Part shown: one piece after another, positions 1-56,451 of the stretch
Layout: the number at the start of each line of letters is the position of its first letter
How positions within the stretch are numbered: the first letter of the stretch is position 1
Assembly: GCA_013202295.1 (NCBI GenBank)
Contig: JABMRT010000074.1
Span: forward strand, 1 to 56,451
Direction: 5' to 3'
From: Candidatus Zhuqueibacterota bacterium
Lineage (GTDB): Bacteria; Zhuqueibacterota; QNDG01; JABMRT01
Length of the DNA stretch: 56,451 nucleotides
Notes under the pieces: model-generated
Database searches by the model: none
Seen by the model: the letters and a program-made list of their open reading frames with translations, nothing else
Told to the model about the DNA's origin: nothing
Made by a program: the position numbers and the translations under genes

Positions 1-820
1 AGAGGTCACAGACGATGTGATCAGTCTTGAAAGCGCGGGTAATGATTGGCAGACAGACGCCATGGAACTGAAGATTGATGGTGTGCCTGATGACAGTGTA
101 GCAACAGGAATGTCAAAGGCCGTTATCTTTACTGCGATTGACTCGTCGGAAACTGATCCTGCGAACGCGGGTATCTGTGACAACCTTGATGATGTTGCTG
201 AAGATGCCAAGATGTATGCCAGAGGCGATCTGGATGGTGGTTACATCCTGGAATACGCCATCAAAATTGATTCTTTAGGTGGCAGTGAAGCGATCGTTGG
301 AGTTGTAGATGGTGTCTTCGGTCTGGGCATGCACATCATCGATAATGATGGTGCAGGCCGTGATGCTGACGAAGCTTGGGCCGCACGCTGTACTGATTTG
401 ATCTGGAATGTCCCCAGTTATCTTGGTACGGTCAAATTCCTTGCTGACAATAAGGTGCAGTTCCTTGCGGTTAATAATATGACCGGTGAGACCAATCCAC
501 TACTGTATGATGGATCACCGGACACGGGTGTGAAAGATTCTCCTGTAGCAGCACCGAGAGAATTCGCATTGAGCCAGAACTATCCGAATCCGTTCAATCC
601 GACCACAACCATTTCTTATACTCTTCCGGTTGCATCCGATGTCCAACTGGCTGTCTATGACATCCTGGGACGCGAAGTGATGTCCTTGGTTAATGAGACA
701 ATGGACGCTGGTGTTCACCAGGTCACATTTGACGGAATGAGCGTAGCAAGCGGTATTTATTTCTACCGTCTGAAAGCGGGAGACAACATTCAGACTCAGA
801 AGATGATGCTTCTGAAATAA
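1..820 (+). CDS. 5'-truncated secreted protein: CBM9-like domain plus T9SS sorting domain
   Basis: The reading frame is open to the left edge (codons in frame from base 2), so the N-terminus is missing. The visible part has a beta-rich domain with features of CBM9/DOMON-like sugar-binding modules, including an acidic DNDGAGRDADEAWAAR segment near residues 112-127 followed by a Trp/Asn pair. The last ~85 residues are a T9SS type A sorting domain: FALSQNYPNPFNPTT, then a strand-rich stretch with YDILGREV, SGIYFYRL and a basic QKMMLLK end. The protein is therefore probably exported across the outer membrane and bound to the surface or released. A terminator follows directly. Lost upstream sequence could hold a catalytic domain, so the full function is unknown. 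Confidence 0.85.
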   Translation, partial: EVTDDVISLESAGNDWQTDAMELKIDGVPDDSVATGMSKAVIFTAIDSSETDPANAGICDNLDDVAEDAKMYARGDLDGGYILEYAIKIDSLGGSEAIVGVVDGVFGLGMHIIDNDGAGRDADEAWAARCTDLIWNVPSYLGTVKFLADNKVQFLAVNNMTGETNPLLYDGSPDTGVKDSPVAAPREFALSQNYPNPFNPTTTISYTLPVASDVQLAVYDILGREVMSLVNETMDAGVHQVTFDGMSVASGIYFYRLKAGDNIQTQKMMLLK

Positions 821-841
821 TCCTGTTTTCCGTTTGAGTTT

Positions 842-878
842 AACAGGCCTGGCGAATTTCGCCGGGCCTGTTTTTTTT
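842..878 (+). terminator. Rho-independent terminator
   Basis: A 15-bp near-perfect inverted repeat (AACAGGCCTGGCGAA / TTCGCCGGGCCTGTT) is followed by a run of eight T residues. It closes the transcript of the partial T9SS cargo gene. Confidence 0.92.
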
Positions 879-1013
879 AGGCAATTCCCGGAACATTAAT
901 CCTTCAAAGTTCTGTAAACAATTGTCACATTTCGGAAAATATCTTGATTGTTTCAGAATATTTTCATAAATCATAACACCCTATAAAATTCAGTCTTTAG
1001 AAATGATGGTTCC

Positions 1014-2948
1014 ATGAAGCCGAAAAAGAAAAAAGTCCTGCGCAGAAAAGCAAAGATGCAGAAGAAGAAAGCCCAATTTTCTCCATCCAAGACACGATGG
1101 TTTACTCTGATCGCTTTATGTCTCTTCCTTCTGTTTCTTGTCTTTTTGGAATTGGTTCTTCGTCTCTTTAATTATGGGGGAGAGCATAAACTCTTTATTC
1201 CAACTCCGACTGTGGATTCCAAATACTATGGAATCAATCGAACTGTTTGCAGTCGCTATTTCATGCAGAATGATTTTATTCCTACTCCCAGAAAGGATCT
1301 TTTCCTTCGTCAAAAACCTGAGAACGCCTACCGAATTTTTGTGCTTGGCGGATCTACAACCGCGGGATTTCCTTATGGTCATAACGTTTCTTTCCCCCGT
1401 ATTCTACAGCGGCGCCTTTCCGATACTTTCCCAAATCGCCGGATCGAAGTTGTGAATACTGCCATGACTGCGATCAACAGTTATACCCTTCTCGATTTCA
1501 TGGATGAAATTCTCCAACACAAGCCTGACGCTTTGCTTATATATGCGGGGCACAATGAATTTTACGGTGCATTGGGCGTGGGATCAGTTGAATCATTAGG
1601 TAAACATCGTAATGTCGTTCTGACTTATTTGCGGTTGCAGCGATTAAAAACCTTCCTTTTAATACGGGATGGCGTTCATGCTATTCAGCGCTTAATCAGT
1701 AAACCATCGGAATCAGATAATGACTTCGATCCCATGCAGACCCAGATGGCCCGGATCGTGAAAGAAAAAGAGATCCCGTTAAATCACGAGCTGTATCGCC
1801 TTGGTGAGAAACAATTTGAATCAAACTTGCGTGATATCGTAAAGCAGGCCCGAAAATCCAATCTCCCTGTTTTTGTCAGTGAACTGGTAAGTAATATTCG
1901 TGATCAAAAGCCATTCGTATCCATTAAATCAGATACTTTGCCGGATGCCCTTTCCATTTTTAGAAAAGCTAGAAAGTTGGAGCAAGCCGGAGAGTACGAT
2001 CAGGCTCGTTCCGTTTATTACCGGGCCAAGGATCTGGACGCACTGCGGTTCCGCGCTACGGAAGCATTTAACAGAATCATCCAGAACGTAGCCTTGAAGT
2101 ATAACTGCATTGCGGTGCCAATGAAGTCCCACTTTGAATCGGAGTCACCTCACGGATTGATCGGAAACACTCTGATGTATGAACATTTGCATCCCAATTA
2201 TGATGGATATTTTGTCATGGCCGATGTGTTCTATCAGGCCATAAGACAAAATAAATTAATCGAAGCGGAATGGCCCTCCGAGCGCATTCGTCCTGCTGAG
2301 TTTTATCATCGTAATTGGGGATTTACCCGGTTTGACAGTGTTCATGCGGCGATGACGATTGCACATCTCAAAGGCGGTTGGCCGTTCAAGAAAACGGGGC
2401 CAAATCGTTCCCTTGATATAATCCGTCCTCAGACCAAAGAAGACTCGCTTAGCCTGAACATCCTGAGAACCGAAGGCAACACCCTTGAAATGGCCCATAT
2501 AGAACTGGCCCAATATTATGAATCTAAAGGCGAGATCCAACAGGCTCTTGATGAATATAAATCGCTGATTTATTCAGTACCCTATCTTGATCTCTTCTAT
2601 GAACCGGCTATCCAACTGCTTATCCAACACGAAAGATATGCGGAGGCGCTGCAATTACTGACCGAGGGTTTGAAATTCAATAAATCACCATTTATTCATA
2701 AATGGATAGGCCAACTTACTCTCATATTAGGTGAAACGCGGCTTGGTATTCTCTATCTTGAGAAGGCGCATCAAGAAATCCCGGAGGATGTACATTTGCT
2801 CTATAATCTGGCACGCGGCTATTATCAAATGCGACAGTTCGAAAATGGCGACAGGGTATCCAGTCAGCTGCGAGAAATCGTTCCTGATGCTCCGGCCAAT
2901 TCCATGCTGGCTGAATTTAAACGTTCCATGATGGAGCAGCCCAAGTAA
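1014..2948 (+). CDS. Membrane-anchored SGNH/GDSL-type hydrolase with C-terminal TPRs
   Basis: A 644-aa protein. A very basic N-terminus (residues 1-27) is followed by one hydrophobic segment (about 30-50, LIALCLFLLFLVFLELVLRL), so it is probably inner-membrane anchored with the bulk outside. The SGNH blocks are visible: GGSTTAG with candidate nucleophile Ser114, GHNEFYG (block III Asn) and EHLHPNYDGY with His393 (block V). Residues from about 490 contain TPR-like helices (AHIELAQYYESKGEIQQALDEY and later copies). Family members act as lipases, esterases or acyl/acetyl transfer enzymes on cell-surface polymers; the substrate here is unknown. Deacetylation of hemicellulose would suit the neighbours but is only inference. 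No strong ribosome binding site precedes the start. Confidence 0.8.
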   Translation: MKPKKKKVLRRKAKMQKKKAQFSPSKTRWFTLIALCLFLLFLVFLELVLRLFNYGGEHKLFIPTPTVDSKYYGINRTVCSRYFMQNDFIPTPRKDLFLRQKPENAYRIFVLGGSTTAGFPYGHNVSFPRILQRRLSDTFPNRRIEVVNTAMTAINSYTLLDFMDEILQHKPDALLIYAGHNEFYGALGVGSVESLGKHRNVVLTYLRLQRLKTFLLIRDGVHAIQRLISKPSESDNDFDPMQTQMARIVKEKEIPLNHELYRLGEKQFESNLRDIVKQARKSNLPVFVSELVSNIRDQKPFVSIKSDTLPDALSIFRKARKLEQAGEYDQARSVYYRAKDLDALRFRATEAFNRIIQNVALKYNCIAVPMKSHFESESPHGLIGNTLMYEHLHPNYDGYFVMADVFYQAIRQNKLIEAEWPSERIRPAEFYHRNWGFTRFDSVHAAMTIAHLKGGWPFKKTGPNRSLDIIRPQTKEDSLSLNILRTEGNTLEMAHIELAQYYESKGEIQQALDEYKSLIYSVPYLDLFYEPAIQLLIQHERYAEALQLLTEGLKFNKSPFIHKWIGQLTLILGETRLGILYLEKAHQEIPEDVHLLYNLARGYYQMRQFENGDRVSSQLREIVPDAPANSMLAEFKRSMMEQPK

Positions 2949-3000
2949 ATATCCTCAGAACTAAAATGGTTTGTATTAAATAATGATCAAGGTGTATTAA

Positions 3001-4650
3001 ATGAAACGAGTTGTGTTGATCCATTTTATTTTATTTATGCTTGTACTAATGAATTGCAGTTCGTCTGTGACCTATGAATTTTATCAGGTGGTCCCAAAAC
3101 ATGCAGCGATTCCTGATTATATTGAGATGGATTTATCTGCCAACGCGCCAACAGTCCAAGTGACTGTGAATTGTAAGGATACAGTTGCCGGAATTTCACC
3201 CCTGATTTATGGCGCCAATGCCAATGTGTATATGACGCAAATGGTGGATCGACCCGAACTGATCCGATCCATCCAACAATTATCACCCAATCTTATTCGA
3301 TACCCCGGTGGGAATCTAAGTAATCTTTTTTTCTGGGACGATGATCATATGGAGCCGCCGCCTTCCGGGGCACCGGATACCCTTTACGGAGGCATTGAGA
3401 ATCCTTATGTGGAGCAGTACTGGTACGGGCGCAATGACACCGCTGGAACATTGTCAGTCGACAATTATTATAAAATGCTTCAGATGACAAACAGCACCGG
3501 AATCATCACTGTAAATTATGGTCGCGCCAGATATGGTATCGGTGAAGCTCCAGTTAAAGAGGCGGCAAAGTATGCGGCTGATTGGGTGCGATATGACAAC
3601 GGACGCACCCGGTACTGGGAAATTGGCAATGAGAATTTCGGTGCATGGCAGGCCGGATATCGGATTGATCCTTCTAAAAATCAGGATGGACAACCGGAGA
3701 TCATCACCGGAGAATTGTATGGCCGACATTTCAATGTGTTTGCGGATTCGATGCGCAAAGCCGCTCGGGAGATCGGAGTCGAAATTCAACTCGGTGCTGT
3801 GCTTTTGGAAGAAGCACAGGAATGGCACATGCCAGCGCAGAAGTATTGGAATTCCGGATATTTTAAGGAAGCAGGCAATGGCGCTGATTTCTTTATTGTA
3901 CACTCCTATTATACGCCCTACAATGAAAACTCCACTATTGAGACCATCTTGAACTCAGTGGAGAGCATGACTTTCGATATGAACCATTTTATCCAGACGG
4001 TGGCTCAAGAGAATGGGGTGGATATGAAACCCCTGGCTCTAACCGAGTGGAACATCTTCGCGATTGGATCCATGCAACAAGTCAGTTTTGTGAACGGCAT
4101 GCACAATGTGCTTGTGCTGGGAGAACTGATTAAACATAAATATGGTATGGCCAATCGATGGAACCTCGCCAATTCATGGGCCGGTGGCGATGATCACGGC
4201 ATGTTTTCCCGTGACGGCGAACCGGATGTTCCCCTATTTAATCCCCGACCGAGTTTTCACTATATGACTTTATTCCAGCGTTATTTTGGCGATCATATGG
4301 TTGCTTCATCGGTGGAAGGAGATAGTAATATTGTGGCCTATGCTTCCACATTTACTTCAGGCGAAGCGGGAATCGTCCTAATCAACAAAGGAAGATCTGA
4401 CCAAACCCTTGAATTAAATTTAAAGAATTTTAATTCTGGCAAACGGTGTTACTGGTACACACTTCTCGGCGGGGATGACAATGGTGATTTCTCACGCCGT
4501 GTATTTATTAATGGTTTGGAACCGGATCTGCCAGCGGGAGGCCCAGATCCAGATAGTGTGAAAGCGTATTCCTCAACATTAGATAAAAACATCCAACTTG
4601 ATTTACCGGGACTGGGTGTGCTTTATGTGTTGGTGGAAAATGAATCCTGA
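3001..4650 (+). CDS. Clan GH-A glycoside hydrolase, alpha-L-arabinofuranosidase-like lipoprotein
   Basis: The N-terminus is a signal peptide ending in LVLMNC, a plausible though imperfect lipobox. The body is an (alpha/beta)8-type retaining glycosidase: IRYPGGNLSN near residue 100, acid/base Glu211 in WEIGNENFG, and nucleophile Glu349 in LTEWN. A beta-sandwich tail follows (residues ~450-549). The RYPGG and GNE patterns are those of GH51-type alpha-L-arabinofuranosidases and close relatives, so the likely role is removing arabinosyl side chains from arabinoxylan or arabinan in the periplasm or at the surface. GH39/GH30-like relatives cannot be excluded. It starts a run of carbohydrate enzymes and ends 36 bp before the next gene, suggesting an operon. 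RBS: AAGGTG just upstream. Confidence 0.75.
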   Translation: MKRVVLIHFILFMLVLMNCSSSVTYEFYQVVPKHAAIPDYIEMDLSANAPTVQVTVNCKDTVAGISPLIYGANANVYMTQMVDRPELIRSIQQLSPNLIRYPGGNLSNLFFWDDDHMEPPPSGAPDTLYGGIENPYVEQYWYGRNDTAGTLSVDNYYKMLQMTNSTGIITVNYGRARYGIGEAPVKEAAKYAADWVRYDNGRTRYWEIGNENFGAWQAGYRIDPSKNQDGQPEIITGELYGRHFNVFADSMRKAAREIGVEIQLGAVLLEEAQEWHMPAQKYWNSGYFKEAGNGADFFIVHSYYTPYNENSTIETILNSVESMTFDMNHFIQTVAQENGVDMKPLALTEWNIFAIGSMQQVSFVNGMHNVLVLGELIKHKYGMANRWNLANSWAGGDDHGMFSRDGEPDVPLFNPRPSFHYMTLFQRYFGDHMVASSVEGDSNIVAYASTFTSGEAGIVLINKGRSDQTLELNLKNFNSGKRCYWYTLLGGDDNGDFSRRVFINGLEPDLPAGGPDPDSVKAYSSTLDKNIQLDLPGLGVLYVLVENES

Positions 4651-4686
4651 AGCCATTGGCTATAGGATATAAAATCGGAGTAATGT

Positions 4687-5994
4687 ATGTTTAAATGGAA
4701 TTCAAGTTTTCTGATCCTTTTTCTTTTCATATTTGGATTCTCCCACGCGCAAGAGTATCCCGGTTTTCGAGTGAAGGGCCGGCACTTATACGCACCGGAG
4801 GATGAATTGGTCATCCTTCGTGGCGTGGCCAATCCGAATATCTGGTATCAGAAAAGCGGTCTGCCGCACTATAACGAGATTGATGATATAAATGCCAACG
4901 TCATCCGGATCGTGTGGGAGATATCGGGCTCTGCAAACGATCTGGATTCGGCGATTACCAACTGTATCGCGCTGGATATGATTCCCATGATTGAATGTCA
5001 TGATGCCACGGGCAACTGGAGTATGCTGGATAACGTTGTGGATTACTGGACGAGCGAGGCCATTCTGCCCATCCTTATAAAGCATGAAGCCTATCTTCTT
5101 CTGAACATCGCCAATGAAGCAGGGGACGGGAATATTCGGGCAACTGCTTTTAACGCCGGGTATGAAGCAGCCATTCAGCAGATTCGGAACGCGGGTGTTC
5201 ATGTACCGTTGGTGATCGATGCCCCGGACTGGGGAAAAAATATCAATGTGCTTCAGGCAACTGGTCCAGGCTTGATCGAGTTTGATCCTGATCACAATCT
5301 GATTTTCTCAATTCATATGTGGTGGCCAAAGATGTACGGCTACGACGAACAGGATATCATTGATGAGATCGCAGAATCCGTTGAGATGGAACTGCCCCTG
5401 ATTGTTGGTGAATTTTCCCAGATGCATGGGCAATGTAATACAGATGTCATTACGGACAATAATTCCATTGCGTATCTTACAATTATCGAACAATGTCAGC
5501 TGAATCAGATGGGATATATAGCATGGTCGTGGTTCGGAAATTGTAATCCCTTCTGGGATATGTGCTCTGACGGCACCTATGCCACATTATACGATTGGGG
5601 ACTTGAGGTCGCGGTGACCGATCCTAACAGCATTCAAAACACATCTGTCCGGCCAGATTATATCCTGAATGGGAACTGGGAAACCTCCATTCCTGAGAGC
5701 ACTGTTTCAATCCCTGCGGAATTTGAAATGGCGCAGGCCTTTCCCAATCCATTTAACGCGTCCACGGAAATCCAATATACTTTATCCAAGTCCGCTGATG
5801 TTCAATTTCTAATATTTGATATTCAGGGGCGGCTTGTTCAAAGTCTGAATCAGGGCAGACAATCCGAAGGGCGTCATTTGATTCGCTGGTCCGGACATGA
5901 TCATTCCGGCGCAGTTGTACCCAGTGGAGCCTATTTCTGCATGATCCAATCGGGGCACGAGCAACAGGTGCAGAAATTAATGCTTATGAAATAG
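4687..5994 (+). CDS. GH5 (subfamily 8-like) endo-beta-mannanase/glucanase, T9SS cargo
   Basis: A 435-aa protein with a Sec signal (residues 1-21, cut after SHAQ), a GH5 barrel and a T9SS sorting tail. GFRVKGRHLYAPEDE and VILRGVAN at the front match the opening of GH5_8 mannanases. Acid/base Glu144 lies in NIANEAGDG and nucleophile Glu242 in IVGEFSQ. Residues ~348-435 are the sorting domain (FEMAQAFPNPFNASTEI to QKLMLMK), with FPNPFN instead of the usual YPNPFN. The expected reaction is endo-hydrolysis of beta-1,4-mannan in (galacto)glucomannan at the cell surface; the GH27 and GH26 enzymes elsewhere in the window fit this. A beta-glucanase activity is the alternative. An RBS (CGGAG) is 6 bases upstream. 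Confidence 0.85.
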   Translation: MFKWNSSFLILFLFIFGFSHAQEYPGFRVKGRHLYAPEDELVILRGVANPNIWYQKSGLPHYNEIDDINANVIRIVWEISGSANDLDSAITNCIALDMIPMIECHDATGNWSMLDNVVDYWTSEAILPILIKHEAYLLLNIANEAGDGNIRATAFNAGYEAAIQQIRNAGVHVPLVIDAPDWGKNINVLQATGPGLIEFDPDHNLIFSIHMWWPKMYGYDEQDIIDEIAESVEMELPLIVGEFSQMHGQCNTDVITDNNSIAYLTIIEQCQLNQMGYIAWSWFGNCNPFWDMCSDGTYATLYDWGLEVAVTDPNSIQNTSVRPDYILNGNWETSIPESTVSIPAEFEMAQAFPNPFNASTEIQYTLSKSADVQFLIFDIQGRLVQSLNQGRQSEGRHLIRWSGHDHSGAVVPSGAYFCMIQSGHEQQVQKLMLMK

Positions 5995-6102
5995 GATTTT
6001 GATCATTCAAGCGAATTTGTTATTATGAACCATTCAGCCTGAGTAAATAACTTGTAGAAGATTCATCCATTTTTTTGTTACTAAATTAACAGGGAGGAAA
6101 AC

Positions 6103-6612
6103 ATGCGTAGCCGGACAAGTCTGATTGTTGCGCTGTCGATTATCCTGACAGCAGGAGTTATCGCTGGTGAAAAAGCCGATTATTCAGGCATTTGGATTCT
6201 GAATGAGGATAAATGTGAGCTGGATGATATGGGCACACAATTTCTGCCGTTCGAAGTAGAAATCGCACAAAAGGACAATGCGATCACAATTCAAAAAGTC
6301 TATGAAGGAGAGTACGAAGACATGGTCATGGAGGAGATATTGACACTGGATGGCAAAGAGTGTAAATCGGAATTCTGGAACTCTCCTCGTGTGACCACTG
6401 CCGCATACTCTGAAGATGGCAAACAACTCACAATCGCAAGTAAAATCACCTTTGATCGCGATGGTGAAGAATCCATCATGACCCTAAAAGAGGTCATCAG
6501 TCTGGATGAAGAAGGTAAAGTTCTTAAAATCAAACACAACTCAAGTTCTGATTGGGGTGAACGCTTTATCACAATGATTTTGGATAAAAATGCTGATGAC
6601 CCGAAAGAATAA
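6103..6612 (+). CDS. Small secreted beta-rich protein, unknown function
   Basis: A 169-aa protein with a clear Sec signal (to about residue 22, VIAGEKAD) and a strong RBS (GGGAGG). The mature part opens with YSGIWILNEDK, the GxWxLN start often seen in small lipocalin-like or DUF beta-barrels of FCB bacteria, and continues as alternating strands rich in acidic residues. No catalytic motif is visible. It stands 25 bases before the GH27 start and is likely cotranscribed with it. The function is not recognised; a lipid- or sugar-binding beta-barrel is the most that can be said. Confidence 0.7.
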   Translation: MRSRTSLIVALSIILTAGVIAGEKADYSGIWILNEDKCELDDMGTQFLPFEVEIAQKDNAITIQKVYEGEYEDMVMEEILTLDGKECKSEFWNSPRVTTAAYSEDGKQLTIASKITFDRDGEESIMTLKEVISLDEEGKVLKIKHNSSSDWGERFITMILDKNADDPKE

Positions 6613-6637
6613 TCTACGAATAACAAGGAGTAATTTA

Positions 6638-7840
6638 ATGCGGAGAGTAATTCTTTTTATTATCCTATGCAGTGTGATGTCTGCATTCGGCCAGAAATTC
6701 ACGGGGCTGGCACTGACACCTCCCATGGGATGGAACAGCTGGAACCATTTTGCCTGCGATGTGAATGAAGCGATAATCATGGAAACAGCCGACGCCATGG
6801 TAGAAACCGGGATGAAGGATGCCGGTTATCTATATGTGAACATCGATGATTGCTGGCACGGCAAGCGTGATAGCCTTGGATTTATCCATCCCGATCCTGA
6901 GCGCTTTCCATCCGGCATGAAAGCGTTGTCAGATTATATCCACTCCAAGGGACTGAAGATGGGGATATATTCTGACGCTGGATGGAAGACTTGTGGCGGT
7001 CGTCCAGGCAGCCGGGGATATGAGTATCAGGATGCCATGCAATATGCCAAGTGGGGTGTGGATTATCTGAAATATGATTGGTGCAATACCGAAGAATTAA
7101 ACGCGCGCGGTGCGTACCTGACCATGTGTAATGCCCTGCACAAAGCCGGACGGCCGATCGTGTTCAGCTTGTGTGAATGGGGAAACAATGATCCCTGGAA
7201 ATGGGGTAAAATTGTGGGGCATCTCTGGCGCACCACCGGTGATATTGCCGTGCTTTTCGATGGTGAAGTTGATCATGGCGGTTGGTCCTCATGGGGAGTG
7301 CTTCAAATTATGGATATGCGCAAGGATATCCGTCAATATGCCGGACCCGATCACTGGAATGATCCTGACATGATGGAAGTGGGCAATGGCATGTCTCAGG
7401 CTGAAGACCGGGCGCATTTCGCGATGTGGTGCATGCTGGCTGCTCCGCTGATCGCTGGCAATGACCTCGGAAAAATGAGCAAAGAGACGCTAGAAATTCT
7501 CACAAACGAAGATGCGATCGCCGTGGATCAGGATTCACTTGGTATCCAGGCATTCAAAGTTCTGGTCATTGATAGTGTGGATGTCTGGGCGAAACCGCTA
7601 ATGAATGATGAGCTTGCCGTTTGCTTTCTGAACCGAGCCAAGTCCGATCGTAAGATTGTGTTTGACTGGAAAACCAATCCCATCAAAGACACGATTTTCG
7701 AAAAAGAATTTCTATTTGATGTGAATGAATACAAAATTCGCGATCTCTGGAAAAAGAAATCCAGGGGATCAACGAAGAAAACGTTTAAGTCAGAAATTGC
7801 CTCGCATGATGTTATTATGTTGAGGTTGGCAAAAAAATAA
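6638..7840 (+). CDS. GH27 alpha-galactosidase
   Basis: The start is placed at the ATG at 6638, which follows AAGGAG by 7 bases and gives a good signal peptide (MRRVILFIILCSVMSAFGQ); a longer reading would overlap the previous gene. GH27 hallmarks are all present: TPPMGWNSWN, IDDCW, nucleophile Asp147 in YLKYDWCN, and acid/base Asp244 in WNDPDMMEVGN. The C-terminal ~100 residues form the usual beta-sandwich. It should release terminal alpha-1,6-galactose from galactomannan or galactoglucomannan in the periplasm, opening the backbone for the GH5 and GH26 mannanases. Length (400 aa) is normal for the family. Confidence 0.93.
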   Translation: MRRVILFIILCSVMSAFGQKFTGLALTPPMGWNSWNHFACDVNEAIIMETADAMVETGMKDAGYLYVNIDDCWHGKRDSLGFIHPDPERFPSGMKALSDYIHSKGLKMGIYSDAGWKTCGGRPGSRGYEYQDAMQYAKWGVDYLKYDWCNTEELNARGAYLTMCNALHKAGRPIVFSLCEWGNNDPWKWGKIVGHLWRTTGDIAVLFDGEVDHGGWSSWGVLQIMDMRKDIRQYAGPDHWNDPDMMEVGNGMSQAEDRAHFAMWCMLAAPLIAGNDLGKMSKETLEILTNEDAIAVDQDSLGIQAFKVLVIDSVDVWAKPLMNDELAVCFLNRAKSDRKIVFDWKTNPIKDTIFEKEFLFDVNEYKIRDLWKKKSRGSTKKTFKSEIASHDVIMLRLAKK

Positions 7841-7849
7841 TTCATTCAA

Positions 7850-7870
7850 GGATATCTGTTCAGGGTATCC
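7850..7870 (+). other. Intergenic hairpin between GH27 and the TolB-like gene
   Basis: GGATATC and GGTATCC can pair (7 bp, one G-T wobble) around a 7-base loop. There is no T-run after it, so it is more likely an mRNA processing or stability hairpin than a terminator. Only a visual call. Confidence 0.35.
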
Positions 7871-7895
7871 ATGAGTTAGAAGAAGGATTATATTA

Positions 7896-9407
7896 ATGAA
7901 ATTTCAATATCCATTACTAATAGTACTCATTATCGCAGGATGCACGATGAATCAATCTATGAATCTAGGTGTTTTTGAAACGGCTTCAGATATCGGCAAT
8001 GTCAAACTGGGAGGTGAGAGTTTGTATGATCCAGCTACGGATCAATATCACCTCAAAGGCGCCGGAACCAATATGTGGTATGGCGAAGATGAGTTTCAGT
8101 TCCTATGGAAAAAAATGTCCAGTGATTTCATACTGGACGCACAAGTCAGCTGGGTTGGTGAAGGCGCAAATGTGCATCGCAAAGCGGGATTAGCAATACG
8201 GGAAACCCTTGAAACCGGTTCAAGGCATGTCAGTGCCGAGTATCATGGAGGAGATGGCCTGATGTCGATGCAGTACCGACTTGAGGTTGACTCACTCACA
8301 TTGGAGCAATCTTCGGAAGACCATTACCTGCCGATGATGCGTCTCGAAAAAAGTGGAAATATTGTTCGCATGTATGCTTCCAAACCAGGTGATTTGATGC
8401 AACAGATCGGTGAAATTGAGCTGCCTTTTGATTCCACATCGTTTTATGTGGGATTGATTGTTTGCTCCCATGATTCCAATGTGGTTGAAGAAGCGGTGTT
8501 CAAAAATGTCCGATTAACGGTTCCAGCTAAGCCTGATTTCGTCCCATACCGGGATTACATAGGCTGCCGGCTGGAAATCCTTGACATCGAATCCGGTTTG
8601 CGAAAAGTCACCTATCAATCGCAAACACCCTTTGAAGCGCCGAACTGGTCTCCGGATGGTTCCTTTCTCGTGGTAAACAGTCAGGGTAAATTGTACAGGA
8701 TTCCTGCAGCGGGTGGAGAGCTGACTTTGATCGATACAGATTTCGCGACATCCAATAATAACGATCACGGATTTTCTCCTGACGGTAAAACTCTGGCCCT
8801 CAGTCATCACGCCAAGGATCGTCCTTCGGGAAAGAATTCCGTTATTTATACAGTGCCGGTCACAGGCGGTGTTCCAACTCAGATCACTGAGAAGAGCCCC
8901 TCGTACTGGCATGGCTGGTCCCCGGATGGGACAACTCTGATCTACACTGCAAACCGAAATGAGCAATGGGACCTGTACGGTATTCCTGCCACAGGTGGTG
9001 AAGAAGTCCAACTCACGAATAATCCCGGCCTGGATGACGGATCAGAATTCTCATTTGATGGCAAACATATCTGGTTCAATTCCAATCGAACCGGAACCAT
9101 GGAAATCTGGAAAATGAAATCCGATGGATCTGAGCAAACCCAGATTACGGATGATGCGTTCCAGAATTGGTTTCCACATCAGAGCCCGGATGGGAAATGG
9201 CTGGTCTATCTGGCCTTTCCGCCAGAAGTCGATCTGTGGGATCATCCCTATTACAAGCATATCACACTGCGCCTGATGAATCTGGAAGATATGAGTTCTC
9301 GCGTGATCGCCTATCTATATGGCGGGCAGGGAACTATCAACGTGCCGTCATGGTCACCGGATTCGAAGAAAGTGGCATTCGTAAGTAATTCAGATGGATT
9401 GAAATAG
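7896..9407 (+). CDS. TolB-like beta-propeller lipoprotein with N-terminal beta-sandwich
   Basis: A 503-aa protein with a good lipobox (LIIAGC, Cys about residue 17). Residues ~25-205 resemble the DUF1349-type concanavalin-like beta-sandwich found beside carbohydrate enzymes. Residues ~215-503 hold repeated PD40/TolB blades, recognised by recurring SPDG (NWSPDGSFL, FSPDGKTL, WSPDGTTLIY, SPDGKWLVY, WSPDSKKV). Such propellers in this context are sugar-binding or scaffold proteins rather than part of the Tol system, because no tolQRAB genes are nearby. The precise ligand is unknown. It follows GH27 by 55 bases and ends before a weak terminator. Confidence 0.8.
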   Translation: MKFQYPLLIVLIIAGCTMNQSMNLGVFETASDIGNVKLGGESLYDPATDQYHLKGAGTNMWYGEDEFQFLWKKMSSDFILDAQVSWVGEGANVHRKAGLAIRETLETGSRHVSAEYHGGDGLMSMQYRLEVDSLTLEQSSEDHYLPMMRLEKSGNIVRMYASKPGDLMQQIGEIELPFDSTSFYVGLIVCSHDSNVVEEAVFKNVRLTVPAKPDFVPYRDYIGCRLEILDIESGLRKVTYQSQTPFEAPNWSPDGSFLVVNSQGKLYRIPAAGGELTLIDTDFATSNNNDHGFSPDGKTLALSHHAKDRPSGKNSVIYTVPVTGGVPTQITEKSPSYWHGWSPDGTTLIYTANRNEQWDLYGIPATGGEEVQLTNNPGLDDGSEFSFDGKHIWFNSNRTGTMEIWKMKSDGSEQTQITDDAFQNWFPHQSPDGKWLVYLAFPPEVDLWDHPYYKHITLRLMNLEDMSSRVIAYLYGGQGTINVPSWSPDSKKVAFVSNSDGLK

Positions 9408-9459
9408 TATCTGATCCGTAATCTAAAATTAGTTACAGTGTGGGGAAGAGGGGTATTCC

Positions 9460-9482
9460 AAAACAGGGATGTCCCTTTTTTT
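9460..9482 (+). terminator. Weak Rho-independent terminator
   Basis: AAAAC-AGGG-ATGT-CCCT-TTTTTTT: a short stem with a four-base loop and a T-run. An ATG at 9469 lies inside the loop, which argues that it is not the start of the following hydrolase. Confidence 0.5.
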
Positions 9483-9531
9483 GTACATTATTTATTGCAT
9501 CGCATTCCTGCAGTCCGTATTTTGTATTTCA

Positions 9532-10320
9532 ATGATTAATTCGAATTTAAGAACACATGGAAAACCTCCTTATCTAATTTGTGTCGTCCATGGAGGACCG
9601 GGTGTTGCTGGAGAGATGGCTCCGGTCGCAACCCGACTTGCGTCCACATTAGGTGTACTGGAACCGTTTCAAACAGCGGATTCCGTAGAAGGTCAGATTG
9701 AGGAATTGTGTTGTATCATCGAAGAATCCGGAATACTACCTGTCGCATTGATCGGGTATTCATGGGGCGCTTGGCTGAGCTGGATGACAGCGGCCAGATA
9801 TCCAAATTTGGTCAAAAAATTGATTCTGGTGAGCAGCGGTCCATTTGAGGAAAAGTATTCAACCGGGATTCAAAATATGCGTATGAAACGGCTTAATTCA
9901 CAAGGTCGTTCTGAGGTTGTATCTCTCTTGAAAGCAATTGATGAATCCAATGAGTCGGATACAACGGATCTATTTGCCCGGTTCGGAACCCTTATGAGCA
10001 AAGCGGATACGTTTGATCCGATTCCAGAACAGAAAGATATAAATTGTCGATTTGATATATTTCAAAAGGTATGGCCGGCAGCATCCCAGATGAGAGCAAG
10101 CGGGGAACTTATCGCTTTGGCCAAATATATCCAATGCCCGGTGACTGCAATTCACGGAGATTATGATCCACATCCGGCTGAAGGAGTTCGGGAGTCGTTG
10201 TCCAAATTACTCACAGAATTCCGATTTATCCTTCTTGAGAAATGCGGGCATAAGCCCTGGGTGGAAAAACAGGTGAGGGATCAATTCTTTGAAATCCTCC
10301 TTCAGGAGATAAACAATTAA
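9532..10320 (+). CDS. Alpha/beta-hydrolase fold protein
   Basis: The start is set at the ATG at 9532; a longer frame from 9469 would begin within a terminator hairpin and add a hydrophobic stretch not typical of this family. The sequence opens with the oxyanion segment VVHGGPG, followed by the nucleophile elbow GYSWGAW (Ser77), an acid in HGDYDPHP and the catalytic His in EKCGHKPW. This is the proline iminopeptidase/epoxide hydrolase-like branch of small cytoplasmic alpha/beta hydrolases. The substrate cannot be read from sequence. It is 15 bases upstream of the DUF2284 gene and may be cotranscribed. No good RBS is seen for either candidate start, so the N-terminus is uncertain. Confidence 0.75.
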   Translation: MINSNLRTHGKPPYLICVVHGGPGVAGEMAPVATRLASTLGVLEPFQTADSVEGQIEELCCIIEESGILPVALIGYSWGAWLSWMTAARYPNLVKKLILVSSGPFEEKYSTGIQNMRMKRLNSQGRSEVVSLLKAIDESNESDTTDLFARFGTLMSKADTFDPIPEQKDINCRFDIFQKVWPAASQMRASGELIALAKYIQCPVTAIHGDYDPHPAEGVRESLSKLLTEFRFILLEKCGHKPWVEKQVRDQFFEILLQEINN

Positions 10321-10335
10321 TCGGAATATTCAAAA

Positions 10336-10872
10336 ATGAATCAATCAGAGATTGAAAAGATTATCGCTCAGTTCCCTTTTAAAGAATATCAATGGATCAC
10401 GCCGGATGATATTGTGATCGCTCAGTGGGTGCGTTTGAAATGTCTATATGGATGTGGCGAAACGGGGAGACCCGCGTGTCCTCCGAATCTTCCATCCATA
10501 GAATCATGCCGTGAGTTAATCCGCGAATATAAAACTATCCTGATGTTTCATTTTCAAAAGGAAGTGAAATATGGCGAATATTCCAAAAAATGGGCGAAGG
10601 ATTTGACCCGGAATATGTTAGATCTTGAAAAGAAGATTTTTCTCTCTGGTTATTATAAAACATTTCTGCTTAACACCAGCTCATGTAATTTATGCAAGGA
10701 GTGCAAGGCAGAAAACAAAACATCCTGCAAGCATCTTGATTTATTAAGGCCCTGTCCTGAAGCGGTGGGGATAGATGTTTTCGGAACTGTAAGAAAGCTG
10801 AATTATCCGATTGAAGTCCTGCGCGAAGATTCCAGCGTGATGAATCGGTATGCATTTATTTTAGTTGAATAG
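10336..10872 (+). CDS. DUF2284 predicted metal-binding protein
   Basis: A 178-aa soluble protein rich in paired cysteines: CLYGCGETGRPACPPN at residues ~35-50, then SCNLCKECK, a further Cys in TSCKH and RPCPEA near residue 135. This spacing is characteristic of the DUF2284 family, thought to bind a metal or Fe-S cluster. A biochemical role is not established. It sits between an alpha/beta hydrolase and the GH43 gene; the GH43 ribosome binding site begins 10 bases after its stop. Its presence in a hemicellulase cluster is unexplained. Confidence 0.8.
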   Translation: MNQSEIEKIIAQFPFKEYQWITPDDIVIAQWVRLKCLYGCGETGRPACPPNLPSIESCRELIREYKTILMFHFQKEVKYGEYSKKWAKDLTRNMLDLEKKIFLSGYYKTFLLNTSSCNLCKECKAENKTSCKHLDLLRPCPEAVGIDVFGTVRKLNYPIEVLREDSSVMNRYAFILVE

Positions 10873-10894
10873 AATTGATTTTGGAGGCAATGCA

Positions 10895-12508
10895 ATGAAA
10901 CACTATTTCTGGATTATAGCAATCTTGTCTGTTCTCATCCTTCTTTCCGCTTGCCAAGCACCTAAGACACGAACGTTTAGAAATCCAATTTTGCCCGGAT
11001 ATTTCCCTGATCCCAGTATCTGTCAGGTGGGGGATGACTTTTATCTGGTGAATAGCACATTTGAATATTTTCCGGGTATTCCGATCCACCATAGTAAAGA
11101 TCTGGTGCACTGGAAACTCATCGGATATTGTCTCGACCGTGAGAGTCAGCTTCCTCTTGAAAAGATGCGCGCATCCGGTGGGCTTTACGCGCCCACGATA
11201 CGTTATCACAAAGGCACCTTTTATATGATCAATACCAATGTGGATGGCGGCGGAAATTTTTATGTGACGGCTAAAGATCCAGCCGGGCCATGGTCCGAGC
11301 CTGTGTGGATCGATCCGGGAGATATTGATCCATCCCTCTTTTTTGATGATGATGGTACCGTTTATTACATCCGTCATGTGGGTGGGGCGGATGGATATAT
11401 CGGTCAGCGAACACTCAACTTGGAAACTGGTCAGCTTGAGGGCGAGATGAAGAAGATTTGGGGCGGGACCGGTGGTATCTGGGCTGAGGGGCCGCACATG
11501 TACAAGATTGATGGCACCTACTATCTGATGATCTCCGAGGGAGGAACCAGTTACGGTCATATGATGACAGTCGCCCGCAGTGACTCCCCCTGGGGACCGT
11601 TTGAATCAAATCCCAATAATCCAATCTTAACGCATCGGCATCTGGATGATCATCCGATTCGTGCTGTGGGTCATGCAGACATTGTCCACACAACCGACGG
11701 CTGGTGGATGGTTTGTCTTGCTATCCGTCCGCAGGGAGGGACGTTTCATCATATGGGTCGCGAGACATTTCTTGTTCCATTTGAATTTGGTGAAGATGGA
11801 TGGCCTGTTGTGAATAATAATAAGCCGATTGAATTAGAAATGATTGCTCCCAAATTGACTCAGCATAAATGGGATCCTGTCCCATCCAAAATTAACTTTG
11901 ATGAAGGGGCCCTGGATCTGCACTGGAATTATGTACGCAATCTGGATTCATCCAATTACTCACTCACCGAGCGTCCAGGGTTCCTCCGTCTAATGGGAAC
12001 TGATGTCACCATGAGCGATCAGGATAATCCTACTTTTATTGGTAGACGACAGGTTGACCTGACCTGTGAGGTTTCAACAGCACTTGATTTCAATCCCCAA
12101 CACGAAAATGAAGAAGCCGGGTTGGTCATTCGCCAGAATGACCGGCATCATTACGAAATCGGTGTAACATTGAAAGACGGGAAGCGGTCCGTCTTCCTGC
12201 GAAAAGTCGTGCATGCTAAGATTGTTGAGGGTGTGCAATATGCTGAAATTGCGGACGGACCAGTCGTCCTTACTGTCAACGCAAAGCCGCTTTTGTATGA
12301 GTTTAAATGCAAAGATGCGGATGGAAATGAAACTGTTATGGGTACAGGTGTGACCAAGGACTTGTCCGTGGAAGTGATCGGCTTTGATTACGGGATGTGT
12401 TTTACGGGCACTTATTTTGGTTTGTATGTCACCGGAAATGGCAAACAGTGTTCAGTTCCTGCAGATTTTGATTGGTTTTCTTATAATGGGAAAGATCCCA
12501 AAAATTAG
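10895..12508 (+). CDS. GH43 beta-xylosidase / arabinofuranosidase, lipoprotein
   Basis: The start at 10895 follows GGAGG by 7 bases and gives a lipoprotein signal (LILLSAC). The five-bladed GH43 propeller is clear: base Asp39 in GYFPDPS, pKa-modulating Asp145 in GDIDPS and acid Glu198 in WAEGPH. Residues ~330-537 make the C-terminal beta-sandwich usual in the GH43_11/12 group (EEAGLVIRQNDRHHYEIG). It probably removes xylose from xylo-oligosaccharides or arabinose from arabinoxylan in the periplasm by inversion. The next gene starts 3 bases after its stop, so the two are likely translated together. Confidence 0.92.
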   Translation: MKHYFWIIAILSVLILLSACQAPKTRTFRNPILPGYFPDPSICQVGDDFYLVNSTFEYFPGIPIHHSKDLVHWKLIGYCLDRESQLPLEKMRASGGLYAPTIRYHKGTFYMINTNVDGGGNFYVTAKDPAGPWSEPVWIDPGDIDPSLFFDDDGTVYYIRHVGGADGYIGQRTLNLETGQLEGEMKKIWGGTGGIWAEGPHMYKIDGTYYLMISEGGTSYGHMMTVARSDSPWGPFESNPNNPILTHRHLDDHPIRAVGHADIVHTTDGWWMVCLAIRPQGGTFHHMGRETFLVPFEFGEDGWPVVNNNKPIELEMIAPKLTQHKWDPVPSKINFDEGALDLHWNYVRNLDSSNYSLTERPGFLRLMGTDVTMSDQDNPTFIGRRQVDLTCEVSTALDFNPQHENEEAGLVIRQNDRHHYEIGVTLKDGKRSVFLRKVVHAKIVEGVQYAEIADGPVVLTVNAKPLLYEFKCKDADGNETVMGTGVTKDLSVEVIGFDYGMCFTGTYFGLYVTGNGKQCSVPADFDWFSYNGKDPKN

Positions 12509-12511
12509 TAT

Positions 12512-13429
12512 ATGAGCTCACTCACTGGAAAAAAATGGGCGCTGTTGCTTATCTTTTTATCAGTTGCTCTTTTCAGCCAGGAAACGGTGAAAGTCGATGA
12601 AGCGCTTGATAGTCATCGATTTCGCCTCAAGGATGGCCGGATTGTTCAACTTGTCAATGTGGATGCACCTTTGCTTGCTGACACAAGCCGTGGTTCACGC
12701 TCCGTGACAAGGGAGATAAAAAAGTATTTGAAGAGTGAAATCACTCATTATCCTCATGTTATGGAATCAACTTCAGAACAAGTAGATGATTCTGTCACAC
12801 TTGTACATTTATTTAGAAAATATACACTCAATGAAATTAATATAAATTTAGAGTATTTGAAAAGGGGATATGGCTTTTATCGTACGGAACCCAAATCAGA
12901 CTATTCAGAAGCCTATTTTGAGGCAGCGCAGAAAGCCTATCGCAATAAAGATGGCATCTGGAATAGCCGATTTCTGGGCAGACGAAAGCCGAATCCAATG
13001 GCCAAACGGTTTAGAAGTATGGGTGGATTCTTCACTCGCTTTGATGAATATGAGGATGTCCGAAAATCAGGTCCGCTTTTGGGATTTAGTTATAGAATAT
13101 CCAAGTTGATACAATTTGTCGGTGATCGCCATAATTGTATTTCTATAGCAGCAGAATATGTGAATTACTATATTTTATTGAGCCACATTCATATTGGACC
13201 TGAGGTTCGCCTCAAACGTTATTTTTCCTTTTCGGGAAGTTATGGGGCTTTTTTAATCCCTCTATTCTGCGATGCGAACGACTTCGTACCATTCGAACCT
13301 GCGTGGCAAGTGAATTTTGGAATTTTAATGCCAAAACGATATGCAGAGCTGGAATTCAGTTTAATCTATATTGGAGATCACAGCCCCTGGATTCGTTGCG
13401 CGTTGTGTTTCGCGAATCCCTATATATAA
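12512..13429 (+). CDS. Secreted SNase-like domain fused to beta-strand-rich (outer-membrane-like) domain
   Basis: A 305-aa protein with a signal peptide (residues ~1-22, ALFSQ). Residues ~25-160 align by eye with staphylococcal nuclease-like (SNc) domains: RFRLKDGRIVQLVNVDAPLL matches the strand before the active site, and EAAQKAYRNKDGIWNS matches the conserved final helix. The catalytic set appears altered: the position of SNase Arg35 is Gln and that of Glu43 is Leu, while the Asp40 equivalent is kept, so it is probably not an active nuclease. Residues ~170-305 alternate hydrophobic and polar residues with aromatic ends, as in small outer-membrane beta-barrels. No RBS is evident; translation may be coupled to GH43. 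Confidence 0.6.
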   Translation: MSSLTGKKWALLLIFLSVALFSQETVKVDEALDSHRFRLKDGRIVQLVNVDAPLLADTSRGSRSVTREIKKYLKSEITHYPHVMESTSEQVDDSVTLVHLFRKYTLNEININLEYLKRGYGFYRTEPKSDYSEAYFEAAQKAYRNKDGIWNSRFLGRRKPNPMAKRFRSMGGFFTRFDEYEDVRKSGPLLGFSYRISKLIQFVGDRHNCISIAAEYVNYYILLSHIHIGPEVRLKRYFSFSGSYGAFLIPLFCDANDFVPFEPAWQVNFGILMPKRYAELEFSLIYIGDHSPWIRCALCFANPYI

Positions 13430-13450
13430 TATGTGAATGAGGAAATTTAC

Positions 13451-15542
13451 ATGCGAAATCAAATCTTATTTTCCATTTTTCTTCTGATCGGATTGAACTG
13501 TACTTCCGTTCATGGAGATGATGGATACAAACTCTGGATGAAATATCCAGTTCTCGAAAATCAAGGAGAACTGCTGCAACAACTCTCATCAATATCTGTT
13601 CGGGATGAGTTGCAACAAGGATTGAGTGGTCTTCTGGGAAGGGAGATGCTATCCACGAACAATCCTGAGGATGCGAATCTCGTTGTGGGAACTCCCGCAT
13701 TTTGTCCGTTAATCCGTGATGTGGTAAAAGAGGCTGAGTTAGAAGCACTGGGCAATGAGGGATTTCTAATTCGCTCCACACTTGACGGATCAAATCTCAC
13801 GCTCATCCTGACCGCAAAAACGGATATTGGTCTACTTTATGGCGCATTTCATCTGCTTCGTTTGATACAGTCAGATCCTGAGCTTGAATCGATCAACGTT
13901 GTATCCGCTCCGAAAATCCAGTACAGGCTACTCAATCATTGGGATAATCTGAATGGATCGGTGGAACGTGGGTATGCGGGTAAATCCCTGTGGCAATGGG
14001 ACGATCTTCCTGAAACGCTTGATACACGATACACGGATTATGCCCGCGCCAATGCATCCCTTGGCATCAATGGTACGGTGCTGAACAATGTGAATGCCAA
14101 TCCGCAAATCCTCAAACCGGAATTCCTGAAGAGGGTTGCGGCATTGGCGGATGTGTTCCGTCCTTATGGCATTCGCGTTTTCCTGTCTGTTAATTTTTCA
14201 TCTCCCATTTCCTCAGAATTCGAACTGGATAGCAATCGTCGAGGCGGGATTGGCGACCTTCCCACATCCGATCCCATGGATCCCGATGTGCGGCAGTGGT
14301 GGAAGGATAAGGCAGTCGAAATATACAAGATCATCCCCGACTTTGGTGGCTTTCTTGTTAAAGCGAATTCCGAAGGCATGCCTGGCCCGCTGGATTATGG
14401 TCGCACGCACATGGATGGTGCAAATATGCTAGCTGAAGCGCTTGCTCCGCACGGCGGGATTGTGATGTGGCCGGGGCGCGTTCGTATACAATGCGGATAT
14501 CGATCCTGACCGGGCCAAACGGGCATACATGGACTTTGTGCCGCTGGACGGGCAATTCCATTCCAATGTGTTTGTGCAGGGCAAAAACGGGCCGATCGAT
14601 TTTCAGCCCCGCGAACCGGTGCAGCCGCTTTTCGGTGCCATGCCGCAGACGCCTCTGATGCTCGAACTCCAGGTTACTCAGGAGTATCTGGGTCATTCCA
14701 CACATCTGGTTTATCTCGCACCCATGTGGAAAGAGTATCTTGATTTCGATACACATGCTGAAGGACAAGGCTCCACGCTGGCGAGCGTGATTGACGGATC
14801 ACTCCAAAAGTATTCGATGACAGGTATTGCGGGTGTGACCAACATTGGCAATGACCGCAACTGGAACGGCCATTTCTTCGCGCAGGCCAATTGGTATGCC
14901 TATGGTCGTCTGGCCTGGGATCATACCCTGACTCCAAATCAAATATCCGATGAGTGGATTCGGCAATCCCTATCCAGAGACGACGAAACCGTCCAAGCAG
15001 TTCAAGATATGATGGCCGGATCGTGGGAAGCGTGCATCGATTACATGACACCGCTGGGACTGCATCACATTATGCAGGCCGGATTTCATTATGGTCCGCA
15101 GCCCAGTTATTCTCGCGCGCCGCGTCTGGATTGGACATCCGTTTATTATCATAAGGCCGACAGTGCGGGTATTGGATTTAATCGAACGAAATCCGGGAGT
15201 AATGCGGTCAGCCAATACGCGCGCCCGCTCATCCAACAGTTTAATGAGTTTAAATCCTGCCCTGAAGAATATCTGCTCTGGTTTCATCATGTGCCTTGGG
15301 ATTATGAGATGCGATCCGGCCGGACATTATGGAATGAATTGTGTATCCATTACTATAGCGGTACAGATTATGTCCATAGAATGATCCAAACATGGCAGGA
15401 ATTGGAAGGGGAGATTGATCCTGAAATTCACCAACACGTCCAAAACAAACTTAAACAACATGATAAGGATGCGCAAATTTGGCGTGATACGTGTCTAACC
15501 TATTTCCAACAATTCAGTCAGATGAAGATCGTGAAAGAATAG
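13451..15542 (+). pseudogene. GH67 alpha-glucuronidase interrupted by a +1 frameshift
   Basis: Two frames make one complete GH67 protein of about 697 aa, the normal family length. The first part (13451-~14475) has a signal peptide, LNHWDNLNGSVERGYAG, RYTDYARANASLGINGTVLNNVN and the GGFLVKANSEGMPGP active-site segment. The second part resumes at ~14479 with AFVYNADIDPDRAKRAYMDF and continues through VPLDGQFHSNVF, WKEYLDFDTHAEG and the helical C-terminal domain. The break lies in tggccggggcgcgttc at about 14470-14485; removing one base from the G-run would restore MWPGAFVYNAD. The ATG at 13451 follows GAGGA by 7 bases. GH67 releases (4-O-methyl)glucuronic acid from the ends of xylo-oligosaccharides. 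A sequencing or consensus error in the G-run is as likely as real inactivation. Confidence 0.9.
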
Positions 15543-15618
15543 GTTGTTTTATCCTTTTAAAAGGAATACATTGTTCTTTATTTTTTCGGGTTATAAGGTT
15601 ATCTTTATAAAATCATTC

Positions 15619-15628
15619 AAACGCGTTT
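15619..15628. promoter_or_regulatory. Candidate LacI-family operator upstream of the sugar transporter
   Basis: A perfect 10-bp palindrome AAACGCGTTT with a central CG, 18 bases before the GPH transporter start. AT-flanked palindromes with central CG are the usual shape of LacI/GalR-family operators. No LacI-type regulator gene is in the window, so the assignment is tentative. Confidence 0.4.
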
Positions 15629-15646
15629 AATTCACGGGAGTTATTC

Positions 15647-17041
15647 ATGACAACTAACAATGTTAAGCTGTCACTCAAGGAGAAAATTGGTTATGCCGTA
15701 GGTGATACAGCTTCGAACTTATATTTTCAAATAGTGATGAGTTTTATCCCCATCTTTTACACGGATGTCTTTGGTCTTCCCGCAGCGTCTTTGAGTGTAA
15801 TGTTTCTGGTCACCCGGTTGTGGGATGCGATCAATGATCCGATCATGGGAACGATCGCGGATAGAACCAATACACGCTGGGGAAAATACCGACCCTATCT
15901 TCTATGGGTTGGACTGCCCTTCACGATTGTTAGTGTGCTTACATTTTTCACTCCTGATTTTCAAGATACGGGCAAACTGATTTATGCGTATGTGACTTAT
16001 ACGGTGATGATGATGTTTTATACCGCAATCAATGTGCCTTATTCAGCGCTGATGGGCGTCATGACGTCAAGCAATGTGGAACGGACGAAATTGTCCTCTT
16101 TTCGTTTTGTTGCGGCCTTTGCCGGTCAATTTATTGTTCAAAGTACAATTCTCTTTTTAGTGAAATACTTTGGTAAGGGCAATGATGCGGTCGGTTGGCC
16201 ATGGGCAGTGGCCTGTTTGGGGGGGCTCGCATTTGCCTTGTTCTCCATCGTTTTCTTCACAACGAAAGAACGGGTTTCTCCGCCAAAAGAACAAAAAGCC
16301 AATTTCAAGCAGGATTTAAAAGACCTGTTCTCCAACCGCTCCTGGGTGATGATCGGTTTGGCCACGATATTCCAACTCATCTTCATTGTCTTGCGTAGTG
16401 GCTCGGTGGCCTATTATGTAAAGTATTATATTCAGGCACAAGATTTTAACTTTTTCGGAAACATTACCCATCTCTCCATTGAAGTTTTGACAACAGTATT
16501 TTTTACTTCAGGATCTATTGCAGGTGTTCTGGGCGCAATTCTTACCAACCGTCTCGCAAGTAAGGTGGATAAACGCGTTGTCTATGGTGGATTCTTGGCC
16601 TTGAGTGCTATTTTGAGTGCGATTTATTATGTGTTGCCACCGAACAGTCTTGTGCTAATCTATTCATTAAATTTTATTCTCTCCTTCTTTTTCGGTATTG
16701 TTTCTGTGTTGCAATGGGCAATGTATACGGACGCGGCGGATTATGGCGAATGGAAATTTGGGAGGCGTGCAACCGGATTGATTATGGCTGCCTCATTATT
16801 CGCGCTCAAGTTGGGATTGACTTTGGGTGGAGCGATGATTGGATGGGTACTGGCGGCTTCTCATTTCGTGCCGAACGAAGTACAAAGCCCAGAAGCTCAA
16901 AAAGGTATTTTATCGCTTATCAGTTTTTTACCGGCTATATTTGGTCTGATAGGCGGCGCGCTTATGTTTTTCTATCCAATGACGAATAAGAAAATGATTG
17001 AGATTGAAACGGACCTTAATAAACGTCGTCAAGGGAATTAA
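15647..17041 (+). CDS. GPH-family (MFS) glycoside/uronide:cation symporter
   Basis: A 464-aa membrane protein with about 12 hydrophobic segments and the opening KEKIGYAVGDTASNLYFQ typical of the GPH (glycoside-pentoside-hexuronide) family, as in MelB, XynP/XylP-like and UidB-like carriers. DAINDPIMGTIADRTNTRWGKYRPYLLW is the family signature containing the cation-site Asp and the loop after helix 2. It should import oligosaccharides or aldouronates, with Na+ or H+, across the inner membrane. Its place between GH67 and GH10 suggests xylo-oligosaccharides or glucuronosyl-xylo-oligosaccharides. A terminator follows; RBS GGGAG precedes the start. Confidence 0.92.
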   Translation: MTTNNVKLSLKEKIGYAVGDTASNLYFQIVMSFIPIFYTDVFGLPAASLSVMFLVTRLWDAINDPIMGTIADRTNTRWGKYRPYLLWVGLPFTIVSVLTFFTPDFQDTGKLIYAYVTYTVMMMFYTAINVPYSALMGVMTSSNVERTKLSSFRFVAAFAGQFIVQSTILFLVKYFGKGNDAVGWPWAVACLGGLAFALFSIVFFTTKERVSPPKEQKANFKQDLKDLFSNRSWVMIGLATIFQLIFIVLRSGSVAYYVKYYIQAQDFNFFGNITHLSIEVLTTVFFTSGSIAGVLGAILTNRLASKVDKRVVYGGFLALSAILSAIYYVLPPNSLVLIYSLNFILSFFFGIVSVLQWAMYTDAADYGEWKFGRRATGLIMAASLFALKLGLTLGGAMIGWVLAASHFVPNEVQSPEAQKGILSLISFLPAIFGLIGGALMFFYPMTNKKMIEIETDLNKRRQGN

Positions 17042-17047
17042 TGTTAC

Positions 17048-17104
17048 ACTCAGTCCAGTTTGAATTGAAATGATAAAATTCTTTCAAGCTGGACTGAGTT
17101 TTGT
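17048..17104 (+). terminator. Rho-independent terminator after the symporter
   Basis: ACTCAGTCCAG and CTGGACTGAGT form a perfect 11-bp stem with a long inner loop, followed by TTTTGTTATT. It separates the symporter from the GH10 gene. Confidence 0.8.
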
Positions 17105-17135
17105 TATTCCATTTGTATAATTCACGGAGGGTGGT

Positions 17136-18254
17136 TTGAAAAGACCTATCCGATTATTAAGTTGGATTTTTATTATGATTTTAATTACGAGCAGTTTTGC
17201 GCAGCAATCTTTGACCTTGAAGGATTCGTATCAGGACGCTTTCCTGATCGGAACCGCCCTGAGCCGGGATCAGATATTTGGCAACGATCCCAATTCTATT
17301 GAACTGGTGAAGCAGCAGTTCAACGCGTTGACCGCCGAGAATTGCATGAAGTGGGAAAAGATTCATCCAAAGCCCGGTGAGTATGATTTCGAAGCAGGGG
17401 ATTCACTGGTTGCATTTGCCCAAGAAGAGGGGATGTTCGTTGTTGGGCATACCCTGATCTGGCGCAGTCAAACTCCCCGCTGGGTGTTCCAGGATGAGGC
17501 TGGAGAAACAGCGAGCCGTGAGTTGCTGCTGGAACGCATGCGGGATCATATCCATAAGGTTGTTGGTCATTACAAAGGGAGTGTTCATGGTTGGGATGTT
17601 GTGAATGAAACATTCGGTGATGACGGCCAATTGAGTCGATCTCCCTGGTTTCGCATCATTGGCGAGGATTATATCCAATATGCTTTCCAATTTGCGCATG
17701 AAGCAGACCCCGATGCAGAGTTGTATTATAATGACTATAATATGTGGTATCCGGGTAAAGTTGAAGCCACAGTCCAACTCGTGAAAGATCTGCAATCCAA
17801 AGGAATACCGATTCACGGTATTGGATTGCAGGGGCATTGGGGCTTGGATTATCCGAAACTTGATGAGCTTGAAGTCGCCTTTCAGGCTTACGCAGATGCT
17901 GGGATGAAAATTATGGTGACCGAACTAGATATTGATATTCTGCCCCAACCGAGTAACTATCGTGGTGCAGACATCTCCAAAAACTTTGAACTTAAAAAGG
18001 AACTGGATCCTTATTCAGAAGCATTACCTGATTCAATGCAGCAGGTGCTTGCCGATCGTTATGCTGAATTCTTTCGGATCTTTTATAAATACAGAGAATC
18101 CGTCAGCCGTGTGACCTTCTGGGGGATTCACGACGGTCATTCGTGGAAGAATAACTTTCCGGTTCGGGGTCGGACGAATTATCCGCTTCTTTTCGATCGA
18201 CAACTGCAGCCCAAACCGGCGTATGAAGCTGTTTTGAAAGTCGTCACAGAATAA
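17136..18254 (+). CDS. GH10 endo-beta-1,4-xylanase
   Basis: A 372-aa protein starting at TTG: CGGAGG lies 5 bases before it, and only this start keeps the basic KRPIR head of the signal peptide (cut after SSFAQ). The GH10 barrel is complete: NALTAENCMKWEKIHP, HTLIWRSQTP, acid/base Glu158 in WDVVNETFG and nucleophile Glu263 in VTELDID, then FWGIHDGHSW near the end. It hydrolyses internal bonds of (glucurono/arabino)xylan with retention. There is no binding module or T9SS tail, so it is probably periplasmic or simply secreted. It lies directly upstream of the sensor kinase, separated by 90 bases. Confidence 0.95.
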   Translation: MKRPIRLLSWIFIMILITSSFAQQSLTLKDSYQDAFLIGTALSRDQIFGNDPNSIELVKQQFNALTAENCMKWEKIHPKPGEYDFEAGDSLVAFAQEEGMFVVGHTLIWRSQTPRWVFQDEAGETASRELLLERMRDHIHKVVGHYKGSVHGWDVVNETFGDDGQLSRSPWFRIIGEDYIQYAFQFAHEADPDAELYYNDYNMWYPGKVEATVQLVKDLQSKGIPIHGIGLQGHWGLDYPKLDELEVAFQAYADAGMKIMVTELDIDILPQPSNYRGADISKNFELKKELDPYSEALPDSMQQVLADRYAEFFRIFYKYRESVSRVTFWGIHDGHSWKNNFPVRGRTNYPLLFDRQLQPKPAYEAVLKVVTE

Positions 18255-18344
18255 ACCAAATGGAAGTTCAGTCCCTTTGACCAAAGACCGGAAATCTGGA
18301 ATAACCCTTTTTTCCTGTAACTATAAGTTAAAGAATTGAGTTGA

Positions 18345-20507
18345 ATGACACGGTGGAGTATTTTCAGAAATAGATTAATCCCTATTCTTTGTTTTCTTCT
18401 TATTTATGTACTTCCCCCTTATTCTGCTTTCACCTTGGAAGCTGAACTGAGTGTGCTCTATCTAAACAGTTATCATTACGGGTATCGGCAATCTGATGAA
18501 GTACAACAAACGGTTTTTAACCGTCTTCGTGAACAACTTCCTCAAATTGATATTCGGCATGAGTATATGGATACCAAACGATACGATGATCCCTCGCATA
18601 TCCAGTTATTCCAGAAGTATCTATCCAACAAATATAAAAATCATAAATTTAATTTGATCATCACGGCAGATGATCATGCATTCCGGTTTATCCAGAGATA
18701 TCAGAATCGAATGTGGCCCGAAATCCCTGTTGTATTTTGCGGTCTCAATCAATTCAATCCGGACATGCTCGAAGGGTATCCCAATTTTACCGGGATCATT
18801 GAAAAGAGCGATGTCGAGGACAATGTCCGGTTGATCGAATCCATTCATCCCGATGCTAAAACGCTCTATCTGATCAATGACAATACACTCACCGGGGAGG
18901 CGCTAAGGAAATCTGAAGGCGCGTTTATTAAAAGAATTTCCCGGTTTAATGTTCTGGATTTAAGCGGCACTGATTTGGAATTGTCCGAACTGCTTCAAAA
19001 GCTTCGTCAACTCCCTCCGGATGCAGTTGTTGTGTATCAAAACTGGTTGAAAGATAAAAGTCAGCGGATGTATACGCATAGACAGGTCGTTCCAATGATA
19101 TCCATAAGTTCTGCAGTTCCGGTATACGGATTTTCAGAACTGTATTTGAATTACGGGATTGTCGGCGGCAAATTAATCTCTGCAGCGGAACAGGGTGCGA
19201 TCACGGCCGGTATGGCCCTTCGAATTTTAAATGGCACACCGCCCCGTGAGATTGAGGTTCAGCTTGACAGCCATTGCATTTACAAATTCGATTATACCCA
19301 GCTAAACCGCTTCCACATTTCCGAAGATTGCCTTCCTCAGGGCAGTATTATCGTGAACAAACCCACTTCATTTTTTGAACGTCATCATAATGTCATCGTG
19401 TCGACCCTTTGGGTTGTTGGATTGCAAATGGTGCTCATTATCTATCTTGTTTTAAACAGAATCCAGCGTGTCAAAGCGGAGCGTGCACTTCGCCGGGAAC
19501 ACCAGCTCCTTCAAGCTTTACTCGATAACATGCCCGATTTTATTTATTTTAAAGACAGGGAATCCCGATTCATACAAAATAACAAGGCCCATCTTGCCCA
19601 GTTTGGATTAACCAAACAGGAAGATATGCTAGGGAAATCTAATTTCGATTTTTATTCAAAAGATTTTGCCCAGGAAACATTGGTGGATGAAAAGAGAATT
19701 ATTGAAACCGGTCAGTCCATGGTGAACAAACTTGAAAACATTTCAAGTAAGAAAGATAAACCCGTATGGATGTCCACAACCAAAGTGCCAATCAAAGATG
19801 ACACGGGCCATGTGACTACCTTGGTCGGGATTTCCCGCGATGTGACTGAACGGGTGCTCAGTTCTGATAAAATCAAGGCCTCGCTTGAAGAAAAAGAGAT
19901 ATTACTAAAAGAAATTCATCACCGTGTGAAAAATAATCTACAAGTCATTTCAAGCCTTCTCAGTCTACAGGCTTCCACGATCACAGATGAAGATGTACTT
20001 CACGCACTGAAAGAAAGTCAGGATCGAATTCGATCCATGGCAATGATTCATGAGAGCTTGTATCGTGGAGATGAAATCGCTGACCTGGATCTGAATGGAT
20101 ACGTCAATGGATTGGTTCAGGGGCTATATTCTCATTATCGTGGCACATCGGGCACCGTTCGATTTCAGCAAAACGTTGAAACGTTTCCTATTGCCATGGA
20201 TGTGGCGGTGCCATTCGGTCTTGTCCTGAACGAACTCATTTCCAATGCGCTGAAACATGCTTTTCCAGCTCCGCATAAAAATGAAGCAATCGTTCAAATC
20301 AAAATATCCAAAAATAAAGAAGATGAAGTACAGCTTCATATTATTGATAATGGAAAAGGATTTCCGGACGACTTCAATTGGGAAACTGCGGAAACGCTAG
20401 GCATGAAACTCGTTCGCATTCTTATTGAAAATCAACTTCGAGGAAGATTTTTAATAACAAATGATCAGGGCACACATGCCCTTGTTCATTTTCCAGTGCA
20501 CAAATAA
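18345..20507 (+). CDS. Sensor histidine kinase with periplasmic ABC-type binding domain, PAS and HisKA_2
   Basis: A 720-aa membrane sensor. After a signal/anchor segment (residues ~12-30), residues ~35-335 resemble the ABC_sub_bind type of periplasmic binding protein (LSVLYLNSYHYGYRQSDE, IITADDHAFRF, VPVVFCGLNQFN-like core). A transmembrane helix follows at ~350-368, then a PAS domain (~385-505, DNMPDFIYFKDRESRF), a HisKA_2 dimerisation domain with phospho-acceptor in KEIHHRVKNNL (His525/526) and a HATPase_c domain (NELISNALKHAF, DNGKGFP). It probably senses a small ligand in the periplasm and phosphorylates a separate regulator; none is adjacent. Position beside GH10 suggests a sugar or oligosaccharide signal, which is inference. 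Confidence 0.88.
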   Translation: MTRWSIFRNRLIPILCFLLIYVLPPYSAFTLEAELSVLYLNSYHYGYRQSDEVQQTVFNRLREQLPQIDIRHEYMDTKRYDDPSHIQLFQKYLSNKYKNHKFNLIITADDHAFRFIQRYQNRMWPEIPVVFCGLNQFNPDMLEGYPNFTGIIEKSDVEDNVRLIESIHPDAKTLYLINDNTLTGEALRKSEGAFIKRISRFNVLDLSGTDLELSELLQKLRQLPPDAVVVYQNWLKDKSQRMYTHRQVVPMISISSAVPVYGFSELYLNYGIVGGKLISAAEQGAITAGMALRILNGTPPREIEVQLDSHCIYKFDYTQLNRFHISEDCLPQGSIIVNKPTSFFERHHNVIVSTLWVVGLQMVLIIYLVLNRIQRVKAERALRREHQLLQALLDNMPDFIYFKDRESRFIQNNKAHLAQFGLTKQEDMLGKSNFDFYSKDFAQETLVDEKRIIETGQSMVNKLENISSKKDKPVWMSTTKVPIKDDTGHVTTLVGISRDVTERVLSSDKIKASLEEKEILLKEIHHRVKNNLQVISSLLSLQASTITDEDVLHALKESQDRIRSMAMIHESLYRGDEIADLDLNGYVNGLVQGLYSHYRGTSGTVRFQQNVETFPIAMDVAVPFGLVLNELISNALKHAFPAPHKNEAIVQIKISKNKEDEVQLHIIDNGKGFPDDFNWETAETLGMKLVRILIENQLRGRFLITNDQGTHALVHFPVHK

Positions 20508-20957
20508 AATTCTATATAAATCCATATCGAGAATTAAATCTCTATATAATATTAATTCATCTTCTCGTACAAGAGCTATCTTCTATACAATGATTAATAC
20601 AACCATCCTCTGAAAAAAAATTCAATCTAAAAAGACATAAAATACTAGTAAGGAAAGTAATTACAAAGCATTAAGTGCTTTTTTCTATGAAAATGTGTTC
20701 GTACACGCACCTTAAAACTCATTGACATGATGATAATTTTCTATTACATTATTCAATGAGTTAATGAGGAGTTCGCATTATCTTTGAATAGAATCACATA
20801 CAATAACCAAGGATTTACAACAAAAACATAATGGGTATAAAATTTGTAACTAATTTCTATTCAATGTTGATATAAAGAAGCGGGTGCCGGATTGAATTAA
20901 TTTAATCGGATTGATGTGAACAGCCCAAAACATAATTAACATTTGAGGAGAGATGCA
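20508..20957. other. 450-bp AT-rich intergenic region
   Basis: No coding potential is seen. It contains short repeated TCTATATA-like motifs near 20510-20585 and a good promoter-like pair near 20722-20750. It ends with the ribosome binding site GAGGAGA for the NagZ-like gene. No clear terminator is visible after the kinase. Confidence 0.6.
20722..20750 (+). promoter_or_regulatory. Candidate sigma70-type promoter for the cytoplasmic GH3-GH116 group
   Basis: A perfect -35 TTGACA, a 17-bp spacer and -10 TACATT. It lies about 200 bases upstream of the start at 20958, leaving a long leader. Confidence 0.5.
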
Positions 20958-22793
20958 ATGTCGAAACAAAGAGACGAATTTGTTGCAGCAAAAATAGCTA
21001 AGTTGAGTTTGCTAGAGAAATGCGGCCAGCTTCTCACATTTACGTGGCGTGGAGCCTATTTGACGCCCTCCGGGATCGAACAGGTGACCAAACTACACGC
21101 GGGGGGACTCTGTCTTGAGCCATACGCATTGGAAACATGTAAAAATCTATATTGGGGACGATCGCAGATCGATCCCAACTTCAAGGAGCCAGAGGGTTAT
21201 TTCGATATCGCGCATACCTATTTCGACTCCCGCGCCTTCGGCGTGAGCGTGACGCCCGAAGAACTGACCGAAGCGCTCAACAAGCTGCAGGAAATCGCGA
21301 TGAACCGGGATTCGGGAATTCCGCTTCATATTACGATTGACATGGAAGGCGATTTCAAGAACGACTATTCAGCAGGCCGTGTTCTGCAGTTTCCGTCTGC
21401 GATGGGTATAAATGCAATTGGCGACGTGGATGTCGCCTACAAGGTCGCGAATCTAATGGGCAGGCAGATGGCTGCCATGGGTGTAACCCAGTTCTATCAT
21501 CCGGTCTGCGACGTGAATATCAATCCGCTGAATCCTGAAATTGGTGTTCGGTCGTTCGGCGACGATCCTAAGGTTTGTGCGAAATTCATTGATGCAACTG
21601 TCCGAGGTTATGAGGACGCGGGTGTTGCCGCGACGATCAAGCATTTCGCGGGCCGCGGCGATTCCGCGACCGACGCGCATGATGTGCTCGATGTCTGCCG
21701 AGGTGACCGCAAACGCATGGAAGAGGTCGAGTTGGCCGCCTTTCAGGCAGGTGTGGACGCGGGTGCATCGGCTCTTATGACAGCGCATACGATTTTCCCT
21801 GCCTACGACGAAGAATACCCGGCAACCCTTTCGAAAAAGATTCTCACTGATCTTCTGAGAGGGGAAATGGGATTCGACGGCACGATCGTTTCCGACGCGA
21901 TTGGCATGGCCGCCATACTTAAAAAATGGCCGCTTCCCAAGGCGTGTGCCATGGCAATCAAAGCTGGTGTGGACACTATTCTACTCAAGGCGGACGATGA
22001 ATCCCGTTCGCAATGTCTATTCGGCATCAAGAGCGCGGTTGAAAACGGCGATCTGCCTGAAGAGCGCGTGGACGACGCGGTACGCCGTCTGCTCTGTATG
22101 AAGTATGATCAGGGTCTGTTCGAAAAAGCAGGCAAAATGGATCCGAAAGAAACCACAGCCGTAGTCAGGAGCAAAGAAAACATCGACTTTTCATGGGAAG
22201 TGGCACACAAGGCGCTTCTGGTTGTTCGCGATGATAAAAAACTATTACCACTGAGCAAAGACAAAAAAATCCTGGTGATCGAACAAACCATCCCGTACGA
22301 GTTTCTCGGAAAGGATCTTTACAGCCATCCTCATATGTTCTGCGAACAGATGGTCAAACATTCCACCAACCTCATTCTGGATGATACGGCCTTCTATGCT
22401 GAAGACGATGAAATTGAAGAGGCACTGAAGCTGGCCAAAGATGCAGATTTGGTTGTTATGACCAACTATTACGCGCGCATTGAAAAGAAGGGTAACAATC
22501 GGCGCCTGGTAAAAGCGCTGAAGGCGGCTGGTCATGATGTGGTTGTCCTGACAAACTTCCCATACCGGAAGGGCACAACCACCGAAGCCGATGCAGTGAT
22601 CTGTAATTTCTCTGGTACTCCCGATTCGATCAGGGTTTCCGCTGATCTCCTCTTCGGTGCCATTCAACCTTATCCCACGACAAAAATGCCGATTGATCTG
22701 AGTGCTGAAAAAAATATTCCAGACGAACCAGAACCAACTCCCCAAAAATCAAAAGAGAAGAAAAAAGGCAATGTATGGGGAGGAAAGTGCTAG
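20958..22793 (+). CDS. GH3 enzyme of the NagZ-like type, cytoplasmic
   Basis: The start at 20958 follows GAGGAGA by about 6 bases. No signal peptide is present, so the protein (611 aa) is cytoplasmic. Residues ~10-400 form the GH3 barrel with KHFAGRGDSATDAHDVLD, which contains the Asp239-x-His241 dyad used as acid/base by NagZ-type beta-N-acetylhexosaminidases and related phosphorylases, and nucleophile Asp313 in IVSDAIGM. Residues ~405-590 look like the GH3 C-terminal alpha/beta sandwich; the tail is Lys-rich. It may cleave beta-linked N-acetylhexosamine, or act as a glycoside phosphorylase. Linked to GH116 and a PfkB kinase downstream, it seems to be part of an intracellular sugar pathway rather than peptidoglycan recycling. 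Confidence 0.82.
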   Translation: MSKQRDEFVAAKIAKLSLLEKCGQLLTFTWRGAYLTPSGIEQVTKLHAGGLCLEPYALETCKNLYWGRSQIDPNFKEPEGYFDIAHTYFDSRAFGVSVTPEELTEALNKLQEIAMNRDSGIPLHITIDMEGDFKNDYSAGRVLQFPSAMGINAIGDVDVAYKVANLMGRQMAAMGVTQFYHPVCDVNINPLNPEIGVRSFGDDPKVCAKFIDATVRGYEDAGVAATIKHFAGRGDSATDAHDVLDVCRGDRKRMEEVELAAFQAGVDAGASALMTAHTIFPAYDEEYPATLSKKILTDLLRGEMGFDGTIVSDAIGMAAILKKWPLPKACAMAIKAGVDTILLKADDESRSQCLFGIKSAVENGDLPEERVDDAVRRLLCMKYDQGLFEKAGKMDPKETTAVVRSKENIDFSWEVAHKALLVVRDDKKLLPLSKDKKILVIEQTIPYEFLGKDLYSHPHMFCEQMVKHSTNLILDDTAFYAEDDEIEEALKLAKDADLVVMTNYYARIEKKGNNRRLVKALKAAGHDVVVLTNFPYRKGTTTEADAVICNFSGTPDSIRVSADLLFGAIQPYPTTKMPIDLSAEKNIPDEPEPTPQKSKEKKKGNVWGGKC

Positions 22794-22832
22794 AATAGCA
22801 CAGGTTTTCATAATTAATATGATTTAATATTA

Positions 22833-22911
22833 CGGGCGGTAGCTGTGAATCTTAGAATCCAGTCTACTGCCCGGATTTATTATATGGTTGCAGGAAGCAA
22901 AGGGTGCCTGC
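22833..22911 (+). terminator. Two hairpins between the GH3 and GH116 genes
   Basis: CGGGCGGTAG (22833-22842) pairs with CTACTGCCCG (22864-22873) with one G-T pair, followed by an AT-rich stretch without a clean T-run. A second small hairpin, GCAGG/CCTGC, spans 22890-22911. They could be an imperfect terminator or a leader structure of the GH116 mRNA; sequence alone does not decide. Confidence 0.5.
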
Positions 22912-22950
22912 ACTGTCTTTGAAATTATAATGACTAACAAGTGAGGAAAA

Positions 22951-25482
22951 ATGTCTCAATCCAAATCATTCGATATCCGTGATATTTACACCATTAGTGG
23001 TCCACAAATTGTCGAAATTTACGAAAAGAACAATATGACGGTGCACTTTCAGGGTATGTCTAAGTGTCTGGAGTTTCCCCAAACCGTAGCTTTGCAAGGC
23101 GCGCCGACTTGTTCTATAGGTATCTCACCATACGGCCTGTACAACCGTTTTAATGATGCGGGACGGCTGATCATGACAAACCAGAAGGCAGTTCAGTTCG
23201 GATCAGCACCCTATATCCGTATCGACGATGAATGCACCCTGTTGACACAAAAACAGCCTGGTGAGACCGAGCTTCCTGATGATATTCCCGCAGTCAAAAA
23301 TTATTATCATGAACCGGTCGCAGAAGAAGATATCTCTATAACCATTGCCACACCTTCGCTGGAGATTGCGTACAAGCTGGAACAAGTGAATGTCGTCCGG
23401 AGATTTATTTCTCCACTGCTTTCAGGTAATGATGATACTGTCACGCCATTGTGTGCGGAAGAATTCGAGGTGGAAAATACAACAAATGAAGCACAGGAAA
23501 TTACAATTGTGGTACCTCGACCATCCCTGATTAATCTTCAGGAAAAAGAGGTGAAACCCACTGATCAGGACAGTGTCTATATCAGTACTGCTGCGGTCTA
23601 TGGCCAGAAACATGAAGCGTTCGAATCCGCAGGTTACCGTGGTGTGATTATGGGAAGCACGGAAACATCCAACAAAATGGCTCTTGCCGTTCCCGAAATG
23701 GATGGTGTGTCCATAGATGTTCAGCCTTATTTCTGTCTAAACAAGTACAAAGGCGATCTCCTGATAAACGCGGACGGAACTTTTTACAAAAAAAGAGAAC
23801 CGGTCCTTCGAAGCGACTATGGTGGGGCAGTTAGTTTGACATTTACCCTGGCTCCAAAAAGCTCAATTACAATCCCGGTTGTCATGGCTCTTGATTTTCC
23901 GGTGCAGGACTACATTGATGGGACCATATTTGAGCGAAAATATGTCAAGAGCTTTTCAGACGAAAAAACACGACTTCTTGATATGGTCAAGATCGCGTTG
24001 AATAATTACCCTAAATGGTGGGAACGAACAGTAACCGTTCAGGAACGGATTTTTAATTCCATTTACTCCACTCCTTCTTATCAGAATGATCGTGAAGGAG
24101 CGTTGCGTCTGACAAGGCTGATGCTGAATGAACTTCATTTTCCGCTCTCTAATGCCATTGTGTGGGTTGAAGATGAAAAGGGCGAGCGGGCACGGTTCCT
24201 GGAATGTTTCGATTATGCATATATCGATCCTTCAGATGTGGACTGGTATTCGATGGTGCTGTTAATGCTCTTTCCGACTGTAGAAATGGATTTGTGCCAG
24301 GCTTTCATAGATTCAATTCAGGCGGTAGATCCCACCCCGCGTTGGTATCACTTACATGCCTCTTTTGTCGAAGCCCAGCAGCACTTTAATGAAAATCCGG
24401 AAGCATACAAAGATGTTTCCCTGACACAAATTCGTGATGATTTCAAGACCAAAGGCAGTGTGGCCCATGATGTGGGTGCCATGCCCAAGGGTCACCCCTT
24501 GCGCAATGTGAGTGATTATGCCTGGTATAATAATAATTACTGGGTGGATCTTTTTCCTAAACTGATGATGCGCGTATTGCGTAATGTGAAGTTTACTGGT
24601 GATATTGAATTTTTAAAGAAGAATTGGGAAACCCTTAAATTCGGCCTCGAGTCTCTCTTAAAACAGGATTATGATGAAGATGGAATCCCCGAGGGTTACC
24701 CTGACGATGTGAAGAATACCTTCGATAACCTGGTTCTTTTTGGTGCGGATGCATATGATGCCACTCAATTCCTGGGCGGCTGCCAGGCGCTGATCAAAAT
24801 GGCTCAGATGATTGGAGACAAAGAGGGTGAGGAGCGTATCCAGGCTGCTTATGACAAAGGCTGGGAATCCCTCGAAAAATTGTGGCGGGAAGATAAAAAT
24901 AAAAAGGGAGAGGATCTTCAGTATTATATCACCTGTTTTGATCCTGAAACCGGAAATAAAAATACTGATGTCTGGACCAATCAGCTTGATGCTCTCTGGT
25001 ATTTGATTGCTATCGGTGAGGCACCCTCCATACCGGAAGAACGTGCCAAACAAATTTTAAGGACAGTCTATAATAATAACAAGGCATTTATGGGCTGGGC
25101 TATGTGCAAAACCGAGGATGGTGAGCCTGTTGAGTCAGAGCAGGGACAAGATGTTTATACAACATCTAATTATGTCTTTGCCCAACTACTCGATTATTAC
25201 GGTATGGTCGAAGAGAGTAAAGAGGTTTACAAACATATGGACCGGGTGATTTTTGATTATGCCAATACCATGATCACACCAGACAATCTGAGGGCTGAGA
25301 TGGAGCGGGAAGAAGGAGAAACCGAACCAGGACCACATTATATTGTGGCTGCTTACCCTCGTCCCGGCGCTGTCTGGACCCATCTGGTCATGAACCATAT
25401 TAAAGATCTCCAAGTGAAGAAACAGTCCAAGACTGTTGAATCAGAAGATCTGATCTCTTTCTACCCTGGCCTGTTGAGATAA
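22951..25482 (+). CDS. GH116-family glycosidase (beta-glucosidase/beta-xylosidase-like), cytoplasmic
   Basis: An 843-aa soluble protein with no signal peptide. The N-terminal half (~1-330) is beta-rich. The (alpha/alpha)6 barrel follows, with GH116 landmarks: ECFDYAYIDPSDVDWYS (candidate nucleophile Glu418), HDVGAMPKGHP, DYDEDGIPEGYPD and NTFDNLVLFGADAYDATQFLGG with candidate acid/base Asp592; positions agree well with known bacterial GH116 enzymes. Known activities are beta-glucosidase, beta-xylosidase and glucosylceramidase. The likely job is finishing imported gluco- or xylo-oligosaccharides. RBS GTGAGGA precedes the start; a terminator follows the gene at 25581. Confidence 0.82.
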   Translation: MSQSKSFDIRDIYTISGPQIVEIYEKNNMTVHFQGMSKCLEFPQTVALQGAPTCSIGISPYGLYNRFNDAGRLIMTNQKAVQFGSAPYIRIDDECTLLTQKQPGETELPDDIPAVKNYYHEPVAEEDISITIATPSLEIAYKLEQVNVVRRFISPLLSGNDDTVTPLCAEEFEVENTTNEAQEITIVVPRPSLINLQEKEVKPTDQDSVYISTAAVYGQKHEAFESAGYRGVIMGSTETSNKMALAVPEMDGVSIDVQPYFCLNKYKGDLLINADGTFYKKREPVLRSDYGGAVSLTFTLAPKSSITIPVVMALDFPVQDYIDGTIFERKYVKSFSDEKTRLLDMVKIALNNYPKWWERTVTVQERIFNSIYSTPSYQNDREGALRLTRLMLNELHFPLSNAIVWVEDEKGERARFLECFDYAYIDPSDVDWYSMVLLMLFPTVEMDLCQAFIDSIQAVDPTPRWYHLHASFVEAQQHFNENPEAYKDVSLTQIRDDFKTKGSVAHDVGAMPKGHPLRNVSDYAWYNNNYWVDLFPKLMMRVLRNVKFTGDIEFLKKNWETLKFGLESLLKQDYDEDGIPEGYPDDVKNTFDNLVLFGADAYDATQFLGGCQALIKMAQMIGDKEGEERIQAAYDKGWESLEKLWREDKNKKGEDLQYYITCFDPETGNKNTDVWTNQLDALWYLIAIGEAPSIPEERAKQILRTVYNNNKAFMGWAMCKTEDGEPVESEQGQDVYTTSNYVFAQLLDYYGMVEESKEVYKHMDRVIFDYANTMITPDNLRAEMEREEGETEPGPHYIVAAYPRPGAVWTHLVMNHIKDLQVKKQSKTVESEDLISFYPGLLR

Positions 25483-25580
25483 TCAGGAAAAAGGAAGCAG
25501 GCAGGATCTATTCATAGAAAATCTGGTTCGACAAAAATTTGATCAAGCAGAGTCAACTATGTATAAATGTCGATAATATT

Positions 25581-25626
25581 AAAACGCGAATTCTCGTTCA
25601 ATTATCAGGCAGCAATTCGCGTTTTT
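25581..25626 (+). terminator. Rho-independent terminator after GH116
   Basis: AAAACGCGAATT pairs with AATTCGCGTTTT (12 bp), ending in a T-rich run. It ends the GH116 transcript before the kinase gene. Confidence 0.85.
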
Positions 25627-25689
25627 CTTAATGATTTCTGTAGATACATCAATCGAGACTAATAACAATAAACCAAGGAATTATTCAAT

Positions 25690-26577
25690 ATGTCAAAAAA
25701 ATATGATATTACATTTGTGGGACACATGTGCTATGACGAGATCATACCTTTTGAAGGCGAGACCCACATTGCTCCGGGAAGCGCCGTATTATGCGGCGCT
25801 ATGGTCGCTGCCCGCGTCGGGAAGAAAGTTGCCGCCGTTGTAAAAATGGCTGAAAAAGATGAAGAAATCCTCCAGTCGATGAAGGATGTTGGTGTTGACA
25901 CTTACCTTATTCCCAGTGATGAAACCACGTTTTCCCAGGTGTTGCATGAGTCGGCAAACATGGACGAACGCACATTGACTCTGGTCAAATCTGCTGGCTT
26001 GATCTCAATCTCTGACGTCCCTGAGCTGGAAACCAAGTGTGCTCACTTGGCCGGTATTTCGGATACTGAATTCGATATGGATCTTATGAAAGGTCTTAAA
26101 TCCAGAGGTTACAGTTTGTCAACCGACATGCAGAGCTTTATACGCCACGTGACTCCAAGCCGTGTGATTGAATACAGTGATGTCACTGACAAGCAGGAAA
26201 TTGCGGGAATGATGGACAAACTCAAGCTGGATGTTGTAGAAGCCAGTATTCTGACCGGCACTGACGATCTGGAGAAAGCCGCTCTTATCATCGAATCGTG
26301 GGGTTGCTCTGAAATTCTGATCACGCAATCCGAGGGTGTACTGGGGCGGGTGAATGGTAAGACTTACTATGAGAAGTTCTCTAACAGCAATGTTTCGGGC
26401 AGGACTGGCCGCGGAGATACAACCTTTTCTGCTTATCTTTCCTGGAGTCTTAATCATGATCCTGCAACGTCCTTAAAGTTCGCGGCCGCGCTCGTTTCAC
26501 TCAAGATGGAAGAACCAGGACCCTTCAATAGAACCCTAGAGGATGTTAAAACCAGATTGCGGGAAAAGCATTCATAG
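25690..26577 (+). CDS. PfkB-family carbohydrate kinase
   Basis: A 295-aa soluble ribokinase-fold protein. The first signature appears as APGSAVLCGAMVAARVGKKVA (glycine-poor variant of the GGxxxN region) and the second as SGRTGRGDTTFSAYL, where the GxGD anion hole and the catalytic Asp are kept. The family phosphorylates sugars, nucleosides or sugar phosphates with ATP. The N-terminal GG pair common in ribokinases is replaced by PGS, so the substrate pocket may be unusual. It follows the GH116 gene after a terminator, and is closed by its own terminator, so it may be transcribed alone. RBS AAGGA upstream. Confidence 0.85.
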   Translation: MSKKYDITFVGHMCYDEIIPFEGETHIAPGSAVLCGAMVAARVGKKVAAVVKMAEKDEEILQSMKDVGVDTYLIPSDETTFSQVLHESANMDERTLTLVKSAGLISISDVPELETKCAHLAGISDTEFDMDLMKGLKSRGYSLSTDMQSFIRHVTPSRVIEYSDVTDKQEIAGMMDKLKLDVVEASILTGTDDLEKAALIIESWGCSEILITQSEGVLGRVNGKTYYEKFSNSNVSGRTGRGDTTFSAYLSWSLNHDPATSLKFAAALVSLKMEEPGPFNRTLEDVKTRLREKHS

Positions 26578-26698
26578 AGAATACAGCAGATCAAATCGTT
26601 CCGGCAGACAGAGCTGATAGAATGGATCAATCTGTTTTGAAGGATGCTTTCAAAGATGACTTGAATGGTTGAGTTAAAAAATGATAAATGGAAAAATG

Positions 26699-26733
26699 AA
26701 AAGCCCCTATGCAATTCGATGGGGGCTTTTTTT
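26699..26733 (+). terminator. Rho-independent terminator after the PfkB kinase
   Basis: AAAAGCCCC and GGGGCTTTTTTT form a strong stem with a T-run and a 14-base loop. Confidence 0.9.
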
Positions 26734-26824
26734 GTGGAAAATTAATTATGTAAGATGTGTATAAAATCCTGATATTCAACCCTCTTTTATTTATATTAAA
26801 TGAATAAATGAAAGGTGATTGTAC

Positions 26825-29074
26825 ATGAGTGATGCGCAAAATCCTCCAAAATATTTAAATAAAAATAGTCCGATTGATGAACGAGTTGATGATCTGTTAA
26901 AACAAATGTCGCTTGAGGAAAAAGTTTATCAGATGGTTGGTTATGGTGATTTTATAAATGTCGATATATTCATCGTTGAAGAAGGACGCTATGGGTATCC
27001 TCGCATGGAAGAGGCGCTTTTTCATGGGATTTTGGATAATGGAGAATTCTCCTTTAAAAAGGCAACGAAGGCGATTGGAAAAGGTCTGGGTCAACTGAGC
27101 ACCATCGGGAGATATTGCACACCCCAAAAGGGGGCAGAACGAGCCAATGCGATTCAAAAATTTGCCATCGAAGAAACGCGGCTTGGCATTCCAATTATCA
27201 TTCATGATGAATGTCTTCATGGGTTGATGGCCATCCATGCCACGAGCTTTCCGCAGGCCATTGCTTTGGCGAGTACATGGGATGATGAACTTATGCAAGA
27301 GATCGCAGTCGCCATTGGTAAAGAAACAAGGAGCAGGGGAATTCATCATTGTCTCTCTCCGACCATCAATATTGCCAGAGATCCAAGATGTGGAAGAACC
27401 GAGGAAACTTATGGTGAAGATCCGTTCCTGTGTTCACGTATGGCTGTCGCCTATGTGAAGGGTGTTCAAGGGGAAGGTGTTGCGTGCACACCCAAACATT
27501 TTGTTGCGAATTTTGTGGGGATAGGCGGCAGAGACAGTAATGAAATTGAACTTTCTGAAAGAAACTTAAGAGACATCTATTTCCCGGCGTTTAAAGCCTG
27601 TGTACAAGAAGCCGACGCACTTTCAATTATGGCTGCATATAATTCTTTGGATGGAATTCCCTGTTCCTCGAATAAGTGGCTTTTAACGGATGTATTACGA
27701 AAGGAATGGGGATTTAAGGGTGTTGTGGTGTCGGATTATTTTTCTGTTTTAGGTCTATATGATAAACATAGAACTGGTCAGGACAAAGGAGATGCAGCGA
27801 AGCAGGCAGTGGAAGCAGGGCTGGATATAGAACTTCCACATCCGGATTGTTATCTTGAGCTTGTCGATCTTGTTGAAAATGGAAAGATGTCCATAGATTC
27901 CATAGATGATTGTGTGAAAAGAATTCTGTGGTTCAAGTTTAAATTGGGACTTTTTGATAATCCTTATGTCAATCCTGAAGATGCAAAAAAAATAAATGAC
28001 TGCAAGGAGCATCGCGCATTGGCATTAAAAGTCGCTCAGAAATCCATCGTTCTGCTGAAGAATAATCAGGGTCTTTTGCCATTAAATAAGGATATCCGAT
28101 CAATTGCTGTGATCGGCCCCAATGCAGATGAAGAGCGTCTCGGAGGATACAGTGGAAAAGAAATCAAGATTGTTACTCCATTAGAAGGCATCCAAAATCG
28201 GGCTCCCGAGAATGTTTCTATCCAATTCGCTCAGGGGTGTGATGTTTTGGATGACTCCCAAAATGGGTTTAAAAAAGCAGTCGATATTGCAAAAGCTGCT
28301 GATGTGGCTTTGTTGTTTATGGGCAATTCCGTAATGACAGAGGGAGAAAGCAGAGACCGGAGCAATCTTGATCTGCCGGGTGTTCAGGAAACGCTTATTC
28401 AGGAAATAATTGAAACGGGAACACCGGTGATTGTCGTGCTGATTAGTGGGAGTGTGATTACTATGGGGAAATGGGTGAATGATGTCCGGGCAATTATTGA
28501 GGCATGGTATCCAGGCGAAGAAGGCGGAAATGCGATTGCTGATGTTCTGTTTGGCCATACCAATCCCGGCGGACGATTGCCAATCACGTGCGCAAAGACC
28601 ATAGGGCAATTGCCCTTGTATTACAATTACAAACCGTCAGGCAGGGATGATGATTATATGGATCTGCGGGGAGAGCAAACGCAGTTTCCGTTTGGATACG
28701 GACTTTCCTATACCACCTTTGAATTCAGCATTCCAAAGCTTCAAAAAACCAGCATTAAAAAAGATGAATCCACCTCTATCAGTGTGGATGTAACCAACAC
28801 AGGAAAGATGGCCGGCGATGAAGTGGTGCAGATGTACATCAGAGACAAAGTCAGTTCGATTGTACGTCCCGTTAAAGAATTGAAGGGATTTAAACGCGTC
28901 TCACTTCAGCCGGGTGAAATGCAAACTGTCACATTGGATATCAATCCGGAAAAATTGGCTTTTTATAATATGGATATGGAATTTGTTGTTGAACCTGGTG
29001 AGTTTGAGATTATGGTGGGCAATTCTTCAGATGATAAAGATTTGGAAACTGTAGTTCTGACTGTCATAGGATAA
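26825..29074 (+). CDS. GH3 beta-glucosidase / beta-xylosidase, cytoplasmic
   Basis: The ATG at 26825 follows AAAGGTGA by 7 bases. The 749-aa protein lacks a signal peptide. Domains: GH3 barrel (~15-360) with KHFVANF, SIMAAYNSLDG and nucleophile Asp304 in VVVSDYFSV; GH3 C-terminal alpha/beta sandwich (~390-610, with KSIVLLKNNQGLLPL and WYPGEEGGNAIADVLFG); and an FnIII-like domain (~650-745). This is the standard architecture of beta-glucosidases and beta-xylosidases that release terminal sugars from cello-, xylo- or xyloglucan oligosaccharides. The absence of a leader places it with the GH116 and kinase as an intracellular step. Confidence 0.92.
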   Translation: MSDAQNPPKYLNKNSPIDERVDDLLKQMSLEEKVYQMVGYGDFINVDIFIVEEGRYGYPRMEEALFHGILDNGEFSFKKATKAIGKGLGQLSTIGRYCTPQKGAERANAIQKFAIEETRLGIPIIIHDECLHGLMAIHATSFPQAIALASTWDDELMQEIAVAIGKETRSRGIHHCLSPTINIARDPRCGRTEETYGEDPFLCSRMAVAYVKGVQGEGVACTPKHFVANFVGIGGRDSNEIELSERNLRDIYFPAFKACVQEADALSIMAAYNSLDGIPCSSNKWLLTDVLRKEWGFKGVVVSDYFSVLGLYDKHRTGQDKGDAAKQAVEAGLDIELPHPDCYLELVDLVENGKMSIDSIDDCVKRILWFKFKLGLFDNPYVNPEDAKKINDCKEHRALALKVAQKSIVLLKNNQGLLPLNKDIRSIAVIGPNADEERLGGYSGKEIKIVTPLEGIQNRAPENVSIQFAQGCDVLDDSQNGFKKAVDIAKAADVALLFMGNSVMTEGESRDRSNLDLPGVQETLIQEIIETGTPVIVVLISGSVITMGKWVNDVRAIIEAWYPGEEGGNAIADVLFGHTNPGGRLPITCAKTIGQLPLYYNYKPSGRDDDYMDLRGEQTQFPFGYGLSYTTFEFSIPKLQKTSIKKDESTSISVDVTNTGKMAGDEVVQMYIRDKVSSIVRPVKELKGFKRVSLQPGEMQTVTLDINPEKLAFYNMDMEFVVEPGEFEIMVGNSSDDKDLETVVLTVIG

Positions 29075-29108
29075 TCCCATATAATTTCTATATGTATTGG
29101 TGATATTC

Positions 29109-29705
29109 ATGAATATGCGAATCCAATCAGTAGTATTATTGTTTTTACTGACAACCGTATTCGCTCATGGTAAAGAGAATTTTATAATCCTGGCTGGTAT
29201 GAATTGGGCACGATATGAGAGTACAGACTATTTAATTGGTGCCACTCATCAATATCATAGACGGATTGGGTACCAGGTCTCATTACTTAAAGAATTTTCT
29301 CTTAATAAGTATTATTCCACCAGATTTAAAATTGAATATTCACGAAGGGTAATTCAGCATGATATAACATATTGTATGCCTGATGCGCCAATAATGATTG
29401 AAGTTGAATTTGTTCATTTTATAACGTTGGCACATTCAAATAAATTCATCCCAATTTCCAATATTCCCACTGCTTATATTGTTTTAGAGCCAAGAATGGA
29501 TTATATCGCTAAAAGTGATTTTGCATTAAAGACAGAATTAATATGGGGTGTAAATTCAGGTTTTGGATTTGAATTCTGGAATGTAGGCAATCATTCACTT
29601 CTTCTTGAAGCGTTGTATGAATATAATCTTTCTTCGACTTCCTTTTGGGGTGATCAGCCTGTCAATGGAAATTCAATAGAAGTCTTGTTTGGTTTTCAAT
29701 TTTAA
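29109..29705 (+). CDS. Small secreted beta-barrel-like protein, unknown function
   Basis: About 198 aa with a Sec signal (cut near VFAHG). The mature part shows alternating strands with many aromatic residues and ends in VLFGFQF, a terminal Phe like that of outer-membrane beta-barrels recognised by BAM. GATHQYHRRIGYQVSLL and FGFEFWNVGNHSLLLEALYEY look like strand-turn-strand units. No family is recognised; a small porin-like or opacity-type barrel is the best guess. Start choice between 29109 and 29115 is open. Base composition is AT-richer than the flanking enzyme genes. Confidence 0.6.
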   Translation: MNMRIQSVVLLFLLTTVFAHGKENFIILAGMNWARYESTDYLIGATHQYHRRIGYQVSLLKEFSLNKYYSTRFKIEYSRRVIQHDITYCMPDAPIMIEVEFVHFITLAHSNKFIPISNIPTAYIVLEPRMDYIAKSDFALKTELIWGVNSGFGFEFWNVGNHSLLLEALYEYNLSSTSFWGDQPVNGNSIEVLFGFQF

Positions 29706-29858
29706 GGATATAGTAAATTTCAACCATCTGTTTAATTGTTTTAGTGTTTTAATGTAACATCGTTGTTGGTTTATGAAACATCAATACCATGCATTTCAGG
29801 GATTTTCTTCTTATTATTCAATATTGGATGGAATAAATAAAAATATGAGGATAGTAAA

Positions 29859-32705
29859 ATGAAACGTTTCGTACTTTTAACTATTGTGACTTCTTTGCTG
29901 GTTCTTGCAGGATCTGTATCCGCTTTTATTCAAGAGGAAGATGGTGTGCTGATTCCTCTTGAAAAGAAGAATTTGACCGATCCGGCTCAAATTAAAATCC
30001 AAGTATGTGCCGAAGATATCATTAGGGTGATTGCCACCCCCGGAAAAATTATATCCTCACGGCCGAGTTTGATGATTGAAAAGTCCGAATGGTCCAAAGC
30101 AAAGTTTCTTATCACTGAAGAGGGCGAACATCTGGTTGTGACGACATCCAAGGTTCGGGTGAAAGTGCATCAGAAAACGGGTGCAGTCGCCTTTTATAAT
30201 CTCAAAGATGAACTCCTCCTGCAGGAAAAGTCGGAGGGCGGCAAATTGATTTCGCGTGCTGAAGTGATGGGCGAAGAGACGTATCATATTCAGCAGCTGT
30301 TCGAATCCCCGCAAGATGAAGCCTTTTACGGACTGGGTCAGCATCAGAATGGTGTGATGAATTACAAAGGGCATGATGTCGATCTGTGGCAGTACAATAT
30401 CGTGGCAGTTGTCCCTTTCCTCGTGTCCAATAAAAATTATGGAATTCTCTGGGATAATAACTCCCGTACCAAATTCGGAGACATCCGTGATTTTCAATCT
30501 CTCACTAATTTTAAGATGATTGATGCAGAAGGCAACGAAGGTGGACTCACTGCCGAATATTATAAGGATTCCGAATTCACTGAACTGGCCTTATCCCGTC
30601 TGGAATCCCGAATCGAGCATGAGTTTCTGGATGTGAATGATCCTTATCCTGATGGATTTCGAAGGAACATGCCCGCAATTCGCTGGAAAGGTTCCATAGA
30701 AGCTACTGAATCGGGAATCCATAAATTCCGTCTCTATTGCTCCGGATACACCAAGATGTGGCTAAATGGTGAACTCATCGTAGATAACTGGCGACAGAAC
30801 TGGCTGCCCTGGACCCATCTTCCCAAAATTAAATTGGAAAAAGGGGAGAAGGCTGAGATTCAGATTGACTGGGTGCACACGGGCGGCTATATCGGCCTGA
30901 AATGTCTCTCTCCACAGCATGAGATCTATGATGAATATGTTTCTCTCTGGTCGGAAGTGGCCGATCAGATTGACTATTATTTCATCGCTGGTGATACTCC
31001 CGATCAGGTGATACAGGGATATCGAAAGGCGACAGGTCAGGTGCCGCTGATGCCCAAATGGGCCTTAGGATTCTGGCAGTGCCGCGAACGTTATCAAAGC
31101 CAAGAGCAGTTGTTGGATGTGGTGAAAGAGTTTCGCAAACGGAATATCCCGCTCGATAATATAGTGCAGGACTGGTTCTACTGGCCGGAGGACAAGTGGG
31201 GCAGTCATGATTTCGACGCAAGCCGGTTTCCTGATCCCACTGCAATGGTGAATACACTCCACGATGAACTCAATACACATATTATGATCTCGGTTTGGCC
31301 CAAGTTTTATGTGGGTACCAAACATTATGATGAAATGAATGAGCTTGGCTTTCTCTATAAACGTAACATTGAGAAGAAAGAACGGGATTGGGTCGGCCCC
31401 GGGTATGTGTCCACATTCTATGATCCCTACAGCCAGACTTCCAGGGACTTGTTCTGGAAGCAAATCAATACAAAACTGTTCAGCAAGGGGATTGACGCAT
31501 GGTGGCTTGACGCGACAGAACCGGACATTCATTCCAACCTTTCCCGTCCTGAAACCCGGCTGCGCTTGGGTCCCACGGCTCTGGGTACTTTCGCCCGTTA
31601 CCTGAATACATATTCTCTGATGAACGCCAAGGGCATTTATGAGAATCAGCGGCTGGTTAATCCTGATCAACGCGTGTTTATTCTCACGCGTTCCGCATTT
31701 GCCGGTCAGCAACGATACTCCGCAGTTACCTGGAGCGGAGATATTGCTACACGATGGTTTGATTTGAAGATTCAAATCCCCTCCGGTCTCAACTTCTGTT
31801 TGTCTGGTATTCCGTACTGGACCACAGACATTGGCGGATTTGCGGTGGAGCCACGCTTCGAACGAAATGTCAAACCTGAAGACATGGAAGAATGGCGCGA
31901 ATTGAACACACGTTGGTTTCAGTATGGCACATTCTGCCCCATCTTCCGGGTACATGGCCAGTTCCCTTGTCGCGAGATGTTTAACATCGCGCCGGATGAC
32001 CATCCAGCTTATCAAACCATGCTGGCCTATGATAAACTGCGCTATCGCTTGATGCCTTATATTTATTCCGTTGCCGAAGACGTGACCCACGGGGGGTATA
32101 CTCTAATGCGCGCTCTGGTGATGGATTTTTGGAAGGATTCCAATGTTTTCAATATCGATGATCAGTTTATGTTCGGGCCGTCTCTCATGATTAATCCGGT
32201 CACGGATTATAAGGCGAGATCGCGTGAGGTTTACCTTCCTGAAGGAAGTGGCTGGTACGCTTTGAAATCCGGTATTTATTCAAAAGGGGGACAAACCCTT
32301 GAAGCGGATGCACCATATGAAGACATTCCAATCTTTGTGAAAGAAGGATCCATCCTGCCGTTTGGTCCGGCCTTAAAATACACGGATGAGAAACCGGCTG
32401 ATCCCATTCGTCTGATGATCTATACAGGCAAGGATGCAGAATTCACCTTATATGAAGATGAGGGTGTGAATTACAATTATGAGGATGGTGCATTCTCCAG
32501 GATTTCAATTCAATACAGTGAAGATGATGCGACTTTGACCTTCGAGGATCGAGAGGGGGAATATCCTGGGATGTTAAAATCTCGCACTTTCGAAATTGTG
32601 TGGGTAGGCAAGGAAAATCCGGTTGTGCTGGCTCTTGATTCGCAGCTCGTAGAGAGTGTTCAGTATTCGGGAATTGAGATTAATATTAAAAGGAATAAGG
32701 AATAG
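29859..32705 (+). CDS. GH31 alpha-xylosidase with inserted PA14 domain
   Basis: A 948-aa protein with a Sec signal (cut after SVSA). Layout: N-terminal GH31 beta-domain (~30-225), a PA14 domain (~229-350, GLTAEYYKD to WVHTGGYIGLKCLSP), the catalytic barrel (~395-735) with nucleophile Asp551 in WWLDATEPD and acid/base Asp628 in TWSGDIATRW, then C-terminal beta-domains. A PA14 insert at this point is the pattern of the xyloglucan alpha-xylosidases, which remove alpha-1,6-xylose from the non-reducing end of xyloglucan oligosaccharides. Followed at 58 bp by a GH35 enzyme, an arrangement seen in xyloglucan loci, so xyloglucan is the probable substrate. RBS GAGGAT upstream. Confidence 0.92.
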   Translation: MKRFVLLTIVTSLLVLAGSVSAFIQEEDGVLIPLEKKNLTDPAQIKIQVCAEDIIRVIATPGKIISSRPSLMIEKSEWSKAKFLITEEGEHLVVTTSKVRVKVHQKTGAVAFYNLKDELLLQEKSEGGKLISRAEVMGEETYHIQQLFESPQDEAFYGLGQHQNGVMNYKGHDVDLWQYNIVAVVPFLVSNKNYGILWDNNSRTKFGDIRDFQSLTNFKMIDAEGNEGGLTAEYYKDSEFTELALSRLESRIEHEFLDVNDPYPDGFRRNMPAIRWKGSIEATESGIHKFRLYCSGYTKMWLNGELIVDNWRQNWLPWTHLPKIKLEKGEKAEIQIDWVHTGGYIGLKCLSPQHEIYDEYVSLWSEVADQIDYYFIAGDTPDQVIQGYRKATGQVPLMPKWALGFWQCRERYQSQEQLLDVVKEFRKRNIPLDNIVQDWFYWPEDKWGSHDFDASRFPDPTAMVNTLHDELNTHIMISVWPKFYVGTKHYDEMNELGFLYKRNIEKKERDWVGPGYVSTFYDPYSQTSRDLFWKQINTKLFSKGIDAWWLDATEPDIHSNLSRPETRLRLGPTALGTFARYLNTYSLMNAKGIYENQRLVNPDQRVFILTRSAFAGQQRYSAVTWSGDIATRWFDLKIQIPSGLNFCLSGIPYWTTDIGGFAVEPRFERNVKPEDMEEWRELNTRWFQYGTFCPIFRVHGQFPCREMFNIAPDDHPAYQTMLAYDKLRYRLMPYIYSVAEDVTHGGYTLMRALVMDFWKDSNVFNIDDQFMFGPSLMINPVTDYKARSREVYLPEGSGWYALKSGIYSKGGQTLEADAPYEDIPIFVKEGSILPFGPALKYTDEKPADPIRLMIYTGKDAEFTLYEDEGVNYNYEDGAFSRISIQYSEDDATLTFEDREGEYPGMLKSRTFEIVWVGKENPVVLALDSQLVESVQYSGIEINIKRNKE

Positions 32706-32763
32706 AACGGTCAACAGAACCAGTGCAAATCATTCCACATTATGGGATAAAGGAGATGCGAAG

Positions 32764-34401
32764 ATGAAGTTCCATTTAAAATGGATTTACATTATTATGC
32801 TAGTTGCACTGATACATTCTGTTTCACTTCTTGCTGGGTCCAACGAGATCCCCCATCTTCGCAAGCAGGGCACAGCCACACAGCTCATTGTAGGTGGCAA
32901 ACCATTTCTGATGATAGGCGGTGAGCTTGGAAATTCCAGTGCTTCCAGCATGGCCACCATGGAGCCGATCTGGCCCAAACTCCAAAAACTGCACCTAAAC
33001 ACCCTCCTTGCACCCGTTTACTGGGAATTGATCGAACCTGAAAAAAATACATTTGATTTTAGCTTGGTCGATCAACTAATACAGCAGGCACGTGCATATG
33101 ATTTAAAGCTTGTGCTGCTCTGGTTCGGAAGCTGGAAGAACAGCATGTCCTGTTACGCGCCCTATTGGGTGAAGGCGGATCAGGAACGTTTTCCTCGTGC
33201 TATGACTAAAGAGGGCAAGGGAAAGGAAATCCTCTCCTGCTTCAGTGAAGCAAATATGGAGGCTGATAAAGATGCATTTGTCCAGCTGATGAAACATATC
33301 CGAGGGCTGGACGAAAAGGAACAAACTGTCATCATGGTGCAGGTCGAGAACGAGATCGGCATGATCCCGGATTCCCGTGACCGATCCGAAATCGCGGATG
33401 AGTTATATACTAAGCCTGTCCCGAAACCTTTACTGGATTATCTTGCTGCAAATAAAGATGCTCTCATCCCTGAATTCCACGACGTATGGCAGAAGACAGG
33501 ATTCCGACAAACGGGAACCTGGGAAGAGGTGTTTGGAGAGGGTGTTCATACGGACGAGTTGTTCATGGCCTGGTATTATGCCAGGTATGTGGAATCGGTT
33601 GCCAGCGCGGGAAAGGCGGAGTATCCTTTACCTATGTATGTAAATGCTGCCCTCATCCGGCCAGGATACCTGCCGGGGCAATATCCGAGTGCGGGGCCTT
33701 TGCCGCATCTTATGGATATCTGGCGGGCGGGAGCTCCCTCCATTGATTTTATCTCACCGGATATCTATTTCCCGAATTTTGCTGAGTGGTGCCAAAAGTA
33801 TCACCGGAATAGAAATCCACTTTTCATTCCCGAAGCCGGTCGAAATGAAATGGCGGCTGTGAATGTATATTATGCACTGGGTCAGCATGATGCCCTGGGA
33901 TACTCGCCGTTTTCTATTGAATCCACAGATAATCCACTCAAGGATCCTATCGGTAAAAGCTACACGGTCATTTCACAGTTGTCCGATTTGATCCTCCAAA
34001 ATCAGGGTAATGAAACCATGCGTGGCGTGCTGGTGGATGAAGAAAATCCAGAAGCTCGTGTTTCTCTGGGAGATTACACCTTTGTCTGTACACATGAATA
34101 TACCAGTAAGTGGACAGCTCGTGCTCCAGGAGAAGGTTGGCCGAGAAAAGGATGCCTGATTATTTCCACCGCTCCGGATGAATATACCATTGCCGGAAGT
34201 GGAGTAATTGTGACGTTTGAATCCGCTCAGCCGGATGCATTTATCGTGGGGATTGGTTCCATCGATGAAGGTAAATTTGTGAATGGTCAATGGAATCCAG
34301 GCCTTAGAATGAACGGTGACCAAAGCCATCAGGGCAGGAACATGCGATTGTCACATTGGGAGCATGGAATCCAGCGGATCAAGTTGTATCGCTATCAGTA
34401 A
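32764..34401 (+). CDS. GH35 beta-galactosidase (DUF5597-containing type)
   Basis: The start at 32764 follows AAGGAGATG closely and gives a signal peptide (cut near SLLAG); longer readings overlap GH31. The GH35 barrel has acid/base Glu197 in QVENEIG and nucleophile Glu357 in FIPEAGRNE. The C-terminal region (~400-545, including a FVCTHEYTSKWTARAPGEGW stretch) corresponds to the DUF5597 domain of this GH35 branch, which contains xyloglucan-active beta-galactosidases. It should remove galactose capping xylosyl branches, making chains accessible to the GH31. Length, 545 aa, is typical. Confidence 0.9.
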   Translation: MKFHLKWIYIIMLVALIHSVSLLAGSNEIPHLRKQGTATQLIVGGKPFLMIGGELGNSSASSMATMEPIWPKLQKLHLNTLLAPVYWELIEPEKNTFDFSLVDQLIQQARAYDLKLVLLWFGSWKNSMSCYAPYWVKADQERFPRAMTKEGKGKEILSCFSEANMEADKDAFVQLMKHIRGLDEKEQTVIMVQVENEIGMIPDSRDRSEIADELYTKPVPKPLLDYLAANKDALIPEFHDVWQKTGFRQTGTWEEVFGEGVHTDELFMAWYYARYVESVASAGKAEYPLPMYVNAALIRPGYLPGQYPSAGPLPHLMDIWRAGAPSIDFISPDIYFPNFAEWCQKYHRNRNPLFIPEAGRNEMAAVNVYYALGQHDALGYSPFSIESTDNPLKDPIGKSYTVISQLSDLILQNQGNETMRGVLVDEENPEARVSLGDYTFVCTHEYTSKWTARAPGEGWPRKGCLIISTAPDEYTIAGSGVIVTFESAQPDAFIVGIGSIDEGKFVNGQWNPGLRMNGDQSHQGRNMRLSHWEHGIQRIKLYRYQ

Positions 34402-34519
34402 ATCCTCTATTTATAAATTATTTCATCATGGACATTTTTTACAATTCATGATAAGGAATTCAATCTACTTTTTATATCTTCTTTATATTGCTATATTTTA
34501 TATATAGGAGGTACATTCC

Positions 34520-35584
34520 ATGCCCATGCGAATAAATTTATTTCTGCAATCGCTAATCGCCAGCTTTCTGATTATCGTTTGCACTTCGCTTTTTGCAGGG
34601 GATTCATCTCTCAAACCGGTCTCACCAAATGCATCTCCAGAAGCTGTTAAACTATACGAATATATTCAGAGCATTTCAGGTGAGAAAATACTGGCAGGTC
34701 AGCATCATAATCCTTTACGTGGTACAAGCCGGCTTTCTGTGGTTCACAGACGCACACAGAAATATCCTGCTGTGGTCGGGCATGATTTCGGATTTAGTTA
34801 TCCCGGTTATTGGGATGGTATAAATTACCGCCAGCAAATTATTGATGATGCTATAAGGCGTGATGATGAAGGATTTATTAATACAATCATGTGGCATGCG
34901 GTTGTCCCGACTCTGGATGAACCAGCCACGTTTAGACCAGGTGTGCAGACTGAGCGTTCCGAGAATCATCCCACCGAAGAGCAATGGAAAGAACTGACCA
35001 CTCCGGGCACGCATTTGAATGAACGATGGAAATCCCAAGTGGATGTAGTCGCCTGGTTCCTAAAGCAATTGCAATGGGCGGATGTACCCGTACTGTGGCG
35101 TCCGTATCATGAGATGAACGGTAAATGGTTCTGGTGGGGTGGCAGGCCTGGCCCGGATGGATATCAGAAATTGTGGCGCATGCTGTATGATCGCTTTGTC
35201 AATTTTCATGGATTGAATAATCTGATTTGGGTGTTTAATTGCAATGAAGTGAAGGAGAATGTCGGGGAGTACAAACTTTTTTATCCTGGAGATGATGTGG
35301 TCGATATCCTTGCAACGGATGTCTATTCAGAGGGATACAATCAGATGAATTATGATTTACTGAACGAGCTGGCAGGAGACAAACCCATTGCCGTGGGTGA
35401 GTGTGGATCGCCACCTTCCGATTCTCTACTGGTTGCTCAACCTCGCTGGGCCTGGTTTATGCGATGGGGCGATCCAGGACGGGGAGATCGTGATATTTAT
35501 CAGAGTGAACATGTGATTACTCTATATGATCTACCATGGGCACATATTAAGGATCCGAAAATTCATTATCCGATTCTGAGATAA
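34520..35584 (+). CDS. GH26 beta-mannanase
   Basis: A 354-aa secreted protein (signal to about SLFAG) with RBS GGAGGT 7 bases before the ATG. GH26 markers: ILAGQHHN at the front, MWHAVVP, acid/base Glu198 in WRPYHEMNGKWFWWG and nucleophile Glu294 in AVGECGSPP. It should cut beta-1,4-mannan or glucomannan (a few GH26 enzymes act on mixed-linkage glucan or xylan). No binding module or T9SS tail. It supports a mannan-degradation branch together with GH5 and GH27. Confidence 0.92.
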   Translation: MPMRINLFLQSLIASFLIIVCTSLFAGDSSLKPVSPNASPEAVKLYEYIQSISGEKILAGQHHNPLRGTSRLSVVHRRTQKYPAVVGHDFGFSYPGYWDGINYRQQIIDDAIRRDDEGFINTIMWHAVVPTLDEPATFRPGVQTERSENHPTEEQWKELTTPGTHLNERWKSQVDVVAWFLKQLQWADVPVLWRPYHEMNGKWFWWGGRPGPDGYQKLWRMLYDRFVNFHGLNNLIWVFNCNEVKENVGEYKLFYPGDDVVDILATDVYSEGYNQMNYDLLNELAGDKPIAVGECGSPPSDSLLVAQPRWAWFMRWGDPGRGDRDIYQSEHVITLYDLPWAHIKDPKIHYPILR

Positions 35585-35625
35585 ATTGTGTAAATTAATA
35601 CCTAATCATAAGGGGAGGAAAAAAA

Positions 35626-36513
35626 ATGAAACGTAATATGTTTATGAAACTGATGATGTTGCTTTTTGGTACGGCCGTGATGATGCATCTGGCCTGTATT
35701 AACATGCCTAAGAAATTGGATAATGTCGGATTACAGCTTTGGAGTGTAAGGCAGGCGATGCAGGAAGATTTTAAAGGCACGCTTATTCAAATCGCAGAAG
35801 CCGGCTATGATCAGGTTGAGTTTGCCGGATATTACAATCACAGTCCCGAAGAAATAAAAGCGCTTCTTGATTCGCTGGGTTTGACAGCTCCGGCTGCTCA
35901 TGTAGGTTATAATTTACTTTCTGGTGAGAATCTCCAAAAAACTATAGAAGCCGCGAAAATTATCGGCCATGAATATCTGATTATGCCATCTCTGCCTCCA
36001 GTTCGTCCGCCTCAACCGAGACCACCGCAAGGTGAGAGACGCAGAAGAGAACGGAAACCACTTTCAACTGAGGAAGTGAAAAAGATCGCTGCTATTTTTA
36101 ATGAAGTCGGTCAGGCATGTCATGATGCAGGTCTGAAATTCGCTTATCACAATCATATGCATGAGTTTGTAACGATTGATAGCGCGGATTTTATGTATGA
36201 CATTTTGCTTAATGAAACTGATCCGGCATTGGTCGATTTTGAACTGGATATTGGCTGGGCCGTCGCCGCTGGCGTGGATCCCCTGGCATATTTTGAAAAA
36301 TATCCTGGACGATTCAAATTGTTCCATGTCAAGGATATGGATGAAGAAAACCAATCTGTTGTCGTAGGCAAGGGAACCATCGATTTTGTATCCATCTTTG
36401 CGCAATCCGAGCTGGCTGGTGCGAAATATTATGTTGTTGAATATGAGGGACGTGAAGATCCGATTGCAAGCGTTGCCGAATCTGTATCCTTTTTAAAAAC
36501 ATTGACTTTTTAA
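35626..36513 (+). CDS. Xylose-isomerase-like TIM barrel (sugar isomerase/epimerase family), lipoprotein
   Basis: A 295-aa protein with a strong RBS (GGGGAGG) and a probable lipobox (MHLAC, Cys about 24). The rest is an AP_endonuc_2/xylose-isomerase-like barrel: VGLQLWSVR, EAGYDQVEFAGYY, FAYHNHMHEF, VDFELDIGWA and HVKDMD, with the His/Glu/Asp metal ligands retained. Residues ~126-147 carry an unusual Pro/Arg-rich insert (PPQPRPPQGERRRRERKP). Such secreted isomerase-like proteins are known next to Gfo/Idh/MocA oxidoreductases in loci processing 3-keto sugars, and the next gene is exactly that. The reaction itself is not proven here. Confidence 0.85.
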   Translation: MKRNMFMKLMMLLFGTAVMMHLACINMPKKLDNVGLQLWSVRQAMQEDFKGTLIQIAEAGYDQVEFAGYYNHSPEEIKALLDSLGLTAPAAHVGYNLLSGENLQKTIEAAKIIGHEYLIMPSLPPVRPPQPRPPQGERRRRERKPLSTEEVKKIAAIFNEVGQACHDAGLKFAYHNHMHEFVTIDSADFMYDILLNETDPALVDFELDIGWAVAAGVDPLAYFEKYPGRFKLFHVKDMDEENQSVVVGKGTIDFVSIFAQSELAGAKYYVVEYEGREDPIASVAESVSFLKTLTF

Positions 36514-36555
36514 TTAGACTATATGGTTATGAAAACCTTTGAAAGGGATTGACCC

Positions 36556-38025
36556 ATGAAAAAAGATCCAAAAATCGAAAATGATAAAAAGCAAGGTATA
36601 TCCAGACGGGATTTCATTGGAGTTGCCGGTGCGGCGGCAGCAGCCTTTACCATTGTTCCGCGTCACGTACTCGGAGGCCCGGGTTATATGGCGCCCAGTG
36701 ATATGATCAATGTGGCGGGGATTGGTATCGGTGGTATGGGCCAGCGGAATATCATGTCCATCCTTACTCCGGAGTCTGTCCTGGCAGAAATGAAAGCACA
36801 GACTGAAAATCCGGAAGCGGAGCAAACACAGGGTCGGAGAAGACGAAGAAGACCTCGCGAACCCAAAAATCTGGCCAATATCTACGCTCTGTGTGATGTC
36901 GATACAGAATACGGAGCGAAGACTTTTGATATGTATCCCAAGGCCAAGATATATAAAGATTTCCGCGAAATGCTTGATAAAGAAAAAGAGATTGACGCAG
37001 TGGTCATTGCCACACCCGATCACACACATGCGGTGATTGCGATGTATGCCATGAAAATGGGCAAACATGTGTATTGTCAAAAGCCTCTGACGCGCACAAT
37101 CAAAGAAGCCCGGATGCTTGCTCAAACCGCAAAAGAGATGAATGTGATTACCCAGATGGGAAATCAGGGTCATGCGAGCGAAGGTGCGAGATTGATTAAA
37201 GAATGGATTCAGGATGGTGCAATTGGTACCGTACAGGAAGTCCATGCTTGGACAAATCGTCCCGTTTGGCCGCAGGGAAACCTACCCCGTCCGGAAGCGG
37301 TTGAAGTTCCCGCAAATCTTGATTGGGACTTGTGGCTTGGACCCGCACCATTAAAGGGATATCATCCTGATTTATGTCATTTCAACTGGAGAGGCTGGCA
37401 AGATTACGGGACTGGCGCAGTTGGTGACATGGGTGCGCACTTGCTTGATCATCCGTTCTGGGCGCTTGATTTGAATCAACCCGTGAGTGTGCAATCCAGT
37501 TCTACGAAATACAGCGAAGAGTCTTTCCCGGAAGCATCGATGGTTACGTTTGAGTTCCCCAAAAGTAAAACGGGTCAACCTCCAATCAAACTTACATGGT
37601 ATGACGGTGGCTTAACTCCAGCACGTCCCAATGTGCTTGAAGATGGCCGTCGTATGGGCTTTGGAGGCAGCGGTGTGCTCTATTATGGAGATAAAGGTGC
37701 ACTGATTCATGGTGATTATGGAAATGGCCCGCGTTTGATTCCTGAAACCGCGATGGAGGCGTATAAAAAACCTGAGCCTACTTTGCCACGTTCTCCGGGT
37801 ATTCATGAAGAATGGATTGAAGCGATCAAGAATGGCGGAAAATCAACGACCGATTTTTCTTATTCAGGTCGATTGACAGAAACTATGCTTTTAGGAAATG
37901 TGGCCATTTTGAACCAAAAGTCAAACACCAAACTTCTCTGGGATTCCGAGAATATGCAGATCACGAATCTTCCCGAAGCCAATGAAATGCTTCATTATGA
38001 ATACCGTGAGGGTTGGAAGCTCTAG
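36556..38025 (+). CDS. Gfo/Idh/MocA-family oxidoreductase with Tat signal
   Basis: A 489-aa protein with a twin-arginine signal (SRRDFIGVAG, ending near VLGGPG), so it is folded with its NAD(P) before export. The Rossmann part has INVAGIGIGGMGQRN as the dinucleotide loop, VVIATPDHTHA and the EKP-type segment as QKPLTR; the C-terminal part has NWRGWQDYGTGAVGDMGAHLLDHPFWAL. An Arg-rich insert (GRRRRRRPREPKN, residues ~94-106) lies in the N-terminal domain. It probably oxidises or reduces a sugar or interconverts a 3-keto sugar outside the cytoplasm, working with the preceding lipoprotein. A terminator follows. Confidence 0.9.
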   Translation: MKKDPKIENDKKQGISRRDFIGVAGAAAAAFTIVPRHVLGGPGYMAPSDMINVAGIGIGGMGQRNIMSILTPESVLAEMKAQTENPEAEQTQGRRRRRRPREPKNLANIYALCDVDTEYGAKTFDMYPKAKIYKDFREMLDKEKEIDAVVIATPDHTHAVIAMYAMKMGKHVYCQKPLTRTIKEARMLAQTAKEMNVITQMGNQGHASEGARLIKEWIQDGAIGTVQEVHAWTNRPVWPQGNLPRPEAVEVPANLDWDLWLGPAPLKGYHPDLCHFNWRGWQDYGTGAVGDMGAHLLDHPFWALDLNQPVSVQSSSTKYSEESFPEASMVTFEFPKSKTGQPPIKLTWYDGGLTPARPNVLEDGRRMGFGGSGVLYYGDKGALIHGDYGNGPRLIPETAMEAYKKPEPTLPRSPGIHEEWIEAIKNGGKSTTDFSYSGRLTETMLLGNVAILNQKSNTKLLWDSENMQITNLPEANEMLHYEYREGWKL

Positions 38026-38053
38026 TTTAATACTTTTACAAGGAATACTATTT

Positions 38054-38090
38054 AAAAGGCATGACAGGACTCTCCTGCCATGCCTTTTTT
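38054..38090 (+). terminator. Rho-independent terminator after the oxidoreductase
   Basis: AAAAGGCATGACAGG pairs with CCTGCCATGCCTTTTTT (one mismatch) and ends in a T-run. Confidence 0.9.
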
Positions 38091-38184
38091 CTGTAATCAA
38101 TTTCCGTTACAATGTTTTACATAGTTAATAAATGAGTGTGGAAAAGAATTAATAATAATACCAGTATCCTATATGTTGTTTAAA

Positions 38185-38285
38185 TATAGTAAATTAACTA
38201 TACACATTAATCATCTGCTAGAAAATTTCAAACTGGATATTTATAAATCAAACATCCTTTCATAAGGTTATACGAAACTTTTCGT
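38185..38285. promoter_or_regulatory. Two inverted repeats upstream of the BlaI-type gene
   Basis: The 338-bp gap 38026-38363 holds the terminator, then AT-rich sequence with TATAGT-AAATTA-ACTATA (38185-38202) and ACGAAA-CT-TTTCGT (38272-38285). BlaI/MecI repressors bind short dyads in their own promoter regions, so either could be the operator. Neither matches the TACA/TGTA core of the beta-lactamase operators, which keeps this tentative. Confidence 0.4.
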
Positions 38286-38363
38286 CGACAAGATCGTATC
38301 CATTTTTTATATTGGCTCTTGATATAAGACTGATCATCCAATGTTTTCTAAAGGAAGGTTAAG

Positions 38364-38756
38364 ATGGCACGGAAAAAGCAGACCGGCCCTACAGAAAAGG
38401 AAATGACAATTCTCTCGATCCTTTGGAAAAGAGGAGCCAGTACAGTGCGTGAGATTAATACGATTATGAATCATGATGAAGATACGGGCTACACGACTAC
38501 ACTCAAACTGATGCAGATTATGTATGAAAAAGAACTCTTGAAGCGAGATACTTCCTCAAAAACACATGTTTACTTTCCTGCCAATTCTGAAGAACAAATT
38601 CAGAGCCAGGTCATTGGAAATATAGTTAGTAGAGTTTTTGCCGGTTCCACAGAAAAATTGATGATGCGTGTTTTGTCCTCCCAGGAGGTATCTGAGGACG
38701 AATTAGCCAGTTTGAAGAAATTAATTGAAGCCAAAGAACAGGAAATGAAATCATGA
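38364..38756 (+). CDS. BlaI/MecI-family transcriptional repressor
   Basis: A 130-aa winged-helix protein: TEKEMTILSILWKRGASTVREI is the first half of the DNA-binding domain and TGYTTTLKLMQIMYEKELLKRD the recognition part; the C-terminal helices (FAGSTEKLMMRVLSS, EDELASLKKLIEAK) form the dimerisation tail. In the Bla system such repressors are removed after signalling by a BlaR1-type membrane protease, and a gene of that type overlaps the stop here by 4 bases. In non-pathogenic FCB bacteria these pairs control many functions besides beta-lactamase. RBS AAGGAAGG. Confidence 0.92.
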   Translation: MARKKQTGPTEKEMTILSILWKRGASTVREINTIMNHDEDTGYTTTLKLMQIMYEKELLKRDTSSKTHVYFPANSEEQIQSQVIGNIVSRVFAGSTEKLMMRVLSSQEVSEDELASLKKLIEAKEQEMKS

Positions 38757-39720
38757 GTTTTGAGACAGTGTTTACAGATATCATTATTCATAGAATTGGT
38801 TGGTGGGTGCTGCATTTTACCTGGCAAGGAATCCTGATTGCATTATTCACGGGGCTTCTCCTTTTTGCGCTGCAAAAAGCAAGTGCGCATCTACGGTATA
38901 GTATCGCATGCTGTGGTCTGGTTCTAATGATACTCATTCCAGCCATAACAGTTACAGTTGAGAATCCTCGTCCCCTTTTTCAATCAGGCAGTGCATTGAT
39001 CCAGAATGATCCTGTTGAGATCAAGGATTTTGAGGAAGAGGGGAGACTCACATCTAGACAATTCAGACGGGATGCCATTACTATTCCTGTATGGATTTCG
39101 ATACAAAATTTCGTTGAAATCCATCTGGTCCTGATCACAATGATCTGGATTTGCGGTGTTTTCCTAATTTCATTTTATCGGCTTTTCGGATTCATCCAAT
39201 TACATTTTATAATTAGATCAATCAAAGAGCCGATCGATGCTCTCTGGGAAAAACGAATCCGTGGGTGGATCAACCATCTGCAAATCAGGCAAAAAATTTT
39301 AAATTCTTCAATCTAACCGAATCGATGCCCCTGCAGTGTATGGATGGCTCAAACCGATTCTTCTGATACCAACGTCATTTTTTACTGGCATGGATTCAAA
39401 AAGTGTGGAATCCATTATCATTCATGAGCTGGCCCATATCCAACGTTATGATTTTCTTGTAAATATGATACAAACCCTGATTGAAATTTTGGGTTTCTTT
39501 CATCCTGCGGTCTGGTGGTTATCGAACCGGATCAGAAAAGAGCGGGAAAACTGCTGCGATGACTGGGCAGTTCGGGTGCTTGGTGATAAACTGATTTATG
39601 TAAAATCCCTTGTGCAGCTTGAAGAAACCCGTCGGTGTCCACGTCCGGTTATGGCAGCGAACGGATCTGAACTTTCGCAGCGTGTCATGCATATTCTGAA
39701 CTATCAATCCGTTAAACAAT
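38753..39720 (+). pseudogene. BlaR1-type M56 membrane peptidase, frameshifted and lacking its C-terminus
   Basis: The gene starts in an ATGA overlap with the BlaI stop. Frame 1 (to 39316) has three hydrophobic segments (about residues 20-43, 48-70, 115-140). After a +1 frameshift near 39295-39305 (an extra A in tttaaattc would explain it) the protein continues as ILQSNRIDAPAVYGWLKPILLIP, then the zinc motif HELAH (39423-39437) and ENCCDDWAV. Around 39715-39722 homology to M56 proteins stops and the sequence becomes a GH8 fragment in another frame; the M56 frame runs on to a stop at 39818 through unrelated residues. The sensor/output part expected after the protease domain is missing, so the product is probably inactive unless the join and frameshift are artefacts. 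Confidence 0.85.
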
Positions 39721-40300
39721 CTTCAGCGATCCCTCCTATCATTTGCCGCATTTTTATGAATTGTGGGTCAGGGAAGCGGATAAGGAAAATAGATTCTGGG
39801 CCGACGCCGCCAAGGTAAGTCGTGAGTATCTGAAAAAAGCGGCGCATTCCAAAACGTGGCTGACACCGGAATATGCCGGATTCGATGGCATGCCTACTGA
39901 TCCGCCGTGGGGTGGGGGGCACGATGCGTTCCGGTTCGACGCGTGGCGCGTGGCCATGAATGTGGCAATGGACCATGTCTGGTTTCAGAAAGATCCATGG
40001 GCGGTGACACAATCCAATCGACTGCTCGATTTTTTTACGACAGAAGGATTGGATTCCTACGTCAATCAATATACGCTCGACGGGCAGTGTTTATCCCAGG
40101 AACGAAGTTCTGGATTGATGGCCATGAATGCAGTCGCCTGTCTCGCAGCCACCCATGAGAATCGAGAAGCGTTCGTTCAGGCGCTGTGGGATCAGTCCAT
40201 CCCGGCTGGTCAATATCGCTATTATGATGGATTACTTTATATGCTGGCGATGCTTCAGTTAAGTGGACAATTTCAAATTTATTATCCGGCTCAGCGTTAA
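39721..40300 (+). pseudogene. C-terminal half of a GH8 reducing-end xylo-oligosaccharide hydrolase
   Basis: The frame reads [15 protein letters not shown], then [54 protein letters not shown] and ends with [19 protein letters not shown], the C-terminal ~190 residues of GH8 enzymes of the Rex type (exo-acting on the reducing end of xylo-oligosaccharides). It keeps the FRFDAWR segment with the catalytic base Asp but lacks the N-terminal half with the general acid. No start codon or RBS precedes it; it is joined to the M56 gene. Its position directly before GH115 suits a former xylan operon. Confidence 0.85.
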
Positions 40301-40375
40301 AAAGAACTGGACTATCTTTGCCATTTATTATAGATTAATATTATATGATCTTTAAATATTATGGAGGAGTTCACG

Positions 40376-43291
40376 ATGCGTTATTTATTTTGCTTAAAAG
40401 GTGATCGAAAATATATATATACCCTAATGATTCTCCTTTTCATCATGACACAAACTGGTTTTGCCGTTGATGATTTGTCTTATGTTACGAATGAGGCGGA
40501 GAAGGGATTCTTTCCGCTTGTTGATTCAGGCAATGCTGCACCGTTGATTGTGAGTGATAAAGATTATCCGGGGGTGATCCGTATTCTGGAAACCTTACAG
40601 TCTGATATTCAAAGTGTGAGTCAGGTTCTGCCATCGATCCACGTAGGAGGTATTCCCAAATCCAAGACAATGGTTCTGATTGGTACTGTCGGAAAGAGTC
40701 CGATTATTGATGAGCTTATCCAAAACAAGAAATTGGATGTGGCTGAAATTCATGGTGAATGGGACGCGTTTCTAATCCAGACGGTGAAGAAACCTTTGAA
40801 AGGTGTGGATCAAGCCCTGGTGATTGCGGGCAGCAACAAGCGCGGCACGATTTACGGCATGCTGGATCTATCCAAACATATCGGTGTGTCACCGTGGGTA
40901 TGGTGGGCCGATGTGCCGCCGAAACAGAGTGAGACCTTGTATATCCAGCCAGGGAAAATCCTGTCTGATGAACCGGCGGTGAAGTATCGCGGGATTTTCC
41001 TGAATGATGAAGAACCGGCTCTGGGCCGTTGGGCCGTTGAAAATTACGGCGGATTCAATTCCCAATTCTATGAAAAACTGTTTGTCCTCATGCTTCGGAT
41101 GCGGGCCAATTATATTTGGCCGGCCATGTGGTGGGCGAGTTTCAGCAGCGATGATCCCGAAAATCCCAGGTTGGCGGATGAACTGGGCATAGTGGCAGGC
41201 ACGACACATCACGAGCCATTAATGCGGGCGCATGCCGAATGGAAACCTTATGGCGGCAACGCATGGAATTATGAAACCAATGCCGAACAACTTCGCGAAT
41301 TCTGGATCGAAGGCATTGAGCGCATGGGCGATTATGAATCCATTGTTACTCTGGCGATGCGAGGCGATGGTGACACGGCCATGGGTGAGGATATCAATAT
41401 CGCACTCCTTCAAAAAATTGTAAAGGATCAACGTGAAATCCTGACTAAAGTTACAGGCAAAGACGCGACAGAAATCCCTCAGCTTTGGGCATTATATAAA
41501 GAAGTGCAGGATTATTATGACAAGGGCATGACCGTCCCGGATGACGTCACCTTGCTCCTTTGTGACGACAATTGGGGCAATGTCCGCCGGCTTCCCAAAC
41601 CGGAGTCACCCACCCGGGCCGGTGGATACGGGATGTATTATCATTTTGATTTTGTGGGTGGGCCGAGAAATCACAAGTGGTTGAATACAAGCCCCATCGC
41701 ACATGTATGGGAACAGATGCATCTCTGCTATCGGCACGGCGTGGATCGGATCTGGCTCGTCAATGTCGGTGACTTAAAGCCCATGGAATTTCCAATCGAA
41801 TTCTTCCTGGATTACGCATGGAACCCGGATCAGTGGCCTGCGGATCGTCTGCCAGAATATACAAAACGGTGGGCCGGTGAGCAGTTCGGATGTGAGTACG
41901 CGGAGGAAATCGCGGACATCCTCAATCAATACACGAAATTTAATAGTCGTCGCAAACCAGAGATGCTGGCTGCTGATACGTATAATCTGATCCATTACCG
42001 AGAATGGGAAACCGTGGTCAATGATTATAACGCGTTGCTGGATAAAGCTGAATTGATATCACAGAATATGCCTCCTGAATATGTGGATGCCTATTTTCAA
42101 TTGGTCCTGCATCCTGTTAAAGCATGCGCAAATTTAAATGAGATGCGATTCACGGAGGCCAAGAATCAACTGTATGCTAAGCAGGGCAGGGCATCGACAA
42201 ACGATCTGGCCAAAGAAGTGGAAACGCTGTTTGAACGTGATCAGACGATTTCGCGCACTTATCATGAAATCGCGGGCGGCAAGTGGAACAACATGATGAA
42301 TCAGACCCATATTAGCTATACTTACTGGCAGCAGCCGGAAAAGGATGTGGTACCGAAGGTCGAAACAATCACTGTCCCTAAAACGGCAGAAATGGGTGTA
42401 GCGATTGAGGGCTCCGCAAGCTGGTGGCCGGAGGAAAAAGCAGAGGCCCTATTGCCCGAATTTGACCGATACAATCAGCAATCTCACTATATTGAAGTGT
42501 TCAATCGCGGTCAAACAGCTTTTGAATTTACCGTTGAGCCCGAACAATCCTGGGTGATTGTGATTCCGGACAAAGGTACGGTGAATAAAGAAGAGCGTGT
42601 CTGGGTGGATGTGGATTGGTCCAGCGCGCCCACCGGTGAATCTCGTATTCCCATCACAGTGACAGGTTCTGATGGAGTTAAGGCGATTGTCCATGTGGTC
42701 ATTCACAATCCCGAATCACCGAATCCAGAGGAACTCAAGGGATTTGTAGAGAGTGATGGTGTAGTCTCAATGGAAGCAGAGCATTATTCCAAAGCTGTGG
42801 ATTTCAATGATGTGAAATGGACGGTGATACCAAATCAGAGTCGAACCTTATCCGGTATTACTCCACTTCCCGTAACCGCTGTTAGTCAGAAACCCGCAGA
42901 TGAAAGTCCTCGTCTTGAATATGAAATGTTTCTTTTTAATGCAAGTGAAGTTGAAGTGCATGTGTATTTTTCACCTACGCAAGATTTTCTCGATACCCAT
43001 GGAATGCGATACGGTATTTCGTTTGACGATGCGCCGCCCCAGATCATGAATATTCACGTTAAAGATACGATCCCTGACTGGAAATATCCTGAGAGTTGGA
43101 ACGAAGCTGTCAGTCAAAATATCAAGGTGATCACATCCACACATTCCGTGGAAAAAGCGGGCAATCATGTGCTCAAGTTCTGGATGGTCGATCCGGGTTT
43201 GGTGCTTCAAAAGCTGGTCGTGGACGTAGGCGGGCTCAAACCCAGCTATCTCGGTCCTCCGGAGAGTTATCGCAGAACCGAAACGGAATAG
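40376..43291 (+). CDS. GH115 xylan alpha-1,2-(4-O-methyl)glucuronidase
   Basis: The ATG at 40376 is preceded by GGAGGAG; an ATG at 40361 includes that RBS and is rejected. The 971-aa protein has a signal peptide (cut near GFAVDD) and matches GH115 along its length: IAGSNKRGTIYGMLDLS, SPWVWWADVPP, YRGIFLNDEEPAL, ANYIWPAMWW, GTTHHEPLMRAHAEW, RGDGDTAM, CDDNWGNVRRLP and WLVNVGDLKPMEFP. C-terminal beta-domains follow (~680-971). GH115 removes glucuronic or 4-O-methylglucuronic acid from internal xylose residues of polymeric xylan, complementing GH67 which needs chain ends. Confidence 0.95.
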   Translation: MRYLFCLKGDRKYIYTLMILLFIMTQTGFAVDDLSYVTNEAEKGFFPLVDSGNAAPLIVSDKDYPGVIRILETLQSDIQSVSQVLPSIHVGGIPKSKTMVLIGTVGKSPIIDELIQNKKLDVAEIHGEWDAFLIQTVKKPLKGVDQALVIAGSNKRGTIYGMLDLSKHIGVSPWVWWADVPPKQSETLYIQPGKILSDEPAVKYRGIFLNDEEPALGRWAVENYGGFNSQFYEKLFVLMLRMRANYIWPAMWWASFSSDDPENPRLADELGIVAGTTHHEPLMRAHAEWKPYGGNAWNYETNAEQLREFWIEGIERMGDYESIVTLAMRGDGDTAMGEDINIALLQKIVKDQREILTKVTGKDATEIPQLWALYKEVQDYYDKGMTVPDDVTLLLCDDNWGNVRRLPKPESPTRAGGYGMYYHFDFVGGPRNHKWLNTSPIAHVWEQMHLCYRHGVDRIWLVNVGDLKPMEFPIEFFLDYAWNPDQWPADRLPEYTKRWAGEQFGCEYAEEIADILNQYTKFNSRRKPEMLAADTYNLIHYREWETVVNDYNALLDKAELISQNMPPEYVDAYFQLVLHPVKACANLNEMRFTEAKNQLYAKQGRASTNDLAKEVETLFERDQTISRTYHEIAGGKWNNMMNQTHISYTYWQQPEKDVVPKVETITVPKTAEMGVAIEGSASWWPEEKAEALLPEFDRYNQQSHYIEVFNRGQTAFEFTVEPEQSWVIVIPDKGTVNKEERVWVDVDWSSAPTGESRIPITVTGSDGVKAIVHVVIHNPESPNPEELKGFVESDGVVSMEAEHYSKAVDFNDVKWTVIPNQSRTLSGITPLPVTAVSQKPADESPRLEYEMFLFNASEVEVHVYFSPTQDFLDTHGMRYGISFDDAPPQIMNIHVKDTIPDWKYPESWNEAVSQNIKVITSTHSVEKAGNHVLKFWMVDPGLVLQKLVVDVGGLKPSYLGPPESYRRTETE

Positions 43292-43296
43292 GGCCA

Positions 43297-43548
43297 GTGT
43301 CCTTCGTTTACATTCTTAAATGCCGTGGCGGTACGTATTATACAGGGTATGCAAAGGATCTGGACGCGCGTATTCAGCAGCATCAAGCCGGTAAAGGCGC
43401 GAAATATACACGCGGCAGACTGCCGGTGGAACTGATGTTTTCTGAAGCGTGTTCCTCAATCGGCGACGCACTAAGACGTGAAAGAGAAATTAAAAAATTG
43501 TCCCGAAAAGAGAAAGAGGAATTGATCGATATCAGCAATGCAGTTTAA
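43297..43548 (+). CDS. GIY-YIG domain protein (UPF0213/YhbQ-like)
   Basis: An 83-aa protein beginning at GTG 5 bases after the GH115 stop. FVYILKCRGGTYYTGYAKDLDARIQQHQAGKGAKYTRGR is the compact GIY-YIG nuclease core (here VYIL and YTG), followed by the family's RREREIKKLSRKEKEELI helix. Proteins of this family are small DNA- or RNA-associated nucleases of uncertain role. Its location in a carbohydrate operon is probably accidental cotranscription. The GTG start lacks a strong RBS. Confidence 0.85.
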   Translation: MSFVYILKCRGGTYYTGYAKDLDARIQQHQAGKGAKYTRGRLPVELMFSEACSSIGDALRREREIKKLSRKEKEELIDISNAV

Positions 43549-43569
43549 CGTTCCACAAAGAGGGATTAG

Positions 43570-46047
43570 ATGACCTTAAAAAAACAAAGCCATTGGTTCA
43601 TCCTCACCTGGATGTTAATAGCAAATCTCACAGCGCAATCCAATAAAACAATCACACTCAATGATCAAGAATATTTCGAGACACAGGGATTGAATGTTCT
43701 GGTATTTAGTAACTGGTATGATGGATATTTTGGTGATTCCAAGATCACGGGTGTTGAAATGATCCATCATGGTGTGCGGACTGTGACAAACGGAGATGTG
43801 CGGCTCAGTCCCACACCCGAACAGTGGGATCCCATCCCGGAAAAGGTGGAACGTAATGTACTCCTGGATGAGAACCGTATCGAGACAGTGCTGAAATACG
43901 CGGAATATGATTTTCAATACACGATAAGGGTCGAACCTGCTGAGAACGGCATGTTGATCAGCGTGCATCTTGAGGCGCCACTTCCTGAAGCTTTAGAGGG
44001 CAAGGCGGGATTCAACCTGGAATTCTTGCCGGCCGCCTATTTTGAGAAAACCTACATGATGGATGATCGAAGCGGTCTTTTTCCGTTATACCCAAGCGGT
44101 CCAACGGCCAGAGATGAAGCAGGGAAGACAGTGCCTCTTCCAATTCTGACTGGTAAAACATTGGTTGTTGCGCCTGAAGATCCTGAACGACGAATCACTA
44201 TCCAATCCAAATCCACTGATCTCCAATTATTTGATGGCCGAAACAAGGCACAGAATGGCTGGATTGTGGTGCGCAGTATGATCCCTTCAGATCAATCCGG
44301 CATGGTGATTGAATGGATTGTGACTGCAAGTCTTATCCCGAATTGGGTACGTGAACCGATGATCGCATATTCCCAGGTTGGCTATCATCCAGATCAAAAA
44401 AAAGTGGCTGTGATTGAGTTGGATAAAAATGACAATCCGCTCCAATCCGCACAATTACTCAAAGTGCATCCTGATGGAAACATTGAAACGGTTTTTGAAG
44501 GTCCAACCGAAATCTGGGGTGACTTTCTGAGATACACTTATTTAAAGTATGATTTCTCATCCATTACAGGATCGGGATTGTATATCCTTCAATATGGGGA
44601 CACTCGAACCAAGCCATTCCGCATTGCACCGGATGTGTATAAAACCGCGTGGCATGCCACATTGGATGTGTACTTTCCTGTTCAGATGGATCACATGCTG
44701 GTGAATGAAGCGTATCGCGTGTGGCACGGTGCTTCGCATCTGGATGACGCGCTGCAAGCGCCCGTGAATCATGATCATTTTGATTTGTACAGACAGGGAC
44801 CGACGACCGATACGGATTTTGAACCAGGCGAGCACATTCCCGGACTCAATGTCGGAGGCTGGTTTGACGCCGGAGATTATGATATTAGAACCCAGTCTCA
44901 ATATTCCACGGTTTTAAGTCTAGTCCAAACCTGGGAGACGTTCCGACCGGACCGCGATGAAACCACAGTAGATCAGAAGCGCCGGTTTGTGGATATACAT
45001 CAACCTGATGGTGTGCCGGATATTATTCAACAAATCGAGCATGGTACACTCGCACTGATCGCCCAGCATAGGGCGGTTGGACATGCGATCAACGGCATCA
45101 TCGTCCCGACGCTCGCGCAATATACCCATCTGGGTGATGCACTGACCATGACCGATAATCTGATTTATATTCCTGATCTTGATCAATCCAAATACCAGGG
45201 ATGTCACAGCGAAAAATTCGACGACAGATGGGCATTTACAAGCAAATCCACTCCCCTTAATTATGGTTCAATCGCAGCTCTGGCCGCAGCCAGTAGGGCG
45301 CTCCGAAGTTATAACGACTCCCTGGCTGAAGAATGTCTTGCCACTGCCAAACGGGTTTGGGATGAAGAAGCGAGCCATGAGCCGGATATTTTTCGTAACG
45401 GCAATACGACGGGCGGTCGTTTGGAAGATGAAAAATTCAAAGCCGCAGTGGAACTGCTGATTTGTACGGATGATAAAAAGTTTGCTGAAACCATCCATGC
45501 ACTTTGGCCGGAAATGCAGAATCGTCTGATGTTTAATATGGCCCCGGCTATCCGAATCATCCCCTTTATGGATGACGCGTATCTCGAGGATTTGAGAACT
45601 CTGGTCGAAAAATACAAGGCCAATCTGATTTCGATGGAGTCGCAGAATCCATTTGGTGTGCCCATTTCAATGGGCACCTGGGCTGGCAGCGGCTGGGTTA
45701 TCGGATGGGCCTCCACTAACTATCAGCTGCATAAATCCTTTCCAGACCTGATCGAACGTGATTATGTGTTTAAAGGTCTAGAATACATTTACGGGTGCCA
45801 TCCAGGATCAAACATCTCATTGGTCTCTGGCGTAGGTACTGTGTCCAAAAAGGTCGCGTATGGGAACAATCGTGCGGATTATTCCTTTATTGCAGGGGGG
45901 GTTGTGCCTGGTGTGTTGGTTGTAAAGCCGGATTTCCCAGAGAACAAGGAGGATTGGCCCTTTCTCTGGGGTGAAAATGAATATGTCATTGGATTGGCAG
46001 CAAGTTATTTATTTCTTGTAAATGCTGTTAATGATTTACTAAATTAA
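43570..46047 (+). CDS. GH9 glucanase with N-terminal beta-domains
   Basis: An 825-aa secreted protein (signal to about LTAQS). Residues ~25-260 are beta-rich and not assigned; ~265-350 is the Ig-like CelD_N domain (IAYSQVGYHPDQKKVAVIEL); the (alpha/alpha)6 GH9 barrel covers ~360-825. Catalytic acids: GWFDAGDYD with Asp433 and Asp436, and Glu804 in GENEYVIG. GH9 enzymes cleave beta-1,4-glucan, and some act on xyloglucan or glucomannan. With GH31 and GH35 in the window, xyloglucan or glucomannan is possible. It follows the GIY-YIG gene by 21 bases. Confidence 0.9.
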   Translation: MTLKKQSHWFILTWMLIANLTAQSNKTITLNDQEYFETQGLNVLVFSNWYDGYFGDSKITGVEMIHHGVRTVTNGDVRLSPTPEQWDPIPEKVERNVLLDENRIETVLKYAEYDFQYTIRVEPAENGMLISVHLEAPLPEALEGKAGFNLEFLPAAYFEKTYMMDDRSGLFPLYPSGPTARDEAGKTVPLPILTGKTLVVAPEDPERRITIQSKSTDLQLFDGRNKAQNGWIVVRSMIPSDQSGMVIEWIVTASLIPNWVREPMIAYSQVGYHPDQKKVAVIELDKNDNPLQSAQLLKVHPDGNIETVFEGPTEIWGDFLRYTYLKYDFSSITGSGLYILQYGDTRTKPFRIAPDVYKTAWHATLDVYFPVQMDHMLVNEAYRVWHGASHLDDALQAPVNHDHFDLYRQGPTTDTDFEPGEHIPGLNVGGWFDAGDYDIRTQSQYSTVLSLVQTWETFRPDRDETTVDQKRRFVDIHQPDGVPDIIQQIEHGTLALIAQHRAVGHAINGIIVPTLAQYTHLGDALTMTDNLIYIPDLDQSKYQGCHSEKFDDRWAFTSKSTPLNYGSIAALAAASRALRSYNDSLAEECLATAKRVWDEEASHEPDIFRNGNTTGGRLEDEKFKAAVELLICTDDKKFAETIHALWPEMQNRLMFNMAPAIRIIPFMDDAYLEDLRTLVEKYKANLISMESQNPFGVPISMGTWAGSGWVIGWASTNYQLHKSFPDLIERDYVFKGLEYIYGCHPGSNISLVSGVGTVSKKVAYGNNRADYSFIAGGVVPGVLVVKPDFPENKEDWPFLWGENEYVIGLAASYLFLVNAVNDLLN

Positions 46048-46110
46048 AGGGCGCTCACAGCTTCTGTTGGCCAACTTGAATAATATAAACTTGTTGTAAA
46101 GGATGCTATA

Positions 46111-47139
46111 ATGACCGAAAAACATTGGAATGATTTACTGCGAATACTCAAAGGCGAAGTATTGAATCCCTTGCCAGCTGGATTTATTATTGACTGTCCC
46201 TGGCTGCCGAATTGGGCGGGTATGACCATTCTGGATTATTTTACCAATGATGCGATGTGGCTGGATGCCAATTTTAAAGCGATCAATGCATTTCCTGATG
46301 TCATGTTCCTTCCCGGATTCTGGTCCGAGTACGGTATGTGCACCGAACCCTCGGCGTTTGGAGCGCGATCCAACTTTCCTCAAAATGAATTTCCACATGC
46401 GCACAAGGTACTTCACTCTGCGTCAGAAATTGAAGACCTGCCGATTCCCAATCCGGCAATAGATGGTTTGTTGCCATTCATTCTGAACCGATTGAAACTG
46501 GCTCAGCCCAAGATTGAGGATGCCGGGCATAAGATCCGTTTTGCTGTGGCGCGCGGTCCCTTGAATATTGCCAGTTACCTGATGGGATCCACGGAATTCT
46601 TGACTACAATGATGATGGAGCCGGATAAGGCTGAGTTGCTGATGCAGAAGATTACAAAGTTCCTCAAGGATTGGATTGCACTTCAGATGGAAACCTTTCC
46701 CTCCATCGACGGCATTCTCATGCTGGATGATATTATCGGATTTATCGGAGAAGATCAGTTTCAGCAATTTGGTCTTCCGTATTTCAAAGAACTTTACAGT
46801 CCGGATGTATCCGTCAAGTTCTTGCATAATGACGCACCCTGCGAAGTGTCTGCACCCTTTCTTCCGGAGATCGGTGTGAATCTGTTTAATATGGGATTTG
46901 ATCCCTCGCTGAATGATTTGAAGAAGGCCACACAGAACAAGGTCGTTATGTTGGGAAATATCCCACCAAGAGATGTGCTTGCCGCAGGCTCACCAGATGA
47001 TGTAAAAAAGGCCACTCAGGATCTACTTAATGGACTCGAAGACAAATCCAGGGTTCTGTTCTCATGCGGAGGCGGCATGCCGCCAAATGTATCCACGGAG
47101 AATCTGAAGGCCTTTGTAGAAACTGTCCAATCCAGTTGA
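46111..47139 (+). CDS. URO-D superfamily, MtaA/MtbA-like methyltransferase (not a typical HemE)
   Basis: A 342-aa cytoplasmic protein. The second half matches the URO-D fold of corrinoid:thiol methyltransferases: FLHNDAPCE (His239, Cys244), LFNMGFDPSLNDLKKATQNKVVMLGNIPP and LFSCGGGMPPNVSTENLKAF with Cys319. His and two Cys are the zinc ligands of the MtaA/MtbA group; the spacing of the first two (H-x4-C) differs from the usual HxC, so zinc binding is an inference. The front half has FLPGFWSEYGM and FAVARGPLNIASYLMGS. No corrinoid protein is nearby. Placed after GH115 and GH9, it might handle methyl groups from 4-O-methylglucuronate. Confidence 0.75.
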   Translation: MTEKHWNDLLRILKGEVLNPLPAGFIIDCPWLPNWAGMTILDYFTNDAMWLDANFKAINAFPDVMFLPGFWSEYGMCTEPSAFGARSNFPQNEFPHAHKVLHSASEIEDLPIPNPAIDGLLPFILNRLKLAQPKIEDAGHKIRFAVARGPLNIASYLMGSTEFLTTMMMEPDKAELLMQKITKFLKDWIALQMETFPSIDGILMLDDIIGFIGEDQFQQFGLPYFKELYSPDVSVKFLHNDAPCEVSAPFLPEIGVNLFNMGFDPSLNDLKKATQNKVVMLGNIPPRDVLAAGSPDDVKKATQDLLNGLEDKSRVLFSCGGGMPPNVSTENLKAFVETVQSS

Positions 47140-47178
47140 TTGGCTGTTTATAATAGATCCATCCTAAAAGGAGGAAAT

Positions 47179-48321
47179 ATGAAATTGAAAAGCATGGTGC
47201 CATTCTTGCTCATATCCATATCAATATTCATGATTTGTTTGCAATGTCAGAAATCCAGTCTGGATATTCAACCCTTCGGGCAAGTGGATGGTAAGGATGT
47301 TTTTCTTTATACACTAGAGAATGACAATGGCATGCGACTGGAAGTCATAAATTACGGCGGCACGATTGTGCGATGGTTTGTTCCCGATCGTGATGGCAAT
47401 CTCGCAGATATCACGCTCGGTTTCAATACAGTGGAAGAGTATGTTGAAAAATCTCCATATTTTGGATGTTTGATCGGCCGGTTCGGCAATCGAATCGCGG
47501 AGGGTAAATTTTTCCTGAATGGCAAATCATACGAACTTCCAACCAACAACTTCCCGGCGGATATTCCCTGTCATCTGCACGGCGGTCCCAAAGGATTTCA
47601 CACCAAGGTTTGGGATGTTGAGTATATTCAGGATGAACCGGTTCAGGGACTGAAGTTTCATTACATTAGCGAGGATGGAGAAGCGGGATATCCGGGCACG
47701 CTGGACGTCACCGTAACGTACCGGCTGACCAATGAGAACAAGCTGATCATCGATTATAAAGCAACCACGGATCAGCCTACACCCATCAATCTGACGCAGC
47801 ATGCCTACTTTAATCTAAAGGGCGAGGGAGAAGGCGACATTCTGGATCATGTTCTGATGATTGACGCGGGACAAATCATTCCAGTAAATGAGGGACTGAT
47901 TCCCACGGGTGCATACCGTCCGGTGAAGAATACCCCCTTTGATTTCACGGAACCTCAAGCCATTGGCTCCCGGATTCATGTTGAAGATGAGCAATTGAAA
48001 TTCGGCGAAGGGTATGATCATAACTGGGTGCTGGAAAACCAGTCAGGAGAGTTGGCACTTGCAGCCACCTTGTATGAGCCAACCAGCGGACGTTTCATGG
48101 AGGTGTTGACTACTGAGCCGGGTTTGCAATTTTACAGCGGTAATTTTCTGGATGGTACTCTGGTTGGAAATAGCAATAAACCGTATCCTTTCCGCAGTGG
48201 TTTATGTCTTGAGAGTCAGCATTATCCCGATTCACCCAATCATCCCCATTTCCCAAGCACGATTCTGAATCCCGGCGAAGTCTATCAGACACGGACAGTT
48301 TATAAATTCTCCGTCAAATAA
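47179..48321 (+). CDS. galM: Aldose 1-epimerase (mutarotase), lipoprotein
   Basis: The start at 47179 follows AAGGAGG. A lipobox-like CLQC ends the signal (Cys about 22), so the enzyme is periplasmic or surface bound, as in many polysaccharide loci. GalM signatures: NYGGTIVRWFVPDRDG, FGNRIAEGKF, CHLHGGPKGFHTKVWD (His), PINLTQHAYFNLKG (catalytic His), FGEGYDHNW (Asp) and GLCLESQHYPDSPNHP (catalytic Glu). It interconverts alpha and beta anomers of galactose, glucose or xylose released by the glycosidases. A terminator closes the transcript. Confidence 0.92.
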   Translation: MKLKSMVPFLLISISIFMICLQCQKSSLDIQPFGQVDGKDVFLYTLENDNGMRLEVINYGGTIVRWFVPDRDGNLADITLGFNTVEEYVEKSPYFGCLIGRFGNRIAEGKFFLNGKSYELPTNNFPADIPCHLHGGPKGFHTKVWDVEYIQDEPVQGLKFHYISEDGEAGYPGTLDVTVTYRLTNENKLIIDYKATTDQPTPINLTQHAYFNLKGEGEGDILDHVLMIDAGQIIPVNEGLIPTGAYRPVKNTPFDFTEPQAIGSRIHVEDEQLKFGEGYDHNWVLENQSGELALAATLYEPTSGRFMEVLTTEPGLQFYSGNFLDGTLVGNSNKPYPFRSGLCLESQHYPDSPNHPHFPSTILNPGEVYQTRTVYKFSVK

Positions 48322-48345
48322 ATCTTGCAGTGTTACTGCATTTAG

Positions 48346-48373
48346 AAGGGTGGGAATGTCCCACCCTTTTTTA
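48346..48373 (+). terminator. Rho-independent terminator after the epimerase
   Basis: AAGGGTGGGA-ATG-TCCCACCCTT with a T-run: a 10-bp perfect stem. Confidence 0.93.
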
Positions 48374-48448
48374 TTCCCTTTATCCTAGTTTGTCAAAAGT
48401 TGTAATGTATAATTCTTTTCTTTGCGGTTCCACGAAAAATATGTTATG

Positions 48449-48479
48449 TTGGAATTGTCCGAAAAATTATCCTTATAAT
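48449..48479 (+). promoter_or_regulatory. Candidate promoter for the 48.5-kb gene
   Basis: A perfect -10 TATAAT (48474-48479) with a weak -35 TTGGAA at 48449 (19-bp spacer). It lies 30 bases before the start, directly after a terminator, so a promoter is expected here. Confidence 0.4.
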
Positions 48480-48510
48480 ATACTCGTTATCCTAGCTGGG
48501 GAGAAACCAA

Positions 48511-50385
48511 ATGTCGAAGTTTAAACAAACTTGGGTGCTGATTTTTGTCACTGTATTACTGATACATTCCTATTCAACTGCTACAGAACATTATCAGAAT
48601 TTTAAAGTGGCCGTTTATTCCCGCGCGCAGGAAACACAACAGATGGGTGATTTGACCTGGCTCGAACCGAGATGGGAGAAAATTACACAATTTCTGCCTG
48701 TGGATAAAATATATCTAGAAACGCATCGTGATGGAATCATCGTGGATGATGCAACATTGGAGACGGCCAAGAAATTCTTCCACGAGCGGGGTGTAAAAAC
48801 ATCCGGCGGTATTACATTGACTTTGAACGAGCGCAACCGTTTTCAAACATTTTGCTATTCCAATCCGGAACACCGCAAACAGGTGCAGGAATTGGCGGAG
48901 CATACGGCGCGCCATTTTGATGAACTCATCCTGGATGATTTTTATTTTACGAATTGCAAATGTGAGTTATGCATCAAGGCCAAGGGTGAGAAGAGTTGGT
49001 CCGATTACAGGGTGGCCCTGCTCACCGAAGCCGCACAATCCGTGATACTTGGACCAGCCAAGAAAGTGAATCAGAAAGTCAAGGTCGTCATCAAATACCC
49101 AAACTGGTATGAACATTTTCAAGGATGCGGCTTTGACCTGGAAGAGGAGCCCCCCATATTTGACGGTCTGTACACAGGCACAGAAACGCGCGATCCCTCA
49201 AGCAATCAGCATTTGCAGGCGTATCTGGGCTATCTGATTTTTCGTTATTTTGAAAATCTGAAGCCCGGTGGCAATTTGGGAGGCTGGGTTGATACATACG
49301 GTTAAAGCTCTTTGGATCGTTACGCAGAGCAGTTATGGTTGACGATGTTCGCAAAGGCTCCGGAGATTACATTGTTTGAGTTCGGTGCAATGCAACGACC
49401 CGTAAATTCGCGATTGCGGGGAGAATGGCAAGGGACCGGCACCAGTCTGGATTTCGATGCCCTGGTGAAACCTTATCTTACTGATGATGGATCACTTTCC
49501 CAAGAGGCGACTTATGCACTCGCTGCGGATCACGCCTTGAGAATCGCAGACAATGTAGTTGGAGAATTGGGTAATCCTGTCGGTGTAAAATCCTACAAGC
49601 CGTTTCATTCCACGGGCGAAGATTTTCTCCAAACCTATTTCGGCATGATCGGTATTCCGATGGATCTGGTGCCAGAATATCCGACTGATGAAAAGATGGT
49701 GGTGCTTACGGAATCCGCGAAATTCGATCCCCGTATCGTGGATAAAATAAAGCAGTCGCTCATGGATAGCAACAATGTGCTGATCACATCTGGACTGCTC
49801 CGTGCCATCCAGATTGATTTAAATGACATTGTCGAACTTCGCTATACAGACCGGAAGGCGATTGTCAAAGATTTCAAGGCAGGATGGGGCCCAGCGATTG
49901 AAGCCGATGCAGAGATGTTGATTCCGCAAATCGCTTACATAACGAATGACTCCTGGGAAGAAATTTCAGCCATGGATGAGACGAATGGCTGGCCGATTCT
50001 GCATTCGGCCCGGTATGCCAATGGTATCCTTTATGTTCTCACCATTCCTGAAAGTTTTACAGATCTATACAATTTTCCAGTGCCTGTCCTGAACAGAATC
50101 AGACAGACAGTTTCGTCGAATCTTCCGGTGTATATCGAGGGCCCGTCAAAGATCAGTCTGTTTCTTTACGACAACAACACCTTTATAGTGGAGTCGTTCC
50201 TTAATGAACCGGCCGATATTCGAATCATCGTCAGCAATGAGGTGGAATCACTTGATGATAAACTGGCCAATGAGATATTATCGGATGGAAAGGATATTCG
50301 CGGTTGGGGCAATGCATCCACAGGGAAGCAGGCGTTTGAAGCGTCAATCAAACCTCATTCATTCCGGGTGTTCAGAATGAAGTAA
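48511..50385 (+). pseudogene. Uncharacterised secreted protein split by an in-frame TAA stop
   Basis: Both halves share one frame; a single TAA at 49303-49305 interrupts WVDTYG*SSLDRYAEQLW. Read through, the product is about 624 aa with a signal peptide (cut near STATEH). The first half looks like a TIM-barrel: LPVDKIYLETHRDGIIVD, GGITLTLNE, LDDFYFTNCKCELC (a Cys cluster after the strand-end DD) and VVIKYPNWYEHFQG. The second half has an Asp/Glu-rich Rossmann-like part (MVVLTESAKFD, NVLITSGLLRAI) and a beta tail. It resembles putative glycoside hydrolase-like proteins of FCB and Planctomycetes, but no family or activity is recognised. A one-base change in the stop codon (for example TCA to TAA) would explain the break. 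Confidence 0.75.
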
Positions 50386-50416
50386 GGATTGATCATAAAT
50401 TTTTCTGGCAATAAAA

Positions 50417-50475
50417 TAAAAGGCAGATTCCAGACAAAGGGAAGGTAATGCAAAAATCCTGAAACCTGCCTTTTT
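50417..50475. terminator. Bidirectional terminator between converging genes
   Basis: AAAAGGCAG and CTGCCTTTTT flank a 40-base loop. A-run on one side and T-run on the other suit termination from both directions, matching the convergent genes on either side. Confidence 0.7.
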
Positions 50476-50482
50476 ATTGAAA

Positions 50483-51427
50483 TTATTTCTGCAAGATCAT
50501 CTTCAGTGTTTGCGTGTGTTTTCCTATCTGCATGTGGCAAAGATACACTCCATTCCCTGCCAATTCACCACTGCTATAGCGACCATCCCATTGGCTTGAA
50601 TGCATCCCGGCAGTCTGATGTTGGTTGATCAGGGTTGTTACCTGTTGTCCGGTCATGTTATAGATAGTGATGTTTACATCAGACTCAGTTTCCAAAGCGT
50701 ATTGAATCTCTGTTGATGGGTTGAAGGGATTCGGATAATTGTTCAGCAATTCGAAATCCTGTATGATCGCTTCTGGTTCTTCAGATACCGCTGATCCGCC
50801 ACCCACACCATCAAGAAAAAGCTCATCGATTACGACATCGTACTCAAACGCCTCACCGCCTGTCCAGACACCCACGTTGACGGAGAAATAAAAAGTCGCT
50901 TCTTCTCCTGCAGCCACACTATCAGGCATTGTAAATACAGACCCATTGCCCTTGCAATATGTATCCTGAAATGTACTGTCAATTCCCGGTCCACATCCAT
51001 CCCAGGTGTTGATTCCGAGCAGGGATGTGCCGCCGCCGTAATCCGCGCCTGCCGTATCCGGCGGCACTTCGGTGTGCAGCAGAATCTCGCACCAGAAATT
51101 GTAGAGATTGCCACCCACATCCCTGAATGCACCGCCCACATCATAGGTTTCGCCACCAATGAGTGTGACTTCCTGCCAGAAAAGAATGTTGTTTGACTGA
51201 TCGCCAAAGCACCAGACTTCAAGACAGCCTTCACTGCCCATTTTAGGTACTTCAGCGACCACATTGAATTCATATTCCGCCTCATCATCACTGTCCAGAT
51301 GAGAAATGTTCCAGGCAGATTCATCCTCCATATTGCTGCCGACCAGCAGATTTTCTGATTGTAAAACAGAAGTGAGTCCAATGATCAGACTCATGATCAT
51401 CCAAAGTGTAAAATGTTTTTTCGCCAT
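50483..51427 (-). CDS. Secreted carbohydrate-binding-like protein with T9SS sorting domain
   Basis: The only convincing protein gene on the minus strand. It has 314 aa: a Sec signal (to about LQSEN), a galactose-binding-like beta-sandwich (~25-215; LVGSNMEDESAWNIS at the front, VVIDELFLDG at the end, the usual shape of CBM4/9/22-type modules) and a T9SS tail (~225-314; FELLNNYPNPFNPSTEIQY, NGVYLCHMQIG, KMILQK). No catalytic domain is present, so it is probably a surface sugar-binding protein. Its own promoter-like sequence lies upstream at 51488-51515. Confidence 0.8.
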   Translation of the reverse strand: MAKKHFTLWMIMSLIIGLTSVLQSENLLVGSNMEDESAWNISHLDSDDEAEYEFNVVAEVPKMGSEGCLEVWCFGDQSNNILFWQEVTLIGGETYDVGGAFRDVGGNLYNFWCEILLHTEVPPDTAGADYGGGTSLLGINTWDGCGPGIDSTFQDTYCKGNGSVFTMPDSVAAGEEATFYFSVNVGVWTGGEAFEYDVVIDELFLDGVGGGSAVSEEPEAIIQDFELLNNYPNPFNPSTEIQYALETESDVNITIYNMTGQQVTTLINQHQTAGMHSSQWDGRYSSGELAGNGVYLCHMQIGKHTQTLKMILQK

Positions 51428-51487
51428 CGTACGGCCCTCCGATTTCTAATGGATTACTCAGTTGATTGCTATCTATAAAGAAAATAG

Positions 51488-51515
51488 AATATTCTGAGTA
51501 AGAAAATAAAGTCAA
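51488..51515 (-). promoter_or_regulatory. Candidate promoter for the minus-strand T9SS cargo gene
   Basis: On the minus strand: -35 TTGACT, a 16-bp spacer and -10 AATATT, about 60 bases before the start codon. Confidence 0.4.
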
Positions 51516-51656
51516 TTTTTAGGTAAATATGTTACATTATAAAATATGCATAGACTTGTAATTTTCAATAAATTGAATATTTATATTGCATCACAGGGAT
51601 AAATGTGTTTTTTTAGGGTACGCTCTTCTATTTCATTCCAACTGAGTGAGAGGATT

Positions 51657-51920
51657 ATGGACAGCATGGCAGAGAGACGGATTGGCATCATCAGCATCAT
51701 TGTTTACGAACCGGATACAGCATATCAAAAATTGAATGAAATCTTACATGAATACGGGACTTTGATTATTGGACGTCTGGGTGTGCCCTATCGTGAGCGG
51801 CAACTTTCAATTATCGCATTGATTGTGGATGGCACTACGGATGAAATAGGCGCGCTTACGGGCAAGCTCGGTCAACTGGAATCTGTGACTGTAAAATCGA
51901 GTTTTGCCAAACAAAACTAA
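51657..51920 (+). CDS. TM1266-like small ACT-type regulator (iron-only hydrogenase system family)
   Basis: The start at 51657 follows GAGAGG. The 87-aa protein reads RRIGIISIIVYEPD, LNEILHEYGTLIIGRLGVPYRERQLSIIALIVDGTTDEIGALTGKLGQL, which is the signature of the TM1266 family (ferredoxin-like/ACT fold, similar to the NikR C-terminal domain) described as putative regulators of the [FeFe]-hydrogenase system. No hydrogenase or maturase gene is in the window. A strong terminator follows, so it is transcribed alone. Confidence 0.85.
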   Translation: MDSMAERRIGIISIIVYEPDTAYQKLNEILHEYGTLIIGRLGVPYRERQLSIIALIVDGTTDEIGALTGKLGQLESVTVKSSFAKQN

Positions 51921-51973
51921 TTCGTTAGATATACAAAAGGCATGATCTTTTGTCTGTTAGTTTACAACTCCAT

Positions 51974-52008
51974 AAAAAAAAGGCCAGGTTATAAACCTGG
52001 CCTTTTTT
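51974..52008 (+). terminator. Rho-independent terminator
   Basis: AAAAAAGGCCAGGTT-ATA-AACCTGGCCTTTTTT: a long perfect stem. Flanking A- and T-runs allow function in both directions. Confidence 0.95.
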
Positions 52009-52022
52009 CATTGAAATACCCG

Positions 52023-52061
52023 TTGACTTATAATTTGTCAAACTGTATATTTGTCATACAG
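52023..52061 (+). promoter_or_regulatory. Strong promoter with overlapping inverted and direct repeats
   Basis: -35 TTGACT (52023-52028), a 17-bp spacer and -10 TATATT (52046-52051). An inverted repeat CTGTAT-ATTTGTC-ATACAG covers the -10 box (52043-52061), and ATTTGTCA occurs twice within it (52032 and 52049). This layout suits a regulated promoter; a GntR remnant lies just downstream. Confidence 0.6.
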
Positions 52062-52098
52062 AATATAAAATAATAAAAATTCAATCATTCAAATTGTC

Positions 52099-52307
52099 AT
52101 GGAGCCCATATACAAGCTCATGACCAAGTTTATTGAGCCTACGTTAGAATATTCGCCCGTGCAAAAACTGGCAAGCGAAAAACACGAAGCCATTCTGGAT
52201 TGTTTTATAAAAAGTATCGAAAACGTGCTTATGAGGTTATGAAACTCCATATGCAGGATGGTATTGAGCATGTGGATATGTTTTATAAAAAACATAGAGG
52301 GGACTAA
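52099..52307 (+). pseudogene. Remnant of a GntR/FadR-type regulator (FCD domain), frameshifted
   Basis: From the ATG: MEPIYKLMTKFIEPTLEYSP, then KLASEKHEAILDCF; after a one-base shift near 52207 the frame continues as YKKYRKRAYEVMKLHMQDGIEHVD and stops at 52305. EKHEAILD followed by A-x3-M-x2-HM is the end of FCD ligand-binding domains of the FadR subfamily. The DNA-binding domain is absent. It is about 70 residues of an expected ~230. The region 51921-52396 otherwise holds only a terminator and a promoter. Confidence 0.5.
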
Positions 52308-52396
52308 ATTATAACAATTCAACAGGGAAAGGAGGGGATTCGGCTCATTTGTTGGAATTTTTTATTGGCCAGAATATCAAAGAGAGGGATGAGAAA

Positions 52397-53983
52397 ATGA
52401 AAGTAAAATTATTTATTTTAAGTTTATGCGTGATATTCTTCGCATCAATCTTGCTTGGGCAACCCCAGTGGACGTTTAACGCAATGGATGAAGACCCGTT
52501 CTGGATGGGGCAGGTGGATAGATTGACGAATCCCATGACTGAAACCAATGTTTATGTCACCTATACAGAAATTTTCGCCATCGAAGGTGACGGGTCCATG
52601 CGGCTGGATTGGGGTGTGACCCACGATGGAAGTGGCGGCGGCAGTTCAGCCGTTACCCATATCAACCTTGATCCATTGGGGGATGTCTACGACTGGTCCG
52701 CGTATGATTCACTCGTTTTCTGGTATTATGTCGACACACCGTCCTCGATGCCGGGTGCTGTGGAATTTCGCGTCGCCCTGGCTGACTGGAGTGATCCGGC
52801 AGGCACCAATCTCGGCATCTACAGCGATATGGAGTATTGGTATTCGGTACATGATATCCTTGACACCGCGAGTGACTGGACCAAGGTTGCCCTGCCTCTG
52901 ACGGATGGATTTGAATTGACCGGCTGGAAGGGGATTACAGGTAATAACCAGCTTGATCTTGATGCGATTCGCGGCTATCAATTTGAGTTCTTTTTGAATT
53001 CCAGTGCAGGCGATGTGGCTCAGGGTTCGATCCTGCTGGATCATCTGATTCTTCTCTCTACCGCGGGAGATACGGCTGTTGTTCAGGATCTTGATGGAGA
53101 TCCCTACTGGGGCGGACAGGCGGATCAGTATGATGAGCCAGAGACCAATATTTATCTCAATTACGTTTCTGATCCGGTGTTTAACGGGGAAGCGGCAATG
53201 TGGCTGGATTGGGGAGCGCCCCATGATCAGAGCTGGGGCGGTGGATCCTACCTGGGTCATACACACTGGGATTCTCTCAATGCGTATGACTGGAGCGATT
53301 ACGATTCGATCGCGTTCTGGTATTATAATGATAACCCATCTTCCATTCCCGGAGCCGTTCATGTGCGTTTCAATCTTGGTGATGTGAGTGATACATCCTT
53401 TCATGTAACCAGTTATGGCGACATGGAGTACTGGTATTCATTCCATTATATTTTGGATGATGATCCCGGCTGGAACAAGGTCGCATTGCCTCTGGTAGAT
53501 ATACGGGATGATCCCAATGGCAATGGATTTGATCGCAATGGCTGGTATGGGATTGACGGTAATGATCAGCTTGACCTCGATGTCATCAAAGGATTCCAAT
53601 TCGAATTCTCAATCAGCGCATCTGAAGGCGACGTTGCATACGGTACAATTATTCTGGATGAACTGGTACTCTTTGCTGGAGACTATTCTAGTGTTGAGAG
53701 AATTCCCCTTCAAAATCCCAAGAGATTTCAGCTGTCGCAGAACTATCCCAATCCGTTTAATGCCAGAACCGCGATTGACTACTCACTCGCAAACACACAG
53801 GATGTGCTGCTGAAGCTTTTCGATGTTTCTGGTCGCGAAGTTCAAACCCTGGTGAACGGGCGCATGTCCGCTGGAAAACACACAGCGTATCTCGATGCCT
53901 TTGACTTTTCATCAGGTGTTTACGTTTATAAACTACTGATTGGTGACGACAGTCAGGTTCAACGGATGATTTTGATGAAATAG
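52397..53983 (+). CDS. T9SS cargo with two tandem carbohydrate-binding-like domains
   Basis: The start at 52397 follows GAGAGGGATGAG and gives a signal peptide (cut near LLGQP). Two homologous domains follow (~29-220 and ~231-428). Both contain a DxDPxW front, an LDWG segment, DWSxYDSxxFWYY, PSSxPGAV, DMEYWYS, WxKVALPL and a closing ILLDHL/ILDELVLF strand, as in CBM11-like jelly rolls. The last ~85 residues are the T9SS domain (RFQLSQNYPNPFNARTAI, SGVYVYKL, MILMK). No catalytic domain is present. It is probably a bivalent glucan- or xylan-binding surface protein; the repeat shows an internal duplication. Confidence 0.85.
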   Translation: MKVKLFILSLCVIFFASILLGQPQWTFNAMDEDPFWMGQVDRLTNPMTETNVYVTYTEIFAIEGDGSMRLDWGVTHDGSGGGSSAVTHINLDPLGDVYDWSAYDSLVFWYYVDTPSSMPGAVEFRVALADWSDPAGTNLGIYSDMEYWYSVHDILDTASDWTKVALPLTDGFELTGWKGITGNNQLDLDAIRGYQFEFFLNSSAGDVAQGSILLDHLILLSTAGDTAVVQDLDGDPYWGGQADQYDEPETNIYLNYVSDPVFNGEAAMWLDWGAPHDQSWGGGSYLGHTHWDSLNAYDWSDYDSIAFWYYNDNPSSIPGAVHVRFNLGDVSDTSFHVTSYGDMEYWYSFHYILDDDPGWNKVALPLVDIRDDPNGNGFDRNGWYGIDGNDQLDLDVIKGFQFEFSISASEGDVAYGTIILDELVLFAGDYSSVERIPLQNPKRFQLSQNYPNPFNARTAIDYSLANTQDVLLKLFDVSGREVQTLVNGRMSAGKHTAYLDAFDFSSGVYVYKLLIGDDSQVQRMILMK

Positions 53984-54017
53984 CTGCTTGCTTTACTCTT
54001 GTATTGGGTTACAATGA

Positions 54018-54060
54018 AAGAGCCCTCTTCCTAATCTGACATTGGGAAAGGGGGCTTTTT
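54018..54060 (+). terminator. Rho-independent terminator
   Basis: AAGAGCCCTCTTCC and GGGAAAGGGGGCTTTTT form an imperfect stem with a T-run after the CBM-like gene. Confidence 0.75.
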
Positions 54061-54196
54061 CATATGTACTATCGCTGCAAAAACTTCATGTTGAAAAAAC
54101 CCCATAATTGTTGTACAATAATACGAAGAGAATGTAAGGTGACTCTGACCGAATTCTTATGATTCACTGTTGTTAAAGTCCATCGATGGAGGCTGT

Positions 54197-55588
54197 ATGT
54201 TCGACATAAAGCGACTGTCCCCGATTATTATTGCGCTTGTTATCCAAATGATAGGATTCAATGCGCCTGAACCGGTACACGCGAATGATTTTGATTTTTA
54301 TATGGATTACGCCCGGTTTAACGGTTCGCAAGGATTCGGCTATCTGGAAGTCTATTTCGGGATCCCCCGAGATCGACTACACTTCGAAGCCGTGGATAGC
54401 GCTTTTCAGGCTCAGTTCCAGATCCAAATCGATGTCTATCAGACGGACTCGTTAATTTCATCCCAAACATGGCAGAATCAGGATCAAGTCAATTCTCTCG
54501 ATGCGATTCAATCTGGTCAAACGTTACAGGATGTGAAGGGTCTTTATCTCAAGCCGGGTAACTATGCAATCCATGCCCTTGTCCACGATTTGAGTAATAG
54601 GAATCAAAAAGAGAAGATTGTGGATGTTGAGATTGCGATAGACGATGAGACAAAATTATCTATGAGCGATATTCAGCTGGCGCTTTATATCAAAAAAGAT
54701 ACTGATGAGAGCAAGTTTGTCAAGAATGGATATCGGATTCTCCCCAATCCTGGTCGGGTATACACATCGGCCGGGCCAATCCTATATTATTATCTTGAGA
54801 TATACGGGTTATCCCCACTAAACGACGGGATTGATTCAAGTTATACGGTTTCCATAGAACTGCAAAATGATCAAGGCCAACGTGTCAGAAAGATGGCTGA
54901 CAAGAAGAAGATAAGAAACGCATCCTCTTTGGTTGAGATGGGTAATATGCATGTGGGGGCATTGAAGACTGCGGCCTATTCACTTAATGTGGGTGTGGTT
55001 GATCATGCGTCAAACGACTCTGTTTCTTCTCGGATATTATTTTATGTGTATCGACAACAAGATCTGGTTCAGATGCAAGATAGTGAGATAAACAAAGATT
55101 ATGGAAAAGATATTGAATTTTTAAGTATGGATGAAGCCTCTTTAAATCAGCATTTTGAGTATGTGAAATACATTGCGACCCGGAATGAAACGAAGGCATA
55201 TAAAAAACTTGACGTTCAAGGCAAACGTATGTTTATGCAGGAATTCTGGAGAAAACGGGATACAAATGAAATGACAATACAAAATGAATTCAAGGATGAA
55301 TATTATACAAAAATTAATATAACCAAGCAGCAATTCTCTACACCAAATAGAGAGGGATGGAAAACAGATCGAGGGCGTGTTCTTATCATATACGGTGAAC
55401 CGGATGATATCAAACGATATACTTTCGGAAGTTGGGGCAGACCGTATGAAGTATGGCAATATTTTAAAGTTGAGGGGGGTGTGGAATTTATTTTTGCTGA
55501 TGAATCAGGGTATGGACAATATATACTCATCCATTCTACAGCAACGAATGAAATTCATGATTTTGAGTGGCTGAGTCGCTTGAATTGA
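54197..55588 (+). CDS. GWxTD domain-containing secreted protein
   Basis: The ATG at 54197 follows GGAGG by 5 bases. The 463-aa protein has a signal peptide (cut near VHAND), beta-rich N-terminal parts (~25-290) and, near the end, REGWKTDRGRVLIIYGEPDDIKRY, the GWxTD motif of a family found mostly in FCB bacteria and Acidobacteria. Before it lies FMQEFWRKRD, also typical. The function of these proteins is unknown; they occur near envelope and signalling genes. The 236 bases after it hold no visible gene. Confidence 0.85.
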   Translation: MFDIKRLSPIIIALVIQMIGFNAPEPVHANDFDFYMDYARFNGSQGFGYLEVYFGIPRDRLHFEAVDSAFQAQFQIQIDVYQTDSLISSQTWQNQDQVNSLDAIQSGQTLQDVKGLYLKPGNYAIHALVHDLSNRNQKEKIVDVEIAIDDETKLSMSDIQLALYIKKDTDESKFVKNGYRILPNPGRVYTSAGPILYYYLEIYGLSPLNDGIDSSYTVSIELQNDQGQRVRKMADKKKIRNASSLVEMGNMHVGALKTAAYSLNVGVVDHASNDSVSSRILFYVYRQQDLVQMQDSEINKDYGKDIEFLSMDEASLNQHFEYVKYIATRNETKAYKKLDVQGKRMFMQEFWRKRDTNEMTIQNEFKDEYYTKINITKQQFSTPNREGWKTDRGRVLIIYGEPDDIKRYTFGSWGRPYEVWQYFKVEGGVEFIFADESGYGQYILIHSTATNEIHDFEWLSRLN

Positions 55589-55824
55589 GATCCAAGATCA
55601 GCTTTCATTGCATAATAGTGCGAAGTGATATGAAGTGATGCCAGTTATTGTTTTATTTGTTTATGGGATAATCGATTTGTTCTATTTATGAACTATCAAT
55701 ATGTCATTCTTTTCATTTTGAATTTCAAGGTCAATTTTATATATTCTTTTACCAATTAGTATTAAGCTGTTCATTGATCCGGTTTGCGCCACAACATCCA
55801 GTTTTGACACAAGGATCATTTTAA

Positions 55825-56202
55825 ATGAATATTAAGGGTAAAATACTTGTCATCGATGATGAAGACAGTATTCTGAGAATATTAGACCGATTTCTTACTG
55901 ATATGGGATTTCAGGTTTTTACCGCCAATTCCTGGGATAAAGCACTCCAGACTTTCTTTCAAGACAAGTTCGAGCTAATCATCCTAGATATTTTTATGCC
56001 AGGTCGAGACGGATTTGAACTGGCACAGGAGATGCGTCTTACGCGTCCCAACCAAAAGATACTCATTATTACTGGTCTCGATGCGGCCGATGTTTATAAA
56101 CATTTAACCACGAATGAAGCCGAGTTTAGCGATATTTTGTATAAGCCGTTTTCTTTCGCAAAAATTAAAACTGTGATTTCCTCAGTTCTTAGTTCCAATT
56201 AA
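55825..56202 (+). CDS. Single-domain response regulator (CheY-like receiver)
   Basis: A 125-aa receiver domain with Asp11/Asp12 (VIDDEDS), phospho-acceptor Asp55 in IILDIFMPGRDG, a Thr in ITG and Lys107 in LYKPFS. No output domain follows. It is the only receiver in the window and could be a partner of the sensor kinase at 18.3 kb, but the distance makes this a guess. RBS AAGGA upstream. Confidence 0.93.
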   Translation: MNIKGKILVIDDEDSILRILDRFLTDMGFQVFTANSWDKALQTFFQDKFELIILDIFMPGRDGFELAQEMRLTRPNQKILIITGLDAADVYKHLTTNEAEFSDILYKPFSFAKIKTVISSVLSSN

Positions 56203-56225
56203 TCCAAATTCACGCTTTAATTATC

Positions 56226-56254
56226 TTGACAAGCCTCTCTTTTTATTGTATATT
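56226..56254 (+). promoter_or_regulatory. Strong sigma70-type promoter for the tRNA-like array
   Basis: A perfect -35 TTGACA (56226-56231), a 17-bp spacer and -10 TATATT (56249-56254). Transcription would begin near 56261, 16 bases before the first tRNA-like unit. Confidence 0.8.
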
Positions 56255-56276
56255 AAGCTCTGATTTTTAAATATAT

Positions 56277-56412
56277 GCGCCCATAGCTCAATTGGCAGAG
56301 CAATCCGCCTTAGGCGGATAGATTAAAGGATATTCAATAAGAAAGCGCCCATAGCTCAATTGGCAGAGCAATCCGCCTTAGGCGGATAGATTAAAGGATA
56401 TTCAAAAAGAAA
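56277..56412 (+). repeat. Two 68-bp tandem tRNA-like half units
   Basis: Units at 56277-56344 and 56345-56412 differ by one base (T/A at 56338/56406). Each starts like the tRNA that follows: a 7-base acceptor-like GCGCCCA, TA, and a D-arm GCTC-AATTGGCA-GAGC. Instead of an anticodon arm they carry a perfect hairpin ATCCGCC-TTA-GGCGGAT, then AT-rich sequence with no T-arm or 3' acceptor strand. As a 7-base loop it would read CCTTAGG with C at position 33, so these are not normal tRNA genes. Contig-end assembly artefact is possible. Confidence 0.75.
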
Positions 56413-56451
56413 GCGCCCATAGCTCAATTGGCAGAGCAATTGACTCTTAAT
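56413..56451 (+). tRNA. tRNA-Lys (CTT), 5' half, cut by window end
   Basis: Acceptor GCGCCCA, TA, D-arm GCTC-AATTGGCA-GAGC, A, then anticodon stem ATTGA and loop CTCTTAA with U33 and anticodon CTT, giving Lys. The sequence ends just after the loop, so the T-arm and 3' end are not seen. Confidence 0.75.

Follow-up and report, generated by a model that had tools for sequence, protein, structure and literature searches.

Half-tRNA units with a palindrome in the anticodon-arm slot, and a small GIY-YIG nuclease gene beside them in related bacteria

Integrative elements use tRNA genes as attachment sites, the tandem repeats at tyrT of E. coli carry the 3′ end of the tRNA (rtT), and the Rickettsia palindromic elements and REP sequences are short palindromes found inside genes, RNA genes included. 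The Ssn family (COG2827) comprises site-specific single-strand nucleases of the GIY-YIG type, linked to the NTS repeats of Neisseria. SegB of the T4/T6 phages is a free-standing homing endonuclease, also GIY-YIG, which lies beside tRNA genes (PMC13096335; PMC2988022). SegB drives tandem amplification, and there is microhomology between the 5′ end of the tRNA and the 3′ end of segB (PMC13096335).

The window analyzed here (56,451 nucleotides) is the entire contig C50 of assembly G000 (303 contigs, 5.15 Mb), and it ends in two half-tRNA units standing before a tRNA-Lys(CTT) gene. This arrangement recurs in no fewer than 12 of the 82 related bacterial genomes, and a small GIY-YIG nuclease gene often accompanies it. 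As with Ssn, a small single-domain protein, of UPF0213 type as judged from solved structures, is linked to a hairpin-forming repeat; unlike Ssn, the repeat lies in tRNA genes with tRNA flanks, occurs mostly in few copies rather than hundreds, and belongs to a candidate element. Integrative elements resemble it in splitting a tRNA gene and restoring an intact copy, but at the present loci no integrase was seen, the break falls at the anticodon arm and is capped by palindromes, and the complete tRNA stays flanked by a 5′ half on its upstream side and a 3′ half on its downstream side. The tyrT repeats likewise include part of a tRNA gene in tandem, although there it is the 3′ end only, downstream, with neither a palindrome swap nor a nuclease gene. 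In contrast to the Rickettsia elements and REP sequences, the palindrome takes the place of precisely the anticodon arm and occurs largely within tRNA units. SegB and these loci have in common a GIY-YIG nuclease next to tRNA genes, a tRNA-plus-nuclease segment that is amplified in tandem, with truncated nuclease copies in the repeats, and microhomology between the tRNA 5′ part and the nuclease 3′ end. The present cases differ in residing on bacterial chromosomes, in the small size of the protein (~86 aa, UPF0213-like), and in possessing, on both sides of the intact tRNA, half-tRNAs in which a palindrome stands for the anticodon arm; no palindrome of this kind appears in the passages on SegB consulted here (PMC13096335; PMC2988022).

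Half-tRNA units at the contig end

The two 68-nt units lie in tandem on the + strand at 56277–56344 and 56345–56412. As the first-pass annotation had noted, they differ by a single base (67/68 identical), the mismatch being T/A at unit position 62. Each opens with positions 1–26 of tRNA-Lys(CTT) unchanged, that is, the acceptor 5′ strand, the D-arm, and base 26 (56277–56302 and 56345–56370; identical to 56413–56438). That annotation was right that the tRNA is copied but overstated the length at ~33 bases: the exact shared prefix is 28 nt, comprising these elements and two chance bases. There follows ATCCGCC-TTA-GGCGGAT (ATCCGCCTTAGGCGGAT; 56303–56319 and 56371–56387, +), a 7-bp hairpin with a TTA loop, delineated by genome copy search, folding, and covariation. 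Its 17 nt are the exact length of the anticodon arm, and the palindrome thus replaces the arm in register, which bears out the replacement proposed earlier. The remainder of unit 1 (56320–56344, +) consists of a variable-loop-like AGATTAAAGG, where relatives carry AGGTTCAAG.., and then of unrelated spacer; that of unit 2 (56388–56412, +) is one base unlike it. Each unit lacks both T-arm and 3′ acceptor strand, again as first described, and the predicted RNA fold of a unit consists of the D-arm and the hairpin only. With these parts missing and C at position 33, the units do not qualify as functional tRNA genes.

A sigma-70-type promoter, TTGACA-17-TATATT, is located at 56226–56254 (+). It agrees with the consensus at 11 of 12 positions, so that a good promoter is present, while the earlier "perfect" was slightly too strong; no other + strand promoter match occurs between it and the tRNA-Lys, before which it is the only strong one. 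The tRNA-Lys(CTT) itself, which has intact orthologues in relatives, is represented by its first 39 nt only (56413–56451, +), the contig stopping there. The tRNA and covariance-model scans proposed at first pass (ARAGORN, Rfam) called no tRNA in the window because of this truncation. Three further contigs of the same assembly, C44, C190, and C120 (L037, L041, L046), end inside tRNA genes, namely, His, Thr-CGT, and probably Pro; such ends are more frequent than chance would give, which looks as though repeats of a similar tRNA-linked kind interrupt the assembly at these genes too.

The position of the units, at the very end of a contig that stops inside a tRNA, would be in keeping with an assembly artefact. 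The same architecture is, however, found well inside contigs in independent assemblies (G008, G013, G014, G037, and G058), which argues against an effect of contig ends and makes an artefact very improbable.

The units between promoter and tRNA, here and in G008, might also be a regulatory leader, in which the folded transcript (D-arm plus hairpin) controls how the tRNA behind it is processed or how much of it is made, or yields tRNA-like small RNAs or decoys. The hairpin does covary, as described below, and the earlier leader-hairpin reading stands insofar as transcribed leader units fit. Against a regulatory function, no conserved structure common to the units was found downstream of the palindrome, fold energies are just modestly better than those of shuffles (z −1.4 to −2.2), the same module also occurs 3′ of the tRNA and within the end of a protein gene, and most relatives keep the tRNA without units; we regard it as improbable. 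For the decoy role suggested at first pass there is no evidence: the units have no T-arm, no 3′ acceptor strand, and no anticodon, and each genome has a different 3′ remainder.

Recurrence and variation of the palindrome

Exact probes of 31 bp and 25 bp from the unit gave no match in genome or viral contigs, in searches of collections some of which may omit records very close to G000. A match search in the order found the structure in G001 and G008, and a structural pattern, in which an anticodon arm without T33 comes after a D-arm, added G036, G037, G048, G057, G058, G059, and G061 at Lys genes and the Thr(CGT) locus of G059. No fewer than 11 further genomes of the KSB1-like phylum have upstream 5′-half units, which stand at tRNA-Lys(CTT/TTT), Thr, or Val genes; the search of relatives proposed in the first-pass annotation thus shows the structure recurring in many genomes and at several tRNAs. 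Such units precede Lys-CTT in G001, G014 (decayed), G036, G037, G048, G058, G059, and G061, Lys-TTT in G008, G057, and G058, and Thr-CGT in G059. In G001, which belongs to another family, they lie between tRNA-Lys(TTT) and tRNA-Lys(CTT), and its Val(GAC) locus has a related truncated copy with the palindrome further downstream. The G008 units, before tRNA-Lys(TTT), carry a different palindrome, ATCCCGATGTATCGGGAT; their leftmost 5′ half begins ~15 nt past the −10 element, as against ~13 nt for the tRNA of a unit-less relative, and can therefore be taken for the original gene's left half.

Mirror-image 3′ units are present downstream of Lys-CTT in G014, G036, G037, and G059, downstream of Arg-TCT in G013 and G014, and at Asp in G041 (a five-contig assembly), with TCCCGATGCTCGGGA in the anticodon-arm slot. 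In G014, G036, G037, G059, and G013 their order is D-arm 3′ strand, same palindrome, variable loop, T-arm, 3′ acceptor, and terminator. With 5′ halves upstream and palindrome-bearing 3′ halves downstream, the palindrome accordingly marks, on both sides, the break point of split tRNA genes. Where relatives are assembled further, the intact tRNA and the nuclease gene are mostly flanked by direct-orientation copies of the D-arm/palindrome/variable-loop module, which form a 37–39 bp direct repeat in G014 and G036. Repeat segments measure 68, 78–96, 113–116, or 348–443 bp, and the spacers after the palindrome differ between genomes. The locus is also polymorphic for presence: eight relatives possess a plain tRNA-Lys(CTT) with neither units nor nuclease.

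The 5.15-Mb G000 genome holds only two exact copies of the palindrome, both in the units; shuffles of the window give 0.08 expected matches at up to three mismatches. In 20 distinct modules, drawn from nine genomes, every sequence keeps its seven arm pairs (100% paired), and the loops vary freely. Two pairs change on both sides, giving nine double-changed cells, a value reached in 0/500 shuffles; these cells are confined to G037 and G059, and hence represent few independent events. The arms differ between genomes yet keep pairing, and within a genome they may be common to different tRNAs: ATCCGAC arms to the Lys and Thr loci of G059, and ATCCGCC arms to the Lys and Arg loci of G014. Since different tRNAs carry the same arms in one genome, these sequences suggest a trans-acting factor that reads the arms.

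One could also see in the palindrome a short mobile repeat, REP-like or of another sort, that lands in tRNA genes by chance and is moved by a different enzyme (e.g., a Y1-type transposase). The few extra intergenic copies in G001, G014, and G058, within longer dispersed repeats, speak for this and show that the palindrome is not wholly tRNA-bound. Yet tRNA units account for essentially all copies in G000, G036, G048, G059, and G061, nearly all units have the palindrome at the same tRNA position, and the many genome-wide intergenic copies typical of REP sequences were not found (two exact copies in G000, few elsewhere). Chance landing of such a repeat consequently has little to recommend it, and general dispersal of the palindrome in G000 was rejected, its only exact copies being the two units. 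As a separate observation, the intergenic dispersed repeats of G001 (L066, L067, L068) and G058 (L157–L160) have a palindrome of the ATCCGCC..GGCGGAT type with longer conserved flanks.

Structures of this kind probably extend beyond KSB1, since three IMG/VR loci show them. At L189 1–340 (contig IMGVR_UViG_2713897301_000001), a GIY-YIG gene with GGTAGAGC at its end is fused to a TCCGCC-GCA-GGCGGA hairpin and to the 3′ half of a tRNA; the hairpin loop is misread by ARAGORN as the anticodon of a tRNA-Cys. Before an intact tRNA-Asn(GTT), L215 (14847–14997) has one 5′ unit and L235 (860–1187) has three, with TCCCGGCGCGCCGGGA or TCCCGATCCATCGGGA as the anticodon-arm sequence; the lineage is apparently unrelated. 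Apart from L215 and L235, the viral-contig scan with TCCCGA-type palindromes returned mostly unrelated coding repeats. A plasmid origin was not supported. A literature search found no paper on half-tRNA palindrome arrays.

A linked GIY-YIG nuclease gene

At all six Lys(CTT) unit loci that are assembled downstream, the intact tRNA is followed by a gene for a GIY-YIG protein of ~86 aa (UPF0213-type), which is absent at all eight unit-less Lys(CTT) loci (Fisher p = 3e-4); the remaining unit loci (G000, G048, and G061) end inside or just past the tRNA. A profile of this subfamily (E < 1e-39) finds it in exactly 6 of 82 genomes, each time directly downstream of a unit-bearing Lys-CTT, and the next match follows after a wide gap, at 1e-22. 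The nucleases of G014 and G058 were left out of the profile and are still among the six. These proteins of the relatives match PF01541 (E ≤ 1.5e-13; the subfamily is absent from the window), their GIY-YIG catalytic-motif residues are invariant, and the closest solved chains, 1ywl and 1zg2, are the UPF0213 proteins EF2693 and BH0048. The profile search detected no subfamily member in the G000 assembly, and in G008, G013, and G057 no nuclease of the subfamily accompanies the tRNA that bears the units. Phage records yielded one weak relative of the nuclease only.

The gene and the tRNA-derived module are intertwined. In four of the six loci (G014, G036, G037, and G059) the 3′ end of the nuclease gene runs into the D-arm and palindrome; the G036 protein thus ends in ..QKLAEQSA*, encoded by AAATTGGCAGAGCAATCCGCCTGA. 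That of G058 ends in D-arm sequence without the palindrome, and neither was seen at the 3′ end in G001. The tRNA 5′ part AATTGGCAGAGCA recurs within the nuclease gene 3′ ends of G036 and G058, with a shorter match in G014, G037, and G059. A 3′ tRNA half or D-arm copy follows the nuclease in 5/6 loci, mostly with the same palindrome. Nuclease copies also occur in tandem; G036 has two full copies and a partial one, and in G014 and G037 the repeats are truncated.

More distantly related GIY-YIG genes occur close to iMet, Asp, Ser, and Arg tRNAs, several of them followed by a duplicated tRNA 3′ end. At G011:C49 (L124) and G008:C28 (L131) the order is initiator tRNA-Met, GIY-YIG gene, and duplicated 3′ part; here a TCCGGCAGC-type palindrome stands after the anticodon, and the whole arm is not replaced. 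G000 itself has a distant GIY-YIG gene directly after its tmRNA (G000:C48 147–865; L071, L103), with a CTTCG-type palindromic sequence between them. The window contains an ordinary small GIY-YIG (UPF0213-like) gene at 43301–43549, which is not near a tRNA and around which no palindromes were seen.

"Duplication products" was one of the readings offered at first pass, and it fits. In its simplest form, ordinary tandem duplication of the tRNA by replication slippage, the extra copies would have lost their 3′ halves, the palindrome would have arisen or been kept because it prevents a tRNA that works but is the wrong one, and the neighboring nuclease would be coincidence. The units are indeed near-identical to the local tRNA, the spacers differ between genomes as they would after recent local duplications, and G008, G013, and G057 lack a linked subfamily nuclease. 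Decay, however, would not be expected to leave a perfect palindrome at one and the same position of several tRNAs in many genomes, its arms particular to the genome yet common to different loci. There is also the 6/6 versus 0/8 link to one nuclease subfamily, and slippage by itself is unlikely.

A candidate parasite of tRNA genes

The best reading, which we consider somewhat probable, is that the two units are what is left of the left side of a small element, parasitic on tRNA genes and centered on a free-standing GIY-YIG nuclease. The nuclease would act on the palindrome and/or on the natural anticodon hairpin of a tRNA gene. After a cut in the anticodon arm, repair would use a segment carrying a complete tRNA and the nuclease gene, so that the resident tRNA is split, its palindrome-capped halves coming to lie outside and the intact tRNA, by which the host would survive, inside. 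The product would have the order half, palindrome, intact tRNA, nuclease, palindrome, half. Segments may afterwards be multiplied into tandem 68-bp units, by unequal recombination or by cuts at the repeats, and repeats between palindromes would expand or shrink by recombination over the range of 68 to 443 bp. The units would then ride as an extra leader on the tRNA transcript, and a role of the RNA is not required. Experiments on phage SegB provide a precedent for a nuclease that drives the tandem amplification of a tRNA segment, with microhomology between tRNA and nuclease gene (PMC13096335).

We infer cutting, insertion, and specificity from sequence, with which insertion and in-place duplication are both compatible. 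Counted against the GIY-YIG element are the absence of the nuclease from G000, the unlinked units of G008, G013, and G057, and the intergenic palindromes of G001, G014, and G058. As the G000 assembly is without a subfamily member, the linked nuclease of this genome is a prediction: just past the contig end there should be a GIY-YIG gene and a 3′-half unit (GGCAGAGCA-palindrome-3′ half).

More tentatively, these loci could represent a new class of minimal mobile element, a possibility to which we give rather less than even weight. It would be a cassette of ~0.4 kb, composed of a complete replacement tRNA and a GIY-YIG nuclease of ~86 aa, and bounded by direct tRNA-derived hairpin modules; it would insert into the anticodon arm of essential tRNA genes and leave palindrome-capped halves on both sides, the palindrome specificity co-evolving with the nuclease across bacteria. 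If true, essential tRNA genes would be a niche for a tiny parasite that is obliged to rebuild the gene it breaks. Breaks of assemblies in tRNA genes, and spurious calls like the "tRNA-Cys" of L189, would also become easier to explain. The UPF0213 family is widespread and poorly understood, and the genome-specific palindromes would predict, in a testable manner, the targets of each of its small GIY-YIG proteins.
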